A DNA stretch of 64,000 nucleotides from Prosthecobacter vanneervenii (GTDB taxonomy: Bacteria; Verrucomicrobiota; Verrucomicrobiia; Verrucomicrobiales; Verrucomicrobiaceae). Where the stretch lies: assembly GCF_014203095.1 (NCBI RefSeq), contig NZ_JACHIG010000011.1, forward strand, positions 62,001-126,000, in the 5' to 3' direction. The position numbers and the translations under genes are program-made. The stretch's first letter is position 1; each line of letters starts with the position of its first letter. This document shows positions 1 to 64,000 of the stretch, piece after piece. The notes below the pieces were generated by a model. The model did not search any database. It was not told the DNA's origin and saw nothing but the letters and a program-made list of their open reading frames with translations.

Positions 1-1
1 T

Positions 2-541
2 TTCGGCACTGGCTTTTTAAGCGGAGCCGTGGTGGTGCCGCGCTGTGTGCTGGATGAACTGCAACGGCTTTCGGATTCTGCCGAACCAGCGTTAACGCTG
101 CGCGGGAAACGAGGGCTGGAAATGATGGAGAAAATGCGTGCCCGGCCTGAGATGAAGGTTTCCATCCATGAGGACGGCATGGCGGATATGCCTGTGGAGG
201 TGCGGCTGGTGACGCTGGCAAGGGAGCTGAATGCGCGCCTGCTGACCAGTGATGACAATCTGGCAAAAGTGGCGCGCCTGCGGGGCATCACAGTGCTGAG
301 TCTGCGAGAGCTGGCTGCGGCGCTAAATCCCGAGCTGGGAGTGGGAGATGAACTGCGGCTGCCGCTGACCAAACCTGGGAAGGATAAAAACCAGGCAGTG
401 GGCTATCTGCCGGACGGAGCGATGATCGTGGTGAACAACGCGGCCTCCCTGATCGGACAGACGGTGGATGTGGTGGTGTCTGGAACCCTGCCGACGAGCG
501 CCGGGAGGCTGGTGTTTGCGGAACTCAAGCCCGCCGCGTGA
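2..541 (+). CDS. PIN-TRAM domain protein, 5' truncated by window edge
   Basis: The reading frame is already open at base 2, so the gene begins upstream of the window; 179 codons are visible. The visible part starts within a PIN domain: a segment reading VVPRCVLDELQ, then a basic stretch (RGKRGLEMMEK) and the acidic motif LLTSDDNLAKVA, typical of PIN-domain metal-binding aspartates. The last 60 or so residues (VGYLPDGAMIVV, GQTVDVVVSG) match a C-terminal TRAM domain, which binds nucleic acid. This order matches the YacL-like PIN/TRAM family, whose members usually carry N-terminal membrane helices; that part would lie off the window. The function is probably a membrane-anchored RNase or nucleic-acid-binding protein. 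The end overlaps the convergent protease gene by 17 bases. Confidence 0.85.
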   Translation, partial: FGTGFLSGAVVVPRCVLDELQRLSDSAEPALTLRGKRGLEMMEKMRARPEMKVSIHEDGMADMPVEVRLVTLARELNARLLTSDDNLAKVARLRGITVLSLRELAAALNPELGVGDELRLPLTKPGKDKNQAVGYLPDGAMIVVNNAASLIGQTVDVVVSGTLPTSAGRLVFAELKPAA

Positions 542-1538
542 TCCGCCTGCGCGGGAAGACCGCGAAAGAAAGGGCGAGCATGGCCAGCAAGGCGGAGCCG
601 GGCTCTGGCACTGCGGTGATCGCCATGATCTCCGCAGAGCTGGTGGAAATGCGGGAGGCGTACATGCTGGAAGGATTGTCCACGGGCAGCTGGGGGATGA
701 AGGTCCAGCCGAAGGCATCGGAGCCCTGATACAAACCGCCACGATCTGTCAGTGCGGCATTGAATTCCGAGCCGTCTCCAACGGTGTTGTTGGTGTCGAA
801 CATGCCGTCCACGCTGTAGTTTACGCCGGCGAGTTTCCAGATGCCGCCGTCATTGACGAAGACTCCGCCACCGGAATCGCCGTTGGAGAGAGTGGCCTCC
901 TCTGCGGTGCCGCTGGCGCTGAAGGTGGCGGTGAGGAGATTTCCGACAGCACTGGAGTAGATGCTGCTGACGGTGTTGCTGCCCCAGCGAGCGACGCCAT
1001 CCGGAGAGGTGGCTTCCCAACCCTGCAAGGTGCCGCCGACGATGACATCCGCACCCCTGGGCCCGCCTCTGCCATTGATCTCCATCGTCATGCCCACCTC
1101 CGAGGAGCCTGTGTAGAGAGGAGCGTAGGTGGAGAAGGTGCCTTGGATTTTGAAGAGGCGCAGGTCGGTTCCGGAGATGTCCCAGTAGCCGAGGCCGCCA
1201 TTGGCGGCGGTGTCGATGTTGTAGGTGATGTCCGAACCACCATTGAAAATGCCGCTGGAGGTGAAGGTGGTGCCCTGAGTGCCAATATGCTGTGCGGTGA
1301 TGAAGTACTGCGGCGCGATCATGGTGCCGAGGTAAGAGCCATAGGTGCCCTCGTACTGCCAGCCTGAATTGGCGAAGGCACCGGTGGGTGCTGTAGTGTT
1401 GTGGCCGGGGTCTCCCGTGGCTTCAAAAACGATGGCCTTGCATGGCAGGGTGCAGAAACAAAACGCACCCAAAAGCATGCGCAGCAAGGGCGAGTGCTGA
1501 GATGCTGATGTTTTGGGCCGCATGACCATCAAGCACAT
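525..1538 (-). CDS. Secreted trypsin-like serine protease with PEP-CTERM sorting signal
   Basis: A predicted chymotrypsin-fold serine protease exported and anchored by the PEP-CTERM/exosortase route. The catalytic triad is visible in order: His84 in FITAQHIG, Asp125 in SGTDLRLF, Ser222 in NGDSGGGVF. The N-terminus has a hydrophobic export segment (LLRMLLGAFCF). The C-terminus has VPEPGSALL (PEP at 311-313), a short hydrophobic helix and a basic tail RRRITRR, the classic PEP-CTERM tripartite signal. The start could be one of the in-frame methionines at residues 4 or 6. No exosortase gene is in the window. A substrate cannot be deduced. It is convergent with the PIN-TRAM gene and divergent from the L,D-transpeptidase gene. 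Confidence 0.85.
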   Translation of the reverse strand: MCLMVMRPKTSASQHSPLLRMLLGAFCFCTLPCKAIVFEATGDPGHNTTAPTGAFANSGWQYEGTYGSYLGTMIAPQYFITAQHIGTQGTTFTSSGIFNGGSDITYNIDTAANGGLGYWDISGTDLRLFKIQGTFSTYAPLYTGSSEVGMTMEINGRGGPRGADVIVGGTLQGWEATSPDGVARWGSNTVSSIYSSAVGNLLTATFSASGTAEEATLSNGDSGGGVFVNDGGIWKLAGVNYSVDGMFDTNNTVGDGSEFNAALTDRGGLYQGSDAFGWTFIPQLPVDNPSSMYASRISTSSAEIMAITAVPEPGSALLAMLALSFAVFPRRRITRRA

Positions 1539-1703
1539 TCATAGCAAATTCTGGAATTTCCATAAAAGTTTGCTGAACCGCCTTAATTTGGCGGCTTCAA
1601 AACGGCGGAAAGCCATTTTTGGGGTGGCATGATACCCGCTGACTAAATATGGGCTCGACACCTATATCATTTTTGTTATGGATGGCGCGCCTGTGACGCA
1701 AAA

Positions 1704-3059
1704 ATGAAAAGCAAGTGGTTCAACATGTTAGGTGCATGCATCCTCCCGCCGCTGGTCGGGGTGGGGATGTGCAGCGGCATCATCCATTTGCTGAAGAATC
1801 ATGAGCTGTTTCGTGTCAATGTGCTGGCGGCACAGCCTGAGACTGGAAAGCTGAGGCATGGACGAGGCGGCGAGCACGGGGCCGAGGTAAGACCTGCCCT
1901 GCCTGCTAATGCTGAGTTCAGCCCGGTGAGGCCTGCGCCTGTGACGCCTGGTGCTGACAAGGCAGCTCTCCGGCGCGCTGAAGAGGCTGCAAAAGCAAAG
2001 ATGATGCCTGCCGTGCCGAAGGCTGAGAAGAAGGACCCAGAAATGGCGGTGGCCAAGAAGACCGAAAATCCCGTGCAGCCTAAAACCATCGTGGTGCAGG
2101 CTCCAGTCTGGCGACCCATCGTCGATCCCATCGCAGATCACTGGACCCGGCTGATGCCACGCACGGACGCTCTGCCGCAGGCTTACCAGGCAGTGCTGAA
2201 TGATGACGCCCAGCATCTGGCAAGACTGATAGCGATGGGCATCTCCCCCCATGAAAAGACATTGGGCGGGGATACGCCGCTGTGTGCAGCGGTGCGCATG
2301 GGGCGTGCAGATTGTGTGTATGTCCTGGCACTTTCCGGGGTGGACATGAATCAGCCAGCACATGAAAAGCAGCCGCCTATCGCGCTGGCGTCTCTGCGAC
2401 GGAATGCCCCGGTGCTGAAAGCACTGCTAGAATTTGGAGCGGACCCCAACACGCGCTTTAACACACCGGTGGCGAAGCAGGTCATCGACCGCTGCACCAT
2501 CAAGGATCTGCGAAATGCGATGGAGAGCGACCGGGGAATCACCCCACTGATCTGCTGTGCCGCACGCGGTGATGTGGAAGGAGCTGTAACCCTGATGCGT
2601 GCAGGGGCCAGGCCAGGGATGGGCACCACACGCTATCACCGCTACCCGATCAACTTTGCCGCTACGCAGGGCTACCTCTTCCTCATGCGCGTGCTTTTAG
2701 GTCGCGACCCTGACTCTGAGCCGGACATTCTGGTGACGGTGGATCTTTCCAGCCAGCGCGCCTGGGTGACGAAGCAGGGGCGCATCATCAACCACACGAT
2801 GGTTTCCACCGGACGTGAGGGCTATGGCACCCCGGCCGGGCGCTACGTGATCACGGACAAGCATACCTCGCATGTATCGACGCTGTATCATGTGAACATG
2901 CCGTGGTTCATGCGCCTGAACTGCAGCGCCATCGGTCTGCACAGTGGCTATGTGACTGGGCAGCCAGCCTCGCATGGCTGCATCCGCCTGCCGTATGAAA
3001 AGGCGAAGGAATTCTTTACCCAGGTGCGCGTAGGGGACGAGGTGGAGATCGTGTACTAG
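1704..3059 (+). CDS. Ankyrin repeat / L,D-transpeptidase (YkuD) fusion
   Basis: 451 residues. A membrane-spanning or signal segment lies near the N-terminus (residues 8-30), followed by an Ala/Pro/Lys-rich linker to about residue 135. About four ankyrin-type repeats follow (for example GGDTPLCAAVRMGRADCV, LLEFGADPN, GITPLICCAARGDVEGA, PINFAATQGYLFLMRVLL). A C-terminal YkuD domain starts around residue 340 (VTVDLSSQRAWV) and contains HSGYVTGQPASHGCIRL with the catalytic cysteine near 426. YkuD enzymes form 3-3 peptidoglycan cross-links or attach proteins to peptidoglycan in the periplasm. The ankyrin part is likely a periplasmic protein-interaction module; this is inference. The fusion is uncommon, since YkuD proteins more often carry LysM or peptidoglycan-binding domains. 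Confidence 0.9.
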   Translation: MKSKWFNMLGACILPPLVGVGMCSGIIHLLKNHELFRVNVLAAQPETGKLRHGRGGEHGAEVRPALPANAEFSPVRPAPVTPGADKAALRRAEEAAKAKMMPAVPKAEKKDPEMAVAKKTENPVQPKTIVVQAPVWRPIVDPIADHWTRLMPRTDALPQAYQAVLNDDAQHLARLIAMGISPHEKTLGGDTPLCAAVRMGRADCVYVLALSGVDMNQPAHEKQPPIALASLRRNAPVLKALLEFGADPNTRFNTPVAKQVIDRCTIKDLRNAMESDRGITPLICCAARGDVEGAVTLMRAGARPGMGTTRYHRYPINFAATQGYLFLMRVLLGRDPDSEPDILVTVDLSSQRAWVTKQGRIINHTMVSTGREGYGTPAGRYVITDKHTSHVSTLYHVNMPWFMRLNCSAIGLHSGYVTGQPASHGCIRLPYEKAKEFFTQVRVGDEVEIVY

Positions 3060-3071
3060 GGCCGGAGGCCC

Positions 3072-3118
3072 GTTGACGGTGGTTTACCGTTGTTGACTAT
3101 TGTTGACAGTTGTTTGCC
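3072..3118 (+). repeat. Short imperfect tandem GTTGAC repeats
   Basis: Between the convergent L,D-transpeptidase and mpl genes, GTTGAC occurs at 3072, 3092 and 3102. The last two copies sit in adjacent ten-base units (TGTTGACTAT, TGTTGACAGT), followed by a decayed unit (TGTTTGCC). No function is evident. It could be a slipped-strand expansion. Confidence 0.4.
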
Positions 3119-3172
3119 AAGCCGATGAGCGGCTTTGCCGTAGATCTGAAAAGCAGTGTCAACGGCTTCTGG

Positions 3173-4555
3173 CTAGAGGGTCTTGAGGAGCTTGTCGTGG
3201 ATGCCGTCGAAGCCGCCGTTGCTGAAGACGACGATGACATCGCCGGAGCGGGTTTCCTGCTTGAGGCGGCTGACGATGGCGTCGGTGCTGGCATCGAAAT
3301 AGCAGGGCTTGCCACGGGCGGTGACGGATTCGGCCACCTTGGCGGTGTCCAGGCGCTGGTCTGCGGCTACCTTCTCAGGATTGGCGACGGCGGCGATGAC
3401 AGAGCCATCGGCTTCGGTGAGGGCGTCGATCAGCTCGTTTTGCAGCACGTTACGGCGGCTGGTGTTGGAGCGCGGCTCGAAGAGGGCCCAGAGGCGGCGT
3501 CCGGCGTAGCGCTGGCGCAGGCCGCGCAGGGTCTCGCGGATGGCGGTGGGGTGGTGGCCGAAGTCGTCGATGATGGTGATGCCGTGGGCCTCTCCGCGCT
3601 CCTGCTGGCGGCGGCGGATGCCACGGAAACTCTCAAGGCCGGCGCGGATCTTGTCATCGCTCAATCCTGCAAAGCGGGCGGCGCAGACGCACATGGCTGC
3701 ATTGCGTGCATTGAACTCGCCGACCATGGGGACTTCGAAGGCGACGCCGTTGATAGCAAACTGGGTGCTTTCAGGCGTGGTGCCGGTGATGGTGATGCGG
3801 AAGTCACAATCTGTGCCGAGGCCCACGGTCTTGAGCGGGGCGGGGCATTTGGCGCGCAGGCTGAGGCAGTTTGGGTCGTCTCCATTGATAAGCACGAGGC
3901 CGTTGCGTGGGACGGTGTTGAGGAAGCGCTGGAAGGAGAGCAGGATTTCATCGAGGTCGCGGAAGATGTCCGCGTGGTCGAACTCGATGTTGTTCACGAT
4001 GGCGCACTCGGGCAGGTAGTGAAGGAACTTGCTGCGCTTGTCGAAATAAGCGGTGTCGTATTCGTCCCCCTCGATGACGAAGAGGTCGGAGTCCGTGAAG
4101 CGGGCGCCGGAGTCGAAATTTTCGGGAACGCCGCCGATCATGAAGCCAGGGTTTTTGCCCGCGTGCTCATAGATCCAGGCGAGCATGGTGGTGGTGGTGG
4201 TCTTGCCGTGGGTGCCGCTGATGACGAAGCTGCGTTTGCCCTGAATGACCTCGCGCTTGAGCATCTCTGCCATGGAGACATAAGGAAGCTTTTTCTCCAG
4301 CAGGGCCTCGAGCTCGGGATTGCCACGAGAGATGGCGTTGCCGACGACATAGACATCGGCATTGAGGGGAAGGTTTTCCGGCTTGTAGCCTTCGGTGACG
4401 GTGATGCCTGCGTTGCGCAGCACGTCGCTCATGGGCGGATAGACCTGGCTGTCTGAGCCGCTGATGGTGTGGCCGAGAGCGCGTAGCGCGACTGCGGTGG
4501 AGCCCATTGCGGTGCCGCAGATGCCGATGAGGTGGATGTGCTTGGGAGATGCCAT
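3173..4555 (-). CDS. mpl: UDP-N-acetylmuramate:L-Ala-gamma-D-Glu-meso-DAP ligase
   Basis: Mpl joins recycled murein tripeptide to UDP-MurNAc in the cytoplasm, returning wall fragments to peptidoglycan synthesis. The N-terminus carries the nucleotide-binding motif HLIGICGTAMG (residues 7-17) typical of Mpl rather than MurC, followed by the Mur-ligase ATP loop GTHGKTTTTT (114-123). The central stretch IEGDEYDTAYFDKRSKF and the late HHPTAI segment (in IDDFGHHPTAI) are characteristic of the family. The 460-residue length fits. It is monocistronic here, divergent from the bufferin-like operon and convergent with the L,D-transpeptidase, so two neighbouring genes deal with the cell wall. Confidence 0.95.
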   Translation of the reverse strand: MASPKHIHLIGICGTAMGSTAVALRALGHTISGSDSQVYPPMSDVLRNAGITVTEGYKPENLPLNADVYVVGNAISRGNPELEALLEKKLPYVSMAEMLKREVIQGKRSFVISGTHGKTTTTTMLAWIYEHAGKNPGFMIGGVPENFDSGARFTDSDLFVIEGDEYDTAYFDKRSKFLHYLPECAIVNNIEFDHADIFRDLDEILLSFQRFLNTVPRNGLVLINGDDPNCLSLRAKCPAPLKTVGLGTDCDFRITITGTTPESTQFAINGVAFEVPMVGEFNARNAAMCVCAARFAGLSDDKIRAGLESFRGIRRRQQERGEAHGITIIDDFGHHPTAIRETLRGLRQRYAGRRLWALFEPRSNTSRRNVLQNELIDALTEADGSVIAAVANPEKVAADQRLDTAKVAESVTARGKPCYFDASTDAIVSRLKQETRSGDVIVVFSNGGFDGIHDKLLKTL

Positions 4556-4644
4556 GGAGAAGGGAGGACGTGGTGCAGGCCCACGCGAAGGCGGGCACTA
4601 AAGCAGGCCTTTCCGCCCCCTGCTAAAAGAAAGTTCAGGTCTGT

Positions 4645-4676
4645 GGGAATAATCGCCGGGGCGGGTGCTCACACGC
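4645..4676 (+). promoter_or_regulatory. Putative ECF-sigma promoter of the bufferin-like operon
   Basis: The element GGGAATAATCGCCG begins at 4645. CTCACAC begins at 4668, at a distance typical of a -35/-10 pair (16-base spacer after GGAATA). The same arrangement, with 13 of 14 identical bases in the first block and CTC-NN-AC at the same offset, precedes the sigma factor gene at 7255. The leader to the precursor ATG would be about 65 bases. Assigning it to the nearby sigma factor is inference from this match and the gene context. Confidence 0.6.
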
Positions 4677-4740
4677 TGCGATGGCCGGAACCACCCGGCC
4701 TGCCGGAACTCCAAATAATACAACGCATACCATCACTGCC

Positions 4741-5001
4741 ATGAGCACCAAGCACATCATCGCCGCCGCCGCCTTCACCGGTCTCCTTTCCGGAGCCTAC
4801 GCCGCCCAGACCACCACCACGCAGAAGGCCGCCAGCCTTGGCGTCTCCATCGAGAAGATGGCAGACAAGGGCCAGCACACCTGCAAGGGACACAACGACT
4901 GCAAGGGCCAGGGCGGCTGCAAGTCCGGTGACAACGGCTGCAAGGGCAAGAACTCCTGCAAGGGCAAAGGCGGCTGCAACACCATGCCGAAGAAGCCCTG
5001 A
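4741..5001 (+). CDS. Bufferin-like six-cysteine secreted precursor peptide
   Basis: 86 residues from the ATG at 4741; an upstream in-frame ATG at 4681 would add a tail with no export logic. Residues 1-22 are a clean Sec signal peptide ending AYA-A. The mature region is Lys/Gly/Cys-rich, with cysteines at 48, 54, 60, 67, 73 and 79 (spacing 6,6,7,6,6), mostly in CKG triplets. This looks like two copies of C-x5-C-x5-C. The next genes encode a DUF692 enzyme and a DUF2063 partner, the known partners of bufferin-type copper-buffering peptides, in which the enzyme modifies cysteines before export. Placement in the BufA2-like group is inference from the CKG pattern. The product would be a periplasmic copper (or other soft metal) binder. 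Confidence 0.8.
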   Translation: MSTKHIIAAAAFTGLLSGAYAAQTTTTQKAASLGVSIEKMADKGQHTCKGHNDCKGQGGCKSGDNGCKGKNSCKGKGGCNTMPKKP

Positions 5002-5013
5002 TCCCCCCAGGCT

Positions 5014-5057
5014 GAATGGGTGGGGGTGTGCAAGCGTTCGCGTGCTCCCACCCATTC
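5014..5057 (+). promoter_or_regulatory. Strong stem-loop between precursor and modifying-enzyme genes
   Basis: Perfect 11-base arms, GAATGGGTGGG at 5014-5024 and CCCACCCATTC at 5047-5057, enclose a 22-base loop that can itself pair (GCAAGCG with CGCGTGC, one mismatch). No T-run follows directly, although a T-rich stretch appears about 25 bases later. It may be a partial terminator or an mRNA-stabilising element that makes the precursor more abundant than the enzymes, as is common in RiPP operons (inference). Confidence 0.65.
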
Positions 5058-5091
5058 GTCATTCTGAATTCTTCTCACGTTCTTTTTTTCC

Positions 5092-5937
5092 ATGCCTGCC
5101 AACCCACACAACGGCCACACTGATCTCGGCATCGGTCTTGGGCTTCGAGTGCCGCACTACAGGCACATCCTGGAGAAGAAACCGGTGTGCGACTGGTTTG
5201 AGATCATCTCCGAAAATTTCATGGTCGATGGCGGGCGGCCGCTGGAGATTCTGGACAGCATTCTGGAGCAGTACCGCGTGGTGCAGCATGGGGTGTCGAT
5301 GTACTTTGGCAATGCCGATCCGCTGAACCGGGAGCATCTGAAAAAACTGAAGCGGCTGGTGAAGCGCACGAATACACCGTGGCTCTCTGATCATCTCTGC
5401 TGGGGAAGCTTGGACGGGCGGTGCTCGCACGACCTGCTGCCCATGCCCTACACGATGAGCGTGGCCAGACACACAGCTGAAAAAATACGGCAGGCGCGCG
5501 ACTTTCTGGAGGTGCCCATCTGCGTGGAGAACGTGAGCAGCTACGCTGAATTCACCCAGAATGAGATGACGGAGTGGGAGTTTCTCAACGAAGTGGTGGA
5601 GCGTGCCGACTGCGGCATCCTGCTGGATGTAAACAACATCTATGTGTCGTCGCAAAATCATGGGTTTGATCCTTTTGAGTACCTAAGAGCTGTGCCGCAC
5701 CATCGCGTGGGGCAGATCCACATTGCCGGGCACACGCGGCTGGACCACGTGATCCTCGACACGCATGATCATCCGGTGCCGGATCCTGTGTGGGAACTTT
5801 ATGCGGCTGCGATCCAAGCATGCGGCAGGACCGCCACGCTGCTGGAGTGGGACGACAAGATTCCCAGCTTTGACGAGGTCCATGCCGAAGCGCTGAAAGC
5901 CAACCTTTATTTGCATGAGCATGCACACGCCGTCTGA
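5092..5937 (+). CDS. DUF692 multinuclear nonheme iron oxidase (BufB/MbnB-like)
   Basis: 281 residues, the normal size for DUF692 (MNIO) enzymes, which have a TIM-barrel fold with two or three irons and modify cysteines of ribosomal peptides. Family motifs are visible: LGIGLGLRVPHYRHIL and FEIISENFM near the N-terminus, HGVSMYFG, LSDHLCWGS, ICVENVSSY, ILLDVNNIYVS, QIHIAGH and DTHDHPVPDPVW, which supply the conserved His, Asp and Glu ligands. The most likely substrate is the CKG peptide encoded 90 bases upstream. The gene overlaps the DUF2063 gene by 23 bases, so the two are translationally linked. It acts in the cytoplasm before Sec export. Confidence 0.93.
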   Translation: MPANPHNGHTDLGIGLGLRVPHYRHILEKKPVCDWFEIISENFMVDGGRPLEILDSILEQYRVVQHGVSMYFGNADPLNREHLKKLKRLVKRTNTPWLSDHLCWGSLDGRCSHDLLPMPYTMSVARHTAEKIRQARDFLEVPICVENVSSYAEFTQNEMTEWEFLNEVVERADCGILLDVNNIYVSSQNHGFDPFEYLRAVPHHRVGQIHIAGHTRLDHVILDTHDHPVPDPVWELYAAAIQACGRTATLLEWDDKIPSFDEVHAEALKANLYLHEHAHAV

Positions 5938-6793
5938 GAAGCTACGAACGAATGAAGATCTGCGCCATCTCCAGCGCACGATGGCTGCCGCACTGATGCA
6001 GCCGCTGACGAAGCAGGATCGGCTGCGGAAGGGGACGCAGGCGGAGTTCATGGCGCCGAATGACCGTATGAGCGGATTTGAGCGGCTGGAGATCTATGCG
6101 CGGCAATATTGGTTTCGGCTGCTGGACTGTCTTTACGATGACTACCCGGCACTACGGGCGTTTTTGGGCGAGCGTCGATTTCATCAGCTCTGCCGGGACT
6201 ACCTGGCGCAGCATCCCAGCACGTCATGGACTCTGAGGAATCTGGGGAGCGAGCTGTCTGCTTTCATCACAGAGCCCAGGGCGCGAGACATTGCCCGGGT
6301 GGAATGGGCGCAGACGCTGGCCTTTGATGAGGCACAGAAAAAGCCGGTGCCTGTGGATGATCTGCTGGGACAGGATCCCGCAACGCTGCGACTGGGGGTG
6401 CAGCCCTGTGTGGTGCTGTTGCAGACCGAGCATGCGGTGGATCACTTCATCACGGCTTTGAAAAAAGCAGATGCTGATGTGCGGGGATCCGCCAGCCAGG
6501 CTGTGTCGGAAGCACCGGCCCGAGCGGAAGTGGGGAAAGCGCCGAGACTCAGGCGTGAGCGTGTGCATCTGGCGGTGCACCGCCATGACAACCAGCTTTA
6601 CTTCAAACGGCTGGCTCCCGAGGCCCATGGCCTGCTCTGCGCACTAAGGGATGGTCTGCCGCTGGCCGAGGCCATCGAGGCCGCGCTGGCCGAGGCCGGC
6701 GCTGAGACTGACTGGCCAGTGCAGATCCGAGACTGGTTCACCGAATTTTCCCAGCTCGGCTGGTTCGTCAAAAACTCCCCCCGCAAATCATGA
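5915..6793 (+). CDS. DUF2063 MNIO partner protein (BufC-like)
   Basis: 292 residues. The N-terminal domain (residues 18-110; for example RLEIYARQYWFRLLDCLYDD then YPALRAFLGERRFHQLCRDY) is the DUF2063 DNA-binding-like domain found next to DUF692 enzymes, where it recognises the precursor leader and forms a complex with the oxidase. The C-terminal half (after about residue 200) contains winged-helix/RRE-like segments typical of BufC relatives. The start at 5915 lies within the end of the DUF692 gene. The stop overlaps the DoxX start (ATGA). The identification rests on the N-terminal domain and its position. Confidence 0.88.
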   Translation: MSMHTPSEKLRTNEDLRHLQRTMAAALMQPLTKQDRLRKGTQAEFMAPNDRMSGFERLEIYARQYWFRLLDCLYDDYPALRAFLGERRFHQLCRDYLAQHPSTSWTLRNLGSELSAFITEPRARDIARVEWAQTLAFDEAQKKPVPVDDLLGQDPATLRLGVQPCVVLLQTEHAVDHFITALKKADADVRGSASQAVSEAPARAEVGKAPRLRRERVHLAVHRHDNQLYFKRLAPEAHGLLCALRDGLPLAEAIEAALAEAGAETDWPVQIRDWFTEFSQLGWFVKNSPRKS

Positions 6794-7248
6794 AACCCTG
6801 GACACTTGCCAACTCTCTTCTCGACCGTGCCGCCAGCTGGCTGCCGAATCCTTTTCTCCTGAGCATCCGCCTCTACTGGGGATGGCAGTTTTTCCAGACG
6901 GGGAAAGGCAAGCTGAGCGACATCAGCGCGCCCACGGCCTTTTTCACCGAGCTGGGCATTCCGTTTCCGAAGCTCAACGCCTACCTGGCCGGCGGAACGG
7001 AGTGTCTTGGCGGGCTGCTGCTGCTGGCAGGGCTTTTTTCCCGGATGACCTGTGTGCCGCTCATTTTCACCATGCTGGTGGCTTATGGCACGGCGCATCT
7101 GGATGTGGTCAAAACGATCTGGTCGGATCCTGACTCCTTTGTGACGGCACCGCCTTTTCTCTTTCTGCTGGCTGCGATGACCGTCTTCATTTTTGGACCG
7201 GGCAGGCTTTCTGTGGATGAGCTGCTGCTGCGCCGAAAAAAATTTTGA
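6790..7248 (+). CDS. DoxX family membrane protein
   Basis: 152 residues with four predicted membrane helices (about 22-40, 63-84, 88-105, 120-138). The sequence SIRLYWGWQFFQTGKGKL followed by AYLAGGTECLGGLLLLAG is typical of DoxX/DoxD-like proteins. DoxX genes commonly sit at the end of DUF692-DUF2063 operons. The role is not established; a link to membrane thiol or quinone redox has been proposed for the family. It overlaps the preceding gene by four bases, so it belongs to the operon. Confidence 0.88.
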   Translation: MKPWTLANSLLDRAASWLPNPFLLSIRLYWGWQFFQTGKGKLSDISAPTAFFTELGIPFPKLNAYLAGGTECLGGLLLLAGLFSRMTCVPLIFTMLVAYGTAHLDVVKTIWSDPDSFVTAPPFLFLLAAMTVFIFGPGRLSVDELLLRRKKF

Positions 7249-7254
7249 AAAGCC

Positions 7255-7286
7255 GGGAATAAACGCCGCGGTGCCGCCTCCTACCT
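7255..7286 (+). promoter_or_regulatory. Putative autoregulated promoter of the ECF sigma gene
   Basis: GGGAATAAACGCCG begins at 7255 and CTCCTAC begins at 7278, both aligning without gaps to the element at 4645 upstream of the precursor gene. ECF sigma factors usually activate their own promoter, so a shared motif at the operon and the sigma gene is what that model predicts. It is not experimentally supported here. Confidence 0.6.
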
Positions 7287-7307
7287 GCATCTCCCGCCCA
7301 TGAATTC

Positions 7308-7907
7308 ATGGAACTCGCCCTTCAATTCGGCATTGAACTGCCTGCAACCCGCACGATACCTCGCTGCGTGACTGATCCTGTGCCCAGCTTTGAGCAGATC
7401 GTGGATGCCCACTATCAGGGGCTCTACCGCTTTGCGCTGAGCATGAGCCGACGCGAGGCGACGGCGCAGGACCTTGTGCAGCAGACCTTTTTGCAATGGG
7501 CAAAGAAGGGGCATACCCTCAGAGATGCCTCCAAGGTGAAGACCTGGCTCTTTACCACGATCTACCGTGAGTGGCTGGCCATCGCGCGGCGGGAGAAGAA
7601 GTACGAGGAGGTGGAGTTTGAGCCCGAGGTGCATGGTGCCACGCAGAAGGAGGACGATGGCGAAAACCCTCGTGTGGACAGCGCCACGCTGCAGACCGCG
7701 CTGGAAGAACTGGAACCGAACTACCGTGCTCCGCTGGTGCTTTTTTATCTCAAAGAGCTATCATACCGCGACATCGCCGAGACGCTGGGCGTGCCCATCG
7801 GCACGGTGATGTCCCGACTTTCCCGCGCCAAGGACAGTCTGCGTGCCATTTTGCATCGCCTCGAAAAAAGCACTCCTACCAACATCATCCCCATCACCGC
7901 ATCGTGA
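7308..7907 (+). CDS. ECF-type RNA polymerase sigma factor
   Basis: Up to 199 residues. Region 2 is visible as YQGLYRFALSMSRREATAQD with DLVQQTFLQWAK. Region 4 is ELEPNYRAPLVLFYLKELSY followed by the helix-turn-helix RDIAETLGVPIGTVMSRLSR. The family start is probably GTG at 7368 (VTDPVPSFEQIV...), 60 bases in; neither start has a clear ribosome site. The gene follows doxX by about 60 bases and carries its own promoter-like element identical to that of the precursor gene. It overlaps the next gene by four bases (GTGA), the usual sigma/anti-sigma coupling. Its likely regulon is the bufferin-like operon, perhaps in response to copper or redox stress (inference). Confidence 0.93.
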   Translation: MELALQFGIELPATRTIPRCVTDPVPSFEQIVDAHYQGLYRFALSMSRREATAQDLVQQTFLQWAKKGHTLRDASKVKTWLFTTIYREWLAIARREKKYEEVEFEPEVHGATQKEDDGENPRVDSATLQTALEELEPNYRAPLVLFYLKELSYRDIAETLGVPIGTVMSRLSRAKDSLRAILHRLEKSTPTNIIPITAS

Positions 7908-8629
7908 ACCGCGAAGAAGCCAGACTCGAACTCGACGCCACGACGCTCCGTCCGCAGGATGCGTCGCCGGAGGCGCGTGCGATGGCGGAGAGCGATCCCG
8001 AGCTGGGTGCGTGGCTGGAGAAGCGCACGGCGTTTGATGAACAGGTGGCCGAGGTCTTTGCGGCAACGGTGCCTGCGGGTTTGCGCGAAAGCATTTTGCA
8101 AAATGCGCGGAAGCCTGCGCGACGCCCGATGCGATGGATGATTCCCACCCTGGCTGCGGCGGCTGCTGCTATTGCGCTGGGCTGGACGCTGCTGTGGCCG
8201 GTGGAAAGCAACATGCCTGGATGGCAGGCAGAGTCTCTTGCCGCAGTGACGAAGGTGGAATATGGCGTGTCCAAGGTGCACCTGTCGCGTGACTTTGAGG
8301 CCATCAAAAAGATGCTGGTGGCTGACCAGTCACCTGCGCCTGAGCATCTGCCCGGCAAGGTGGGGGCCATGCCTGTGCTGGCCTGCAAGTGCATCAAGGT
8401 GGCCGGGCGCTCGGCCTCGATCATCTGCTTTGAGATTGAGCCCGGGAAGGAAGCCCACCTGGTGGTGATGAACAATGACGGCATGTCCAACGTGCCGCCG
8501 CAACTGCAGCCACAGTTTAAGTCGTGCAAGAACTGGAACATGGCCAGCTGGAGCGACGGCAAGCAGAGCTTCATTCTGGCCACGAGGGCGGATGAGGCGG
8601 CGCTGAAGAAGCTGTTTGGGCTGGCGTGA
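7904..8629 (+). CDS. Membrane-anchored anti-sigma factor with cysteine-bearing outer domain
   Basis: 241 residues from a GTG start overlapping the sigma stop. Residues 1-75 are cytoplasmic and acidic, with no zinc-finger H-x3-C-x2-C motif. One membrane helix spans about 77-98. The remaining 140 residues lie outside the membrane and contain CKC at 161-163 plus Cys175 and Cys208. Position, topology and overlap identify it as the partner anti-sigma. I do not recognise the outer domain as a named family. The cysteine cluster could bind copper or report thiol oxidation, which would fit control of a metal-buffering operon; this is a hypothesis. Caulobacter-type systems use an unrelated multi-pass NrsF anti-sigma instead. 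Confidence 0.75.
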   Translation: MNREEARLELDATTLRPQDASPEARAMAESDPELGAWLEKRTAFDEQVAEVFAATVPAGLRESILQNARKPARRPMRWMIPTLAAAAAAIALGWTLLWPVESNMPGWQAESLAAVTKVEYGVSKVHLSRDFEAIKKMLVADQSPAPEHLPGKVGAMPVLACKCIKVAGRSASIICFEIEPGKEAHLVVMNNDGMSNVPPQLQPQFKSCKNWNMASWSDGKQSFILATRADEAALKKLFGLA

Positions 8630-8632
8630 GTG

Positions 8633-8923
8633 CTACAACAAGCTACGCCAGTTTCGTGGGTCTCGCTTTTCGTGAACTACGCCAACCACCCACACTGTTT
8701 CTTCAAGAATCCGGTAGATAATTAAATATGGGAATGTCCGCATCAGATAGCGTCGAGTCCGACGCGAAAGCGGCTTGCCGGTGGTCGGATACCGGGACAA
8801 CCATGATGTGGCGGCTTCAAGGCATTGCAGAAAATGGGCCGAAGCTTTTGCTGAGCGCTCCTGGTAGTAAGAGAAAGCTTCCAGCGACTCTGCGCGAGCA
8901 GCATCCGTGAATAGCACCTTCAT
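8633..8923 (-). CDS. ParE/RelE-type toxin
   Basis: 96 residues, basic. The pattern LFTDAARAESLEAFSYYQE, then GKPLSRRTRRYLMRTFPYLI and a C-terminal VVGVVHEKRDPRNW is typical of the ParE/RelE superfamily (plasmid stabilisation protein). ParE toxins act on DNA gyrase and RelE toxins cleave mRNA; the HEKRDP-x-W ending is common in the ParE-like branch. Its ATG overlaps the stop of the upstream antitoxin gene (TCAT on the plus strand, 8920-8923), so the two are translationally coupled. Confidence 0.85.
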   Translation of the reverse strand: MKVLFTDAARAESLEAFSYYQERSAKASAHFLQCLEAATSWLSRYPTTGKPLSRRTRRYLMRTFPYLIIYRILEETVWVVGVVHEKRDPRNWRSLL

Positions 8924-9138
8924 GCACGCGACATGCCTCTGAGCTCGGTCAAAACATCCGATGCAGAATGCAGTTTCATCTCACCGTGCTCGACTGCATC
9001 CACCCGGTCTTCCATCTCGCCAGCAAGTCGAGCTTCCCATGCGGCATCGCATGAGTCGATGATTAGCTCATCCAGCAATGATGCTTGCTCAGTGGCTGGC
9101 AATTGCAGAAATGCCTGACGAAGAACAGATGCGGTCAT
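8920..9138 (-). CDS. Addiction-module antitoxin (TIGR02574-like)
   Basis: 72 residues from the methionine at 9138; a longer form could start at 9171. The sequence FLQLPATEQASLLDELI, then AWEARLAGEMEDRVDAVE and a closing segment with SASDVLTEL, matches the short acidic 'addiction module component' family usually found beside ParE/RelE toxins. It neutralises the toxin and probably represses its own promoter. The pair sits between the anti-sigma gene and a cytochrome c gene. Confidence 0.82.
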   Translation of the reverse strand: MTASVLRQAFLQLPATEQASLLDELIIDSCDAAWEARLAGEMEDRVDAVEHGEMKLHSASDVLTELRGMSRA

Positions 9139-9184
9139 GTGCGATGATAATTCTTCACCAGAAACGAGCAAGAACCAATCTAAG

Positions 9185-9586
9185 CTACGGGATCTCCTTG
9201 AGCCTGAGGTCGGCTTTGCCGATCACGGTGTGGCAGTTCATGCACTGCTGGCGGAGGGAGGAGAAGGCGGCAGTGGAGGCTTTGGCGTCGTGCTTTTGCA
9301 GCGCTGTTTTGAGGGCTGCAAAGGGACCGCTTTCCCAGCCGGTAAGGAGGGGGCGGAGGTCCACCTTGCCACCGGGGCTTTTCTGAGTGGGGGCGCTTTG
9401 GATGGTTTTGGCCACGCTGGAGTGCATGCGTTCGGCCATTTCAAGAGCGGCGTCCCACTGGCCGGACTGCTGCAGGGTGCGTGTGGCCTGCAGTTTGCTT
9501 TGCGCCGCGTGCATGCGGTGCATGTTGATGAAGCTGGCGCATGAGGCCAGGGCGAGCACCGAGGACAGGAGAAAGAAGCGCTTCAT
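9185..9586 (-). CDS. Small cytochrome c lipoprotein
   Basis: 133 residues from the ATG at 9586. The N-terminus is a lipoprotein signal peptide (MKRFFLLSSVLALASC, acylated Cys16). A single heme-binding motif CMNCH lies near the C-terminus (about residues 115-119). The C-terminal position of the heme motif and the helical, methionine-bearing front half resemble cytochrome c-prime/class II types. It probably sits in the periplasm as an electron carrier. It follows the MetE-like gene on the same strand with a short gap. Confidence 0.75.
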   Translation of the reverse strand: MKRFFLLSSVLALASCASFINMHRMHAAQSKLQATRTLQQSGQWDAALEMAERMHSSVAKTIQSAPTQKSPGGKVDLRPLLTGWESGPFAALKTALQKHDAKASTAAFSSLRQQCMNCHTVIGKADLRLKEIP

Positions 9587-9606
9587 AGGCAGGTGAGTGC
9601 ATGCAA

Positions 9607-10605
9607 TCACCGTCCTTCGAACCTGTCACGTCCTTTTGCGAGAGCCGCGATTTTTCGATCAGCCACGCTTCGCTTAAGCATCCAGAAGCCGCAGTCTGGG
9701 TGGATGAACCCAACCCGGCCGGAGCCGAGTTTTTTTTCCGCAGCTTCGATGCGGCGAGCGATTTCATCGGCGGTTTCGATGTGGTTGACCTTGATGTCCA
9801 CGACGCCGAGGCCGACGCCGATTTTTGGGTCTAAGTCTTTGAGGGCGTCCAGGTCGGTGGCGGGCCTATGGGCGAGCTCGAGAACGAGATGGTCGGCACG
9901 CAGGGAATTGAGGAAGGCGATGAGTGCGGCCCATTCTCCTTTTTGGATTGTCTGGCCGCCGTAGTTGCCAAAGCAGAAGTGCACGGCCTTGGTGCCTTTG
10001 ACGGCGTCGAGCACGCGATTGATGCCAGCGGCGGCGATGGGGGCGTCTGAGGGATTGCCGGGGATGTTGGCCTCATCGACTTGCACGCAGTCGCACTGGA
10101 GTTCGGCCGCCTGAGCAGCGAGGGCATCGGCGATGGCCATGTTGAGGGCTGCGAAATCGTGGTAGTGAGTGTCGAGCAGCGTGCGGGCCAGCATGTAGGG
10201 GCTGGTGAGGGTGAACTTGAATGCACCTCCGGCCACTCTGGCTGCACGGGCGCAGTCTTCGGGAAGATTCAAAACGCCTTCGGTGATGGGGCCGCGAACC
10301 ACCGCAGCGGGCTTGCTGCGGAAGGCCATTTCGTTTTTGGTTCGGAATGCGGCGGCGTCCGCACGACCCACGCTGCTGTCGATGCCACCGAGCTTGTGGA
10401 CGAAGTATTCGATCATCCCGTTGGTGTCGGGATGGTTGACATCAAAGCGGTAGAGCTCGCCATCTGTGGGTAGATCAATGCCGGCCTGGCGCTGGGTGTC
10501 GAAGACCACGCGGGTGGCGTCGATGACGGCGGCCTCGCTGGGGAGTGCGCTGAGCCATTCGGGGACAGGATAGGAGCCGACGGTGGTGGTCTGGATGGTA
10601 GGCAT
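9607..10605 (-). CDS. Cobalamin-independent methionine synthase-like protein (MetE C-terminal domain)
   Basis: 332 residues, equal to the C-terminal UROD/MetE-like barrel alone. Zinc-site elements are present: HFCFGN (His and Cys), ELAHR (Glu) and HPDCGFW (Cys). The start TTTVGSYPVPEW and the segment QVDEANI are typical of this stand-alone group. Full MetE transfers a methyl group from methyltetrahydrofolate to homocysteine. Stand-alone C-terminal forms may use another methyl donor, such as methylcobalamin protein or S-methylmethionine, or may serve catabolic roles. The exact substrate is unknown. Confidence 0.85.
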   Translation of the reverse strand: MPTIQTTTVGSYPVPEWLSALPSEAAVIDATRVVFDTQRQAGIDLPTDGELYRFDVNHPDTNGMIEYFVHKLGGIDSSVGRADAAAFRTKNEMAFRSKPAAVVRGPITEGVLNLPEDCARAARVAGGAFKFTLTSPYMLARTLLDTHYHDFAALNMAIADALAAQAAELQCDCVQVDEANIPGNPSDAPIAAAGINRVLDAVKGTKAVHFCFGNYGGQTIQKGEWAALIAFLNSLRADHLVLELAHRPATDLDALKDLDPKIGVGLGVVDIKVNHIETADEIARRIEAAEKKLGSGRVGFIHPDCGFWMLKRSVADRKIAALAKGRDRFEGR

Positions 10606-10689
10606 ACGGCAGCCTAGTCAGCATCGTGATGGCATGGAAGCCACGAGTGCCAAAGTCCAAAGGCAGGCAGGCATCTGACAAGCAGGCGG

Positions 10690-12066
10690 CTACCTGGCGT
10701 TCTTGGGGCCTTTGCCGCGCACGCTCATCTTGAATGGAACACCAGGGGCGTCCCATTCGTCGCGGATGACTTTCTCCAGATAGCGCATGTAGCTTTCGGT
10801 GAGCTTGGAGGCGCGGTTGGCGAAGAGTACGAAGTGCGGGACGGGGATGGCGAAGCCTTCGGCTTCATTCACCTGAGTGGCGTAGAGGAGCTTGAAGCTG
10901 TGGGTGCTTCGGCCGAGAGCGCCGGGAGTGTTTTCGATGGCGTTGGCCAGCAGGCGGTTGAGAGCACCGGTGCTGATGCGGTTCTGAGCGCCGTTGCGCA
11001 CTTTTTCGATCTGCACGAAGAGCTTGCCGATATGGTCCTTGTTCTTGGCGGAGATGGCCACGAGCGGGGCGTAGTTGAGGAAGAAGAACTCGCGGCGCAT
11101 GATCTCGTCCAGATGCTCGATGCGGTCTTTCTGTTTGGCGTCCGGGTGGAAAAGGTCCCACTTGTTCATGACGAGGATGCAGGGCTTGCGCTCTTCAAGG
11201 ATGATCTGGGCGATCTTGCGGTCCTGCATCTTGGCTCCGGCGGCACAGTCGATGACGAGGAGGCAGAGGTCGGCGCGCTTGATGCTCTGGAGGCTGCGGT
11301 CCACGCTGGAGATCTCGACGACGGTGTCGAGATTGGAGCGGCGGCGGATGCCTGCGGTGTCAATGAGCTGGTAGTGCTTGCCGTTGTAGGTGGCCTTGAT
11401 GTCGAGGGCATCGCGGGTGGTGCCGGCGACGTCGCTGACAATGGCACGATCCTGGCCGAGGATGGCGTTTACCAACGAGGATTTGCCGGCATTGGGGCGG
11501 CCGACGATGGCGAGCTTGAGCGGTCGGGAGTTCTGGCGGGCGATGGCCTCCTCGGTTTCGGTGGTTTCCTTGAGATCGAGACGGGTGGAGATGAGGGACA
11601 CCAGATCATCGATGCCGAGACCGTGCGCGGCGCTGACCTCGACGGTGTCTGCGAAACCGAAGCGGGCGAATTCACCGGCATTGAGCTTGCGCTTGGGGGA
11701 GTCGGCCTTGTTGCAGACGAGGATGACGGGCTTGTTGGTGCGGCGCAGCTCGCGGGCGAGGCTCTGGTCGATGGTGGTGATACCATCGACGACGTCCACG
11801 ACGAAGAGGAGCAGGTCGGCCACATCGAGGGCGATGGAGGCCTCCGTCTGGACCTGGTCTGTGAGGACGTCGTCCGTACTGGCGCCGATGCCGCCGGTGT
11901 CCATGATCTCAAACCAAGCCGGGCCGCGGCGGCACTGCGCAACGATGCGGTCCCGAGTCACACCGGCCTGGTCGTGGACGATGGAGATGGTTTTGCCGGC
12001 AAGGCGGTTGAAGAGCGCGGACTTGCCCACATTGGGGCGTCCGACGATGGCGACGGTTTTGAGCAT
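10690..12066 (-). CDS. der: Ribosome-assembly GTPase Der (EngA)
   Basis: 458 residues with two tandem GTPase domains and a C-terminal KH-like domain, an architecture unique to Der. The first G1 motif is GRPNVGKSALFN (residues 8-19) with DTGG (G3) and CNKADSP (G4). The second G1 is GRPNAGKSSLVN with DTAGIRRRSN and MNKWDLF. Der is essential for 50S subunit maturation. The gene is followed on the same strand by the MetE-like gene and preceded by pgsA with a 29-base gap. Confidence 0.97.
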   Translation of the reverse strand: MLKTVAIVGRPNVGKSALFNRLAGKTISIVHDQAGVTRDRIVAQCRRGPAWFEIMDTGGIGASTDDVLTDQVQTEASIALDVADLLLFVVDVVDGITTIDQSLARELRRTNKPVILVCNKADSPKRKLNAGEFARFGFADTVEVSAAHGLGIDDLVSLISTRLDLKETTETEEAIARQNSRPLKLAIVGRPNAGKSSLVNAILGQDRAIVSDVAGTTRDALDIKATYNGKHYQLIDTAGIRRRSNLDTVVEISSVDRSLQSIKRADLCLLVIDCAAGAKMQDRKIAQIILEERKPCILVMNKWDLFHPDAKQKDRIEHLDEIMRREFFFLNYAPLVAISAKNKDHIGKLFVQIEKVRNGAQNRISTGALNRLLANAIENTPGALGRSTHSFKLLYATQVNEAEGFAIPVPHFVLFANRASKLTESYMRYLEKVIRDEWDAPGVPFKMSVRGKGPKNAR

Positions 12067-12095
12067 TGCTCAAGGAGCACGGTGAGACCCCCGCG

Positions 12096-12668
12096 TCAAT
12101 CGTGACCCGCAGACTGGAGCTGGCGGTAGCCGTCCACCAGATTGATGATTCCAGAGAGGGCAGTGAAGGAACCCGCGAAGAGAGTAGGCCAGATGAGCCA
12201 TTCAGGCTTGAGATCGAGGAGGATCCACAGAATGGCGGCCATCTGGGCAAAAGTGGCGGTTTTGCCGGTCCAGTGGGTGTGGATCTGCACCTTTCCGGCA
12301 AAGTGGTCGATGATGAAGGCACCGCCGATGGAGAGGAGATCGCGCCCGATGACGAGGATGGGGAACCAGAGGGGGAAATGCTGCCGCCAGGCGGTGAAGC
12401 TGAGCAGGATGATGGCGGCGAGCATGAGAAGCTTGTCCGCGAGGGGGTCCATGATGGCCCCGAAGCGGGTGCGCTGATTGAACCGGCGGGCGATCCAGCC
12501 ATCCAAGGCGTCGCTGATGGAGGCGATACCAAAGACCGCCGCAGCCCAGCGGCGCAGGGCCTCATCCGGGTGTTCGCTGCGGGCGCTGTCGCCGTAGTAG
12601 ATGACCAGCCCGATGAAGACGGGGATCAGCAGGATGCGGAAGACGGTGATCTGATTGGCGAGGTTCAC
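12096..12668 (-). CDS. pgsA: CDP-diacylglycerol--glycerol-3-phosphate 3-phosphatidyltransferase
   Basis: 190 residues, an integral membrane enzyme making phosphatidylglycerophosphate. The CDP-alcohol phosphotransferase signature D-x3-DG-x2-AR-x8-G-x3-D-x3-D is present as SDALDGWIARRFNQ followed by GAIMDPLADKL. The N-terminus NLANQITVFRILLIPVFIGL is typical of PgsA. Four to five membrane helices are apparent. It is probably co-transcribed with der downstream. Confidence 0.93.
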   Translation of the reverse strand: MNLANQITVFRILLIPVFIGLVIYYGDSARSEHPDEALRRWAAAVFGIASISDALDGWIARRFNQRTRFGAIMDPLADKLLMLAAIILLSFTAWRQHFPLWFPILVIGRDLLSIGGAFIIDHFAGKVQIHTHWTGKTATFAQMAAILWILLDLKPEWLIWPTLFAGSFTALSGIINLVDGYRQLQSAGHD

Positions 12669-12680
12669 TCTTCCTCAGTG

Positions 12681-12732
12681 TAAAGTTTCGGGGCTAAAGT
12701 TCAAAGTTTGAATCACACGGCTTGAAACTTTA
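12681..12732. promoter_or_regulatory. Divergent promoter region with palindromes (pgsA / aat)
   Basis: This AT-richer 88-base space separates the divergent pgsA and aat starts. TAAAGTTTC at 12681-12689 is mirrored by GAAACTTTA at 12724-12732. Between them TTCAAA-G-TTTGAA forms a 6-1-6 palindrome at 12700-12712. Such nested symmetry could be an operator, but no regulator can be assigned. Confidence 0.4.
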
Positions 12733-12755
12733 AAGCGGGAACTCAAGACTGGAGC

Positions 12756-13331
12756 ATGCAGCGAATCGAGCCTGTGGACCTCTTAAATGCCTACTGCGAG
12801 GGCGCCTTCCCGATGGGGGAGGAGGACGGGTCCATCTCATGGTACAGGCCCAAGATGCGGGGGATCCTGCCTGTGGCGGATTTTCATGTGCCCAAAAGGT
12901 TTGAGCGCTACCTGAAGCAGCACCCCTTTGAGGTGCGGTGGAACACGGCCTTTGGCGATGTGATCCGCGGATGTGCGGACCGTGAGAGCACGTGGATCAC
13001 GGACACCATCATGGATACTTACGAGGAGCTGCACCGGCTGGGGTTTGCCCATAGCGCGGAGGTCTGGCGGGATGGCAAGCTGCGTGGCGGGGTGTATGGC
13101 GTGAGCATCGGGGGGGCGTTTTTTGGGGAGTCGATGTTCAGCCGCGAGCCGCAGGCGTCCAAGGTGGCGCTGACCTACCTGCAACGACGTCTGCACGAAC
13201 GTGGATTCCTGCTGCATGACACGCAGTGGACCACACCACATCTGGCGATGTTTGGCGGGCATGAGATCCCCTGTGTGCAGTATCTGGAGATGCTGCAGCG
13301 GGCGATCCTGCGGAAAGTGACTTTTATGTGA
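12756..13331 (+). CDS. aat: Leucyl/phenylalanyl-tRNA--protein transferase (short form)
   Basis: 191 residues. Aat adds Leu or Phe to proteins with N-terminal Arg or Lys, marking them for ClpS/ClpAP. Family motifs: GAFPMGEEDGSISWYRPKMR, WITDTIMDTYEELHRLGFAH, GGVYGVSIGGAFFGESMFS, then SKVALTYLQRRL and the closing DTQWTTPHLAMFGG. The protein starts almost at the catalytic domain, lacking about 40 N-terminal residues of the E. coli enzyme (234 residues). The usual DCQ before the last helix is DTQ here. It is convergent with speA (gap of nine bases). Confidence 0.92.
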   Translation: MQRIEPVDLLNAYCEGAFPMGEEDGSISWYRPKMRGILPVADFHVPKRFERYLKQHPFEVRWNTAFGDVIRGCADRESTWITDTIMDTYEELHRLGFAHSAEVWRDGKLRGGVYGVSIGGAFFGESMFSREPQASKVALTYLQRRLHERGFLLHDTQWTTPHLAMFGGHEIPCVQYLEMLQRAILRKVTFM

Positions 13332-13340
13332 GGCTGAGGA

Positions 13341-15278
13341 TCAGCTCTCGAAATACGTGTAGCCGCGCAGGCCGGCCTCGAAGCGCTCCATGATCTCGCG
13401 GCGTTCCGTGGCGGTGATGCGCTTGGAGATGACGGCGCTTTCGGCGAGGTTGCGGAAGCGGGTGAGCATGTCTTTGGGATCATACTCCACGTAGGTGAGC
13501 ACCTCGGAGACGCTGTCTCCTTCGAGCTCGCGGCTGTATTTCACCTTGCCGTTTTCCACGCGGACGCTGACGACATTGGTGTCGCCGAGGAGATTGTGAA
13601 GATCGCCGAGGGTTTCCTGATAGGCACCGACAAGGAAGATGCCGAGCATGTACTCGTGGCCCTTCTCGATCTGCGGATCGTGGAGCGGCAGAGTGGGATT
13701 GATGCCGCTGGAGTGGGCGAATTTGTCGATTTTGCCGTCGCTGTCGCAGGTGATGTCTGAGAGCACGGCGTTGCGGGTGGGCTTCTCCTTCAGGCGGTGG
13801 ATCGGCATGACCGGGAAGATCTGGTCGATGGCCCAAAGGTCAGGCAGGCTCTGGAAGACGCTGAAGTTGCCGTAGTAGAAATCGGTCATGACGGTGTCCA
13901 GACGGTCCATCTGGCTGCCATCATGGCCGCAGCTTTCGAGCATCTTGGACACCCAGGTGAGGATGTCCCAGTAGAGCTCTTCGCCATGGGCGCGTTCGCG
14001 GAGGTTGACCTTGCCGTAGTTGAACTCGCTGCGGAGCTTGTCGCGATAGTAGATGGCGTCGTTGTAGATCTCCTGGAGGCGGTCTCGGGAGGTCTTGGTG
14101 GCATGCTTTTCAGCATCGATGCGGAGTTCGTAAAGATTGCGCAGGAGGGGCGGGGCGTCCTTGTCGAGCTCGAGTTCAGCGACGCTCTTGCGAGGCTCGA
14201 AGCGGTTGATGTCGAGGATGTTGATGATGAGGACGGAGTAATAGGCCACGATGGCGCGGCCGGACTCGGTGATGAGGTCGGGGTGGGGAACACCGGCCTC
14301 AGCCGTCACTTCGGTGATGGCCTCGATGATGTCGGCGCAGTATTCCTTGGTGCCGTAGTTGCTGCTGGCCTCGGTGGCGCCTTTGAGACCATCGTAACTG
14401 ATGGCGAGACCACCGCCGAGATCGAGGATGCCCATGCGCGCGCCTTCCTGGACGAGACCGACGTAAACGCGCGTGGCCTCGGTGACGGCCTGACGGATGG
14501 CGCGGATGTTCGGGATCTGAGAGCCCTGGTGGTAGTGCAGCATGCGCAGACAGTCGAGCATGCCCTTATCCCGCAGATGATCCACCACGTGCATGAGCTG
14601 GGAGATGTTCAGGCCGAAGACGCTGGCGTCGCCGCCGGAGCCGCTCCAGTGGCCGGCGCTTTCAGCGCTGAGGCGGAAGCGGACGCCGAGGGTGGGGCGG
14701 ATGCCCATCTTTTCCGAGCGCTCGAGGATGAGGTCGAGCTCGGTGGGCATTTCGAGCACGAGGATGACCTGCAGGCCCATTTTCTGCGCGTTGAGCGCGA
14801 GGTCGATGAACTCCTCGTCCTTGTAGCCATTGCAGACGATGTAGGCTTCAGGATCGTGCATGTAGCTGAGAGCGGCGATGAGCTCGGGCTTGCTACCGGC
14901 TTCGAGGCCGTAGTGGTACTTGCGGCCATAGCGGGTGATCTCCTCAATCACTTCCTGCTGCTGGTTCACCTTGATGGGGTAAACGCCGCGATAGACGCCT
15001 TGATATTTTCCTTCTTTGATGGCGGAGGCGAAGCCTTCGTTTAGCTCATCGATGCGGCCACGAAGCAGGTCACCAAAGCGAATGAGCAGGGGGAGCTGGG
15101 TGCCGCGCTCGCGCAAACCTTTGACGATGGAGGCCAGGGAGACTGGCTTGATTTTCTTGCCATCCTTGAGATTGACGACGACCTCGCCCGTTTTGGAGAT
15201 GTCGAAATACTCATGACCCCATTCGCGGATGCCATAAAGCTCGGCGCTGTCTTCGGTGGTCCATGCTGGGGTTTTCAT
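13341..15278 (-). CDS. speA: Biosynthetic arginine decarboxylase
   Basis: 645 residues from the ATG at 15278, the usual SpeA length; an upstream in-frame ATG is not supported by homology. This PLP enzyme converts arginine to agmatine for polyamine synthesis. The visible features are YRGVYPIKVNQQQEV with the PLP lysine, LDLGGGLAISYDG, HPDLITESGRAIVAYYSVL, and near the C-terminus the substrate Cys-region ITCDSDGKIDKF. It follows a YwaF-like gene on the same strand by about 80 bases. Confidence 0.96.
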   Translation of the reverse strand: MKTPAWTTEDSAELYGIREWGHEYFDISKTGEVVVNLKDGKKIKPVSLASIVKGLRERGTQLPLLIRFGDLLRGRIDELNEGFASAIKEGKYQGVYRGVYPIKVNQQQEVIEEITRYGRKYHYGLEAGSKPELIAALSYMHDPEAYIVCNGYKDEEFIDLALNAQKMGLQVILVLEMPTELDLILERSEKMGIRPTLGVRFRLSAESAGHWSGSGGDASVFGLNISQLMHVVDHLRDKGMLDCLRMLHYHQGSQIPNIRAIRQAVTEATRVYVGLVQEGARMGILDLGGGLAISYDGLKGATEASSNYGTKEYCADIIEAITEVTAEAGVPHPDLITESGRAIVAYYSVLIINILDINRFEPRKSVAELELDKDAPPLLRNLYELRIDAEKHATKTSRDRLQEIYNDAIYYRDKLRSEFNYGKVNLRERAHGEELYWDILTWVSKMLESCGHDGSQMDRLDTVMTDFYYGNFSVFQSLPDLWAIDQIFPVMPIHRLKEKPTRNAVLSDITCDSDGKIDKFAHSSGINPTLPLHDPQIEKGHEYMLGIFLVGAYQETLGDLHNLLGDTNVVSVRVENGKVKYSRELEGDSVSEVLTYVEYDPKDMLTRFRNLAESAVISKRITATERREIMERFEAGLRGYTYFES

Positions 15279-15360
15279 TTTTCGTAAGCTGGGCTGGGGG
15301 GTGGGAATGGAGGGGCCGCGATTATGGGGGCAAATTTGGAAATGCAAAGCGACATCTCGG

Positions 15361-16068
15361 TCAGGCGGACCGGGGGAGGGGCTGAGGGGCCGGGAGGGTG
15401 CGGTTCCGGCGGACGAAGGGGAGGTAGAGGACGGAGTAAAAGACCAGCCCTACCAGCATGGTGCTCAGATTGTACCACGGCCAGGGGCCGAGTTTGTCAA
15501 AAAGGCTGGCGTGGACCGGCTTGGCGCACTGGAAGGCGTAGTTGGTGCCTAGGACGAGATTGACCACGGCGACCAAGGCGTACCAAGCCAGTGAGAAGAG
15601 CATGACGCGGGGCACGGCCCAGGGACGAGGGCGGATTTTCATGGCGCTGACGACGTAAAATGCCGCGATTGGCACCCCGCTGTGAATGACGAAAAACATG
15701 AAAAAACGCGGGTCTGGGAACTCATAGATCAGCGCCGGCGTGAGCAGACCCTGGAGGGTGCCTGCGATGCCGAAGAAGTAAACGATCTCACAGTAGAAGG
15801 GACGGCGGGTCCAGAGGGCCATGCCGCCTGCGAGGGTTGCGATGTCGCAGTACTGAAGCGGGAGGCCTGTCTGGGCATTGAGAGAGCCGTAGAGGGCATT
15901 GATGACGAGACTGACCGGGTAGAGGCCCAGCAGCGCGCCGCCCAACAGGCGCTGTGAGAGGTGCGCCCAGCGAGTGCGTGCCAGCAGAAGCATGACGACA
16001 AAGAGCACCAGAGTGATGACCAGCACCGCCTTGTGAGAAGGGCCGTAGGGTTGAAAGGCTGTCGGCAT
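15361..16068 (-). CDS. YwaF/TIGR02206-like integral membrane protein
   Basis: About 235 residues (start at 16068; a longer frame begins at 16080). Six to seven hydrophobic helices are visible. The conserved pattern SGLNAQTGLPLQYCDIATLA-type segment (LPLQYCDIA), the IYEFPDPRFFMFFVIHSGVP loop and NLVLGTNYAFQC match the TIGR02206/YwaF family of unknown function. The conserved Cys and His in LPLQYCD and VIHSG sit in the same places as in that family. The gene is divergent from the DUF3592 gene. Confidence 0.8.
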   Translation of the reverse strand: MPTAFQPYGPSHKAVLVITLVLFVVMLLLARTRWAHLSQRLLGGALLGLYPVSLVINALYGSLNAQTGLPLQYCDIATLAGGMALWTRRPFYCEIVYFFGIAGTLQGLLTPALIYEFPDPRFFMFFVIHSGVPIAAFYVVSAMKIRPRPWAVPRVMLFSLAWYALVAVVNLVLGTNYAFQCAKPVHASLFDKLGPWPWYNLSTMLVGLVFYSVLYLPFVRRNRTLPAPQPLPRSA

Positions 16069-16125
16069 GGGCGGCACCATACGCAGATGTTGCGGAAGTC
16101 AGTCGGTTTGTGGCAAGCTTGGAGA

Positions 16126-17916
16126 ATGCTGAAAGCAAGAAGACACACGACCTCTCGAAACTTGAACCAGCTCGGCGGCGGTTGCGCCGTGCTCTTTGGG
16201 CTGCCGTTTATCCTGATCGGCCTGGCCGTGGGGCTTTACCTCTATCTACCAGTGATGAACTCCTGGTGGTCGGCGCGCGGATGGGAAGAGGTGCCGTGCC
16301 GGATCGAGTCTGCAGAGCTCAAGACATCGCGGGGCAGTGAAGGGGACGCGACATACCAGGTGGAGGCCAGCTATCACTATGAATTCGACCGGCGCAGCTA
16401 TCATGGCGACAAGGTGAGTTTTTCCGGTGGTTCAGATAACATAGGGGATTTTCAGCAGCAGGTGTTCAAAAGACTCCGGGAATGCAAAGATCAAAATCTT
16501 CCGTTTCGCTGCTTTGTGAATCCTTCCAGGCCGGAACAGGCTGTGCTGTTTCGAGATCTGCGCTGGGGACTGGCGCTGATGATGTCCATTTTTCCCACCG
16601 TATTCCCATTGGCGGGATTTTTAGTGTCGGTGGGCGGATGGCTGCAGGCGCGAAAAGCTCGTATCAACTACCGGCTGTCCGTGCAGAATCCTGACAAGCC
16701 CTGGCTGTGGAAGCAGGAGTGGGCAGGAGGCGTGGTGCGTGGTTCCTATGACGGTCTGCCATTCACCCTAGGGGGTGGCTGCTGGATTATGGTGGTGCAA
16801 CTGCCACTGGCGCTGGCCGTGGTGCTGGGAGGCGAGCTGGCAAAATCCACCCTAGCCTTGCTGGCGCTGCTGCCATCTGCGTTGGCCCTGATTCTACTGA
16901 GGTTCGCATGGCTTCGGATCAAAGTGCGAATGGTTTTTGGGCGCCCGTCTTTGCGACTCGGCAGCCTTCCGGTGAGGCCTGGCGCTGTGATGGCAGGCGA
17001 GCTGCTTTTTGAACGCAGTCTTTCTCCCGTGAGCGCGATCTCCGTGCGTGTGATGTGCCAGCGGCACATCACACGCGTAAGTGGCGACTCAAACAACACG
17101 GCCAAAGAAACGATCTGGGAGTGCACCAAGATGCTGTCTGCTGCGGAAGCAAGGCGGGAAGTGGGCGGCGGTTTTGCGCTGCCACTGCGCATTGATATTC
17201 CGAAGGGATTACCGTGTTCTGAACAGGGCGAAACCAGCATCGTCATGACCGAGGGGGAGCGGCATGTGTGGACGATGGAGGTCGGGAGCTCGAATGGAAG
17301 CAAGCTTGCCATGCTGCTGCTGCCGGTGTTTGCATCTCACAATGAGGTGCAGTCGGATGAGGCGGTGGCGGAAGCTCCCGTGGAAACGGTGACGCTGAGC
17401 CTGGAAGATCTGATGTCGAGACTCAAGGCGCGTGGAATCCAGTCTGGTTTTGATCAAGCCGGCCTGCCTCTCTTTATCGACTGTTCACAGGCGCGGAACA
17501 GGTCGACGGGGCTGTTTTTGCTTTTTTTTGGGAGTGTCTGGATGACGGCATTTTTGGTCATGAATGCCAATGGTGCGCCTCTCATTTTCCGGCTATTCTG
17601 GGGAATCACCTCACCGCTCATCCTGGGGGGAGCCTTGTGGTCATTGCTCCACAGGAGGCGTATTGAGTTCGATGCAGGCAGGCTGAACATCCTGAACAGC
17701 TTCGGGCCTTTTTATTCATGGAGGGAAAACTTTGAACCTCGACATATCACTGGTTTTGTTTACGACACCCATTTGCAGTCGGGCAGCCGGTTTTACTATC
17801 GCGTGAGGGCTGAGACCATTTTTGGTCAAAAAAAGACATTGGCAGACGGCATCACGGAATCCCTCACGGCCGAGACCCTCGTCCGGCATTTGGAGCAGTG
17901 GAGAAAACGTGGGTGA
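16126..17916 (+). CDS. DUF3592 domain membrane protein
   Basis: 596 residues from the ATG at 16126. A helix follows the start (about 18-40). A DUF3592 domain occupies about 45-150 (PCRIESAELKTS, YHYEFDRRSYHGDKV, CFVNPSRPEQAVLFRDLRWG), followed by two more helix pairs (about 150-175 and 215-265), a large soluble middle domain, and another helix pair near 465-510. The C-terminal part has a PH-like feel (LNILNSFGPFYSW). No enzymatic motif is visible. DUF3592 proteins are membrane proteins of unknown role. The start has a GGAG one base upstream, which is suboptimal, so an upstream start is possible. Confidence 0.75.
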   Translation: MLKARRHTTSRNLNQLGGGCAVLFGLPFILIGLAVGLYLYLPVMNSWWSARGWEEVPCRIESAELKTSRGSEGDATYQVEASYHYEFDRRSYHGDKVSFSGGSDNIGDFQQQVFKRLRECKDQNLPFRCFVNPSRPEQAVLFRDLRWGLALMMSIFPTVFPLAGFLVSVGGWLQARKARINYRLSVQNPDKPWLWKQEWAGGVVRGSYDGLPFTLGGGCWIMVVQLPLALAVVLGGELAKSTLALLALLPSALALILLRFAWLRIKVRMVFGRPSLRLGSLPVRPGAVMAGELLFERSLSPVSAISVRVMCQRHITRVSGDSNNTAKETIWECTKMLSAAEARREVGGGFALPLRIDIPKGLPCSEQGETSIVMTEGERHVWTMEVGSSNGSKLAMLLLPVFASHNEVQSDEAVAEAPVETVTLSLEDLMSRLKARGIQSGFDQAGLPLFIDCSQARNRSTGLFLLFFGSVWMTAFLVMNANGAPLIFRLFWGITSPLILGGALWSLLHRRRIEFDAGRLNILNSFGPFYSWRENFEPRHITGFVYDTHLQSGSRFYYRVRAETIFGQKKTLADGITESLTAETLVRHLEQWRKRG

Positions 17917-17943
17917 TATGCGGAGGCTGGTGATGCTGCCGGC

Positions 17944-19260
17944 CTAGCCTCCATCCCGAAGGGCCACGGCTGGGTCGACGCGAGCTGCAAACCAGGAGGG
18001 GACCAGAGCGGCCATGAGGCAGAGGGCCACAGCGGTGGAGCAGATGGTCAGCAGGTCGGTGATGTCTGTGTGGGCGGGAATGCTGGAGAGGAAATAGATG
18101 TCTTGCGGGAAGATGTCGCGGCCGGTGAGGTTGGCGATCTGGTCGCGCAGCCAGTTGCGGATGCCGAGGAAGAAGAAGCCGCCGGCCAGGCCCGCCACGA
18201 CGCCTACGAGGGCGACAATGCCTGCCTGGGAAACGAAGATGGCGATGATCTGCCAGGCACGGGTGCCGAGGGCGGTGAGAATGCCGATCTCCCGGCGTTT
18301 TTTCACAGTGACGGTGATGGTGGTGTTCATCACGCAGATGGCTGCGACGAGCATGATGAAGAGAAGGAGAAACCACATCATGGTGCGCTGGTTTTCGACA
18401 GATTCGAGCATCATGCCGTGCTCCTGCACCCAGGTGCGGTAGCCCCAGCCGTAGGGAACAGCGCCAGACTGGTAAACTTTGTCCATGATGCGTTCTGCGT
18501 TGTCGGGATCTTTGAGCTCCAGTTCGATGCCGCTGACCCTGCTTTCGAGATTGAAAAACTCCTGGGCGACGTGGAGCGGTACATAGCCGCGCTGCCCGGC
18601 GGTATCGGCGCGCAGGGTGGCGACGAGAGTGAGGTCTTTGGAAAGCACGGTGACGTTGTCGAGAGCCTCAGCGCGTTTCTTCTCCTCGGCGTCCTCAGGG
18701 ATTTCGCGAACCTTGGTGATGAACTGGTTCACGCTGTCTGCCGCATGAACGACGAGGGTGTCTCCTACCTTGGCCCCGAGCTCGCGGGCAAATTTGTCAC
18801 TGAGGATGAGGGAGTCGCCCTTGAGGTCGAAACGACCTTCCTTGATGTGCTTGGAGAGCTTGTTGAGAAGAGCGTTGTCTTTTTCGTCTGTGAGGCCGAT
18901 GACGCTTACTCCTTGGAGGCTGCCAGCGTTTTCCACGACAACGACACCTTCTCCGACTGGTACGGCGGATTCGACTTCGGGAAGCTGGGCCAGGGCTTTA
19001 CGCAGCTCTCTCCAGTCCACAGATTTGGGGCCGTCGGGCGCTCCTTCACGATTGCTGACCGGCTGCACCATGACGTGCGGCTCAAAGCCAATGAGCATCT
19101 GACGAAACTCGCGCTGCCAGCCGCTGAAAACGGACATGACAAACACCAGCACGCCGACACCGAGCATGACGCCAAGCATGGAAATTACGGTAATGACCGA
19201 GATGAACGAACGCGTGGGCCGCAGGTAACGCAGGGCGAGAAAGAGGGGGGCGTTGGTCAT
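17944..19260 (-). CDS. LolC/LolE-type ABC transporter permease
   Basis: 438 residues with the topology of lipoprotein-releasing permeases: an N-terminal helix inside ALRYLRPTRSFISVITVISM, a large periplasmic MacB_PCD-like domain (about 50-265), and three C-terminal helices of the FtsX domain. ITVTVKKRREIGILTALGT is the typical coupling segment after the first of these helices. LolCE with the LolD ATPase extracts lipoproteins from the inner membrane. No ATPase gene is adjacent. It follows a paralogous permease gene on the same strand by about 90 bases, suggesting a heterodimer. Confidence 0.9.
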   Translation of the reverse strand: MTNAPLFLALRYLRPTRSFISVITVISMLGVMLGVGVLVFVMSVFSGWQREFRQMLIGFEPHVMVQPVSNREGAPDGPKSVDWRELRKALAQLPEVESAVPVGEGVVVVENAGSLQGVSVIGLTDEKDNALLNKLSKHIKEGRFDLKGDSLILSDKFARELGAKVGDTLVVHAADSVNQFITKVREIPEDAEEKKRAEALDNVTVLSKDLTLVATLRADTAGQRGYVPLHVAQEFFNLESRVSGIELELKDPDNAERIMDKVYQSGAVPYGWGYRTWVQEHGMMLESVENQRTMMWFLLLFIMLVAAICVMNTTITVTVKKRREIGILTALGTRAWQIIAIFVSQAGIVALVGVVAGLAGGFFFLGIRNWLRDQIANLTGRDIFPQDIYFLSSIPAHTDITDLLTICSTAVALCLMAALVPSWFAARVDPAVALRDGG

Positions 19261-19351
19261 GGGGACGGAGAAAATGACGAATGAGTAAATCCGAATGACT
19301 AACAGCAGCTCAATGAGGGGAGATCACCGTAAGTTCCAGGTTTGTTCATGT

Positions 19352-20650
19352 TTAATCGCGGAGCGCGACAGCGGGGTCGACACGAGCGGCGAGCCAGGCG
19401 GGGGGCAGGGCGGCGAGGAGGCAGAGGGTGATGGAACCGAGACAGGTGACGGCAATGAACCAGGGCTCGATCTGAGCGGGAATGGTGGCAAGGAACATGC
19501 CAGAGTCCGCATTCGTGCTGCCACCGCTGAGTACTGCAATGCCCATGCGGATGTCGTCACGGAATCGGAGCACGAGGCCGCTCAAGACCAGCCCGAGCAG
19601 GGTGCCAAGGGTGCCGACAAAGGCGGCCTGGGAGACGAAAATTCCAATGATCTGGCCCTGGCGTGAACCCAATGCGGTGAGAACGCCGATTTCCCGCCGC
19701 TTCTGCGTGGTGACGGTGATGGTGGTGTTCATGACGGAAAAGGCAGCAACAACAGCGATGATGAGCAGCACGATCCACATCATGACACGCTCGTTGCTCA
19801 TGGCGGCGAGGCGTGCATCGCCAGCGTCGGTCCACAAAGAAGCGCTCCATCCGGCAGGGATCAAACCGGCGGCGGTGAAGCGTGTGATCACGTCCTTCAC
19901 TTCATCAGGCCGCTTGAGTTCGATAAGAACACCGCTGACCTGGTCTCCGAAGCCAAAAATCTGCTGTGCCGTTTCGAGTGTGACATAGCCATAAGCGCCA
20001 GCGGATTCTGTCCGGGTGGTGCCTTGCACTGAGATCTCCTTGGGATGCAGTTTGATCTGCTCATACGCGGCGTGGCGTTTGGTCTCGTCCTGCTCATCCG
20101 AGGCGATGCGGAAACGTTTGACTGCGCTGGTCACATTGCTGGAGGCATAGACACTGATGCGGTCGCCTGGGTGGGCATTGAGCTGTCCTGCCACGTAGTC
20201 TGCACAGACGAGGCCACCGGGGGTGAGGTCCAGAGAGCCTTCCAGCTTGTGCCTGGAGATTTTGGCCATGTAAAACTTGGCGCCGTCTTGAGGCAGGCCG
20301 AGCACGTCCATACCGGACTGCATGCCGTCGTGCTCGGCATACATGACGCTGCTGATGTAGCTGCTGGCGGCGAGCACTTCCGGCTGAGCGCGCACTTTGG
20401 CGAGGATCTCGGCGGTGGATCTGGCGTCGGCAGGTTTTTTATCCTGCGGGTGCAGGAGGATGTGCGGCTCGGAGCCGATGAGCACTTTGCGGAACTCGCC
20501 CTCAAAGCCTTTCATGACGGAGCTGACCACGATCATCATGAGGACACCGACAGCGACGCCGAGAATGGAGATGATGGTGATGACAGAGACAAACGAACGC
20601 CTGGCGCGCAGGTAGCGGCGGGCGAGGAAGAGGGTGGCGTTCGAGAGCAT
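19352..20650 (-). CDS. LolC/LolE-type ABC transporter permease, paralog
   Basis: 432 residues from the ATG at 20650 (MLSNATLFLARRYLRARR); an upstream ATG at 20704 gives an unlikely tail. The architecture is the same as the neighbour's: a first helix in FVSVITIISILGVAVGVLMM, a periplasmic domain, an FtsX domain with ITVTTQKRREIGVLTALGS, and the ending AARVDPAVALRD shared with its partner. It likely pairs with the downstream paralog as a LolCE-like complex. It lies 28 bases from the small MFS subunit gene, on the same strand, and may share its transcript. Confidence 0.9.
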   Translation of the reverse strand: MLSNATLFLARRYLRARRSFVSVITIISILGVAVGVLMMIVVSSVMKGFEGEFRKVLIGSEPHILLHPQDKKPADARSTAEILAKVRAQPEVLAASSYISSVMYAEHDGMQSGMDVLGLPQDGAKFYMAKISRHKLEGSLDLTPGGLVCADYVAGQLNAHPGDRISVYASSNVTSAVKRFRIASDEQDETKRHAAYEQIKLHPKEISVQGTTRTESAGAYGYVTLETAQQIFGFGDQVSGVLIELKRPDEVKDVITRFTAAGLIPAGWSASLWTDAGDARLAAMSNERVMMWIVLLIIAVVAAFSVMNTTITVTTQKRREIGVLTALGSRQGQIIGIFVSQAAFVGTLGTLLGLVLSGLVLRFRDDIRMGIAVLSGGSTNADSGMFLATIPAQIEPWFIAVTCLGSITLCLLAALPPAWLAARVDPAVALRD

Positions 20651-20678
20651 GCGAGGCGGCAACAAAGCGATGCCGGGG

Positions 20679-20798
20679 CTATTTCGCAACTGCCGTAATG
20701 CCAAAGAGTGGGAGCGATTTCTGCACAGACTGGTAAACGCCCCAGCCGAGCGGCACGGCGATCCACGTCCAGGCGATGAAGAGGGTGAGGGCTTTCAT
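20679..20798 (-). CDS. MFS transporter small subunit, 39 residues
   Basis: A 39-codon gene starting with ATG at 20798 and ending with TAG at 20679, seven bases after the stop of the MFS transporter gene. The product is one membrane helix (LFIAWTWIAVPLGWGVYQSV) with a short polar tail. It resembles the small proteins annotated as 'MFS transporter small subunit', which follow oxalate/formate-type (OFA) MFS genes. Its strictly downstream position and single helix support the call. The function is probably to stabilise or modulate the partner; this is inference. Confidence 0.75.
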   Translation of the reverse strand: MKALTLFIAWTWIAVPLGWGVYQSVQKSLPLFGITAVAK

Positions 20799-20804
20799 GG
20801 CAGA

Positions 20805-22148
20805 TCAGGTTTTGGGGCTTTCGGGCAGGTGGTATTTGGGATTGACCGGACGGACGAGGAGATTGGAGATGAGGCCGATGGCGAGGAGTCCGACCATGAG
20901 GTGGAAAATGGAATTGTAGGCCTGCTCTGGCGGCATGGTTTTCTTGTTGGCCACGGAGAGGCGGTCCATGAGCTGCGGGCCGATGATGGCGGCCATGGAC
21001 CAGGCGGTGATGAGGCGGCCGTGGATGGCCCCGACCTGATAGCTGCCGAAGAGATCGCGCAGATAGGCGGGGATGGTGGCAAAGCCACCGCCATACATCG
21101 TGAGGATGAGACCGGTGGCGATGACGAAGAGAGTCACACTGCCTCGGCCCTGGATGGCGGGTACGCTGGCATAGAGGGCGGCACCGAGAATGAAGTAGAT
21201 GCAGTAGATGGCTTTGCGCCCGGTGAGGTCGGACATGGAGGACCAGAAGAACCTGCCACCCAGATTGCAGAGGGAGAGAAGGCCGACGTACCCCGCCGCA
21301 GCTGCTGGGGTGACTTTGAACATGTCTTGAATCATGGGGGAGGCCTGGCCGAGGATGCCGATACCGGCGCTCACGTTCATGCAGAGCACGACCCAGAGCA
21401 GCCAGAACTGAGGTGTCTTCCAGGCGGTATCCACGGAGACGCTGGCGGTGGTGACGAGCTTGGAAACATGCTGCTGAGGGACCCAGCCAGCAGGCTGCCA
21501 GCCGTCCGGTGGCACCCGCACGATCAGTGCGCCAAAGGACATGGATATGGCATACAGACCGGCCATCACCATGAGGGCCTCACCGGCACCGACGGAGGTG
21601 GGGCTGGCGAAGCGCTTCATCAGCTCCTCGGCCAGCGGGCCACCGATGAGCGCGCCGCCGCCAAAGCCCATGATGGCCATGCCCGTGGCCATGCCGGGGC
21701 GGTCTGGGAACCATTTCATCAACGTGGAAACTGGAGCGATGTAGCCGAGGCCCAGGCCTATGCCACCGATCAAGCCGTAGCCTGCATACAGCAGCCAGAG
21801 CTGGTGCCAGCGCACTGCCAGGGAGGTGAGCACCAGCCCGCTGCAAAAGCAGAGCATGCTGGCGAGCATGGTTTTACGCGGGCCGCTGCGCTCCACCCAT
21901 TTGCCAAAAAACGCGGCGGAAAGACCGAGCAGGGCGAGTGCGATGGAATAGGCCACGCCGACATCGGCCTCGCTCCAGTCGCCCGTGACAGGGGCAGAAA
22001 TGCCGAGAGCTCGGGCGAGCGGCTTTTTAAAAACGCTGAAGCCGTACACCTGCCCTATGCACATGTGAACAGCGATGGCGGCCGGAGGGACAAGCCAGCG
22101 ATTGAAGCCGGGACTGGCGACAGTGGCTGCACGGGAGAGGAAGCTCAT
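20805..22148 (-). CDS. OFA-family (oxalate/formate-type) MFS transporter
   Basis: 447 residues from the ATG at 22148, with twelve membrane helices. The N-terminal half has HMCIGQVYGFSVFKKPLARA, common to OxlT/YhjX-type carriers, and GKWVERSGPRK after helix 2. The second half has DLTGRKAIYC and MYGGGFATIPAYLRDLFG, another OFA hallmark. Family members exchange oxalate/formate or other small carboxylates; the substrate here is unknown. The small subunit gene follows directly. The promoter region is shared with the divergent YHS-like gene. Confidence 0.9.
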   Translation of the reverse strand: MSFLSRAATVASPGFNRWLVPPAAIAVHMCIGQVYGFSVFKKPLARALGISAPVTGDWSEADVGVAYSIALALLGLSAAFFGKWVERSGPRKTMLASMLCFCSGLVLTSLAVRWHQLWLLYAGYGLIGGIGLGLGYIAPVSTLMKWFPDRPGMATGMAIMGFGGGALIGGPLAEELMKRFASPTSVGAGEALMVMAGLYAISMSFGALIVRVPPDGWQPAGWVPQQHVSKLVTTASVSVDTAWKTPQFWLLWVVLCMNVSAGIGILGQASPMIQDMFKVTPAAAAGYVGLLSLCNLGGRFFWSSMSDLTGRKAIYCIYFILGAALYASVPAIQGRGSVTLFVIATGLILTMYGGGFATIPAYLRDLFGSYQVGAIHGRLITAWSMAAIIGPQLMDRLSVANKKTMPPEQAYNSIFHLMVGLLAIGLISNLLVRPVNPKYHLPESPKT

Positions 22149-22307
22149 GGCTGGAGGTCGGTGGGAGGGCGTGAACCATTTTTTAGCCGTTTTGTCTCTG
22201 TGCAGACAAGCAAAGATTAATGGACGACAAGAAAGGAGCAGTCTCGGACGTTTCGACTCCTGCCCGGTGATTCCCATCGGGCTCAACATACTAACCAAGA
22301 AAACACG

Positions 22308-22487
22308 ATGAAAACACTGTTCACCATCTGCGCTCTCTCCTTTGCCTCAGCCGCCATGGCTGCTGACAAATGCCCAATCAGCGGCAAGCCTGCTGATTCC
22401 AGCATCACCAGCACAGGAAAGGACGGCAAGACCGTCGCCTTCTGCTGCGAGAAGTGCAAAGCCAAGTTCGACGCCAAGAACAAGTAA
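22308..22487 (+). CDS. Secreted YHS-like mini-protein, 59 residues
   Basis: 59 codons from the ATG at 22308. A signal peptide (MKTLFTICALSFASAAMA-A) is followed by a 40-residue mature part with CPISGKPAD and FCCEKCKAKFDA; cysteines are at 22, 46, 47 and 50. This spacing (C-P-x-S/T-G-K near the start, then a V-x-F-C-C-x3-C ending) is that of YHS-type metal-binding modules, in periplasmic form. It is likely a small metal-binding protein. It is divergent from the OFA transporter and is followed by a strong terminator, so it is monocistronic. Confidence 0.8.
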   Translation: MKTLFTICALSFASAAMAADKCPISGKPADSSITSTGKDGKTVAFCCEKCKAKFDAKNK

Positions 22488-22519
22488 CCAGCCTGCACAG
22501 GCCTCCCCTGTGTATGCAG

Positions 22520-22552
22520 AAGCGGAACCAGGAGACTGGTTCCGCTTTTTTT
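22520..22552 (+). terminator. Rho-independent terminator of the YHS-like gene
   Basis: Perfect 10-base arms, AGCGGAACCA at 22521-22530 and TGGTTCCGCT at 22537-22546, with a six-base loop are followed by seven T residues. It lies 33 bases after the stop of the mini-protein gene and just before the convergent pilT stop. Confidence 0.92.
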
Positions 22553-22555
22553 GTT

Positions 22556-23641
22556 TCAGCGCCTGCGGCCTTCGACCTTGTTCTCGTAGGCTGTGAGCAC
22601 GAAATCCCTGTCTCGGGCGCGCAGGAGGGCATCTTCAAGAGAGATGAAGCCGTAGGTGGCCAGATGACTGACGCTGTCGTCAATGGTGTGCATGCCTTCA
22701 TTGGCGCCGATCTGGATCAGGCTGGGGAGCTGCTGCAGCCTGCGGGAGCGGATGCAGGAGGCGATGCCCTGATTGTTGACCATGATTTCCGAGGCCATCA
22801 CCCGTCCATCCTGATCAAGGCGAGGCATCAAACTCTGACAGATCACGCCCTGGAGGCAGTTGGCCAGCTGAGAGGCGACGAAGTCCTGCTGATCCTCGGG
22901 GAAGGCATCCATCATGCGCAAGATGGTGGAGGGAGCGTCCTGCGTGTGGAGGGTGCTGATGACGAGGTGGCCGGTTTCGGCAGCGGTGAGGGCGGTGCGG
23001 ATGGTCTCAAGGTCGCGCAGCTCGCTGATGATGATGACATTGGCATCCTGACGCAGAGCGCTGCGCAGAGCCTGGGCGAAGCCGTGGGTGTCCGTGCCCA
23101 CCTGACGCTGACGCACGATGCTGCGGGAATGCTTGAAGACGTACTCTATCGGATCCTCGATGCTGATGATGCTGGCCTGTCGCTCGCGAGCGATGTGCTG
23201 CGTCATCGAGCTGAGGGTGGTGGTCTTGCCCGAGTTGCTGGTGCCGGTGACGAGGATCAAGCCGTTGCGCAATGTGCAGAGGCTTTCGACTGTCGGGCCA
23301 TGGCCAAGGTCCCGGAGCTCTGGAATCTGGTCGGGGATGAAGCGATAGGATGCCTCGATCTGACCAAAGACGTAGCAGGCATTGCCACGGAAGCGTCCGA
23401 GGCTTTCCACCTGAATGGCAAAATCCAGCTCCCAATCCTGCTCCAGGGCGGCGCGCTGGGTTTCCTTCAAAGCGCCAAAGACGAGATCCCGAACATCATT
23501 GACGCCGAGAACCACGCTGGAGAGCGGCTGGAGCTTGCCGTAGATACGGCCCATGGGCGGGGCACCAACGCTGAGATGTAGGTCAGAGCCACCCCGGGTG
23601 GTGACCATGGAAAGATATTCGATGAGATCGTGGTCGTGCAT
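22556..23641 (-). CDS. pilT: Type IV pilus retraction ATPase PilT
   Basis: 361 residues. A GspE/PilT-family hexameric ATPase that drives pilus retraction. It carries Walker A GTSNSGKTTT, the Asp box IISIEDPIEYVF, a Walker B/Glu region IIISELRDLETIRTAL and the His box LVISTLHTQDA. The N-terminal SDLHLSVGAPP is the PilT signature. The common VGEMRD glutamate region reads ISELRD, keeping the key Glu. The gene follows a paralog by 18 bases on the same strand, matching the pilT-pilU arrangement. Confidence 0.93.
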   Translation of the reverse strand: MHDHDLIEYLSMVTTRGGSDLHLSVGAPPMGRIYGKLQPLSSVVLGVNDVRDLVFGALKETQRAALEQDWELDFAIQVESLGRFRGNACYVFGQIEASYRFIPDQIPELRDLGHGPTVESLCTLRNGLILVTGTSNSGKTTTLSSMTQHIARERQASIISIEDPIEYVFKHSRSIVRQRQVGTDTHGFAQALRSALRQDANVIIISELRDLETIRTALTAAETGHLVISTLHTQDAPSTILRMMDAFPEDQQDFVASQLANCLQGVICQSLMPRLDQDGRVMASEIMVNNQGIASCIRSRRLQQLPSLIQIGANEGMHTIDDSVSHLATYGFISLEDALLRARDRDFVLTAYENKVEGRRR

Positions 23642-23659
23642 ATCAGGGGGCGGGGTAAA

Positions 23660-24712
23660 TCATGAGATGCCGCGGACGGCACGGCGGAATTCGGCTTCGT
23701 TGCCCACGGCAGCAGCCGCTTCGGCTTCTGAGATGATGCCTGCCTGATAAGCGGCCACGGCTGAGTGCATGAAGGTGCGGGTGTTTGGGTCGCTGCCGCG
23801 GTTCATGTAGTCATTGACGTTTGCGAGAGTGCGCTTGGAAATCCAGTCACGAATGGCGCCGCCGTTTTCCATGTATTCCGGAAGCAGGATGAGCTTGCCT
23901 TGGACATTGGGAACAAGCTTCTGGCACAAGACTCCAATCATCTGGTGGGCGAGCATGTGCAGGCCCATGCTGAGCTGCTCCGCCGGGAAGAGGTTCACGA
24001 AACGCTCCATGGTTTCGGACACGTTGGCGGAATGCAGGGAGGCGAGGACGAGGTGACCGGTTTCGCAGGCCTGGAGTGCGGTGAGAGCCGTTTCGAGGTC
24101 GCGGATTTCTCCGACAAAGATGACGTCTGGTGCCTGGCGCATGGCGCTGCGCAGCCCACGAGCAAAGCTGGGGGTGTCTCGCCCGACCTCGCGCTGGGTG
24201 AAGAGGCAGCGGTTGTTGGTGAAAACGTACTCCACGGGGTCCTCAATGGTGACGACATGGCGGGCGATGTTTTCATTCATCCACTGCAGCAGCGCGGCCA
24301 GTGTGGTGGATTTTCCCTGTCCGGTGGCACCGGTGACCAGGATGAGGCCGTTTTGCTTCTGCGCCCAGCGCTGCAGCAGCCAGTCGGGCGCACCTAGGGA
24401 ATGAAGAGGAGGAATGTCTGTGCGGATGCGGCGCAGAACGGCGGCCATGCGGCCAAGGACTTTGTGGAGATTGACACGAAAGCGGACGTGGCTTCGTGAG
24501 ATGAGGCCGGAGTCGCGGTCTGTGTCTGTGAGGGTGTCTCCACCACAGGCCTGCCAAAGGCCGGCCATCTGGGGCAGCAGAATGGGGTCATCTCCAAAGA
24601 TCATGAGCTGCTCGGCGATCTTCATGCGAGGCACCTCCCCCTCCTGCAAAAAAATGTCGCTGGCCTGATGGTCTTCAGCGGCCTGGAGGATGTCGTCGAT
24701 CGTGATAGCCAT
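23660..24712 (-). CDS. PilT/PilU-like type IV pilus ATPase
   Basis: 350 residues from the ATG at 24712. Paralogous to the downstream pilT: N-terminus HQASDIFLQEGEVPRMK, Walker A GATGQGKSTT, Asp box VVTIEDPVEYVF, Walker B VIFVGEIRDLETALTAL and His box LVLASLHSANV. The upstream position and sequence drift suggest a PilU-like accessory retraction motor, but PilT and PilU cannot be firmly separated by eye. No pilin or assembly genes are nearby. Confidence 0.88.
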   Translation of the reverse strand: MAITIDDILQAAEDHQASDIFLQEGEVPRMKIAEQLMIFGDDPILLPQMAGLWQACGGDTLTDTDRDSGLISRSHVRFRVNLHKVLGRMAAVLRRIRTDIPPLHSLGAPDWLLQRWAQKQNGLILVTGATGQGKSTTLAALLQWMNENIARHVVTIEDPVEYVFTNNRCLFTQREVGRDTPSFARGLRSAMRQAPDVIFVGEIRDLETALTALQACETGHLVLASLHSANVSETMERFVNLFPAEQLSMGLHMLAHQMIGVLCQKLVPNVQGKLILLPEYMENGGAIRDWISKRTLANVNDYMNRGSDPNTRTFMHSAVAAYQAGIISEAEAAAAVGNEAEFRRAVRGIS

Positions 24713-24788
24713 GATTGTTGAGTAAAAGCTAGCGGGCGCAGCCCGTGTGCTCAAGCCTGCTCTGGAGCTTTTGTTACCGGAAAACCGC

Positions 24789-25994
24789 CTAGCTCTCCGT
24801 GGACTGCAGAAGCTGGTCGCAGTACCAAAGCATGCGTGGCAGGTGGAAGGGGCCCTTCCACATGTTTCCCTTCAACCGCACGGAGGGTGAGCCATCGCGG
24901 TGGAGGTAGCCAAACCACTCTCCGTGTTCAGGATCCGGGAAGTGGGCAAAGCTCCAGTCGTGCACCTGCTGGTGCCACTGTGCGTATTTCTGATCTCCGG
25001 TGATTTGCCAGGCGAGGTGAGTGGCGATGACGGCCTCATTGTGAGGCCACCAGAACTTCATGTCGTGCCAGTATTCCTGGACTGGTTTGTCAAAGACATC
25101 GCGGAAGTAGAAGATGCCACCATGCTCGGGATCCCAGCCGCGTCGCCACATGCAATCGAGTATCTGAAGGCCCAGCCGGATATAGCTTTTCTCGCCACGC
25201 CAGCGGCCCTCGTGCAGGATGAACCAGGCGCATTCGAGAGCATGGCCGGGATTCAGCGTGCGGCCATCGAAGTGGTCCATGATGGCGCCGTCTGGTGCCA
25301 CGACCTCCATGAGCGCGCCGAGGTCTGGTTTGAAGAAGAACTGCTGAATCTCCAAAATGAAACGGTCTGCCCACTCGGAGCAGCTATGGCCAGAGATTTT
25401 GATGTCGCCAAGATTGACCCTGAGCTCCTGCGCTGTGGCGATACCGATCATCAGCGCGCCGATGCCCATGGTGGGGCGTGTGTTGGGCTCGATTTTGGGC
25501 AGCATCATGCCCTTCTCGAAGGAGTACTTCAAGTAGGTGGCAAAGTCCCGCTTTGCGCGCTCGGCGTAGCTTTCATCTCCGGTGGCCTTGGCGTAGGCGG
25601 CATGAGCGATGGCGGCAAAGGCCTCACTGAAAACATAGCGCCGCATGCGCAGCGGCCTGCCCTCACGGGTGACGGTGAAGAAGAGTTTGCCGTCGGTGGA
25701 GTAGCCATGCTTTTCGAGAAATGCGAGGCAGGAGCCGGCGGCATCGATCCAGTCGCGGCGTTTCTCCACGGTATTGTAGAGCGTGGATAGCATCCATGCA
25801 GCGCGCCCTTGGAACCAGATGCTCTTGTCTGTGTCCAGGATGGAGCCGTCGCGATCCAGAGAGGTGATGATGCCGTCATGTTCGCGGTCCATGCCGTGCT
25901 GCATCCAGAATGGCATGACATCCTGCAGCAGGGTACGGTGGTAGAACTCCTTCAGCGTCTGGCGGTGGGCGGGATCGGCTAGAGTGCGGGTCAT
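24789..25994 (-). CDS. N-acylglucosamine 2-epimerase (AGE) family protein
   Basis: 401 residues from the ATG at 25994, the normal size of AGE enzymes, which have an (alpha/alpha)6 barrel and epimerise GlcNAc/ManNAc or glucose-type sugars. Visible motifs: SIWFQGRAAWMLSTLYN, RRYVFSEAFAAIAHAAYAKA, the central LNPGHALECAWFILHEGRW with its catalytic His, and KFWWPHNEAVIATHLAW. The substrate cannot be assigned; cellobiose 2-epimerases share these features. The start overlaps the stop of the TrhO-RluA gene (ATGA), so the two are coupled. Confidence 0.9.
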   Translation of the reverse strand: MTRTLADPAHRQTLKEFYHRTLLQDVMPFWMQHGMDREHDGIITSLDRDGSILDTDKSIWFQGRAAWMLSTLYNTVEKRRDWIDAAGSCLAFLEKHGYSTDGKLFFTVTREGRPLRMRRYVFSEAFAAIAHAAYAKATGDESYAERAKRDFATYLKYSFEKGMMLPKIEPNTRPTMGIGALMIGIATAQELRVNLGDIKISGHSCSEWADRFILEIQQFFFKPDLGALMEVVAPDGAIMDHFDGRTLNPGHALECAWFILHEGRWRGEKSYIRLGLQILDCMWRRGWDPEHGGIFYFRDVFDKPVQEYWHDMKFWWPHNEAVIATHLAWQITGDQKYAQWHQQVHDWSFAHFPDPEHGEWFGYLHRDGSPSVRLKGNMWKGPFHLPRMLWYCDQLLQSTES

Positions 25995-27784
25995 GCCGCC
26001 CACTCTGGCGGCTCTGCGGAAAAGGTCACGCGTTCCTTGGTCAAAGGATGGGTGAAAGAGATGCGCTGAGCATGCAGGCAGAGCGGCGGATCGCCGACGG
26101 CGAGGGTCTGGGTCTCGCCGATTTCACCATTGGGGAGATAGGCGGCGTCTCCCACAATCGGGAAACCGAGATGCCAGAGGTGGATGCGGATCTGATTGGT
26201 GCGGCCGGTCAGCGGTCGGGCCTCCAGCAGGGCGGTGCCATCGGCATCTCGGCGCAGCACGCGGAACTCGGTGCGGGCTGGCTGGCCATCGGGATCCACG
26301 CTGCGGCCGCCCAACTTGCCGGCCTCGCTGCTGATGGGGGCTTCACAGGCGAACTCATCTTGGGACGGGTGCCCTTTGACGCGGGCCAGATAAACTTTCT
26401 CGACCTCACCTTGTTCAAACTGGGGCTGAACCATGCTGGCGAAATGGCGTGTCTTGCACAGCGCGGTGACGCCGGTGGTGTTGGCGTCGAGGCGATGCAC
26501 GCTGCGCGGCTTGAGGGGATGCCAGACGGTGTTGAGGATGTATTGCAGCGTGTTGCGATTAAACCTGCCGCCCACATGTACAGGGAGGGGGGCTGGCTTG
26601 TTGAGGACGATGATAGCCTCGTCTTCAAAAAGCACGCGGATGTCTGCATTCACATCCGGTTCGCGCTGAGCTGGCTTGAGGTGGAGGTAGCGTTCTCCGG
26701 CGCGCACGATCTGATCTGCAGGGACGATGGTGCGGTCATCCGTGACGATGCGGCCAGCTTCGCAGACGGCGAGCCATTCCTCGCGTGGGATGTGGGGCAT
26801 CACATGGCAGAGGCAGTTCAGGATGGTGAGATGGTCGCAGGCCTCGGGTACATTGAGTGGGCGCGTCTGATCATAGGGCACGCTGCCTGGAAGCGGGGTC
26901 ACCGCTTTGCGCAGGGCCGCGTGGCGCTGCTCCAGATTTTCCTGCTGCTGCTGCTCGGTGGTCTTGAAGCAGTAGGGGCAGGACACATGCTCCACGTAGC
27001 GGGGATCTGCCTGCTCTTCTGCGGAGAGCGGGGTCTGGCAGGCGAAGCACTGGGAGGAGGCAGTCTCATGCAGGCCGGGATCGACACCGACACGCTGGTC
27101 AAAGACAAAGCACTCGCCCTCATAGTGGGCGCTGCCGCATTCCTCGAAGTACTTCAGAATGCCACCCTCAAGCTGCCAGACATGCTCAAAGCCCTCGCGC
27201 TCCATGAATGGGGCGGCTTTTTCGCAGCGGATGCCACCGGTGCAGAAGGAGACGACCTCCGCTTTTTTCATGTCCGGTGGGAGCTGGCGCACGGCTTCAG
27301 GAAAATCACGGAAAGTGTCAATGCCGGCCACCACGGCGCCTTTGAAGGTGCCGAGCTTTACCTCGTAGTCATTGCGTGTGTCATAAAGGATGATCGGGCG
27401 GCCTTCATCCAGCCACTGTTTGAGGACCTTAGGTTCCAGGCGCGGGGAGGTGTACTTGGCGGGCTCGATGCCCTCGACGCCAAAGGCGATGATCTCCTTT
27501 TTGATACGGACGAGCATGCGGCGGAAAGGCTGATCCGTGCTTTCGCTGTACTTTGGCTTCAGGGGCTCCAGTCCGGGGATGGCGCGCAGTTCATCCACGA
27601 GAGTGTCCACGTTCTCACGCACGCCGGCCACGAACATATTGATGCCCTCGGTGCTCAGCAGGATGGTGCCTTTGAGGCCCAGGCACTTGCAACGCTCCAG
27701 CAGCCGGGCACGCATTTCCTTTAATCCGGAAAGCTCGGCAAACTGGTAGCAGGAGATGTTGGTGATCGTGGCGGTGGCTGACAT
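25991..27784 (-). CDS. TrhO (rhodanese tRNA hydroxylase)-RluA pseudouridine synthase fusion
   Basis: 597 residues from the ATG at 27784. Residues 1-100 form the UPF0176 N-terminal domain (LKGTILLSTEGINMFVAG) and 120-215 a rhodanese domain with catalytic Cys181 in SFCTGGIRCEKAAPF. Two CxxC pairs at 247-250 and 270-273 resemble the rhodanese C-terminal zinc region. Together these are a full TrhO, which hydroxylates U34 of tRNA. From about 310 onward comes an RluA-type pseudouridine synthase: LNKPAPLPVHVGG and the catalytic Asp434 in HRLDANTTG. The frame is continuous, with no sign of sequencing error. Both halves modify RNA uridines. The RluA-half target (tRNA or rRNA) is unknown. Confidence 0.92.
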   Translation of the reverse strand: MSATATITNISCYQFAELSGLKEMRARLLERCKCLGLKGTILLSTEGINMFVAGVRENVDTLVDELRAIPGLEPLKPKYSESTDQPFRRMLVRIKKEIIAFGVEGIEPAKYTSPRLEPKVLKQWLDEGRPIILYDTRNDYEVKLGTFKGAVVAGIDTFRDFPEAVRQLPPDMKKAEVVSFCTGGIRCEKAAPFMEREGFEHVWQLEGGILKYFEECGSAHYEGECFVFDQRVGVDPGLHETASSQCFACQTPLSAEEQADPRYVEHVSCPYCFKTTEQQQQENLEQRHAALRKAVTPLPGSVPYDQTRPLNVPEACDHLTILNCLCHVMPHIPREEWLAVCEAGRIVTDDRTIVPADQIVRAGERYLHLKPAQREPDVNADIRVLFEDEAIIVLNKPAPLPVHVGGRFNRNTLQYILNTVWHPLKPRSVHRLDANTTGVTALCKTRHFASMVQPQFEQGEVEKVYLARVKGHPSQDEFACEAPISSEAGKLGGRSVDPDGQPARTEFRVLRRDADGTALLEARPLTGRTNQIRIHLWHLGFPIVGDAAYLPNGEIGETQTLAVGDPPLCLHAQRISFTHPLTKERVTFSAEPPEWAA

Positions 27785-27912
27785 GGGCGGTGGAAGAAGC
27801 ACATGTTGAGGCAGACGGCGAGCGCAAAGAGTGCCTGCACAGGATACGCGCAATGCGGCGCAATCGAGATCAGGGCTTGCCAGCAGCGGTGTTTCCGCTC
27901 CATTTCACGAGC

Positions 27913-29088
27913 ATGAAACGCACGCTCTTCCTCCTTGCCGCCGCCACCACTTTGCAGGCAGCCGACTGGCCCATCTGGCGCGGTCCCAACCATGACGGCA
28001 TCTCCAATGAGAAACTGGCCGGAACAGCAGTCAAAAAAGTGTGGGGTGCACAGATCGGCACCGGCTTTGCCTCATTTGCCGTAGCGGCTGGAAAGGTGTA
28101 CACTACCGGACACGCGGATGGGAAGGACACGGTCTTCTGCTTTGATGCTGCGAGCGGCAAGGAAGTGTGGAAGCACGCCTATGCCGCCGATCTGGGAGAC
28201 AAGTACTACGAAGGCGGGACCTCGGCCACACCGACGATCGCCGATGGCAAGGCCTACCATCTGAGCCGCTGGGGAGACCTCATTTGCTTTGATGCCGCGA
28301 CAGGGAAGATCGACTGGCAGAAGAACATTCAGAAGGAAACGGGCGCGGACATTCCTGACTGGGGGTTTGCAGGTTCGCCGCTGGTGCTGGGCAATCTGCT
28401 CATCGTGAATGTGGGCAAGGCGGGCACCGCCGTGGAGAAGGCCACGGGCAAAATGGTGTGGACGAGTGACAAGGCCAGCTCTGGGTACTGCACGCCCTAT
28501 CCGATCACGGCGAACGGCAAGGCGCAGGTGGTGCTGAGCTCCGGACGAGCCTACAAGGGAGTGGATCCCACGAACGGCAGTGTGCTGTGGGAGCACACGT
28601 GGTCGACCAGCTATGGGGTGAATGCGGCGGACCCGATACTCAGCGGCACGCAGCTCTTCATTTCCTCCGGCTACAACAAAGGCTGTGCGCTGCTGGACCT
28701 GGCCTCCGCTGAGCCGAAGGAGGTCTGGCGCAATCGGGTGATGAAAAACCAGTTTAACTCCAGCGTGCTGATCGAGGGCCATCTGTATGGCAGCGACGGG
28801 GATGAAGGGAAGTCTGCGAGCTTGAAGTGCATCGACTTTGCCACGGGCGCGGAAAAGTGGACTGCGCCGGACGTGGGCTTCTGCTCGCTGATGGCAGCCG
28901 ATGGCAAGCTGATCATCATGACGGCCAAGGGGGAACTCATCATCGCCAAGGCCAGTGAGGCCAAATTTGAGCCCATCTCCCGCACACCCGTTCTGACGGG
29001 GCGCTGCTGGAGCACGCCGGTGCTGGCCAATGGCCACATCTACGTGCGCAATGCCGCCGGAGACATGGTCTGTCTGGCGGTGCAGTAG
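27913..29088 (+). CDS. Secreted PQQ-type beta-propeller protein
   Basis: 391 residues with a signal peptide (MKRTLFLLAAATTLQA-A). The mature start DWPIWRGPNHDGIS is the typical opening of planctomycete/verrucomicrobial PQQ-like repeat proteins. Repeats of the form VYTTGHADGKDTVFCFDAAS followed by GKEVWKHAY recur about every 45-50 residues (FDAATGKIDWQ, EKATGKMVW, VDPTNGSVLW). No dehydrogenase catalytic Asp-Glu-Ca site is evident, so it may bind substrate or serve as a scaffold rather than act as an oxidoreductase. It is divergent from the TrhO-RluA gene and is the first gene of a long plus-strand run. Confidence 0.88.
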   Translation: MKRTLFLLAAATTLQAADWPIWRGPNHDGISNEKLAGTAVKKVWGAQIGTGFASFAVAAGKVYTTGHADGKDTVFCFDAASGKEVWKHAYAADLGDKYYEGGTSATPTIADGKAYHLSRWGDLICFDAATGKIDWQKNIQKETGADIPDWGFAGSPLVLGNLLIVNVGKAGTAVEKATGKMVWTSDKASSGYCTPYPITANGKAQVVLSSGRAYKGVDPTNGSVLWEHTWSTSYGVNAADPILSGTQLFISSGYNKGCALLDLASAEPKEVWRNRVMKNQFNSSVLIEGHLYGSDGDEGKSASLKCIDFATGAEKWTAPDVGFCSLMAADGKLIIMTAKGELIIAKASEAKFEPISRTPVLTGRCWSTPVLANGHIYVRNAAGDMVCLAVQ

Positions 29089-29178
29089 CCAGGCTGCGGT
29101 GGGTTATGCATTTTCTCAATGCTAGCTCACAAATGGTCGATTGGTCAGACAGGACGGGAGACTGGAAGCTCAAGCTAC

Positions 29179-29841
29179 ATGAAAACGAGTTCATCACCCG
29201 CGATTCCCCTCTGGCTCAAGCTCGGCTACACCGCGTTTATGGCGGTACTGATCCCTGTTTATTGGCACCATTACGGACCCACCAATTTTCTTTATTTTTG
29301 TGATGTGGCACTGCTGCTCACGCTGGTAGGCATCTGGCGGGAGAGCCCGCTGCTCATCTCCCTGCCTGCGGTGGGGATCCTGCTGCCGCAGGCGCTCTGG
29401 TGCGTGGACTACGTGGTGCAGCTCTGTGGATTCCAGATGAGCGGCATGACGGCCTACATGTTTGATGAAAAGAGGCCGCTTTTTCTGCGCGGCCTGTCGC
29501 TCTTCCATGGCTGGCTGCCGTTTCTGCTGGTGTTTCTCGTTGCCCGGCTGGGGTATGACCGGCGTGCTTTGAAGGGGTGGACGACCTCGGCGGCGGGGCT
29601 GTGCGTGGTGGCGTATGCGTTTCTGCCCCCAGCAGGGGCCGTGCTTACAGACCCAAACCTGCCGCGCAACGTGAACTACGTCTTTGGCCTGAACGACGCA
29701 CAACCGCAGGCGTGGATGCATCCCGATCTTTATCTCGTGGCATGGGTCGCGCTGCTGAGCATCGTGGTTTATGTGCCCACGCATCTCGTGCTGAAGAAAC
29801 TCTGCCCTACGCCTGAACAAGCTGCCGCCAAACGCGCATGA
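29179..29841 (+). CDS. Six- to seven-helix membrane protein of unknown function
   Basis: 220 residues from the ATG at 29179; the frame extends upstream to 29119 but that part is not hydrophobic and lacks conservation cues. Helices lie at about 13-33, 38-55, 60-80, 108-128, 136-155 and 190-210, and loops such as PLLISLPAVGILLPQALWCV and RNVNYVFGLNDAQPQAWMH link them. I do not recognise the family. It overlaps the next gene by four bases (ATGA at 29838), so it works with or is co-expressed with the LplT-like transporter. Confidence 0.7.
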   Translation: MKTSSSPAIPLWLKLGYTAFMAVLIPVYWHHYGPTNFLYFCDVALLLTLVGIWRESPLLISLPAVGILLPQALWCVDYVVQLCGFQMSGMTAYMFDEKRPLFLRGLSLFHGWLPFLLVFLVARLGYDRRALKGWTTSAAGLCVVAYAFLPPAGAVLTDPNLPRNVNYVFGLNDAQPQAWMHPDLYLVAWVALLSIVVYVPTHLVLKKLCPTPEQAAAKRA

Positions 29842-31118
29842 ACGATATCGCATCTCCACCCCCCACCACCTCATGGCAGCGCGGCTTCTGGAGCCTGATG
29901 GGCACGCAATTTCAGGGGGCGTTTTCTGACAATGTACTCAAGTGGCTGGTGGTTTATCTGGTTATCGCGCGGAAGCTGCCGAAGGAACAGTTGGACGCAC
30001 TGGTGTCTGACTCGGGCATGTATTTTGCCATTCCGTTTCTGCTGCTTTCCATGCTGGGCGGCTGGATGGCGGACCGATTCAGCAAGAGGAGCGTGATGAT
30101 GGGGGTGAAGGTGATGGAGATCGGCATCATGCTCTTTGCCACGTATGCGCTGGCCTCCGGCAGAATGGGGCTGCAACTGGCGAGCATCTGCCTCATGGGG
30201 GTGCACAGTGCGTTCTTTGCGGCATCAAAGTATGGGGTGCTTCCAGAGCTGGTGCCTGCGTCTCGGCTTTCATGGGCCAATGGAGTGATCGAGATGCTGA
30301 CCTTTCTGGCGGCCATCTTTGGCACGCTGGCGGCAGCATGGCTGGCAGAGAGCTTTGCAGACAAGCCGGAATGGGCAGGGGCCATCCTGCTGGGGCTGGC
30401 GATGACAGGCTGGCTGATGAGCCTGGGGATCACCAAAGTCCCGGCTGCATCGCCAGACAAACCACTGCGGCTCAATTTCTTGGGGGATCTGTGGCGGGAG
30501 TTTCGCTGGATGCGCACAGATCGTGATCTGTGGCGGGCGAATCTGGGCAACACGGGCTTCTTTTTCATCGCCATCCTGATTCAGATGAATCTGGTGCTGT
30601 ACGCTGAGCAGGTGCTGCACATCAAACCGATGGAAAACAGCGCGTTGCAGGTGGCGCTGGCGATTGGCATGGCGTCAGGGAGCATGCTGGCGGGGAAGCT
30701 AAGCGGAGATCACGTGGAATATGGGCTGATCCCACTTGGGGCGTTTTTGATGGCGGTCATGGGTTTCGTGCTGGGATGTGCGGATATTTCCAGGACGGTG
30801 TTTACCATCTGCCTCACGCTGCTGGGCATTGGAGGAGGCATGTTCATCGTGCCGCTGGCGGCTGTGCTGCAGCATCGGCCACCGGCGGATCGCAAGGGGG
30901 CGGTGCAGGGCGCGGCCTCGTGGCTTTCCTGGGTGGGTATCTCTGCCGCCGCGATGCTGCAGAAGGAGCTGAACACCCGCCTGGGCTGGACACCTGGAGA
31001 CATCTTCTGGCTGTGCGGAGCCGCAGCGGTGGTGGGCGGTGTGTATGTAACGATGTCGCGCCCGCAGGCACTGCCTGCCTTGCTCAAACGCTGGACCACA
31101 GGCAAGCAACATGGCTGA
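29838..31118 (+). CDS. LplT-like MFS transporter
   Basis: 426 residues and about twelve helices. The start GFWSLMGTQFQGAFSDNVLK and the loop GGWMADRFSKRSVMMGVK, then HSAFFAASKYGVLPELVPAS with LSWANGVIEMLTFLAAI, are characteristic of LplT, the lysophospholipid flippase, and of the MFS half of Aas-LplT fusions. It may move lysophospholipid or another lipid across the inner membrane. Its stop overlaps the first glycosyltransferase gene by eight bases, which links lipid movement to glycosylation in this operon (inference). Confidence 0.85.
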   Translation: MNDIASPPPTTSWQRGFWSLMGTQFQGAFSDNVLKWLVVYLVIARKLPKEQLDALVSDSGMYFAIPFLLLSMLGGWMADRFSKRSVMMGVKVMEIGIMLFATYALASGRMGLQLASICLMGVHSAFFAASKYGVLPELVPASRLSWANGVIEMLTFLAAIFGTLAAAWLAESFADKPEWAGAILLGLAMTGWLMSLGITKVPAASPDKPLRLNFLGDLWREFRWMRTDRDLWRANLGNTGFFFIAILIQMNLVLYAEQVLHIKPMENSALQVALAIGMASGSMLAGKLSGDHVEYGLIPLGAFLMAVMGFVLGCADISRTVFTICLTLLGIGGGMFIVPLAAVLQHRPPADRKGAVQGAASWLSWVGISAAAMLQKELNTRLGWTPGDIFWLCGAAAVVGGVYVTMSRPQALPALLKRWTTGKQHG

Positions 31119-32367
31119 AATCCTACTGCTTCCCTTTGGCAGCGCCGGCGATGTCTTTCCCTTCATCTGGCTGGGGAGGCAGCTCAAGGCGCGCGGGCAT
31201 CGGGTGCGGATGATCACCGCGTGTTTGTTTGAAGAGCATGCGCTCAGGGCCGGGCTGGAGTTTATCTCCCTCGGCAAGAGGGATGAGTTTGAGGTGATGA
31301 TGCGAGATCCGCGCATCTGGAAATCAGGCATCGGCACAAAAGTCGTTTTCGATTTTGCCGCCAAGTCCGTGGAGCCTTATCTGGCTGCGATCGAAAGCTG
31401 CGGTCCGGTGGATCTGATGCTGGCACCTGTCACAGCCTTTGCCGCACGACTGGCGCGTGAAAAGCACGGCATCCCTCTCCTTACGGTGCATTTGCAGCCG
31501 GCGGTATTTGTGAGTGCGCATGAGACGCCGCTGCTGCATCCGGCCATGCGTTTGTTTAACAAGCTGCCCGTCTGGCTGAAGCGGCTGTTTTTGGCTCTGC
31601 CCAATCCGGTGGATCTCTTTGCCCTGCCAACAGTGCGCCGGATTTGTCAGGCAAACGGCGTCAAGCCGCCGCGCAGCCTGTGGCGCGAGTGGTGGGATTC
31701 TCCGGACGGGGTGCTGGCTCTGTTTCCAGAGTGGTTTGCGCAGCCGCAGCCCGACTGGCCGGTTAAGCTGATGCAGTGGACTTTCCCGCTCGAGGATCTT
31801 GCGAAAGAGCAGGCTCTGACGCCGGAGCTGCAGGCGTTCCTAGATCAAGGAGAGCGCCCCGTCGTTTTCACTCCTGGAAGCGCGAACGTGCAGGCCTCAC
31901 GTTTCTTTGTCGTGGCGGCGGAGGCGGTGCGTCGAATCGGCTGCCGGGCGGTGTTTGTGACCCGTGATCCAGGCCAGGTGCCGAAGGATCTGCCGGCAGG
32001 CGTCATCACGGTGGAATACGCCCCCTTCAGCACCTTGCTGCGGCATGCGGCGGTGTTTGTGCATCATGGCGGAGTCGGCACGATGTCCCAGGGATTTGCC
32101 GCAGGTGTGCCACAGCTGATCATGGCCATGGCGCACGACCAGCCTGACAACGCTGACCGGCTGGAAAGATTGGGTGCGGGCAAGGGGCTGAGTGTGCGGC
32201 AGTTTAGAGCTGGCAGGGTGGAAACGGAGCTGAAGAGGCTGCTGAATGACGAGCGCATCCAGCTGGCTGCGAAGGAATGCGCCACAAAGCTCAGACACAC
32301 GGCCGGTGCTGATGATCTGATGAGCATGATCGAGGCGTGCATGCAGCCCATTCAACCGGCTGCCTGA
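31111..32367 (+). CDS. GT1-family glycosyltransferase, paralog 1
   Basis: 418 residues with the GT-B fold of UDP-glucuronosyl/glucosyl transferases (RhlB- or sterol glucosyltransferase-like). The N-terminal acceptor domain starts ILLLPFGSAGDVFPFIWLG. The C-terminal donor domain has VVFTPGSANV and the nucleotide-sugar motif HHGGVGTMSQGFAAGVPQL, ending in MAHDQPDNADRLERLGAG. The likely activity is transfer of a sugar to a lipid or small hydrophobic acceptor. It is the first of four homologous genes in this operon and overlaps the upstream transporter. Confidence 0.9.
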   Translation: MAEILLLPFGSAGDVFPFIWLGRQLKARGHRVRMITACLFEEHALRAGLEFISLGKRDEFEVMMRDPRIWKSGIGTKVVFDFAAKSVEPYLAAIESCGPVDLMLAPVTAFAARLAREKHGIPLLTVHLQPAVFVSAHETPLLHPAMRLFNKLPVWLKRLFLALPNPVDLFALPTVRRICQANGVKPPRSLWREWWDSPDGVLALFPEWFAQPQPDWPVKLMQWTFPLEDLAKEQALTPELQAFLDQGERPVVFTPGSANVQASRFFVVAAEAVRRIGCRAVFVTRDPGQVPKDLPAGVITVEYAPFSTLLRHAAVFVHHGGVGTMSQGFAAGVPQLIMAMAHDQPDNADRLERLGAGKGLSVRQFRAGRVETELKRLLNDERIQLAAKECATKLRHTAGADDLMSMIEACMQPIQPAA

Positions 32368-32477
32368 GGTTCGGGGACGACTGGAGCCTCATTTATTCGA
32401 GCAGCCATTTTCTCAAGGCTTGACGGAGAACCGAGTCTCAAGTCAGGCTGGGCTGGCAAGGCTATTATTTCACGTGC

Positions 32478-33752
32478 ATGGCTAAAATTTATCTCCTTCC
32501 CATAGGAACCACGGGCGACTTGCTGCCGATGATCTGGATCGGACGCCAGATGAAGGCACGTGGACATGAGGTGGTCTTGTTTTGGCTGGAGGAATACCGT
32601 GACATGGTGCGCGAGGCCGGGCTGGATTTCGGAGGGTATGGGGAGGACGACTGCGAAGAACCGATCCGAAATGCCGGTTACTGGAAGATGCATGAAGGTC
32701 TCAGGCTATCCTATGATTTTGCGGGCCGTTGTGCCGTCATGTGCATCAACGCAGTGACGAAGTGGATGCAGAGTCATGGCAGGCCGGATCTGCTGATGGC
32801 GCCCATCATGAGCTTCGCCGCACCCATTTTAAGATCGCGGCTGGGAGCACCATTGATCACCACGCACATGAGCACGCTGCAGCTGCTGAGCGCGCACAAA
32901 GTGCCGCTGGGTGTGCCGTGTGGAAAGCTGCTGCGAATCCTGCCGCTGCCTGTGAGACGTGCCCTGCTTCATCGGGTGGCACCCTATGATCACCTGGCGA
33001 AGCCGCACCTGAGGCAATGCTGCACAGAGCCGGGAGAGAAGCCGCCACGCTGGCTGCGGGACTGGTTTTATTCGCCGGATGGCTCCCTGGTTTTTTTTCC
33101 TGCGTGGTATGTGCCTCCGCAGCCTGACTGGCCGGTGAACACCTATCAGTGGGATTTTCCCATGGAAGATCTCGTGCACTCGAAAAAACTGGAGCCAGGA
33201 CTGGCTGCTTTTCTTGATGCGGGGGAAGCGCCGGTTGTTTTTCGTTTCGGAAGTGATGCCACGCGATCGAGGCCATTTTACAGTGTGGCTGCCGAGCTGG
33301 TGGAACGCATTAGCAGCCGGGCTGTTTTTGTGATCCGTCAGGGAGATCAGGTGCCAGACAATCTTCCGGATACCATTCATACCACGACTTATGTGCCATT
33401 CAGCCTGCTGCTGCCGCATGTGAGCGTGTGTGTGCATTACGGGGGCATGGGCACCCTCTCCCAGTGTTTTGCCGCCGGGCTGCCACAGATCATCGTGCCC
33501 ATGGTTTTTGACCAGTTTGACAATGCTCACTTTGTCGAAAGCCTGGGCGCAGGGCTGCAGCTGAATTTGAACCGATGGTCCGTGGCGAATGCGCTGCCCC
33601 TGCTGATGCGCTGCCTGGAGGACGAGGGCATCCGACGCAGTGCAAAAGAGTGCGCGGAGCGGCTGCGCCAGCGCAAACCGGTTTCTGAGCTGGCGGAGTG
33701 GCTCGAAACAAAAATGAAGCCCGCAAGCCCAGCCTCAGCGGCCATCGTCTGA
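32478..33752 (+). CDS. GT1-family glycosyltransferase, paralog 2
   Basis: 424 residues, the second copy after a 110-base gap. N-terminus IYLLPIGTTGDLLPMIWIGR; donor-domain motif HYGGMGTLSQCFAAGLPQI, where the usual second His of HHGG is Tyr; then DQFDNAHFVESLGAG, also more divergent than its siblings. It is likely active on a different acceptor or donor. The central EPGEKPPRWLRDWFYSPDG and the WDFPMEDL segments align with the other paralogs. Confidence 0.9.
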   Translation: MAKIYLLPIGTTGDLLPMIWIGRQMKARGHEVVLFWLEEYRDMVREAGLDFGGYGEDDCEEPIRNAGYWKMHEGLRLSYDFAGRCAVMCINAVTKWMQSHGRPDLLMAPIMSFAAPILRSRLGAPLITTHMSTLQLLSAHKVPLGVPCGKLLRILPLPVRRALLHRVAPYDHLAKPHLRQCCTEPGEKPPRWLRDWFYSPDGSLVFFPAWYVPPQPDWPVNTYQWDFPMEDLVHSKKLEPGLAAFLDAGEAPVVFRFGSDATRSRPFYSVAAELVERISSRAVFVIRQGDQVPDNLPDTIHTTTYVPFSLLLPHVSVCVHYGGMGTLSQCFAAGLPQIIVPMVFDQFDNAHFVESLGAGLQLNLNRWSVANALPLLMRCLEDEGIRRSAKECAERLRQRKPVSELAEWLETKMKPASPASAAIV

Positions 33753-33763
33753 TTTTTTTGCCT

Positions 33764-35056
33764 ATGGATGCATTGTCTGAAAACCGTGACCCCGGCCACA
33801 TTTTGCTGCTGCCTTTCGGCACTTCCGGCAGTGTGTTTCCGTTTATCTGGCTTGGCCGCCTGCTGCTGAGGCGAGGCCATCGGGTAACGATGATCACGGC
33901 AGGCATTCATGAGAAAGCGGCTGCCAGCGCAGGGCTGAACTTCATTCCACTGGGCAGTGACGTGGTGGAAAGGATGCTGAATGAGGCGGATCTCTGGCGC
34001 GAGGTGCATGGCTCCAAAGTGGCCTATCAGCACGCGGGTGAAGCCACGCGATATTACGTGGAGGCAATCGAGGTGCTCATCGCCAGGGAAGGCGTGCCGG
34101 ATCTGATGCTTGCCCCGATGATTTGTTTTGGAGCCAGGCTCATGCGTGAGAAACGGGGAATCCCGCTGATAAGCGTGCACCTCTATCCCATGATGTTTGT
34201 CAGTGCGCATGCGCCGCCGTTGGTGGCACGGGTCTTTCGCTGGCTGCGCAGACTGCCGCTGTGGCTGCGCAAGATTGTGCTGGCCATGCCCAACCCGCTC
34301 GACTTCATGGCCCTGCGCGGCGTTTGGGCATGCTGCGACGAGCATGCTGTCACGCGGCCTATGAGCTTGTGGCGGCAGTGGTGGCATTCGCCGGATGGGG
34401 TGCTGGCTTTGTTTCCAGCATGGTTTGCAGCGCCGCAGCCTGACTGGCCCGGCAATCTGCTGCAGTGGGATTTTCCAATGGAGGATATGGTGGATGAAAA
34501 GCCGTTGGAGCAGGAGCTGATGAACTTTCTGCAGGAGGGGCCCCAACCGGTGATGTTCACGGCGGGTTCCGGGCAGTTTCACGCCGAGAAATTTTTTGCC
34601 ACAGCTCTGGAGCTGACGCAGCAGCTGGGGTGTCGAGCCGTTTTCATCAGTGCCAAAGCCGGGCAGGTGCCCAAGGAACTGCCGCCTTCCGTTTATGTGA
34701 CCGCTTATGCCCCCTTCAGCACGCTGCTGCCGCATGCCCGTGCCTTTGTGCATCATGGCGGAATCGGAACCATGTCTCAAAGCCTGGCAGCAGGCATACC
34801 GCAGCTGGTGGTGGACATGGCGCTGGATCAGCATGACAACGCCGAGCGGCTGGAACAGCTGGGCGTGGGGCTGAGCATTCCTGCCAGTCGTTTTTCGACA
34901 GAAAGAGCGCGGCCGCTGCTGCAGCGCTGCATTTCGGACCCGACGATGCGTGCCAGGGCTGTAGAGCATGCCGCACGCATGAAAACCAAACGTGACCCGG
35001 CTGTGATGCTGCAGTGGCTGGAGGAAAAATGCCGGAACCAACACCCACAAGCATGA
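33764..35056 (+). CDS. GT1-family glycosyltransferase, paralog 3
   Basis: 430 residues from the ATG at 33764; the frame opens earlier at 33698, inside the preceding gene, but alignment to the paralogs supports this start. N-terminus ILLLPFGTSGSVFPFIWLG, where the siblings have Asp after the G in GD; here it is Ser. Donor motif HHGGIGTMSQSLAAGIPQL and DQHDNAERLEQLGVG are intact. The stop overlaps the hydrolase start (ATGA at 35053). Confidence 0.9.
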   Translation: MDALSENRDPGHILLLPFGTSGSVFPFIWLGRLLLRRGHRVTMITAGIHEKAAASAGLNFIPLGSDVVERMLNEADLWREVHGSKVAYQHAGEATRYYVEAIEVLIAREGVPDLMLAPMICFGARLMREKRGIPLISVHLYPMMFVSAHAPPLVARVFRWLRRLPLWLRKIVLAMPNPLDFMALRGVWACCDEHAVTRPMSLWRQWWHSPDGVLALFPAWFAAPQPDWPGNLLQWDFPMEDMVDEKPLEQELMNFLQEGPQPVMFTAGSGQFHAEKFFATALELTQQLGCRAVFISAKAGQVPKELPPSVYVTAYAPFSTLLPHARAFVHHGGIGTMSQSLAAGIPQLVVDMALDQHDNAERLEQLGVGLSIPASRFSTERARPLLQRCISDPTMRARAVEHAARMKTKRDPAVMLQWLEEKCRNQHPQA

Positions 35057-35751
35057 CACAGGAGCGGCTTCCGATTTATCTCATTCCGGGACTGGGGGCT
35101 GACAGGCGCAACTATCCTGACGTCTGGACAGAGCTGCCGGGCTGCACGCGGCTGGAATGGGAGGAATATCACGGGCCATCCTCCGTGCCTGAAGTGGCCA
35201 GATTCATGGCAGAAAAGTGGCAGCTGCCACCGGGCGCTGTGCTGGTGGGCTCTTCCTTCGGGGGAATCGTGGCCTGTGAGATCGCGAAGTTTCTGCCCGT
35301 GCATGCGGTGGTTCTCGTGGCCAGTTCCACATCGGGTCGAGATTTCGTGACGACCGGCAGGATGAAACTGCTGACACGTGTGCTGCCATTACGGCTGGTG
35401 CAGACTCTGCTGCGGCGCGCACAGCCTTGGCTGGAGTTTGTCTGGGGGCGTGGAGGCACTCCTCTGACGAGGGCTGTGCTGGACTCCATGCAGATGTTTT
35501 GCGCGTGCCAGGCAGCTTTTTACCGGGGCATGTTTGATGCCATTTCAAGTTGGGAGGGTGCTGATACGCCAAATGCCCGTGTGATCCGAATCCATGGCAA
35601 GCTGGACAAACTGGTGAACGTGCCTGCCCATGCGGATGCGTATTTAAACGGAGGTCATATGATCGGGATGACGCATGCCCATGAGTGTGTGGACTTTATC
35701 AAGTGCTGGCTGCAAGATCAGCGCCAGGTGCAACTGTGGCATGCGATCTGA
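35053..35751 (+). CDS. Alpha/beta hydrolase
   Basis: 232 residues. The fold shows in PIYLIPGLGADRRNY (oxyanion-hole loop), the nucleophile elbow VGSSFGGIVA (Ser in G-x-S-x-G), the acid in RIHGKLDKLV and the terminal base in GGHMIGMTHA. Its genetic position between glycosyltransferases suggests an esterase, thioesterase or acyltransferase acting on the same product; this is inference. Coupled to paralog 3 by a four-base overlap. Confidence 0.85.
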   Translation: MTQERLPIYLIPGLGADRRNYPDVWTELPGCTRLEWEEYHGPSSVPEVARFMAEKWQLPPGAVLVGSSFGGIVACEIAKFLPVHAVVLVASSTSGRDFVTTGRMKLLTRVLPLRLVQTLLRRAQPWLEFVWGRGGTPLTRAVLDSMQMFCACQAAFYRGMFDAISSWEGADTPNARVIRIHGKLDKLVNVPAHADAYLNGGHMIGMTHAHECVDFIKCWLQDQRQVQLWHAI

Positions 35752-35826
35752 TGCACAACATCTGTCTTTCGACTTTGACGGCAGGTGAAAATGAATGAAG
35801 TCAGGTGGCAAAAGCCGTCCCCATCT

Positions 35827-37098
35827 ATGAGTCAAATCGTCCTTCTACCCCATGGCACCGCAGGAGATGTGCTGCCGTATATTTTTCTGGGACGAAAACT
35901 GGTCGAGCGTGGCCATCGGGTGACGATGATTTGGATCGAGTCCTTCCGGGCAGCCGCCGAGCGGGCGGGCCTGCAGTATGTGGCGATGGATGATGGCGGC
36001 TTTGAGGAGATGCTGAAAAACCCGGCGGCGTGGCATCCTCACGAGGGGCTGAAATTGGGCTTTGCTTGCGCGGGGCGCTGCCTGGAGCCGCGGTTGAAGG
36101 CCTTTTTTGAAGACATGGCATGCAATGGCGCGCCTGACCTGCTGCTGGCTCCGAGATCGAACTTTGCCGCGCGTCTGTTGCGCGAGAAGCTGGGAGTGTC
36201 GTTTGTCTCAGTCGTCATCTATCCCATGGGTTTCGTCAGTGCGTATGAGGTGCCTGCGGGCATTCTCGCTGCTGGTTTGCTGCGTCTTCTGCCGGTCTTT
36301 GTGCGCAAGATGATCTTTGCCATGGTGGCACCGTATGACAGCTTTGTGATGCCCTATGTGCGTGAGAGTTGTCTGGCGCATGGTGTGATGCCGCCGAGAA
36401 AGCTAAACCGCGAATGGGGCTATCCGCCTGAGGGTGTGCTGGCGCTCTTTCCCAGTTGGTATGGGCAACCGCAACCCGACTGGCCCAAAAACTGTCTGCA
36501 ATGGGATTTTCCGAGAGAGGACCTGTCGACGGAAAAAGCATTGCCGGCTGAGCTGTGTGCGTTTTTGGACGCAGGCGAAAAGCCTGTGGTGTTCACCTTG
36601 GGGACGGGCAATCACCATGCGCTGCATTTTTTCACCACAGCGGTGAAGCTTTGCGAGAGACTGGGCTGCAGGGCGGTGTTTTTGAGCCGCGATCAGAGCC
36701 AGATACCTGATGATCTGCCGAGTACGATCCATGCGGTGCAATATGCGGCTTTCAGTGCGTTGCTGCCACATGCGCGTGTTTTTGTACATCATGGCGGGAT
36801 TGGCACGCTGGCTCTGGGGTGCATGGCCGGGCTGCCTCAGTTTATTGTGCCGATGGCCTGCGATCAGCCGGACAATGCCGAACGGCTGGAGAAGATGGGA
36901 GTGGGGGTGAAGCTGGATGTGAGCCGGTTTAACTTTGACCGTGCACTGCCGCTGCTGAAGCGCTGCCTGGAGGATGAGAGAATGCGGCATAAAGCTGAAG
37001 CATGCGCCAAGCTGGCGGAAGAAAATCGAATGCCTGAAAGTGTGCTGGTTGACTGGCTGGAGGAGCGTATGAAAAAGACGGCGGCTGGACAATCATGA
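35827..37098 (+). CDS. GT1-family glycosyltransferase, paralog 4
   Basis: 423 residues from the ATG at 35827, the position matching the paralogs; in-frame ATGs upstream at 35785 and 35791 are possible. N-terminus IVLLPHGTAGDVLPYIFLGR; donor motif HHGGIGTLALGCMAGLPQF and DQPDNAERLEKMGVG. The middle (WGYPPEGVLALFPSWYGQPQ) aligns with the siblings. It is separated from the hydrolase by 75 bases and lies five bases ahead of the permease gene. Confidence 0.9.
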   Translation: MSQIVLLPHGTAGDVLPYIFLGRKLVERGHRVTMIWIESFRAAAERAGLQYVAMDDGGFEEMLKNPAAWHPHEGLKLGFACAGRCLEPRLKAFFEDMACNGAPDLLLAPRSNFAARLLREKLGVSFVSVVIYPMGFVSAYEVPAGILAAGLLRLLPVFVRKMIFAMVAPYDSFVMPYVRESCLAHGVMPPRKLNREWGYPPEGVLALFPSWYGQPQPDWPKNCLQWDFPREDLSTEKALPAELCAFLDAGEKPVVFTLGTGNHHALHFFTTAVKLCERLGCRAVFLSRDQSQIPDDLPSTIHAVQYAAFSALLPHARVFVHHGGIGTLALGCMAGLPQFIVPMACDQPDNAERLEKMGVGVKLDVSRFNFDRALPLLKRCLEDERMRHKAEACAKLAEENRMPESVLVDWLEERMKKTAAGQS

Positions 37099-37102
37099 CT
37101 GT

Positions 37103-38473
37103 ATGAAACAGGCTGATGCCATAGCACCTGATCGCCGCTTTGGCCTGCTGCAAGCCACGGCGCTGAACATGTCCAACATGCTGGGGGCCGGGCCGTTTAT
37201 CACGATCCCTGCACTGATGGCTACGATGGGCGGGCCACAGTCCATGCTGGGCTGGGGAGTGGCGCTGATTCTGGCGCTGGCAGACGGGCTGGTGTGGAGC
37301 GAACTGGGGGCGGCGCTGCAAAAGTCCGGCGGATCGTATGTCTATCTGAGGGAGGGATACGGGCGCGAAAAGTGGGGGCGCTTCATGGGCTTTCTCTTCA
37401 TCTGGCAGTTCATCCTGAGCGGGCCGCTGGAACTGGCCACGGCCTATGTGGGGGTGGCGCAGTATCTGCAGTCGCTATGGCCGCAGAGCAGTGAGCTGGC
37501 GCGGTTGAGCGCAGGTGCAGTGGTGGGGCTGATGATGATCGTGCTGCTTTATCGACGCATTGAATCGATCGGCAGCATCATGATGACACTATGGGCAGGC
37601 GTGCTGCTGGCAATGGCGGTGGTGATCTGGACTGGCGTCCGAAATTTCGATGCGAAGCTTGCTTTTGATTTCCCTGCGGATGCCTGGAGCTTCGATGTCA
37701 CCAAGTGGGTGGCGCTGGGGGCGGCGGCGCGGATCGGCATGTATGACTATCTGGGCTACTATGACATCTGCTTTATCGGTGATGAAGTGAAGCAGCCTGG
37801 GCGGGTGATTCCGCGTGCAGTCATGCTGAGCCTGGTGCTGGTGGCGCTCATTTATTTTGCCGTGAATCTTTCGATCATAGGAGTGGTGCCATGGCGGGAG
37901 CTCGTGAGCACGGAGGGAGTAAGCGAGCCGGTGGTGACTATAATGATGACGAAAGTTTATGGCAGCGGCTTTGCGCAGCTTTTCACCCTTCTGGTGCTGT
38001 GGACGATGGTGGCGTGCTGTTTCGCCATGCTGCTGGGTTATTCCCGCATCCCGTATGCGGCGGCAAGAGATGGCAGTTTTTTCAAGGTTTTTGGGAGGTT
38101 GCATGCAAGCCTGGGATTTCCCCATGTGTCACTGATTGTGATAGGTGTTGTTTCGGCGGCAGCCACATTTGTAAAGCTGGGCACTTTGATCGATGCGTTG
38201 CTGACGACGCGCATCGTGGTGCAGTTTGCCGGACAGATTGGTGCGCTGGTGCTGCTGCGGCGCATGAAGCCTGAGTTGGAAAGACCGTTTCGCATGTGGC
38301 TTTATCCTCTGCCGGCGCTGCTGGCCCTGGCGGGGTGGACTTATCTTCTCGTGACCACGGACCGCACGCTGGTGGGGTATGGCATGGCAGCGCTGCTGGC
38401 AGGGGCGCTGGCTTTTCTGGCGTGGAGCTGGAAGATGCGCACGTGGCCTTTTCTCAAAGTAAAAGACGCTTGA
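37103..38473 (+). CDS. APC-family amino acid/polyamine permease
   Basis: 456 residues with about twelve helices. The opening FGLLQATALNMSNMLGAGPF is the APC-family signature for the first unwound helix, followed by GGSYVYLREGYG, a loop typical of these permeases. Substrates are amino acids, amines or related compounds; nothing here identifies which one. It begins five bases after glycosyltransferase 4, so it belongs to the same transcript, and a role in supplying a precursor is conceivable but unsupported. Confidence 0.9.
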   Translation: MKQADAIAPDRRFGLLQATALNMSNMLGAGPFITIPALMATMGGPQSMLGWGVALILALADGLVWSELGAALQKSGGSYVYLREGYGREKWGRFMGFLFIWQFILSGPLELATAYVGVAQYLQSLWPQSSELARLSAGAVVGLMMIVLLYRRIESIGSIMMTLWAGVLLAMAVVIWTGVRNFDAKLAFDFPADAWSFDVTKWVALGAAARIGMYDYLGYYDICFIGDEVKQPGRVIPRAVMLSLVLVALIYFAVNLSIIGVVPWRELVSTEGVSEPVVTIMMTKVYGSGFAQLFTLLVLWTMVACCFAMLLGYSRIPYAAARDGSFFKVFGRLHASLGFPHVSLIVIGVVSAAATFVKLGTLIDALLTTRIVVQFAGQIGALVLLRRMKPELERPFRMWLYPLPALLALAGWTYLLVTTDRTLVGYGMAALLAGALAFLAWSWKMRTWPFLKVKDA

Positions 38474-38503
38474 TTTGAAGACATGCTGTGGATGTGTCCC
38501 AGC

Positions 38504-39091
38504 ATGAACCGAATCTTTGCCTGCCTGCTGCTGTTGCCGGTCTGCCTCCATGCGGATGAATTTGATCCCAAGGACAACACGGTGGTGCCTGGGACGCGCG
38601 TGGGGCTGATCAAGCCGGGCATGACGCTCAAGGACATCGGACGTGCCTATGGCCAGCAGAACCTCAAGTTTCAGAAGATCCCAGGGGCTGATGGCGAAGA
38701 AGTGGATGGGGCACGACTTTTTCCCGACACAGACCGGGAACTGTTGATCACCTGGGATCCGGAAAAGGAAAAAGCCCAGATCGTGTTTGACATCTCCATC
38801 GTTGGAAAGGCCTGGAAGTTTGACAACGGACTGCGGGTGGGAATGACCGTGGAAGAAGTGGAAAAGGTCAATGGCAAGGCCTTCAAGATCTCCGGCTTTG
38901 GCTGGGACTACGGCGGCTATGCCAACTTTGAGGGAGGCAAGCTCTATGGGAAGGTGAGCGTGCGCTTCACACCACAGATGGAAAATCTCCCAGATCAGAT
39001 TTGCGGAGAAAGAGAAATTCCCTCCACCGACAAAGTGCTGCGGTCGGTGAAGCCTGTCGTGGAGGCGGGGATTTCGGTTTTCATGAGGTAA
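38504..39091 (+). CDS. Secreted protein of unknown function
   Basis: 195 residues from the ATG at 38504 with a signal peptide (MNRIFACLLLLPVCLHA-D). The mature part contains two similar segments, VGLIKPGMTLKDIGRAYG near the N-terminus and NGLRVGMTVEEVEKVNG at mid-length, which resemble a repeated 'G-M-T-x-x-x-V/I' fold seen in small lipoprotein-like modules (BamE-like or SmpA-like), but I cannot name the family with confidence. The end overlaps the convergent DUF2071 gene by 11 bases. Confidence 0.65.
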   Translation: MNRIFACLLLLPVCLHADEFDPKDNTVVPGTRVGLIKPGMTLKDIGRAYGQQNLKFQKIPGADGEEVDGARLFPDTDRELLITWDPEKEKAQIVFDISIVGKAWKFDNGLRVGMTVEEVEKVNGKAFKISGFGWDYGGYANFEGGKLYGKVSVRFTPQMENLPDQICGEREIPSTDKVLRSVKPVVEAGISVFMR

Positions 39092-39818
39092 GCGGATACA
39101 CCCGCACATCCACGCCTGGCGACCCTATGAGGTGATCCGGAGGTCGTTTTGGATCTGCAAAGCCTGCCTGTAACAGCGGGCTGACGTCCCATGTGTGCAC
39201 GGCTGCCTCTGCCAGAGGATACGGAGCATGATGCACCTGCCCGCAGCGCAGTCCGCGAGATGTCTGTGAAAACAGCAGGTAACGCTCCGCGAGGAAGAAC
39301 TCCAATGATCCCGGTGCCGCCGCGTGTGTTTCGGATGCGATGCGATAATGAAAGCGAGATTCGACGGTGGTTCCGTTTCGCTTGCAGCGGTAGTCGATCC
39401 ATCCCTGGCTGTGCGCAGCCTGCATGCGGGCATGCTGATAGGGAAGATGGAAAAAGGTGCGCGCAGTCCAGACGGCGAAGGATTGATTGCAGTCGAGGGA
39501 GTAGAACCACACACCCGAGCGGCCCTGTTCGTCATGCACGTAGGTGCGCACATTGAGTTCCAGAAAGTTGCTGATACCTGGAACGGGAGGGCAGAAGCGC
39601 GGGCGGATGCCGCGCATGAAAAACGGCACGATGGCCAGCCAGGCGTCTCCCTCAAAGGTATCAACGTACAGGCCGGGTGGCAGTGTGCGCTGGATATCCG
39701 CAGGATCCCAGCGCCAGTGCAGGAAAGCCAGCTTCTCCCAGCGCTGCAGCATCACATGGGCACTACGAGGGCACTCGCGGAAGGCGAGGCGGGATTCGAG
39801 CGTAGGGGCGGCAGGCAT
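39081..39818 (-). CDS. DUF2071 (YqjF-like) protein
   Basis: 245 residues. The features QRWEKLAFLHWRWDPADIQ, LPPGLYVDTFEGDAWLAIVP, ELNVRTYV, GVWFYSLDCNQ and PYQHARM are typical of DUF2071/YqjF. The function is unknown; family members are cytosolic and sometimes occur with redox or signalling genes. It is convergent with the secreted protein gene and divergent from the lipocalin gene. Confidence 0.88.
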   Translation of the reverse strand: MPAAPTLESRLAFRECPRSAHVMLQRWEKLAFLHWRWDPADIQRTLPPGLYVDTFEGDAWLAIVPFFMRGIRPRFCPPVPGISNFLELNVRTYVHDEQGRSGVWFYSLDCNQSFAVWTARTFFHLPYQHARMQAAHSQGWIDYRCKRNGTTVESRFHYRIASETHAAAPGSLEFFLAERYLLFSQTSRGLRCGQVHHAPYPLAEAAVHTWDVSPLLQAGFADPKRPPDHLIGSPGVDVRVYPLTS

Positions 39819-39875
39819 TTGGAGATGATACGCTTTAATTCATGTCCACGCGTCCATCGGATTCGTTAATCAGGC

Positions 39876-40406
39876 ATGCTCTTTCGATCTTTGATTCTCG
39901 GCTGCCTGATGCCCGGCCTGATCTCCTGCGCCTCCATGAAACAGATGCCGTTGAAAACGGTCCCCAAGGTCGATCTTCAGCGCTATCAAGGTGACTGGTT
40001 CGTCTTTGCTCACATCCCGTATCTTTTGGAAAAGGGCAAGGTGGGCACGCTGGACCGCTACGCGCTGCGTGCAGATGGACGGATGGATAACATCTTCCTC
40101 TTCCGACGCGGCAGTCTAGACGCGCCGCTGGAGCAGTGGAAGGGAGTGGCCTGGGTGCACAATAAGGAGACTAATGCCGAGTGGCGCGTACAGTTTTTCT
40201 GGCCGCTGAAGGTGCCGTATCTGATCATTGATCTCGACCCGGACTACCGCTGGAGCGTGGTAGGCTATCCCAATCGCAAACTGGCCTGGGTGCTCAGCCG
40301 TAAACCGGTGCTCGATGAGGCAACCTACAACGGCATTTTGGAGAGGATGGCGATGCAGGGCTACGATACAAGCCTGCTGGCCAAGGTGCCGCAGAAGCCG
40401 GAATAA
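39876..40406 (+). CDS. Outer-membrane lipocalin (Blc-like) lipoprotein
   Basis: 176 residues. A lipoprotein signal (LGCLMPGLISC) is followed by the lipocalin motif LQRYQGDWFVFAHIPY (G-x-W). Later segments WKGVAWVHNKETNAEWRVQF and WVLSRKPVLDEATYNGIL match bacterial Blc-type lipocalins, which bind lysophospholipids or fatty acids. The N-terminal end-piece and Trp are intact. A role in membrane lipid handling is plausible; it sits beside the glycolipid-like cluster but on its own transcript. Confidence 0.88.
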   Translation: MLFRSLILGCLMPGLISCASMKQMPLKTVPKVDLQRYQGDWFVFAHIPYLLEKGKVGTLDRYALRADGRMDNIFLFRRGSLDAPLEQWKGVAWVHNKETNAEWRVQFFWPLKVPYLIIDLDPDYRWSVVGYPNRKLAWVLSRKPVLDEATYNGILERMAMQGYDTSLLAKVPQKPE

Positions 40407-40438
40407 CAAAAATGGGGCAGGACTTTCGTCCTACCCCA
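40407..40438 (-). terminator. Terminator of the minus-strand DUF1501 gene
   Basis: Arms TGGGGCAGGAC (40413-40423) and GTCCTACCCCA (40428-40438) pair with one mismatch around a four-base loop. The five A residues at 40408-40412 become a T-run on the minus strand, so it best serves the DUF1501 transcript ending at 40462. It may also slow the convergent lipocalin transcript. Confidence 0.75.
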
Positions 40439-40461
40439 CGGGTTTGAAGTTTATCAGCAGA

Positions 40462-41931
40462 TCAGGCGAAGAGCTTTGTCACCGGCTTGGCCTTCACCAG
40501 CTCACGCGGCTGGTTGAGGTGATTGTAAACAATCGTCTCGGGATCAATGCCGACGGCGTGGTAGATGGTGGCGAGGAGCTCGGTGGGATGCACGGCGTCC
40601 TCCACGGGGGCGGAGCCGGTGGCGTCGGATTTGCCGTGGACGTAGCCGCGCTTGATGCCGGCACCGCCGACGATGGCGGTGTAGCAGTATGGCCAGTGGT
40701 CGCGGCCATCGGCGCTGTTGCCGTTGCCGCTGGTGGACACGCCTTTCTCAGGGCTTCGGCCGAATTCACCGAGAGCCACGACGATGGTTTCGTCCAGCAG
40801 GCCACTGGCGTCCAGATCTTCAAACAAGGCGCTGAGGCCCTGGTCCAGCATGGGGCCGGACTTGTTCTTCATGCGCTCGGTCAGGCCCACATGGTGGTCC
40901 CAGGAGTGGTTGTCGGAGTTGGCGACCTTGGGCCAGATGACTTCGACGACGCGGGTTCCGGCTTCAAGCAGACGGCGGGCGAGCAGGCAGCTCTGGCCGA
41001 AGGTATTGCGTCCGTAGCGGTCGCGCAGCTTGGCGGGCTCGCGATCGAGGGCGAAGGCATCGCGGGCACGGCCGCTGGAGATGAGGTTCAGGGCCTGGCT
41101 GTAGTAGCTGTCCAGGCTCATGTCCTTCACGGCAGCCTCGATCTGGGGCATCTGGTCATTGATGGCATCGCGCAGCTTGGCGCGGCGTTCCAGGCGCACG
41201 CTGAACAGATCGGGGCGGAGCTGCAGGTCTTCGATTTTGATGCGGTCCATCTTGCCCATGTCGAGGTCATCGCCATCGGGGAAGAGAGTGTAGGGATCGT
41301 AGGCCTTGCCGAGGAAGCCAGCACCACCACCTTTGCCGACGACGTTGGACTCCTGCAGGGGGCGGGGAAGCTGCACGAAGGGGAGCATGGGCTCCTGCAG
41401 CGGCTTGAGGCGAACGATGTTGCTGCCGAAATTCGGGAAGTCCTTGGCGTTCGGCGGTTCCAACTGGCCGGAGGGGCTGACCTTGTCCGTCGTGTAGCCA
41501 GTCATGATCTGGTAGATGGCCGCCGTGTGGTTGAAAAGACCATTGGGCGTGTAGCTCATCGAATTGATCATGGTGAACTTGTCGTTCACCTTGGCGAGGC
41601 CGGGAAGGATCTCGGTGAAGTGCTTTCCCGGGATTTTGGTCGGGATAGTCTTGAAAGCACTGCGCACCTTGTCCGGCACGTTTTCCTTTGGATCCCAGAG
41701 GTCCAGGTGGCTGGGGCCGCCCTGGAGGTAAATCATGAGCACATGCTTGGCCTTGCCCCAGCCGGCGCGGCCTGCGTTGGGGGAGTTTGCCGCCATGGCC
41801 TGGCCACGGAGGACATTGTTGAGCGTGAGGCCCATCATGGATCCTCCGCCCACGCGCAGGATGTCACGGCGCGAGAAGCCGAGGTTTTTGTCGCAAAGGT
41901 CTTTGCCGGGGACGCCAGGAATGCGGAACAT
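40462..41931 (-). CDS. DUF1501 family protein (solitary)
   Basis: 489 residues. A Tat-like N-terminus ([13 protein letters not shown]) precedes the DUF1501 sulfatase/phosphatase-like fold: [15 protein letters not shown] with the early metal ligand, [29 protein letters not shown], and the late [13 protein letters not shown]1501 proteins are abundant in Planctomycetes/Verrucomicrobia and are usually paired with DUF1549/DUF1553 cytochrome proteins; here no partner is next to it. Function not established. The gene has its own terminator. Confidence 0.93.
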
Positions 41932-42135
41932 GGTGTGCTAAGGGTTGAAATGGAAGGTCAATATCGGGGGCATGTACGACAAGGAATGCGTGATCTTGCC
42001 GGTTTGAGGGTAGATCGTCGAGGCCGGGCAGGAAAGTCCATGCCGGGGGAGGGGATGTGGCAATTGGCTGTTTCAGGCCGTCGGAGCGGTTTGGCATCGA
42101 CTCGTGAGCGGGCTTTGTGATAAGCGCCTTTTGTC

Positions 42136-42675
42136 ATGAATGAAGAATTCAATCCTTACGCCGCACCGCAGTCCGCCGTTTTGACTGCGCCATTGCCCGA
42201 TCAGGAACTGCCTCTCGCCAGCCGCTGGCATCGGCTCTGCGCGTCATTTCTCGATTCACTCATCCTCATGGCCATATTTATGCCGCTGCAATTTTTAACG
42301 GGCACCTTTCAGAGGGAGATGTCTCGCCAGGCGGCTGGCGGCTCCATGTTTGCCTTCAGAGCTGAGAACATCCTCTGGGCGATTGTTGGGCTGCTCGTCA
42401 TGATCGGCATCAATTGGAATTTTCTGATCAAAGGCCAGACGATTGGCAAGAAGGCTCTTAAAATTCGCATCGATAACATCGAAGGAGGCCCATGTGAAAG
42501 AGCGCGTATCATCACCCGGCGCATTGTGGCATTGCAGGTCGTTTATCTGATTCCGGTGGTCAATTTCATCTTCATGTTCATCGACACCCTGATGATCTTT
42601 CGCGGCAACAAGCGTACGCTGCATGACGAGTTTGCCAGGACGAAGGTGGTGGATCTGCGCTCGCAGCTTGGCTGA
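42136..42675 (+). CDS. RDD family membrane protein
   Basis: 179 residues. The N-terminus NPYAAPQSAV is a short cytoplasmic tail common in this phylum. The RDD domain follows: ASRWHRLCASFLDSLILMAI (the R-x6-D motif), a second helix, and GQTIGKKALKIRIDN, the conserved loop. Four membrane helices are visible. RDD proteins are of unknown or transport-related function. Divergent from the DUF1501 gene across about 200 bases. Confidence 0.88.
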   Translation: MNEEFNPYAAPQSAVLTAPLPDQELPLASRWHRLCASFLDSLILMAIFMPLQFLTGTFQREMSRQAAGGSMFAFRAENILWAIVGLLVMIGINWNFLIKGQTIGKKALKIRIDNIEGGPCERARIITRRIVALQVVYLIPVVNFIFMFIDTLMIFRGNKRTLHDEFARTKVVDLRSQLG

Positions 42676-42732
42676 TCGTGCAGCTTTGCTGAATGACGCC
42701 TGGCTGGCCACTAGACGCCAAGCATCGTGTGC

Positions 42733-43512
42733 CTACTGAGGATCAGGGTTGGGGATGGGGAATTCATCTCCAGAGCGAAAGGTGTAGCGGCGGAGAGACG
42801 GATACGCAGTGCCTGAAGGCCCCTCAGCCAATGATGGTGTCGATGTGTGATTGTCACTTTGTGAGGAGCCAGTCTGGCTGCTTTGTGTGCCGCCGCCGGT
42901 GGATTGATTGGAGGAACCAGCGACGAGCCATCCTTCCTGCTGAGGGGCGGCCCCTGGCAGGAAACCGGGGGCTGAAGCGCTGCCTCCTGCAACCTGCGGC
43001 GGTGTGGATGGCGGCGGCTGAGCTACGCCGCCCGAGTGCTGACTGAGAGACTGCTGGCGTTTTTGCAGGACAGACTGAGTTGGCTGGGTGCCCCCGGAGG
43101 CTGACACTTGCTTCAGGTAATCCGTGCCATATCGGATTTCGGATCTCTCTGCGCCCATGGACACAATGGCCAGCATGTCATCCCGTTTTCCATTCCCCCT
43201 GTACAAGCGCACCAGTTGGATGCCGCTGCCGTTCGCCCGGCTCGTTTGCAGGCGGATCCTTTCGTGAGTTTTAACATTGGCCAGAACCACGGTCGGATCT
43301 GCCAGGTTTCCGTACACGGAAGCGATGACCAAGTGATCGGCAAAGGGGGCGCGTTGCTCCACGGCCGGCGTTGTCTTGAGCGTGAAGGGATTCTTTTCCC
43401 ACATGGTTTCGTAGCGGGACAAAGAATAAGGGTGAGGTGGAGTGAATGAGGACGGGTTTTCTGATTGGACATGAACTTCAACAAGAATCAATACCATGAA
43501 CAAGCATTTCAT
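42733..43512 (-). CDS. Secreted low-complexity protein of unknown function
   Basis: 259 residues from the ATG at 43512; a longer frame starts at 43557. Signal-like segment MKCLFMVLILVEVHVQS. Residues 20-125 hold a folded part with PYSLSRYETMWEKNPFTL and LVIASVYGNLADPTVVLAN. The C-terminal 120 residues are Gly/Ser/Gln/Pro-rich and likely disordered. The sequence SRYETMWEKNPFT resembles a motif I associate with secreted verrucomicrobial proteins, but I cannot assign a family name. No partner is obvious. Confidence 0.6.
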   Translation of the reverse strand: MKCLFMVLILVEVHVQSENPSSFTPPHPYSLSRYETMWEKNPFTLKTTPAVEQRAPFADHLVIASVYGNLADPTVVLANVKTHERIRLQTSRANGSGIQLVRLYRGNGKRDDMLAIVSMGAERSEIRYGTDYLKQVSASGGTQPTQSVLQKRQQSLSQHSGGVAQPPPSTPPQVAGGSASAPGFLPGAAPQQEGWLVAGSSNQSTGGGTQSSQTGSSQSDNHTSTPSLAEGPSGTAYPSLRRYTFRSGDEFPIPNPDPQ

Positions 43513-43650
43513 GGCGTGGCGATTTTTGGTGTGATGAGTTCTGGAATAACCGGTCATGTTCCGAGGGAAATCAGAGGGCCAGCTTCATCAGAAGAGTGAG
43601 CTGGGTCTGACTGGCAAGTGACACAACGTTCACCATCTGCTGATGATGAA

Positions 43651-43671
43651 GTCTTCTTTTTCGAAGAAGAC
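43651..43671. promoter_or_regulatory. Inverted repeat upstream of the phosphatase operon
   Basis: GTCTTCTT (43651-43658) and AAGAAGAC (43664-43671) form perfect 8-base arms around a five-base loop. It lies in the 278-base region between the secreted protein gene (minus) and the DUF3299-like gene (plus). Operator or hairpin; no regulator assigned. Confidence 0.45.
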
Positions 43672-43727
43672 AGGACATGTTCATTGAAACATTTTTGACT
43701 CATGAGTCTGTGCAACGAAAACGTTCC

Positions 43728-43745
43728 CGGAACGATTTCGTTCCG
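43728..43745. promoter_or_regulatory. Perfect palindrome upstream of the phosphatase operon
   Basis: CGGAACGA (43728-43735) and TCGTTCCG (43738-43745) form perfect 8-base arms around TT, 46 bases upstream of the DUF3299-like start. Its position suits a repressor operator or a leader hairpin for the operon with the alkaline phosphatase. It does not resemble a Pho box. Confidence 0.5.
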
Positions 43746-43790
43746 CTTGATTCATTGATGCCAAAATGATGAGTGCTCCTGTCGGCGGCG

Positions 43791-44501
43791 ATGAAACTCC
43801 GCCCGCTTACCTTGCTGATTCCTCTCGCTGCACTGGCTGCAGTGCTGTTCATGGTGCTGGCGGGAGACAGTGCCTCCGAGGAATCCAAGGAGAACAAACA
43901 GGGAGGGCCAACCCAGGCGGAGCAGGAAACGGAGACTTTTCCTGAAGAGAGTCGCAGGGTTCATGAGCCACTCTCTTTTGATGAAGTGTTTGTGACGCCA
44001 GCCGGACCCAAGGGGCTGGAATACACCACCAAAATCAAGGCTCTGAACGGCCGAAAGATCTGCATCACGGGCTTCATGGTCAGGCATGCCGACATCGACA
44101 CAAGCGCCTTTCTTTTCTGCGCGACTCCACGTGTCTATAATGAGCGTGAAGAGGGGCTGGCGGACAGCATTCCTCCCCACATGCTTTATGTCATCCTGCC
44201 TGTGAGGGGAAATGATGCACCTGCCTGGAGGCGGGAAAAAATGACCCTTTATGGCACGCTTGAGCTGGGATCTCACCAGGAGTTGAGCGGCCGGGTCTCA
44301 CACCTGCGGCTCCACTGTGAAGCCGTGACTGATGCCCAGACCGGAGCCTTGCTGGAAGTGCGGAAGCCCATTGCCTTTCAGACAGGCCGGGCAGTGCCGC
44401 TGCCCAATGATGTGGGTGCGCTGCCGCGCTCAGACATCCCCGCCCCTTTCTTCAACCCCAGAAGAAACCGAGACAACAACCTCACCTCCGACACTCCATG
44501 A
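43791..44501 (+). CDS. DUF3299-like secreted/membrane-anchored protein
   Basis: 236 residues from the ATG at 43791. An N-terminal helix (LTLLIPLAALAAVLFMVLA) anchors or exports it, followed by a Glu/Gln/Ser-rich linker and a domain around LNGRKICITGFMVRHAD with FLFC, a pattern like that of DUF3299. The family often accompanies secreted systems and has no established function. It ends with a four-base overlap (ATGA at 44498) with the alkaline phosphatase gene, so the two are co-expressed. Confidence 0.65.
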   Translation: MKLRPLTLLIPLAALAAVLFMVLAGDSASEESKENKQGGPTQAEQETETFPEESRRVHEPLSFDEVFVTPAGPKGLEYTTKIKALNGRKICITGFMVRHADIDTSAFLFCATPRVYNEREEGLADSIPPHMLYVILPVRGNDAPAWRREKMTLYGTLELGSHQELSGRVSHLRLHCEAVTDAQTGALLEVRKPIAFQTGRAVPLPNDVGALPRSDIPAPFFNPRRNRDNNLTSDTP

Positions 44502-46429
44502 AACTCAAACATGCCACGCACTTCATTGCTGCGTTGAGCGGCCTTAGCGCCCTTAGCAGCGCCTTCGCGGCGCCCTCCGTCACCCGTCTGAACCCGCCCA
44601 GTGCACTGTTCAGCTATAACGACGCCACACCTCCCTACATCTCACGCTTCCTTCCGGCCCAGCGATTTGACCTGCAGGCCACCATTCAGGCTGATGCCGG
44701 GAAGACGATCACGAGCGTCGTCTTCAAGGTCAATGGCGTCGCCGTGGTTCCTGCCACTGGCGCCTCTGCCATCACCAGCATTGGTTCTGACAAGTTCAGC
44801 GCCACTGTCCGTGCGTATTCCAACAACACCCCAGGTGTGAAAACACTGACGGTGGAAGCCACGCAGAGCGACTCTCTTCAAGCCTCTGCAACGGGAAACT
44901 TTGAGATCGCAAGCATCACCCTGAACGCTGGACGCAAGGCAAAGAACATCATCTGGGTCATCGGTGATGGCACTGGGATCGCCCACCGCACTGCTGCGCG
45001 CATCGTCTCCAAAGGAGCTGCGCTTGGCAAGGCCGTGGATCCTCTGGCCATCGACACGCTGCCAGTCACCGGCATCGTCACGACGCATTCCCTGAACTCG
45101 ATTGTCACTGACTCCGCCCCTGGCGCCCACTGCTATTCCACCGGCAACAAGGCCAACAATGGCCAGGAAGGAGTGTTCCCTGATGACACTGCAGACAAGT
45201 GGGACAACCCACGAGTCGAGCACATGGGCAACTACCTTGCCCGCACGCAGAACAAGTGGCTTGGAATTGTCACCACGGCAGATGTGGAAGACGCCACGCC
45301 CGCTGCTTTCGCCGTCTCCACCCAGGACCGCGGCGCTGGCACCGGCATCTGTGACATGTATCTGGATGAAGCTGCTACCAATCACAACCTTCATGTTCTC
45401 ATGGGCGGTGGTCGCAAGTGGTTTCTTCCTTCCACGACGAGCGGTTCCGGTCGTGTCAACAGCAGCACCGCCTCCGGCGCTGACTATGTGGTGCCGAGCG
45501 ACATCCAGGCTGGCTGGAGCGTGCCCGCCGGTGCGGTCGATCCGAACCGCGACTTGATTGCTGATTTTCAGACCGCGGGATTCTACTATGCTCCGAATCT
45601 GGCAGGGCTCAACGCCATGACTGGAAGCGAAACCAAGCTGCTCGGGCTGTTCAACTCCGGGCACATGGACGTTTCGCTGGACAAGATCGCCTACCGTCGC
45701 ACCGGAACTGCTGCGGCAGGGAGCCTGATCAGCACCTATCCTGACCAGCCCATGCTGGAGGAAATGACCGATAAGGCGCTGAGCGTGCTGAGCAAGAACG
45801 CCAATGGATTCGTCATCATGATCGAGGCAGCCTCCGTGGACAAGCAGGCTCATAACATGGACACTGAGCGTTGGGTGCATGATGCCATCGAACTTGATCG
45901 CGCTGTTGCTAAGTGCATTGCCTTCCAGGCCGCAAACCCCGACACGCTCATCATTGTGACCGCCGACCATGAGTGCGCCGGCATCAACATCATTGGCGGC
46001 AGTCTTGTCACCAACAGCTCCCTGGTCACCCGCGCTGCATCGGGTGGCGGGGCCGCGCAGCTCCGCGCTCCTGTCGTAGGCACCTATGACAACGCCAAGT
46101 TCCCTGCTTACACCAATGCGGCCGACGGCTATCCCACCACGATGGATGTGGACTACCGCATGCTGATTGGCTATGCCGGCAACTCTGACCGTTACGAAGA
46201 CTGGCTGACCAATCCGACCTACAACCAGGACCCCATTGCCCGCGACACCGCTGGTAATTTCCTGGTCACCGGCCAGCAGCCTGGTACTGGGGTGCAGAGC
46301 GCCGTTCATACGGCCTCCGACATTCCCCTCTCAGCTGGTGGACGTGGTGCCGCCGCTTTTACCGGTGTCTTTGACAACACCGACGCCTTCTTCAAAGCAA
46401 TGCAGGCCGCCATCGGCGGAGCCAAATAA
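44498..46429 (+). CDS. Secreted alkaline phosphatase (PhoA-type fold)
   Basis: 643 residues: a signal peptide (AALSGLSALSSAFA-A), an N-terminal immunoglobulin-like region (about 30-145), and an alkaline phosphatase domain. Metal and catalytic residues appear in order: Asp in WVIGDGTGIA, nucleophile Ser in TDSAPGAHCYSTG, Thr/Asp region EDATPAAFAVST, MIEAASVDKQAHNMD (Glu, Asp, His), TADHEC (Asp, His) and VHTASDIPL (His). It releases phosphate outside the cytoplasm. The N-terminal addition makes it longer than E. coli PhoA (471). Confidence 0.93.
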   Translation: MKLKHATHFIAALSGLSALSSAFAAPSVTRLNPPSALFSYNDATPPYISRFLPAQRFDLQATIQADAGKTITSVVFKVNGVAVVPATGASAITSIGSDKFSATVRAYSNNTPGVKTLTVEATQSDSLQASATGNFEIASITLNAGRKAKNIIWVIGDGTGIAHRTAARIVSKGAALGKAVDPLAIDTLPVTGIVTTHSLNSIVTDSAPGAHCYSTGNKANNGQEGVFPDDTADKWDNPRVEHMGNYLARTQNKWLGIVTTADVEDATPAAFAVSTQDRGAGTGICDMYLDEAATNHNLHVLMGGGRKWFLPSTTSGSGRVNSSTASGADYVVPSDIQAGWSVPAGAVDPNRDLIADFQTAGFYYAPNLAGLNAMTGSETKLLGLFNSGHMDVSLDKIAYRRTGTAAAGSLISTYPDQPMLEEMTDKALSVLSKNANGFVIMIEAASVDKQAHNMDTERWVHDAIELDRAVAKCIAFQAANPDTLIIVTADHECAGINIIGGSLVTNSSLVTRAASGGGAAQLRAPVVGTYDNAKFPAYTNAADGYPTTMDVDYRMLIGYAGNSDRYEDWLTNPTYNQDPIARDTAGNFLVTGQQPGTGVQSAVHTASDIPLSAGGRGAAAFTGVFDNTDAFFKAMQAAIGGAK

Positions 46430-46452
46430 CAGGCCCTTCATCTGTCATCTTC

Positions 46453-47085
46453 ATGAAGCGATTTCTTCCTTTACTCGCGCTGGCCGCCATGTGCGCCAGC
46501 ACTCAGGCGGCCACGGTGCTGAACTATTCGTTCTCCTCCGATGCCACGCCTAATGTCTCCGGCGACTCTCTCGTCGGAACCGTATCGGCCGCTTACGCCT
46601 ACATCGAAACCCTCGATGCCAACGGCGATCCGCTGCCTGCACCAAGCTACCGTCCTGACACCACCGCACCAGCCATTACTGTGGGAGATCCATCAGCACG
46701 TGGCTATGGCGCGCCGATCTCTGGCAATGCGCTTGATGCGGTGGACCAGTCGGTCTTGTTCAGCTTCAGCACTCCGCAGAACATCTCGGCCTTTGGAGTG
46801 ACGCTGGACAACAGCACGCTTGGCACCCCGTTTGGCACGGCGATCGAGTTCTACAACGCCCTGGATACCCTGCTTTACAGCATCGATGTGAACCAGACGT
46901 CTCCCGGATTCTCGGTCAGCCAGTCGTCTCTTGCGCTCTCCGGAGTCAGCAAGGTCGTACTGCCTGCCGGTGCTTTCTATGACAACCTTAGCCTGACCAC
47001 AGTGTCTGCGGCTCCGGAACCTTCGCGGGTTCTGCTGCTGGGGTTTGGTGCATGCGGCGCGGTGTTTCGCCGTCGTCGTGTGTAA
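46453..47085 (+). CDS. PEP-CTERM surface protein
   Basis: 210 residues: a signal peptide (LPLLALAAMCASTQA), a beta-rich body with LFSFSTPQNISAFGVTLDNS and VVLPAGAFYDNLSL, and a C-terminal sorting signal with APEPSRVLLLGFGACGAVF and the basic tail RRRRV. Exosortase-processed proteins of this kind are typically cell-surface or matrix proteins. No enzymatic motif. It follows the phosphatase gene by 23 bases and ends the transcript at the terminator. Confidence 0.85.
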   Translation: MKRFLPLLALAAMCASTQAATVLNYSFSSDATPNVSGDSLVGTVSAAYAYIETLDANGDPLPAPSYRPDTTAPAITVGDPSARGYGAPISGNALDAVDQSVLFSFSTPQNISAFGVTLDNSTLGTPFGTAIEFYNALDTLLYSIDVNQTSPGFSVSQSSLALSGVSKVVLPAGAFYDNLSLTTVSAAPEPSRVLLLGFGACGAVFRRRRV

Positions 47086-47104
47086 CTGATGTGTTGCCTG
47101 CTTG

Positions 47105-47146
47105 GATGACCCGGTGGGGAGATTTCTCCCGCCGGGTCATCTTTTC
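47105..47146 (+). terminator. Rho-independent terminator after the PEP-CTERM gene
   Basis: GATGACCCGG (47105-47114) pairs with CCGGGTCATC (47132-47141), with a further inner pairing across GGGAGATTTCTCCC, and TTTT follows. It lies 19 bases after the stop of the PEP-CTERM gene and marks the operon end. Confidence 0.88.
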
Positions 47147-47174
47147 TATTTTCCCAAATTGTTTGCCCCCAGTC

Positions 47175-48932
47175 ATGCAGATGAAAAAGTGCCGCTCCAG
47201 TGCGTCTGCTGAACGCAGGCCTCGGCCTAGATCCTCATGGATGAGCCTGATCTTGATGAGCGGTTTTCTGCTTTCGGCTGCCATTTGGCTGGGAGGCCGA
47301 CCTGCTCTGCGGTGGTGGCGCTCCCGGCAGGCTGGCGAGTTTCTGGCGGCAGCCCGCTCCCAAATGGAAAGGGAGGAGTGGGGCGAGACCGCGCGCTGGA
47401 TGCGGGAAGCCTTTGAAAGAGCGCCGGATGATCCTGAAGTGGTTCGAGCTATTGCGGATTTTCAGATTCGAACGCACGCCCATCCCTCCGACGTCATTCA
47501 AACGCTTCAGCGTCTTTCAAGCACGCGAGATACCGCCCATGAGGATAGCATCAAGCTCATGCGCGCCCAGGTTGATCTGGGTTCCTATGAGGCTGCGCAC
47601 AAAACTCTGGCGCAACTGCCCGAAACCGTGCGTTCAAACAGCGCAGAGGCTGCCGAGGCAGAAGCCTACCTGCTGAAAATGGAGCGACGAGACAGCGAGG
47701 CGGACGCACGGCTCAGGGTGGCGCTGAACGCCGGCAGCGATGACGTTGAGACTTCGCTTAAACTGGCGATTCTCGATCTCAAGCAACCGCATCCAGAAAT
47801 TCGTGAGCGTGGTCGGAAAAGGCTCTGGCGCATGGCTCGGGAGGGGGGAGCGTATGCTGTGGAAGCCATCGGCATCCTTTCCGCCGATCCTTTGCTGTCC
47901 GCCGGGGAGGGGGAGCGCCTGTTGGAGATCGTGGAGGGAGTGAAGCATGCGGACAAACAAGCGCTCCGCTACGCGGTGCTTGCAGCTCTCGTGCGGCTCC
48001 GGCCGGAAGAGCGTGATGCCATCTTGAATCGTGAGACAGCGACTGTGGCCGACAAGGAGGAGTCTCAAAGGCTGGCCTTCGCATGCTGGCTTTCCTCTTT
48101 GAATGAGCACAAGCGCCTGCTGGCATTCCTGCCCGCCGAGTTGAAATGGAAAGAAATGTCCGCAGACATGGCCCGGCTGAAACTGGAAGCGTTGGCGCAG
48201 GCTGGCCGCTGGGATGAACTGCATGCGGCCCTGGACCATGACCTTGAGAAGATTCTTGGTGCCGTTTCATTCAATCTCTGGCTGGCCAGGAGCCTAGCCG
48301 CTCAAGGAGGTGATGTTTCCCGTGTGCAGCAGCATTTAAATCTGGCCTTCAGCGCCACTGACCGTGGGCAGGATTCTCAAGCTGCGGTGCAGGTGGCGGA
48401 AGCTGCGGAAAAGCTCGGAGCTCAGGATCTTGCCGCCGCTTTCTATCGAGCCATGGCTGCTCTGGCATCCTCGCCGCAGTTTCGCATTGCTCTTCTGGAG
48501 AAGGCCTATGCTTTGCATCTCGATGCCCACGACACTCATGGCATGCTTCTGATGGCCACGGAAGTCGCGGGCCTGACTCCAGGCAATCAAGCCAATGCAT
48601 TTCGAGCTGATTATCTGGCGCTGCTGGCGGGGGAATCGATGGAGCTCGTGGCTTCACGTATTGCTGCCATGCAAACGTCGGCTGACGCCGCATTTTACCC
48701 CCGCCTGCTGCTGCTCAGAGCCATGGTGGCATTCCGCCTTCACAATCGGGTGCAGGACCTGGAGGCGCTGAAAAAACTGCGGGATCAGCCTTGGGAACCT
48801 GGCCCACGCGCCGTCCTGGCGGCGATGCTGGCGACTCGTGGTGATACAGCTGCGGGATTTCAAATAGCCGAGAAAATTTCCACGGCTCTTCTCCTGCCAG
48901 AGGAGAAAAAGTTTCTCGCTCTGGCGCGGTAA
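47175..48932 (+). CDS. TPR-repeat protein with N-terminal membrane anchor
   Basis: 585 residues from the ATG at 47175 (47181 is also possible). The open frame upstream would cross the terminator, so those starts are rejected. A hydrophobic helix (LILMSGFLLSAAIWLGG) is followed by a helical TPR-like region: EWGETARWMREAFERAPDDP, YEAAHKTLAQLPE, and several A-x3-G-x2-Y/F pairs to the C-terminus. The likely role is a protein-interaction scaffold in the periplasm. I cannot assign a pathway. Convergent with the DUF1549 gene. Confidence 0.75.
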   Translation: MQMKKCRSSASAERRPRPRSSWMSLILMSGFLLSAAIWLGGRPALRWWRSRQAGEFLAAARSQMEREEWGETARWMREAFERAPDDPEVVRAIADFQIRTHAHPSDVIQTLQRLSSTRDTAHEDSIKLMRAQVDLGSYEAAHKTLAQLPETVRSNSAEAAEAEAYLLKMERRDSEADARLRVALNAGSDDVETSLKLAILDLKQPHPEIRERGRKRLWRMAREGGAYAVEAIGILSADPLLSAGEGERLLEIVEGVKHADKQALRYAVLAALVRLRPEERDAILNRETATVADKEESQRLAFACWLSSLNEHKRLLAFLPAELKWKEMSADMARLKLEALAQAGRWDELHAALDHDLEKILGAVSFNLWLARSLAAQGGDVSRVQQHLNLAFSATDRGQDSQAAVQVAEAAEKLGAQDLAAAFYRAMAALASSPQFRIALLEKAYALHLDAHDTHGMLLMATEVAGLTPGNQANAFRADYLALLAGESMELVASRIAAMQTSADAAFYPRLLLLRAMVAFRLHNRVQDLEALKKLRDQPWEPGPRAVLAAMLATRGDTAAGFQIAEKISTALLLPEEKKFLALAR

Positions 48933-48949
48933 GAAGCAGTTTTGAAGCC

Positions 48950-51900
48950 TCAATCCTCGAACATGAACTCGTTGCTCATGAGCAGCACCTGAGCGAGCTG
49001 GCTGAGGGGACTCTGAGGCTTGGCGCGGCCGAAGGGCCAGCGGCTGGAGTCGCAGAAGTCGTTCTTGAGGTTGGTGAGCATTTCTCCGTTGTCAGCACGG
49101 CTGATGGTGGGCTGCCAGTCAAAGCTGTCGCTGTCGGTGCCGCCTTCGTTGTGGATGATGAAGCAGAGAATGTCGCCGCGCTTGACCTCGGTGGTGAGCT
49201 GGATGGGGATCTTCTTGTTCTGCGGTGTGCAGAGCTGCTCGGCCAAGATGCCGGTGCGCATGTTGTAGATCCAGCCACGCACGCCATCACCGCGATCACT
49301 GCTGCGGCTGAGGGTGCTGTCGATGGAGACTTTCATGTCACTGGGAGCATGCCAGCGTGCCGTGACGACGAGTCCGTCAGGTGCAGCGTGGCCACCGTAG
49401 TTGGCCCAGAAGACGTGGCCCCATTGTGGGTCTGGGATTTTTGGGGCGGGGCTCCAAAGCCGCTGGCCGCCATTCCCGCGCTCAGTCAGATGTGCAAAGG
49501 CCTGGAAGTCGGTGAATGATGGCTTGCCATCGGGTGTGCGGGAGAACTTCATGGTGCCGTAGCTCCAGCGGAAGGGCTTCTCGGCATTGAGAGCAGTTGC
49601 ATCGGCGGCGAAGCGCTGGGCCAGCTCCACTTCGTCGGGCTTGGGATCGCGAGCAAGCACGCGGTGGTACATGGAGCGGATGGATTCGGAGTCGAGCGTG
49701 GTGCCATTGAGCGGTGTGGCTTTGGCGATGGCATCGGCCCGACCGCGCATGAAGGGGCTGTTCATGAGAAAGAGCGCCTGCTGTGGCACGGTGGTATTGA
49801 AGCGCTGCGGGCTGTGGCCGTCTGGATTGGCGAAGTCAAACATAGCAGGCACGCTTGCCTGATCGTAGCGATCCACTTTGAGGTAGAGGGTGCGCAGGGT
49901 GTCGGCGTCCTTGGCGTTGAGCTCCACCGGGCGGCCGCCGTGCTTGGTCGTGTTTAGCTCGCCCGTGGCGGCAAGGATTGCATCGCGCATGGTTTCGTAG
50001 TCCAGGCGCTGGCGGTTGAAGCGGCTGATGAGGTCGTTTTCCGCATCCTTCACGGTTTTTTCCGGCGTGGCATGGCTGCTCTGCTGGAAGGTGCGGGAGG
50101 TGAGGATCAAGGTGTGCAGTTTCTTGAGGCTCCAGCCGTTTTCCATGAAGGTGGCTGCGAGATAGTCGAGCAATTCCGCCTGGACGGGCTTTGGAGTCTG
50201 CACGCCGAAGTCGCTGGTCTGGGAGACGAGTGGTTTGCCAAAGTGCTGCAGCCAGACGCGGTTAACGATCACGCGTGCAGTGAGCGGGTTGTCCTTGCTG
50301 GCGATGTGTTTGGCCAGCTCAAGACGGCCGCTGCCGTCGGTGAATTTCTCGCCGCCAAACATGGTGAGCCAGGCGCGTGGAGCGGGATCGCCCTGACGTC
50401 CAGGATTGCCACGGATGAAGACGCGGACGTCCTGCGGTTTGGGCTTGTCCAGCATGACCATGGCGCGCGGTGGTGTGCCGGGATGCGTGCTGTCGAGCTT
50501 GGTGCGTTCGTTGTTGTAGCGCACCACGGTCTCGCTGTCCTTGCGGGTGAAAAACACATTCGCACCCTCCACCGGTACGGACATGGGGGAGAGCTTGTCC
50601 TGCATGAGCTGGCGCACAGGCTCCACCTTGCTGTCGAGAATGATGCGCGCGTAGGAGAGGGCCACGTCCTTCATGGACTTTGGCGGCGTCTGGGCGAATG
50701 CGGCGGCCACTTCGGGCGTGCAGCCGCTCTCTGGCTTGGCCAGTTCCTGCACGATGGCGGGGGATTTGGCGGCGAATTCAGCCTCGGGCAGCTTGGCAAA
50801 GCGGCTCCAGGCTACCATGGCAGCGTGCGGCTTGGCAGTCAGTGCATAGCGTTTGAGGAAATCGCGCCATTGATTGGCCACGCGATCGCGCAGCTTCATC
50901 TGGCCAGCCTTGCCTTTGAAGTCTGTGCTGTCTTTGATGTCCACGGTCTCCTGAGCAAAGGCAAGGTATTCGGCCAGACGTTCCGGCTTGCGGAATTCGT
51001 CATAAACGGTGCGCTTGAAGTCGAGCTCCTTCTTGGCGATCTCAGCCACCTTGGCATCGTAGTCCTTGGCGTCGTTTTCATTGGCCGCTTTGCCGATGAC
51101 GGGCATGGCGGTGTCGTCCGGCTCGTCGCTGCTGTTGAGGATGCTGTAGAGCGCGTAGTAGTCGCGGCTGGGGATGGGGTCAAACTTGTGGTCGTGGCAG
51201 CGGGCGCAGGCCACGGTGAGGCCCAGAAGTCCGCGGCCGATGACGTCGATGCGGTCATCCGCGATGAGCAGGCGGTCATTGATGAAGCGCTCTCCCACAT
51301 TGTAGAAGCCCAGTGCGGCGAGGTCGGGAGAGTTCGGCGTGCTGGCAGTGAGACGATCTGCCGCGAGCTGATAGCTCACAAATTTGTCATAAGGCATGTC
51401 GTCGTTGAACGCCTTCACGATCCAGTCACGGTAGGTGTAGGCGTAGGGGTAGAAGTTGCTGCGTCCGGCCACCTGGTAGCCATTGGTGTCGGCGTAGCGC
51501 ACCACATCCATCCAGAAGCGCGCCCAGCGCTCTCCGTAGGCGGGCTTGGAGAGAAGTTCGGAGACCAGCTTCTGAGGATCCTGCTTTTTCTGCAGCTCAT
51601 CGTACGTGGGCGGCAGGCCCGTGATGGTAAGGTAGAGACGGCGAGTCAGCGTGGCGGCATCAGCGGGTGCCGCGAAATCAAGACCAGCCGCCTTGAGCTT
51701 GGCACCCACAAAGGCGTCGATGGGATTGCCGGTGAAACCTGCAGGGAGGGCGGGTTTTTGTACCGGCTTGTAGGCCCAGTGCTGCATGGGGTCGGCCTTG
51801 GCGTGCGCAGCAGGCGCGGCTTCGGCGGGCCAAGGCAGGCCCATGCTGATCCACTTTTCCAGCGCTGCGATCTGCGGCGCGGGCAGTTTGTCGCCCTTTT

Positions 51901-52210
51901 TCGGCATCGCCTCAACGCCTGCGGCGTGGTTGATAGCCTTGATCAGCTTGCTGGCGCTGGGATTGCCGGGCTCCACGACCTTGCCGTAATCGCTGCCGTG
52001 AATAACTGCGGCACGTGAATCGAGGCGCAGGCCGTTCTGGTGCTTGTTGGCACCGTGGCAGTCGTAGCAGCGCTCCGCCAGCACAGGGCGGACGTTTTTC
52101 TCAAAGAACTCGATCTGGTCCGGTGGGAACGACTCGGCGGCGGACGCGGCCGAGCAGGCGACGGCAAAGCCGCCCAAAACGAGAGAGGGAAACTGGAAAC
52201 GCGGGGTCAT
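48950..52210 (-). CDS. DUF1549/DUF1553 cytochrome c-domain protein
   Basis: 1086 residues from the ATG at 52210. After a signal peptide come a planctomycete cytochrome c motif CYDCHG (PSCyt1), the DUF1549 domain (RRLYLTITGLPPTYDEL; CARCHDHKFDPIPSRDYY, a second CxxCH), a long linker, and the DUF1553 domain (ARVIVNRVWLQHFGKPLV, FNRQRLDYETMRDAIL). The C-terminal part is unusually long, with a beta-type segment (VKRGDILCFIIHNEGGTD). These proteins are often paired with DUF1501 partners and are thought to be periplasmic redox enzymes for polysaccharide use; the precise reaction is unknown. Confidence 0.92.
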   Translation of the reverse strand: MTPRFQFPSLVLGGFAVACSAASAAESFPPDQIEFFEKNVRPVLAERCYDCHGANKHQNGLRLDSRAAVIHGSDYGKVVEPGNPSASKLIKAINHAAGVEAMPKKGDKLPAPQIAALEKWISMGLPWPAEAAPAAHAKADPMQHWAYKPVQKPALPAGFTGNPIDAFVGAKLKAAGLDFAAPADAATLTRRLYLTITGLPPTYDELQKKQDPQKLVSELLSKPAYGERWARFWMDVVRYADTNGYQVAGRSNFYPYAYTYRDWIVKAFNDDMPYDKFVSYQLAADRLTASTPNSPDLAALGFYNVGERFINDRLLIADDRIDVIGRGLLGLTVACARCHDHKFDPIPSRDYYALYSILNSSDEPDDTAMPVIGKAANENDAKDYDAKVAEIAKKELDFKRTVYDEFRKPERLAEYLAFAQETVDIKDSTDFKGKAGQMKLRDRVANQWRDFLKRYALTAKPHAAMVAWSRFAKLPEAEFAAKSPAIVQELAKPESGCTPEVAAAFAQTPPKSMKDVALSYARIILDSKVEPVRQLMQDKLSPMSVPVEGANVFFTRKDSETVVRYNNERTKLDSTHPGTPPRAMVMLDKPKPQDVRVFIRGNPGRQGDPAPRAWLTMFGGEKFTDGSGRLELAKHIASKDNPLTARVIVNRVWLQHFGKPLVSQTSDFGVQTPKPVQAELLDYLAATFMENGWSLKKLHTLILTSRTFQQSSHATPEKTVKDAENDLISRFNRQRLDYETMRDAILAATGELNTTKHGGRPVELNAKDADTLRTLYLKVDRYDQASVPAMFDFANPDGHSPQRFNTTVPQQALFLMNSPFMRGRADAIAKATPLNGTTLDSESIRSMYHRVLARDPKPDEVELAQRFAADATALNAEKPFRWSYGTMKFSRTPDGKPSFTDFQAFAHLTERGNGGQRLWSPAPKIPDPQWGHVFWANYGGHAAPDGLVVTARWHAPSDMKVSIDSTLSRSSDRGDGVRGWIYNMRTGILAEQLCTPQNKKIPIQLTTEVKRGDILCFIIHNEGGTDSDSFDWQPTISRADNGEMLTNLKNDFCDSSRWPFGRAKPQSPLSQLAQVLLMSNEFMFED

Positions 52211-52312
52211 GTGGGGGTTCGGAGGGGGTGATCCTACATCACTTCCCACCAAAAACCAAACGCGCAGCGAGCGTGCCACCTTGCAGCGGGCAGACCGCGG
52301 TTTTGTCACTTG

Positions 52313-53632
52313 TCAGACCTGATTTGCCTTCAGCACCCTGAGCATGTTTCCACCGAGCACCTGCCGGATGGTGTCGTCGTTATGACCGCGCATGATCATG
52401 CCGAGGGTGAAGAGGGGCCAGTTTGACCAGGCGATGCTCTGCTCCGCTGTCACAGTTGTGACAAAATCATCTTTGGGCCAGAGATGCTCCCACTTGTCCG
52501 CGCTGCCGCCCGGGGCTTTGAGAAGCTTCGCACGCTCTTCTTTATCAAAGCGTGAGGTGTATGCCACATCGCAACCGATGGCGGCGTGTTTGGCCCCGAA
52601 TTTTTTGATGAGGTGGTCCAGGTGGTCGAGCAGCGCGGTGATGTCCCCTTTGCCACCGAGGAAGCGCGGGATGCAGCAGATACCCACGAGGCCGTCGGTG
52701 TCGCAGATGGCCCTGATGGTGTCGTCAGGCTTGCCTCGGAAGTGCTCGTAAACCCCGCAGCAGGTGGTGTGGCTGGCCACCATGGGCTTGCTGCTGGCTT
52801 TGGCGGCGTCACAGGCCGTCTTCCAGCCACTGTGCGCCACGTCTGCAATGACGCCGATTTTGTTCATCTCAGCCACGGCCGCATGACCAAAGTTACTGAG
52901 CCCACCGTCGTGGGGCTCCCCGGCACCGTCTCCCAGCGGATTGCGGCGGTTGTAGGTCACATGCATCATGCGTGTGCCCAACTCGTGGAAGATGCGGATG
53001 AAGCGCAGCTCATCCCGCACACTTTCCCAGTCCTGCATCAGGGGCACGCCGTTGGTGGTGAAGCACAGGCCCACGTTTCCCGCCTTTTTTAGCGCCACAA
53101 TTTCGTCTGCCGTCACCACTTTGGACAGCGAAGGTTTCAGCAGGTCCGTAGCCTTGGTGAAGTGGGCCAGGCGCTTGATCAGTCGCATGGGGTCGCTGCC
53201 TTCTTCTCCGGTGTTTTGGAAGATGCAGGTCACGCCGGCGGCGTGAAAGGCGTCCAGGAATTCCTTGCGCTCGCGTTCGTTGGTCGCGTTGCGGTTCATG
53301 GACATGGACTCGCGCAGGTCATTGATCTCTGCTGCGCTGAAGCCGGCCTTGATGGCCTCATTCATCGCCTCAGCATCGACGGCGCAGCGGGGTGCGAAGC
53401 CGTAGCTCTCAAAGACAACGGAGCCAAAGTGCAGCTCCCAGGCATGGTCGATCTGCGCCTGGGTGGGCTTCAGCAGGCTGAGCGCGATTTCACGCGGCTT
53501 GTCGATGGCCGGATTGCCGGTGATCCAGGACTGCCGTGCTTCATGAGAGCGCACGTGGATGTTGAAACCGCCAGCGACGGCGGCGAGTGGCAGGCTTTGA
53601 AGCAGACGGCGGCGGGAGATGTGGACGCTCAT
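52313..53632 (-). CDS. Peptidase M19 (membrane dipeptidase)-like protein, Tat-exported
   Basis: 439 residues from the ATG at 53632 with a Tat-type signal (SRRRLLQSLPLAAVAGG). The fold is M19: RMMHVTYNRRNPLGDG, GLSNFGHAAVAEMNKIGVIA, DVAHSGWKTA and VASHTTCCGV match the C-terminal half including two metal His residues. The N-terminal HxD pair and the bridging Glu (seen in canonical members as DGHND and a later E-G) are absent, the second spot reading FTTNGVPL. It may bind fewer metals or act differently. It lies between ftsZ and the DUF1549 gene. Confidence 0.85.
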   Translation of the reverse strand: MSVHISRRRLLQSLPLAAVAGGFNIHVRSHEARQSWITGNPAIDKPREIALSLLKPTQAQIDHAWELHFGSVVFESYGFAPRCAVDAEAMNEAIKAGFSAAEINDLRESMSMNRNATNERERKEFLDAFHAAGVTCIFQNTGEEGSDPMRLIKRLAHFTKATDLLKPSLSKVVTADEIVALKKAGNVGLCFTTNGVPLMQDWESVRDELRFIRIFHELGTRMMHVTYNRRNPLGDGAGEPHDGGLSNFGHAAVAEMNKIGVIADVAHSGWKTACDAAKASSKPMVASHTTCCGVYEHFRGKPDDTIRAICDTDGLVGICCIPRFLGGKGDITALLDHLDHLIKKFGAKHAAIGCDVAYTSRFDKEERAKLLKAPGGSADKWEHLWPKDDFVTTVTAEQSIAWSNWPLFTLGMIMRGHNDDTIRQVLGGNMLRVLKANQV

Positions 53633-53692
53633 GTGAGCAAACATCAACGCTCCAGCGGTGTCTTTTTCGTGAGCTAAATGCGCAGGCCGGGA

Positions 53693-55444
53693 TTAACGGC
53701 GCAGCTTCTTTTTCAGGCGCATCCAAGTTGGCACGTCGAGGTCCTCTCCCTGCACGATGGAGGGTTCGGTGTCCTTGAAGCGGCCCCGGTCTTCCTCGCC
53801 AAGGCTGAAGGTCTGCTGGCTTTCCGCCGTGGGCTTGGTGCTGCGTGCGGAAAGAACGGCCGTGGTGGCGCTGATGGTGGTGGCTGTTTCCTCAGGCTCA
53901 TCGAAGGAGATGAGGTCATCCTGCGGAGCGGGGGCTGCCTCGGTTTGCAGGGTCACGCTGCGGGCCACGACGGCGGCGAGGGTAGATTCCTTCGGGCTGC
54001 GGGCGGCGTCTGCCAGCTCTTTGGCGATCGGAGTGCGAACGGGGATGCGTGCGGTTTCCGGGGCAGGAGCGATCACAGGTGCCGGGGCGATGACGGGCGC
54101 GGCCGGGATTTCCAAGGCAGGCGGCTCATCAATCATGAGAGACTGCGGCACTTGCAGCTCTTTGGGCAGCGCTGGTGCGGCGGCTTCAGCGTGGAGGCTG
54201 GACAGCGGGAAGGCCTCGCCCACGGCGGGCACGGAGATAAACTCCTCAGCCTTGAAAAGAAGGTCCGGGGTGGACTCCAGCTGAGGAGGCGGGGCGTACT
54301 GGGAATGAGCGGGGGCCCTCTTCGCAGCGGGCTCGCGCTTGGGTGCAGGAGCCGGGGCTGGAGCAGGGATGAGCGGAGCGGGGGTGGGAGCGACGGAGAC
54401 GGGCATTTCTGCGCGCGGCTGCAACATTTCCGAGGGCGGAGCGGCTGCGGCGTGCGCATTGAGCTGGTTCAGCCCCAGGGAGCTGATGAGGGTGACTGCA
54501 ACTGCATCTCCCAGCTTGGCATCCACACCGAGGCCAAAGAGGATGTGTGTCTGGTCCGGCACATGACGGCCGAGCTGCTTCATGACGCCCTCCACTTCCA
54601 CCAGTGTGAGCGATTCGCCGCCAGCCACGTGGACGAGCAGGTTCTTGGTCTGGTGCAGAAGGCGGCCGGAGTCGATGAGGGGGCTCTTGAGGGCTTTCTT
54701 GAGCGCCTCGGATCCGCGGTTCTGGCCACGGGCTTCGCCGAAGCCGAAGAGGCAGCGGCCATTGGCATTGGCCAGCGCGGAGGTGAGGTCGTCCAAGCCG
54801 AGCTTCACGAGACCTGGGGTGGTGGTGATGGTGGAGATGGCGCGCAGGCTCTGGGCGATGAGCTGGTCCGCCTGATTGAAGGCCTTCTGGATGCCGTCCT
54901 TGGGCAGAATGAGCTCTCCCATGCGGTTGTTTTCAAACAGCACGAGGGCATCGGCTCGCTTTTGCAGCAGCTCCAGTGCCTCCTCGGCCTGCCCCAGACG
55001 GCGACGACCTTCAAAGCTGAACGGCATGGTGGCCACCACCAGCACGAGGGCGTTGGTGTTTTTGGCAATCTCTGCGATGACTGGCGCCGCACCGCTGCCG
55101 GTGCCGCCACCGAGACCGGCGCTGATGAAGATGATGTCGTGATTTTCGATGGCCTGACGGATCTGCTCACGAGAGAACAGGGCTGCTTCACGGCCTAGAT
55201 CGGGATCGCCGCCTGCGCCGATGCCCTTCATGAGCTCGGCGCCCAGCTGGATCTTCACCGGAGCCATGGAGTGGCCCAGCACACGCACATCCGTGTGCGC
55301 GCAGACCAGCGTGGCGTCCACGATGCGGTCCAGGGTGATGCGATCGACAACATTGGAGCCTGCGCCGCCGACACCGACGATGCAGATGCGTGGCGCCGCC
55401 GTGCTGGCACCTTCAGGTGAATGGGAGCGGTCGTATTCTACCAT
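53693..55444 (-). CDS. ftsZ: Cell division GTPase FtsZ (divergent T7 loop)
   Basis: 583 residues. The GTP-binding signature is intact: [17 protein letters not shown] (20-36), [12 protein letters not shown] and [15 protein letters not shown] with GGGTGSG at 112-118. The T7 loop reads KLGLDDL (214-220) where E. coli has NVDFADV: the first catalytic Asp position is Gly216 while Asp219 is kept. The Ala/Pro-rich linker (about 330-565) is long. The C-terminus [13 protein letters not shown] resembles the FtsA/ZipA-binding peptide with added basic residues. Transcribed after ftsQ and ftsA. Confidence 0.93.
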
Positions 55445-55486
55445 AATCGTGGGTGGTTGAGGTTGGGCTGCTGGCTTGCTGAAAAT

Positions 55487-56704
55487 TTAAAGTGTGACGG
55501 ATGAGAGGAGCTCCTGCATGCGCCTGCCGAGGCGCTTGAGGGGCGAGAGGAAGGGCTTCTCGCTGTCCAGAATCTGCGCATAACGAATGAGGCCGATCGG
55601 GGCGGAGTATTGCGGATTCTCGAAAGTGGCGGTGATGCCGCTGACGGGGGCCGAACCTGCGCGCGTAACTTTGATTCCAAACACTTCGCGGGCCACTGCG
55701 TCAACGCCTTTCATCATGCTGACGCCTCCCGTGAGGTAAATGCCCGCGCCGAGGCGGCCGAGGTGATCCTCAACCCGCACGCGGACCTGGGTAAGTATCT
55801 CTTTAGTGCGAAGGTTCATCACTTCGAACAGAAACGCGCGCTCGATCTCTCCGAGCACCAAGCCGGTGTCGTCTTCAATGCTGAGCATTTCGCCCTCAGC
55901 TACATCTTCATAGAGCACACTGCCTTCCTCGACCTTGAGGCGCTCGGCGCGTCCGTTCGGGATTTGCAGAGCCATGGCTACGTCATTGGTAATGTGGTCG
56001 CCGCCGAGGGGGACGCAGCCGGAGGCGGTGATCATGCCGTCTTCATACAAGACGTAGTCACAAGTGCCGGCACCAAAGTCGATCATGAGCGCACCCTGCA
56101 TTTTCGCTTCGCGTGTGAGCACAACCTGTGCCGCCGCGACGGGATTGAAGACCACGTCCTCCACTTCCAGCGGGATTTCACGCACGCAGCGGATGGCGTT
56201 TTGCACACGACCGCGTACGCCGTGAATGATGTGGTAGTCGGCCTCCAGCACACGTCCCTCGCGGCCGATGGGCTGGCGCACGGCCTCCTGGCCGTCCACG
56301 ATGTACTGGCGCGTGACGCTGTGCAGGAAGACATTGGACTGCGGGATGGACACGCTGCGAGCGATCTCCTTGGCCTCTTCCACATCGTCCTCGGCGATCT
56401 CTGTCTGGTCGTCTGGCAGGCGGTGGCGGCCCCGATTGTTCAGGCTTTCGATGTGCGCGCCAGTGACGCCCAGGAAGACGTTGCGGATCATCACATCGCT
56501 GCGGTCCTCCGCACGCACGAGGGCGTCGTTTACGCAGGTCTGCACTTTTTCAAAGTCCACGATCTCTCCTTTGCGTACGCCACGGGAGGGGGCCTGGCCT
56601 ACGCCGAGGATCTTGATGGCGCCGTCGCGCTTTGCCTCTCCCACGACCACACAGATCTTGTGTGTCCCGATTTCAAGACCTGCATAGATGGTGCTTTTGG
56701 CCAT
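55487..56704 (-). CDS. ftsA: Cell division protein FtsA
   Basis: 405 residues from the ATG at 56704. This actin-like protein tethers FtsZ to the membrane. The N-terminus IYAGLEIGTHKICVVVGEA is the phosphate-1 loop; MIDFGAGTCDYVLY is phosphate-2; and GIYLTGGVSMMKGVD is the adenosine loop. The 1C subdomain and the C-terminal amphipathic region (LKRLGRRMQELLSS) are present. The start is five bases after the ftsQ stop, with ftsZ following after 42 bases. Confidence 0.95.
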   Translation of the reverse strand: MAKSTIYAGLEIGTHKICVVVGEAKRDGAIKILGVGQAPSRGVRKGEIVDFEKVQTCVNDALVRAEDRSDVMIRNVFLGVTGAHIESLNNRGRHRLPDDQTEIAEDDVEEAKEIARSVSIPQSNVFLHSVTRQYIVDGQEAVRQPIGREGRVLEADYHIIHGVRGRVQNAIRCVREIPLEVEDVVFNPVAAAQVVLTREAKMQGALMIDFGAGTCDYVLYEDGMITASGCVPLGGDHITNDVAMALQIPNGRAERLKVEEGSVLYEDVAEGEMLSIEDDTGLVLGEIERAFLFEVMNLRTKEILTQVRVRVEDHLGRLGAGIYLTGGVSMMKGVDAVAREVFGIKVTRAGSAPVSGITATFENPQYSAPIGLIRYAQILDSEKPFLSPLKRLGRRMQELLSSVTL

Positions 56705-56709
56705 GAGAT

Positions 56710-57663
56710 TCAGCGTGCGGGTGGAGTGGGGGCGCTGTCCGCCAGATTCAGCCCGGCGATGTCCGGTTTTTCGTGGAAGGTGACAGGGGTGTTGATGGTG
56801 GCAATGAGATTCAGTGTGGCGATCCGCCATTTGCGCGCACGGGCTTCGTGCATCACGCGGTCAAAGCGCGCCAGCTGCGGATCCAGATCATCAATGCCAA
56901 AGGTGATTTTGGCATCGCCGTTGAAATGAGCGACGAGCGACCAGGGATTGGGAATCTCGATCGACTCCAGAGTGGGCAGGCTGTCGCGGCGGTTCTGCAG
57001 TTTTTCCATGAGGCGCAGTGCGGCGTGCACCTGCAGGTCTGAAGAGGGCTTGCCTGGGATGGCCTCGCTCATGGCAGGGAACTGAATGCGCGGCATGGCC
57101 AGGTATTCACGTGTGATGACATCGCAGGGCACCGGCGCGCCTTCCGCGTCCATCAGGCAGCCTTTTCCAGTGAGCGGTCCCAGCAGCTTGTGCTTGGGGC
57201 ATTCGATCCAGGCCACCGGCAGGCGCTGCTCCACGTCGAGCGTGAGCTTGCCGTGGTAGTCACGTTTGAGCACTGCGGACTTTACCTGCGGCAGACGCTC
57301 GATCTTGGCGCGCACCTCGCGGAGATTAACCGTGAGAAGGTTGGTGGCCTCGGTGAGCCCGGTGGCGGCCACAAGCTGCTGGCGCGTGAGCGTGCCCTGA
57401 GTGTTTACCTCCACCGTCTTCAGCAGAAACTGAGAGTTCTTTTCCAGGGCCTCGTGCCACGTGACCCAGCACACGCCGATGACGATCATCGCGGCGATGA
57501 GCCACATCGCCGTGCGGAATCCTCTGCGGCGGCGCTCCACAGCCTCATGTTCGCGAATGACGGGAGATTCGGGCTCGTAATCGATCACGTGCGTGCCAAC
57601 ACCCTTGCGCTTACGGGAAGGGCGCTTGGCTGGTTTCTTCGAACCATTCTTGGCGGCAGACAT
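56710..57663 (-). CDS. ftsQ: Cell division protein FtsQ (DivIB)
   Basis: 317 residues. A basic cytoplasmic tail (to about 48) precedes a membrane helix (TAMWLIAAMIVIGVCW) and a POTRA domain: LLKTVEVNTQGTLTRQQLVA, LRAKIERLPQVKSAVLKRDY-type (RLPQVKSAVLKRDYHGKL) and VEQRLPVAWIE. This is the FtsQ/DivIB architecture, linking the divisome in the periplasm. It is the first gene of ftsQ-ftsA-ftsZ. The usual MurC/MurB/Ddl neighbours are missing upstream. Confidence 0.9.
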   Translation of the reverse strand: MSAAKNGSKKPAKRPSRKRKGVGTHVIDYEPESPVIREHEAVERRRRGFRTAMWLIAAMIVIGVCWVTWHEALEKNSQFLLKTVEVNTQGTLTRQQLVAATGLTEATNLLTVNLREVRAKIERLPQVKSAVLKRDYHGKLTLDVEQRLPVAWIECPKHKLLGPLTGKGCLMDAEGAPVPCDVITREYLAMPRIQFPAMSEAIPGKPSSDLQVHAALRLMEKLQNRRDSLPTLESIEIPNPWSLVAHFNGDAKITFGIDDLDPQLARFDRVMHEARARKWRIATLNLIATINTPVTFHEKPDIAGLNLADSAPTPPAR

Positions 57664-57719
57664 GAGCAGACGAACTGAGAAAGTCCGGTGACGAAAAACA
57701 TACGAAACCGGTAGTTAAT

Positions 57720-57737
57720 ATCTCTTAAATAAGAGAT
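57720..57737. promoter_or_regulatory. Palindrome in the ftsQ promoter region
   Basis: ATCTCTTA (57720-57727) and TAAGAGAT (57730-57737) form perfect 8-base arms around AA, 57 bases upstream of ftsQ. The surrounding 200 bases between ftsQ and the next gene are AT-rich and probably hold the ftsQAZ promoter. Operator candidate; no regulator known. Confidence 0.45.
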
Positions 57738-57864
57738 TATCAGTGCGTTTGCCATAATTATTCGCGAAAAAATGCGCCTCCTGTATTCACAAACTGTTCA
57801 ATTGCTCACAATTAGGTCGCGAATTTGGGAGGTGTATGGTCAGAGGGCACTCAGATGAATGTGC

Positions 57865-59265
57865 TCAAATAAGCTCCCGGATCGGTGCACCTTGGTCCAC
57901 GATGAAGTTCGGGCGGCCCTGGTGGTCGGTGTAGGTGGTGTCGAGGGGCACGCCCATGTGGTGGTAGATGGTGGCGGCGAGGTCGCCTGGGGTGACGGGG
58001 CGTTCGTTGATCTGGCCGCCGTCTTTGTCTGAGGCGCCGATGACCTGGCCGTGGCGGAAGCCGCCGCCGGCGAGGCACATGGACATGACATAGGGCCAGT
58101 GGTTGCGGCCATCGGTGCTGCCCTGGGTGCCGAGGGTGGGGGTGCGGCCAAACTCTCCCATGCAGATGACCAGGGTGTCATCTAGGAGGCCACGTTCTCC
58201 GAGGTCGCTGATCAGCGTGGTGATGACGTGGTCGAAGACAGGAAGCAGGGGACGCAGGCCGTTCCAAATGCCACCGTAGGGTGGGATGTTGTCTCCGTGA
58301 TTATCCCAGGTGCCGGAAGCGCCGTGGTTGCTGAGGTCGATGGTGACGAAGGAGGAGCCGCGTTCGACGAGGCGGCGTGCCAGCAGGGCCTGTTTGGCCC
58401 AGTCGTGGTCGCCGTAGCGGTCGCGTACTTTTTGGGGTTCGCGGCTCAGGTCAAAGGCCTCCTGAGCGCGGCCACCGGCCACGATGTCGAAGGCAGTCTG
58501 GGAGAAACTGTCCATGGCGCTCATCATGCCGCTGGCGTCGATCTCGGCACGCAGGCCGTCCATCTGCTGGCTCAGGGTCTGGCGTGCCTGCAGGCGTTCC
58601 ATGCTGAGGCCTGCGGGGAGCTGGAAGAGCTTGGAGGCGTTGTTGCCATCAAAAGGATCGTACTGGGTGCCGAGGTAGCCACCCCAGCCCACGTGGGAGC
58701 GGGATTTCATGTTTAGCACCACGTAGGGCGGCATGGAGGGGTGGTTTGAGCCGTGGTGCTTGGCCACGATGCTGCCAAACGAGGGGTAGTACTTGGCTTT
58801 GGGATTGGTGCGCGGCTCGTTGGCCAGGTTTGCCGTCTGCATGACCATGTTGGGCTCATGGTTGCTGAAGCGGCAGTCCACCGAGCGAATGAGCGTGAAC
58901 TTGTCCAGCATGGCGGCCTGCTTGGGCAGATACTCGCAAATGTGCGTTCCGGGCAGCTTGGTGGGGATGGTCTTGAAGGGGCCGCGAATCTCGCGCGGGC
59001 GGCCGGGCTTGGGGTCCCAGGTGTCGATTTGGGAGGGGCCGCCGGTCATCCAGAGCAGGATCACAGACTTGCCGCTTTTGGCGGTCTTGCCTTCGGCCCG
59101 CAGTTTGGTCAGCGCAGGAAGGGTGAGGCCACCCAACCCGGCGAGGCTCGTCTTGAGGACGGAGCGGCGGCTGTGGACGACCACACCGTCCCGCAAGCGC
59201 GGGTTCATGAAGCCGAAGGCATGCTGTCCGCCATGGCCGCTGCAGTGATGATCGGGAGAAGACAT
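57865..59265 (-). CDS. DUF1501 family protein
   Basis: 466 residues from the ATG at 59265. Tat-type segment SRRSVLKTSLAGLGGLTLP near residue 33. DUF1501 core: LLWMTGGPSQIDTWDPKPG, STHICEYLPK-type motif THICEYLPKQAAML, DLSNHGASGTWDNHGDNI, and CMGEFGRTPTLGTQGSTDGR near the C-terminus. It follows the giant multi-domain protein on the same strand, a common PVC pairing of DUF1501 with a dehydrogenase/cytochrome partner. Function not established. Confidence 0.93.
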   Translation of the reverse strand: MSSPDHHCSGHGGQHAFGFMNPRLRDGVVVHSRRSVLKTSLAGLGGLTLPALTKLRAEGKTAKSGKSVILLWMTGGPSQIDTWDPKPGRPREIRGPFKTIPTKLPGTHICEYLPKQAAMLDKFTLIRSVDCRFSNHEPNMVMQTANLANEPRTNPKAKYYPSFGSIVAKHHGSNHPSMPPYVVLNMKSRSHVGWGGYLGTQYDPFDGNNASKLFQLPAGLSMERLQARQTLSQQMDGLRAEIDASGMMSAMDSFSQTAFDIVAGGRAQEAFDLSREPQKVRDRYGDHDWAKQALLARRLVERGSSFVTIDLSNHGASGTWDNHGDNIPPYGGIWNGLRPLLPVFDHVITTLISDLGERGLLDDTLVICMGEFGRTPTLGTQGSTDGRNHWPYVMSMCLAGGGFRHGQVIGASDKDGGQINERPVTPGDLAATIYHHMGVPLDTTYTDHQGRPNFIVDQGAPIRELI

Positions 59266-59322
59266 CGTGATCGGATACGCGAGAGAAAGCAGCTCTCTAG
59301 CCACATACTGCGAATTCGAAAA

Positions 59323-62300
59323 TTACTTCGGCATCTGCAGATAGGCGATCAAGTCTGCCAGAGTCTGCGGCGTGAGGGCGGCTTCCAGCCCTTCGGGCAT
59401 CAGAGAGGCGCCTGTACTCTGGAGTTTGGCGATGTCACTGCGCAGCACCGATTTCGTCATGTTGCCGGCCATTTTCAGGGTAAGGCTGGCGCTCGTTTCC
59501 GTGGCGATCACGCCATAGAGCTGCTCGCCGTTTTTCAGGGTGCAGTGGTAGGCCATGAAGCCGGGCTCGATGATTGCGCTGGGATCCAGGATGGAGTTGA
59601 GAAGCTTCTCGGCATCATGCTGAACGACGCTGCGGAGGTCCGGGCCGAGCTCGATGCCGACGCCGTCGAGCTTGTGGCAACTGATGCAGACCTGAGCGAA
59701 GGTGGTTTTGCCTCTGGCGGCATCTCCCTTGAGCTTGAGGGCTGGCTTGAACTTCTCGACCACAGCGGTGCGTGTGGAGCTGGAGGCATCTTCAAACACG
59801 GCTGAGGCCAGTTTGGCGATCTCCTTTTTGGGATGCTTGATCAGGCGTGCCCGCGTAGCTGCATCGCAGCCTTTGGCCTCGGGGCGCCGGAGCAGCGCGA
59901 GCGTCCAGCCGTCGTTGGAGAGGAGGGTTTCGAGGATCTGCATGCGCACGGCAGGCGTGCGCTCGTTCCAGCCTGCGAGGAGAAATTCAGGGCCGCTCTT
60001 TGGCTGAAGCCTGGTGACCAGACGCAGCACTCCGGCGTCTGCCGATTTCTGCCAGAGCTCAGGCAGCAGAGCTTTGACCATCTCCCGATGCTCGCGGTCT
60101 GAGGCCAGCAGTTCCAGGTCTGCCATGGGTGGTGAAGTTTGTGAGGTCTTCAGCGCGGCGGCCGCTTTGGCAAGCATGTCAGACATTTGTTTCAATCCCT
60201 GCTGCGCGGCTGGCGACGTGGTCTGCTTGGTGAACTGGGCCAGGGAAAGGCCGTTTTCATCCAGAACGGCCAGAAATTCTGAGGCCTGTTTTTGTGATGC
60301 CGGACGCGAAAGCAGAGCTGCCAGGGCGGTTTCATTTTTCACCGCCAGAGCGCAGCGAAACAGCATGCCTGCAACGCGGTTGTCGCTCTCGGGAGAAGCA
60401 GTGCAGACACGTTCCAGGTGTGGCAGTATGGAACTCAAGGCCGCGCCTTGCAGCGGTGACGCCGTGGGCGCTGTGCGGAGCAACTCCGCAAGCAGATCTG
60501 CCGCCCAGTCGCCACGCAGTTCGCCCAGGGTGCAGGCGAGCTGGAGCTGAACCTTTTCATCTTTGTCGTTCAGGAGTTTGGCCAGCGCCTGCTGCAATGC
60601 GGCTGAGTCGCCTTTCCATTTCAAATGCTCGGCCATCTGCAAGGCCTGCTCGCGGACGTGGGGGGACTCATCCTCCAGCAATTGCAGACACGCGCTGGTG
60701 GTCAGCCGGCCCTGGCTCAGCGATGCCCATGCCGCCTGCGCACGCGTCTGGGGCTGCTTGGATTGGAGGAGGTCATTGGTCTCCGCTTTCCTGTTTTCCC
60801 AGGCCACTTGCATCTGGGCCTTGTCGCGCTGCCATCCATTGGCAGAGGCAAGGCCTTGCCCTGCATCTGTGCGTGTGGATGGCGCAGAGATGCGGACCAC
60901 CTTCCAAATGCGGCCCTTGTCATCTCCTTCGCGGTAGTGTGGCAGCAGTTCGTCTTTGCCGTTTTGTGGCAGCCACTGCGGGTGCTCGATCATGTAGCGG
61001 TACATGTCTGCCACCCACAGCGCGCCATCGGGGCCTGTGCGGACCATCACGGGGCGGCACCAGCGGTCTTCACTGGCGAGGAAGTCCATCTTTGACTCGG
61101 CGGGGTCGCGGGAGGCTTTGAAGGTCACGCCATCATCCTCCAGCACGTGGTGCTGCACCACGTTGTGGAAGGGCTCGCAGGTGAAGGCGTGGGTCTTGCC
61201 ATCGCCAAACAGCACGCGGTCGCGATACACCTCGATGCCGCAGGCGCTGGTGAAACGGCCAGCCTGATCGAAGCTATGAAAACGCTTCTCCATGCTGCTG
61301 GCGGGATACACAGGGGGATTGCGCGGGAAAAGCTGGTGAACCGGGTCCGGGGGGATGACGTAGGGATTGCGGCGCAGATAGTGGTCCTGCAGCACGTAAT
61401 GCCACAGCGGGAAGCTGTTCTGCACACCGAACCAATGGCCCCAGTCATCATGAGCGCGGCCGAACTGCGAGGGGCCGCTCTGCGGATCAAACTCACCCGT
61501 GTCCGGCTTGAAGCGGAAGTCGCGGCTGCCGAGATCGATCTTTTGCCCGGTGAGTTTGCACTCGATCTGGGTTCCCTTGTTGTAGCCGCCGTGGTGCGCC
61601 CCGGCTGCGCAGTAAACCCAGCTGTCCATGCCCCAGCGCAGGCCGTTCACGCGGAGCTGCTGGTTGCCGGTGCTGAAGCCGGTGTAGAGAACCTGCTTTT
61701 CTCCGCTCGGTTTGATAAAGAAAATATCCGGGGCGGCGGTCACGATGACGCCATCGCGCCAAGTCAGGATGCCGGTGGGGTAGCTGAGGTCGTTCACGAT
61801 CACCGTGCGCTTGTCGTAGCGGCCGTCGGAGTTGGTGTCTTCGAGCATGACCACACGACCTCCCGCTTTACCGTTGCCATCCATGCCGAGCGGGTAGTCC
61901 GCCATCTCAATGACCCAAAGGCGGCCTTTGTCATCCCAGTCAAATGCGACGGGATCGAGAACCACAGGCTCTGCGGCGACGAGGTCGATGCGATAGCCTT
62001 CGCGGACGTGCCATTTTTTGGCGGACTCCTCGGGGCCGAGCGGCTGAGAGGCGAGCTCCACCTGTGGCTTGGGTGCAGCGGCGGCCGGTTTTTCCAAGCC
62101 GGTGACTGCCACGTCTGCGAATTCACCTTCCAAGGGTGCAAAGTCATCGCAGCGCCGTCCGAAGAAGAGCTCTGTAGCACCGGGCGCTGTGACGGGAAGC
62201 TCGGCGTCAATCTCTACCTTGCCATTCAGCATGACTTTCACGTGTGAGCCCTGGCGCTCCAGCTTCACTTCATTCCATGAAGCCGGGGTGATGAGCGTCT

Positions 62301-64000
62301 GACCGCGCACGATTTGATTCGCTGCATTGCCATTGTAAACAAATAACCTCCCAGGCAGCGAGTCTTTGTAGCTGCCGCCAATGCCAAGGTGGTCGCCGGG
62401 TGCCTGATGATCACCCTTTGGACCGCGAGAGATGAGATAAGCCGTCACGGGGCTAGCATCATTCGCCTTCGTGTTACGGAAGCGAAGTGAGGCCGACCAG
62501 TTTTCATGGCCCTTCAGCATGGTCGAGGTTTGGGCCCGGGCCTGCTTTGCTTTTTCAAGCCGCGCTGCGGCATCGCGCTCATTGGCTTCCTCCATTTTCG
62601 AGGTCTCCCATAGCTGTTCAATGAACTCGGGTTCGATGACCCGGTCCCAAACGGCGATTTCATCGATTTTGCCTTCGAAGGATTGGCCAAATGCAAGCAT
62701 GCTCACATCCACCTTTCTGCTCTCCTTGAATGCTGGTTCGAGCTCGGTCGACATTTCCTTTTTTCCATCAAGGAAGACCGTCGTTTCATTTCCCTTTTTG
62801 GAATAAACAAGAAAGTGCCACGAATTCTCTGATATCACGGTAGACCCATGCTTGATGGCTGTTGGATCAGCCCCGGTGAGCATGATGCTTCGAGGTGATG
62901 TCCCATCTGCGCCGGACGGCCCAGGTATTGTAAGGTGCCATCCTTTGCCTCGTTTGTTTGAGAGGTGCACCCATTCAATGCCGGACCTGAATAATTCGGT
63001 TTCCGGTTTGTCTCCAATATCCACGAGGCGTCCCGCCCAGAACCAGAGAGCCACCGAGTGGTGATCTCCCAAGGCTGGAATGTATCCGTCAATCTCTCCT
63101 CCGGCGACATGGACGCAACGATTGATGGCTTCCGGGCCTGAGAAAGGTGATGAGCGCAGTTTTTCCTGATCGCCACATCCCGAACCCGAACCGACACCGG
63201 GGAGATACATGGCACATCTGGAAGTAGAGACCGCAAAGTGCAAATCCCGTCCTCCAGGACGTTTCAAGATAGGGACCTCGCTTCGCAGTGAATAATCTGT
63301 GGAGATTTCATCCAGCCGCCAGTACGCGACAGGCTTCGATGCGATGATGTCTTTCGCATAAGGGCCATTCTCGCTTTGTTCTGATCTCCGCTTCTGCCCC
63401 GTGACTTCTTCCAGCGCGCCCAGCAGAGTCTGAACCGACTTTGGTTCTGCCAGCACTTCGAGTCCTGCGGTGCGGGCGGGCCAGGTGGTGTAGCCGCCGA
63501 GTTTGTGCTGCTCTGGAGGTGGGATGTAACCTTCGGCGCCATTGGCCAGTTCAATATTGAAGTGTGATTTGGCGGGTGAAAATTTTTTCAACTTCAATCC
63601 CGTAATCGCATACACTTCGTTTGGCAGCGTGGCGATGCTCAGGTCGCCGATGCGGATGGCCTGCAGCTTTACGCTCGTCTTCTGCCGTTCGTGCAAGATC
63701 AGAGCCTCGCGGGCATAGACCTCCTCCTTGTTTTTTGGCACGTCGTTTTTGATCTTGGCGGCGATGGGCCGCGCCCAGGCGAGGCGCTTTTCGTCGGGGA
63801 CACGGTAGTTTAACTCCAGCGTTTTCTCCACCATGCGGAGGGGAACGTGATCGTGATATTTGACCGTCTTCAGAGCCTGCATGGCACTTTCAGCCACAGC
63901 ACTGGCGTATTCATCCAGCGTGATGTTCTTTTTTTCCGCACCGTAGTCCATCCACATGAGGTCGCCGCTAGTGCCCTGGCTCATGGCGCAGACAAAGGGG
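59323..64000 (-). CDS. Giant PVC dehydrogenase: ceramidase-like/LamG/dehydrogenase/HEAT/cytochrome c, 5' truncated
   Basis: The frame is open to the right edge, so only the last ~1558 residues are visible. Domains in order (numbered from the M at 63984): a neutral ceramidase-like start (SQGTSGDLMWMDYG; TLPNEVYAITGL), a LamG-type domain (about 215-470: PVAYWRLDE, FEGKIDEIAVWDRV), a DUF1080-like beta region (490-640), a PVC membrane-bound dehydrogenase propeller (655-1020: VAAEPVVLDPVAFDWDDKGR), HEAT-type helices (about 1090-1390), and a C-terminal cytochrome c with CISCH and PDLRSVV. It is probably a periplasmic carbohydrate or lipid oxidising enzyme, paired with DUF1501 downstream. Confidence 0.85.
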   Translation of the reverse strand, partial: PFVCAMSQGTSGDLMWMDYGAEKKNITLDEYASAVAESAMQALKTVKYHDHVPLRMVEKTLELNYRVPDEKRLAWARPIAAKIKNDVPKNKEEVYAREALILHERQKTSVKLQAIRIGDLSIATLPNEVYAITGLKLKKFSPAKSHFNIELANGAEGYIPPPEQHKLGGYTTWPARTAGLEVLAEPKSVQTLLGALEEVTGQKRRSEQSENGPYAKDIIASKPVAYWRLDEISTDYSLRSEVPILKRPGGRDLHFAVSTSRCAMYLPGVGSGSGCGDQEKLRSSPFSGPEAINRCVHVAGGEIDGYIPALGDHHSVALWFWAGRLVDIGDKPETELFRSGIEWVHLSNKRGKGWHLTIPGPSGADGTSPRSIMLTGADPTAIKHGSTVISENSWHFLVYSKKGNETTVFLDGKKEMSTELEPAFKESRKVDVSMLAFGQSFEGKIDEIAVWDRVIEPEFIEQLWETSKMEEANERDAAARLEKAKQARAQTSTMLKGHENWSASLRFRNTKANDASPVTAYLISRGPKGDHQAPGDHLGIGGSYKDSLPGRLFVYNGNAANQIVRGQTLITPASWNEVKLERQGSHVKVMLNGKVEIDAELPVTAPGATELFFGRRCDDFAPLEGEFADVAVTGLEKPAAAAPKPQVELASQPLGPEESAKKWHVREGYRIDLVAAEPVVLDPVAFDWDDKGRLWVIEMADYPLGMDGNGKAGGRVVMLEDTNSDGRYDKRTVIVNDLSYPTGILTWRDGVIVTAAPDIFFIKPSGEKQVLYTGFSTGNQQLRVNGLRWGMDSWVYCAAGAHHGGYNKGTQIECKLTGQKIDLGSRDFRFKPDTGEFDPQSGPSQFGRAHDDWGHWFGVQNSFPLWHYVLQDHYLRRNPYVIPPDPVHQLFPRNPPVYPASSMEKRFHSFDQAGRFTSACGIEVYRDRVLFGDGKTHAFTCEPFHNVVQHHVLEDDGVTFKASRDPAESKMDFLASEDRWCRPVMVRTGPDGALWVADMYRYMIEHPQWLPQNGKDELLPHYREGDDKGRIWKVVRISAPSTRTDAGQGLASANGWQRDKAQMQVAWENRKAETNDLLQSKQPQTRAQAAWASLSQGRLTTSACLQLLEDESPHVREQALQMAEHLKWKGDSAALQQALAKLLNDKDEKVQLQLACTLGELRGDWAADLLAELLRTAPTASPLQGAALSSILPHLERVCTASPESDNRVAGMLFRCALAVKNETALAALLSRPASQKQASEFLAVLDENGLSLAQFTKQTTSPAAQQGLKQMSDMLAKAAAALKTSQTSPPMADLELLASDREHREMVKALLPELWQKSADAGVLRLVTRLQPKSGPEFLLAGWNERTPAVRMQILETLLSNDGWTLALLRRPEAKGCDAATRARLIKHPKKEIAKLASAVFEDASSSTRTAVVEKFKPALKLKGDAARGKTTFAQVCISCHKLDGVGIELGPDLRSVVQHDAEKLLNSILDPSAIIEPGFMAYHCTLKNGEQLYGVIATETSASLTLKMAGNMTKSVLRSDIAKLQSTGASLMPEGLEAALTPQTLADLIAYLQMPK

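Follow-up and report, generated by a model that had tools for sequence, protein, structure and literature searches.

A Verrucomicrobial bufferin-like operon shares a promoter-like element with its own ECF sigma gene and, in relatives, with protein-oxidation repair genes

What bufferins do beyond copper tolerance, and which signal induces them, are questions on which a locus of Prosthecobacter vanneervenii bears. Bufferins are described as copper buffers, and the text of the survey that describes them places sigma factors in Buf1 clusters but not in Buf2 clusters (PMC12452194). We analyzed a 64,000-nucleotide stretch of this genome (the window), in which profile searches identified six plus-strand genes (4741-8629) in the order precursor, MNIO, DUF2063, DoxX, ECF sigma and anti-sigma, all as the first-pass annotation had listed them (Table 1). 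A promoter-like element begins exactly at 4645, the start given there for the locus.

BufB scores 353 bits against PF05114 (cut-off 25) and 347.1 bits against the NCBIfam BufB model NF050167 (cut-off 310). Its DUF2063 partner reaches 65.8 bits with PF09836, above the cut-off of 27.2, and 35.4 bits with the HvfC model NF050145, under the cut-off of 142. The DoxX protein passes both the DoxX model (69.2 bits, cut-off 23.6) and the HvfX model (80.4 bits, cut-off 80), and the sigma factor, whose N-terminal extension is kept in genus-mates, matches region 2 (PF04542, 46.1 bits) and region 4 (PF08281, 62.4 bits). An alternative in-frame ATG for bufA lies at 4681, and comparison with relatives favors 4741. 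The complete six-gene order recurs in six other genomes of the genus and in other genera and families, bearing out the proposal that a dedicated ECF sigma accompanies a bufferin-like operon in Verrucomicrobiota. Judged by its sequence, the core is that of a standard bufferin/captophorin cluster and the novelty lies in its control. A literature search for bufferins or captophorins together with Verrucomicrobiota found none among the papers listed; Verrucomicrobial Buf2 clusters may well appear in figures or supplementary tables of PMC12452194, which lay outside that search.

Table 1. Features of the locus, in window coordinates
Feature	Position	Strand	Description
Promoter-like element 1, GGGAATAA-N15-CTCACAC	4645..4674	+	upstream of bufA
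bufA precursor peptide, 86 aa	4741..5001	+	hydrophobic N-terminus; six Cys, gaps 5,5,6,5,5
BufB, MNIO (DUF692) maturase	5092..5937	+	PF05114, NF050167
DUF2063 partner (PME type 1 / BufC-like)	5915..6793	+	PF09836
DoxX/HvfX-family membrane protein	6790..7248	+	profile matches
Promoter-like element 2, GGGAATAA-N15-CTCCTAC	7255..7284	+	upstream of ecf
ECF sigma factor, regions 2 and 4	7308..7907	+	PF04542, PF08281
Membrane anti-sigma factor	7904..8629	+	helical cytoplasmic N-terminus, one span, periplasmic domain

The hydrophobic N-terminus of BufA, a candidate Sec signal peptide, ends in AYA, as judged by eye. Six cysteines are present in 64 of 100 distinct precursor relatives, 62 of which have exactly the spacing of BufA, and the NCBI BufA2 equivalog model NF050166 matches 10 of 12 Verrucomicrobial precursors at E<=0.001. 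A novel precursor pattern was therefore rejected: the first-pass annotation called the peptide pattern different, and it does differ from Buf1, but its layout is that of six-Cys Buf2 bufferins and Cys-Lys captophorins (PMC12452194; PMC13097082). With the BufA2-BufB2-BufC2 systems the cluster shares six cysteines in CKG-type motifs, an MNIO with a DUF2063 partner, DoxX, and an Asp at the Cys-Lys MNIO position. It differs from Buf2 bufferins in its link to an ECF sigma/anti-sigma pair and in its peptide, which at 37 bits falls under the NF050166 cut-off of 60. By this layout the peptide is Buf2-like, without being classed as a BufA2 equivalog. The same low score would suit an unmodified Cys-rich metal binder, with the MNIO acting elsewhere, and sequence cannot reveal modification; we nevertheless regard this variant as quite improbable, given that families other than this one also keep the precursor immediately in front of BufB, that BufB passes its cut-off, and that BufB carries Asp255, as reported for Cys-Lys MNIOs. 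This residue is invariant in 11/11 sequences and aligns with a Phe of the Histophilus MNIO 3BWW; in Cys-Lys MNIOs an Asp is described as replacing Phe at FonB position 250 (PMC13097082), which we equated with Asp255 through the 3BWW alignment. No plasmid-borne precursor relatives were found by tblastn (E 0.01).

A composite pattern made from both promoter-like elements occurs twice in the window, allowing up to 3 mismatches, and in none of 100 shuffles. In the 6.66 Mb genome the 14-base version, GGGAATAAWCSCCG, is found without mismatch only at 4645 and 7255, and with one mismatch at three other sites. The spaced pattern GGGAATAA-N15/16-CTCNNAY has three further sites in this genome, one of them before dsbD; two of the five sites precede a gene with no obvious link. 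The dsbD element matches at 13/13 positions, and a full 13/13 element also precedes dsbD in 7 of 19 other genomes of the genus. Upstream of msrA only 10/13 positions match, a level reached by 5 of 200 shuffles; the msrA and dsbD shuffles preserve single-base composition only, and some of the upstream stretches taken for dsbD and msrA begin within the protein, owing to a late start of the match. A literature search found no publication linking GGGAATAA to an ECF sigma.

Across relatives, the element lies upstream of bufA at most loci of the genus and in other families, one-base variants included, and also where no ECF gene adjoins. Among 80 named bufferin loci, a loosened pattern, chosen after the sites were seen, precedes 28 of 77 bufA genes versus 0 of 77 for its reversed form (p=3.7e-10); this and all other element counts and p values given here ignore shared ancestry. 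Within 387 genomes of the phylum, genomes of the class hold 78 sites versus 8 for the reversed pattern. Forty-six of these lead into an ecf gene (14), bufA (7), a DoxX-type gene (6), MsrA/B (6), a DsbD, thioredoxin, peroxiredoxin or rhodanese type (11) or an LPMO (2), compared with 1 of 30 distinct sites outside the class, a weak peroxiredoxin-like match; the classes were picked after the sites were seen, and 32 of the 78 lead into none of them. A stricter count, which used as queries only the window's own three proteins and excluded its two sites, gave 24/76 versus 0/30 outside the class (p=1.6e-4). The outside-class comparison covered 30 loci (L146-L175) with 31 sites, 30 of them distinct; at L158 (= G288) an anti-sigma frame, a protein outside the query set of the 46-of-78 count, follows the site at a distance of 13 bases. 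With 51 sites in 44 genomes versus 37 reversed, the pattern hardly exceeds background beyond the class. The element also tracks the anti-sigma gene, occurring in 28 of 54 phylum genomes with it versus 58 of 333 without (p=1.9e-7) and, within the class, in 26/50 versus 16/76 (p=4.6e-4); its exact form is absent from 26 of the 54. Shuffles, reversed-pattern controls and recurrence in relatives led us to reject a chance origin of the element.

The ECF pair might be a general envelope-stress module that is a mere neighbor of the bufferin operon, with bufA not among its targets. Within the genus, more genomes carry the anti-sigma than carry bufB, and in genomes lacking bufB the pair occurs without bufferin genes, in some cases with the same downstream neighbor; the element was upstream of ECF in 7 of 9 such loci inspected. 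Conversely, an adjacent pair is missing from 24 of 32 bufferin loci in a phylum sample and from 61 of the 80 named loci. The remaining 19, which carry a same-strand pair, are biased to near relatives, since of 339 matches the best 80 make up the named loci; these include some short contigs, and a single MAG supplied two of the 19 (L264 and L269). Against this stands the element before bufA itself, recurring in most loci of the genus and in other families even without an adjacent ECF, and we consider a mere neighbor unlikely.

The anti-sigma has one hydrophobic span (about residues 79-97) and, in its periplasmic part, Cys161, Cys175, His185 and Trp216. Cys161 and Cys175 never vary across two sets of anti-sigma sequences that overlap (n=24 and n=20), and they lie on neighboring strands of the predicted structure; His185 is present in 24/24 of the first set and nearly invariant in the second. 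The predicted fold of the periplasmic domain resembles the RseB/MucB C-terminal domain, which accounts for its six best structural matches (Z 7.6-6.8, rmsd 3.1-3.9, 87-97 aligned); Foldseek gave E 0.02-0.08 for its own top six. The likeness stays below Z 8 and comes with no sequence match to RseB/MucB. Zinc anti-sigma (ZAS) factors carry the motif H-x3-C-x2-C. This motif, of the MseR/RsrA type, is absent from the protein, all four cysteines of which lie beyond residue 160, and the NrsF model PF06532 gives no match at E<=1. By motif and profile the protein is thus neither NrsF nor a zinc anti-sigma. The DUF3379 model (PF11859) matches 12 of 20 anti-sigma members at E<=0.01 and the P. vanneervenii protein at 22 bits, under the cut-off of 33.2. 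Literature searches for DUF3379, and for ECF sigma with Verrucomicrobi and RseB, found no publication.

From the genes, the recurrent element and the genes behind it across relatives, the invariant residues and the predicted fold, we infer that the pair is probably a periplasmic thiol/methionine-oxidation (or Cu) switch producing a Buf2-like bufferin. At rest, cytoplasmic helices of the anti-sigma would hold the sigma factor; thiol oxidation or Cu(I) binding at the periplasmic domain would free it to read the spaced promoters of its own gene (positive feedback), of the bufA-bufB-bufC-doxX operon, of dsbD and probably of an exported msrA. BufB and its partner would then modify the six-Cys peptide in the cytoplasm, and after Sec export the peptide would bind periplasmic Cu(I), while DsbD and MsrA repair oxidized cysteines and methionines. 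Copper buffering thus seems to belong to an oxidation-repair response, since the likely promoter signature also precedes extracytoplasmic protein-oxidation repair genes in relatives.

A dedicated copper switch, in which Cys161, Cys175 and His185 bind Cu(I), is possible but doubtful. It would fit the presence of all three residues in 24/24 sequences with both cysteines on neighboring predicted strands, and the redox genes would be co-controlled because copper oxidizes periplasmic thiols. Two genomes have the element before genes of LPMO_10, a copper-enzyme family, and in G016 the gene beside the ECF encodes a protein whose HMA domain is weak. The buffering of copper by bufferins (PMC12452194) points the same way. 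However, no Cu exporter or multicopper oxidase was seen by eye among the first genes listed behind the sites, thiol/methionine repair genes are the most frequent targets once ecf, bufA and doxX are set aside, and His185 falls just short of invariance in the second set.

The switch that we favor would have counterparts, built from other components, in Caulobacter SigF/NrsF and Haemophilus RpoE2. In Caulobacter, an NrsF with two periplasmic cysteines and a promoter common to the sigma gene and a DUF2282-DUF692-DUF2063-DoxX operon are described (PMC3511200), and here too the ECF is proposed to act on its own gene. The first-pass annotation called the anti-sigma unrelated to NrsF in layout; the layout does differ, with six membrane segments listed for NrsF versus one span here, yet two conserved periplasmic cysteines are common to both. 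The Caulobacter system also differs in its Buf1 (DUF2282) precursor, its promoter GTAACC-N16-CGAA and its msrA homologues, described as unchanged (PMC3511200). Haemophilus RpoE2/HrsE, described with ECF group 13 and as controlling msrAB and a doxX-COG3220-DUF2063 cluster under HOCl, and Neisseria SigmaE/MseR join methionine sulfoxide reductase to doxX-MNIO-DUF2063 (PMC7907618; PMC3240639), as the P. vanneervenii sigma factor is proposed to do. Their small anti-sigmas (67 aa in Haemophilus) are related to the ZAS type, and their precursors are EGKCG-type (oxazolin, gonophorin; PMC13097082).

RseA/RseB and MucA/MucB combine a single-span anti-sigma with a separate periplasmic partner protein. 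The P. vanneervenii anti-sigma shares the single span and, by prediction, the RseB/MucB C-terminal fold, but in one polypeptide with two invariant cysteines. We give an even chance to a class-wide Verrucomicrobial stress regulon, in which an ECF held by such a fused RseA-RseB-like two-Cys redox (or Cu(I)) sensor would serve the spaced promoters before dsbD, msrA/B, tlpA, peroxiredoxin, doxX and repeatedly gained or lost Buf2-like operons. Copper-buffering peptides would then have been connected to envelope oxidation repair once more, possibly independently of SigF/NrsF and RpoE2/MseR. That such a cluster apparently comes under other regulators in another phylum, again together with methionine- and thiol-repair genes, argues for bufferins as a defense against envelope oxidation, with copper as catalyst, a role that the promoter sequence and the two cysteines make directly testable; the element also offers a route to unlinked targets in Verrucomicrobiota.

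Within P. vanneervenii, the site at C1:879149 precedes a gene for a large exported-type protein outside every class checked, and the site at C9:39822 precedes another sigma-70 gene. A one-base variant of the element lies at C6:68639.

The first-pass annotation had described a row of six genes as a bufferin-like operon, comprising a precursor gene (bufA), bufB, the DUF2063 partner (bufC), doxX, ecf and an anti-sigma gene; all six were found, adjoining and on one strand. As in operons, several genes overlap: BufB and DUF2063 share 23 bases, DUF2063 and DoxX 4, and ECF and anti-sigma 4. One MNIO gene was found in the 6.66 Mb genome, and among the best 80 of 339 matches the closest named BufB relatives belong to MAGs labeled Prosthecobacter sp., Verrucomicrobiaceae bacterium and Verrucomicrobia bacterium. 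Two other genes lie nearby. The gene at 1704-3059 (+), kept beside the locus in genus-mates, encodes a C-terminal YkuD L,D-transpeptidase domain fused to ankyrin repeats. Directly 3' of the anti-sigma gene and in opposite orientation, 8633-9171 (-) encodes a ParE-type toxin (PF05016, 48.7 bits), accompanied by a short possible antitoxin frame without a Pfam match.

Genes of the bufferin locus, with window coordinates and family matches
Product	Position	Strand	Matches
Precursor (BufA)	4741-5001	+	
BufB (MNIO)	5092-5937	+	PF05114, 353 bits; NCBIfam BufB, 347.1 (cut-off 310)
DUF2063 protein	5915-6793	+	65.8 bits (cut-off 27.2)
DoxX	6790-7248	+	69.2 bits (cut-off 23.6); HvfX, 80.4 (cut-off 80)
ECF sigma	7308-7907	+	sigma regions 2 and 4
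Anti-sigma	7904-8629	+	below-threshold families alone, e.g., DUF3379

The precursor carries six cysteines within CKG motifs, separated by gaps of 5,5,6,5,5. Among 100 distinct precursors of relatives, 64 have exactly six cysteines, 62 of these with the same gaps, and the other 36 have 2 to 11. PMC12452194 gives six conserved cysteines for 90 percent of Buf2 precursors. We term the window precursor Buf2-like because the NCBI BufA2 model matches it below the cut-off (37 of 60 bits). In the alignment, BufB Asp255 corresponds to Phe in 3BWW; PMC13097082 places Asp in Cys-Lys group MNIOs at the position where Lys-Cys enzymes have Phe. At one related locus (L022, genome G029), a nine-cysteine precursor beside BufB and DUF2063 genes has an N-terminus that looks twin-arginine-like by eye, which suggests Tat instead of Sec export.

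Comparison of two locus gaps by eye revealed a shared element, GGGAATAAWCGCCG...CTCNNAC, at 4645 (upstream of bufA) and 7255 (upstream of ecf). The composite pattern, derived from those same two sites, matches twice in the window and never in 100 shuffles. Genome-wide, exact GGGAATAAWCSCCG occurs at those two places only, with three further sites when one mismatch is allowed, while the spaced form GGGAATAA-N15/16-CTCNNAY has five sites and its reversed pattern none. The spaced element precedes both bufA and ecf in four genomes (G002, G012, G013 and G021); the loci of G017 and G018 gave no exact GGGAATAA match. A loosened pattern stands before 28 of 77 bufA genes drawn from the best 80 of 339 matches, versus 0/77 for the reversed one, and several phylum BufB loci without an adjacent ECF also have the element before bufA or doxX. 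In one relative, doxX and ecf are separated (L240:9156-11310) by a gene for a thioredoxin-like protein of the DUF255 family (PF03190) and by an additional bufA, which has a variant element of its own, TGGAATAA-N15-CTCACAC.

Elsewhere in the window's genome, a 13/13 element begins 54 bases before a dsbD gene, whose product has DsbD_N, DsbD_TM and thioredoxin domains, and msrA, whose product begins with a signal-like stretch, carries TGGAATTC-N15-CTCCCAC (10/13 positions, reached in 5/200 shuffles). The full 13/13 element recurs at dsbD in 8 of 20 genus genomes, and the msrA element scores at least 11/13 in 11 of 20. Across the phylum, the pattern is present in 86/387 genomes, with 78 sites within the host's class. 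With query gene classes chosen partly after site inspection, the first genes behind these 78 sites were ecf (14), bufA (7), DoxX-type (6), MsrA (4), MsrB (2), DsbD (3), TlpA-like (3), other thioredoxin, peroxiredoxin or rhodanese types (5) and LPMO (2), leaving 32 sites without any gene of those classes; outside the class, 1 of 30 distinct sites examined gave a weak match. When the window ECF, BufA and DoxX alone served as queries and the window's sites were excluded, the counts were 24/76 in the class versus 0/30 outside (p=1.6e-4, shared ancestry ignored). A Pfam scan of 20 proteins adjoining sites matched some family above cut-off in 20/20. The element occurs in 28/54 genomes with the anti-sigma versus 58/333 without (p=1.9e-7), and in the class only in 26/50 versus 16/76 (p=4.6e-4), both ignoring shared ancestry. 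Because of these predicted target genes, we tentatively favor a redox signal over a purely copper signal. Two loci from genomes of different families (L184 and L214) have the element in front of genes for LPMO_10 polysaccharide monooxygenases, which may be another connection to copper.

The anti-sigma has a single hydrophobic span at about residues 79-97, and no ZAS motif was found in it. Cys161, Cys175, His185 and Trp216 are invariant in 24 homologues; in a second, overlapping set (n=20), Cys161, Cys175 and Trp216 are again invariant and His185 almost so. The window protein's two other cysteines, Cys163 and Cys208, lack general conservation. The periplasmic domain, without a sequence match in PDB or Pfam, was predicted alone with pLDDT 93.8 and pTM 0.90. 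In structural comparison, its top six places go to C-terminal domains of RseB/MucB (Z 7.6 to 6.8; next entry 5.7), with another MucB entry, 6in8, at Z 4.3 only, and the top six Foldseek hits are RseB (probabilities 0.96-1.00, E 0.02-0.08). This likeness is suggestive, since the search tool warns that Z < 8 may reflect common arrangement only. In the predicted fold, Cys161 (strand 158-166) and Cys175 (strand 169-179) flank a tight turn, plausibly near enough to form a disulfide or to build a metal site together with His185 on the next strand.

The metallophore kind itself is not new. In Caulobacter, SigF acts through GTAACC-N16-CGAA on its own gene and on a DUF2282-DUF692-DUF2063-DoxX operon, and is held by NrsF, which has two periplasmic cysteines (PMC3511200). 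After HOCl, msrAB and a doxX-COG3220-DUF2063 cluster of Haemophilus are under the control of RpoE2 (PMC7907618); Neisseria SigmaE/MseR is similar (PMC3240639). The Verrucomicrobial system looks like all three but differs in its Buf2-like peptide, its promoter and its anti-sigma. What is new, judged from sequence, is a regulatory variant with a clear promoter-like element and a candidate sensor.

Within the genus, the anti-sigma is present in 19/26 genomes searched (a close one, E < 1e-60, in 17), and BufB above cut-off in 7/24, an eighth genome having a fragment of it. In G001 (L023), bufB and bufC are truncated and no match for bufA or doxX was found at the locus, while ECF and anti-sigma are intact and both elements are retained, one lying at what is left of bufB and the other upstream of ecf; the sequence reads as natural decay. 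At nine anti-sigma loci from genus genomes without bufB, no bufferin genes were found in the stretch read. ECF precedes the anti-sigma in eight, the ninth being a contig end; seven have the element upstream of ecf, matching at 12 or 13 of 13 positions. The window locus is followed by a 332-aa gene that also lies behind some of these bufB-less sigma pairs. From this pattern of presence and absence, the sigma pair therefore appears stable and the bufferin operon variable. In one bufB-less genus-mate, a gene just upstream of the ECF pair (L386:220-735) encodes a protein that has a signal-like N-terminus and matches the heavy-metal-associated domain weakly (PF00403, 29.7 bits).

In the Verrucomicrobiota sample, searched for the DUF692-DUF2063-ECF neighbourhood highlighted at first pass, ECF and anti-sigma lie inside the cluster in 8/32 BufB loci above cut-off (one divergent, one in different order), 2/32 have an ECF without a recognised anti-sigma, and 22/32 have neither, some on short contigs. 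Among the 80 named loci (best 80 of 339 matches), 19 have a same-strand sigma pair. Five Acidobacteriota loci from that set (L258, L276, L301, L302 and L311) have another ECF behind their Buf2-like clusters, one that matches weakly and is without a recognised anti-sigma, possibly a further kind of wiring.
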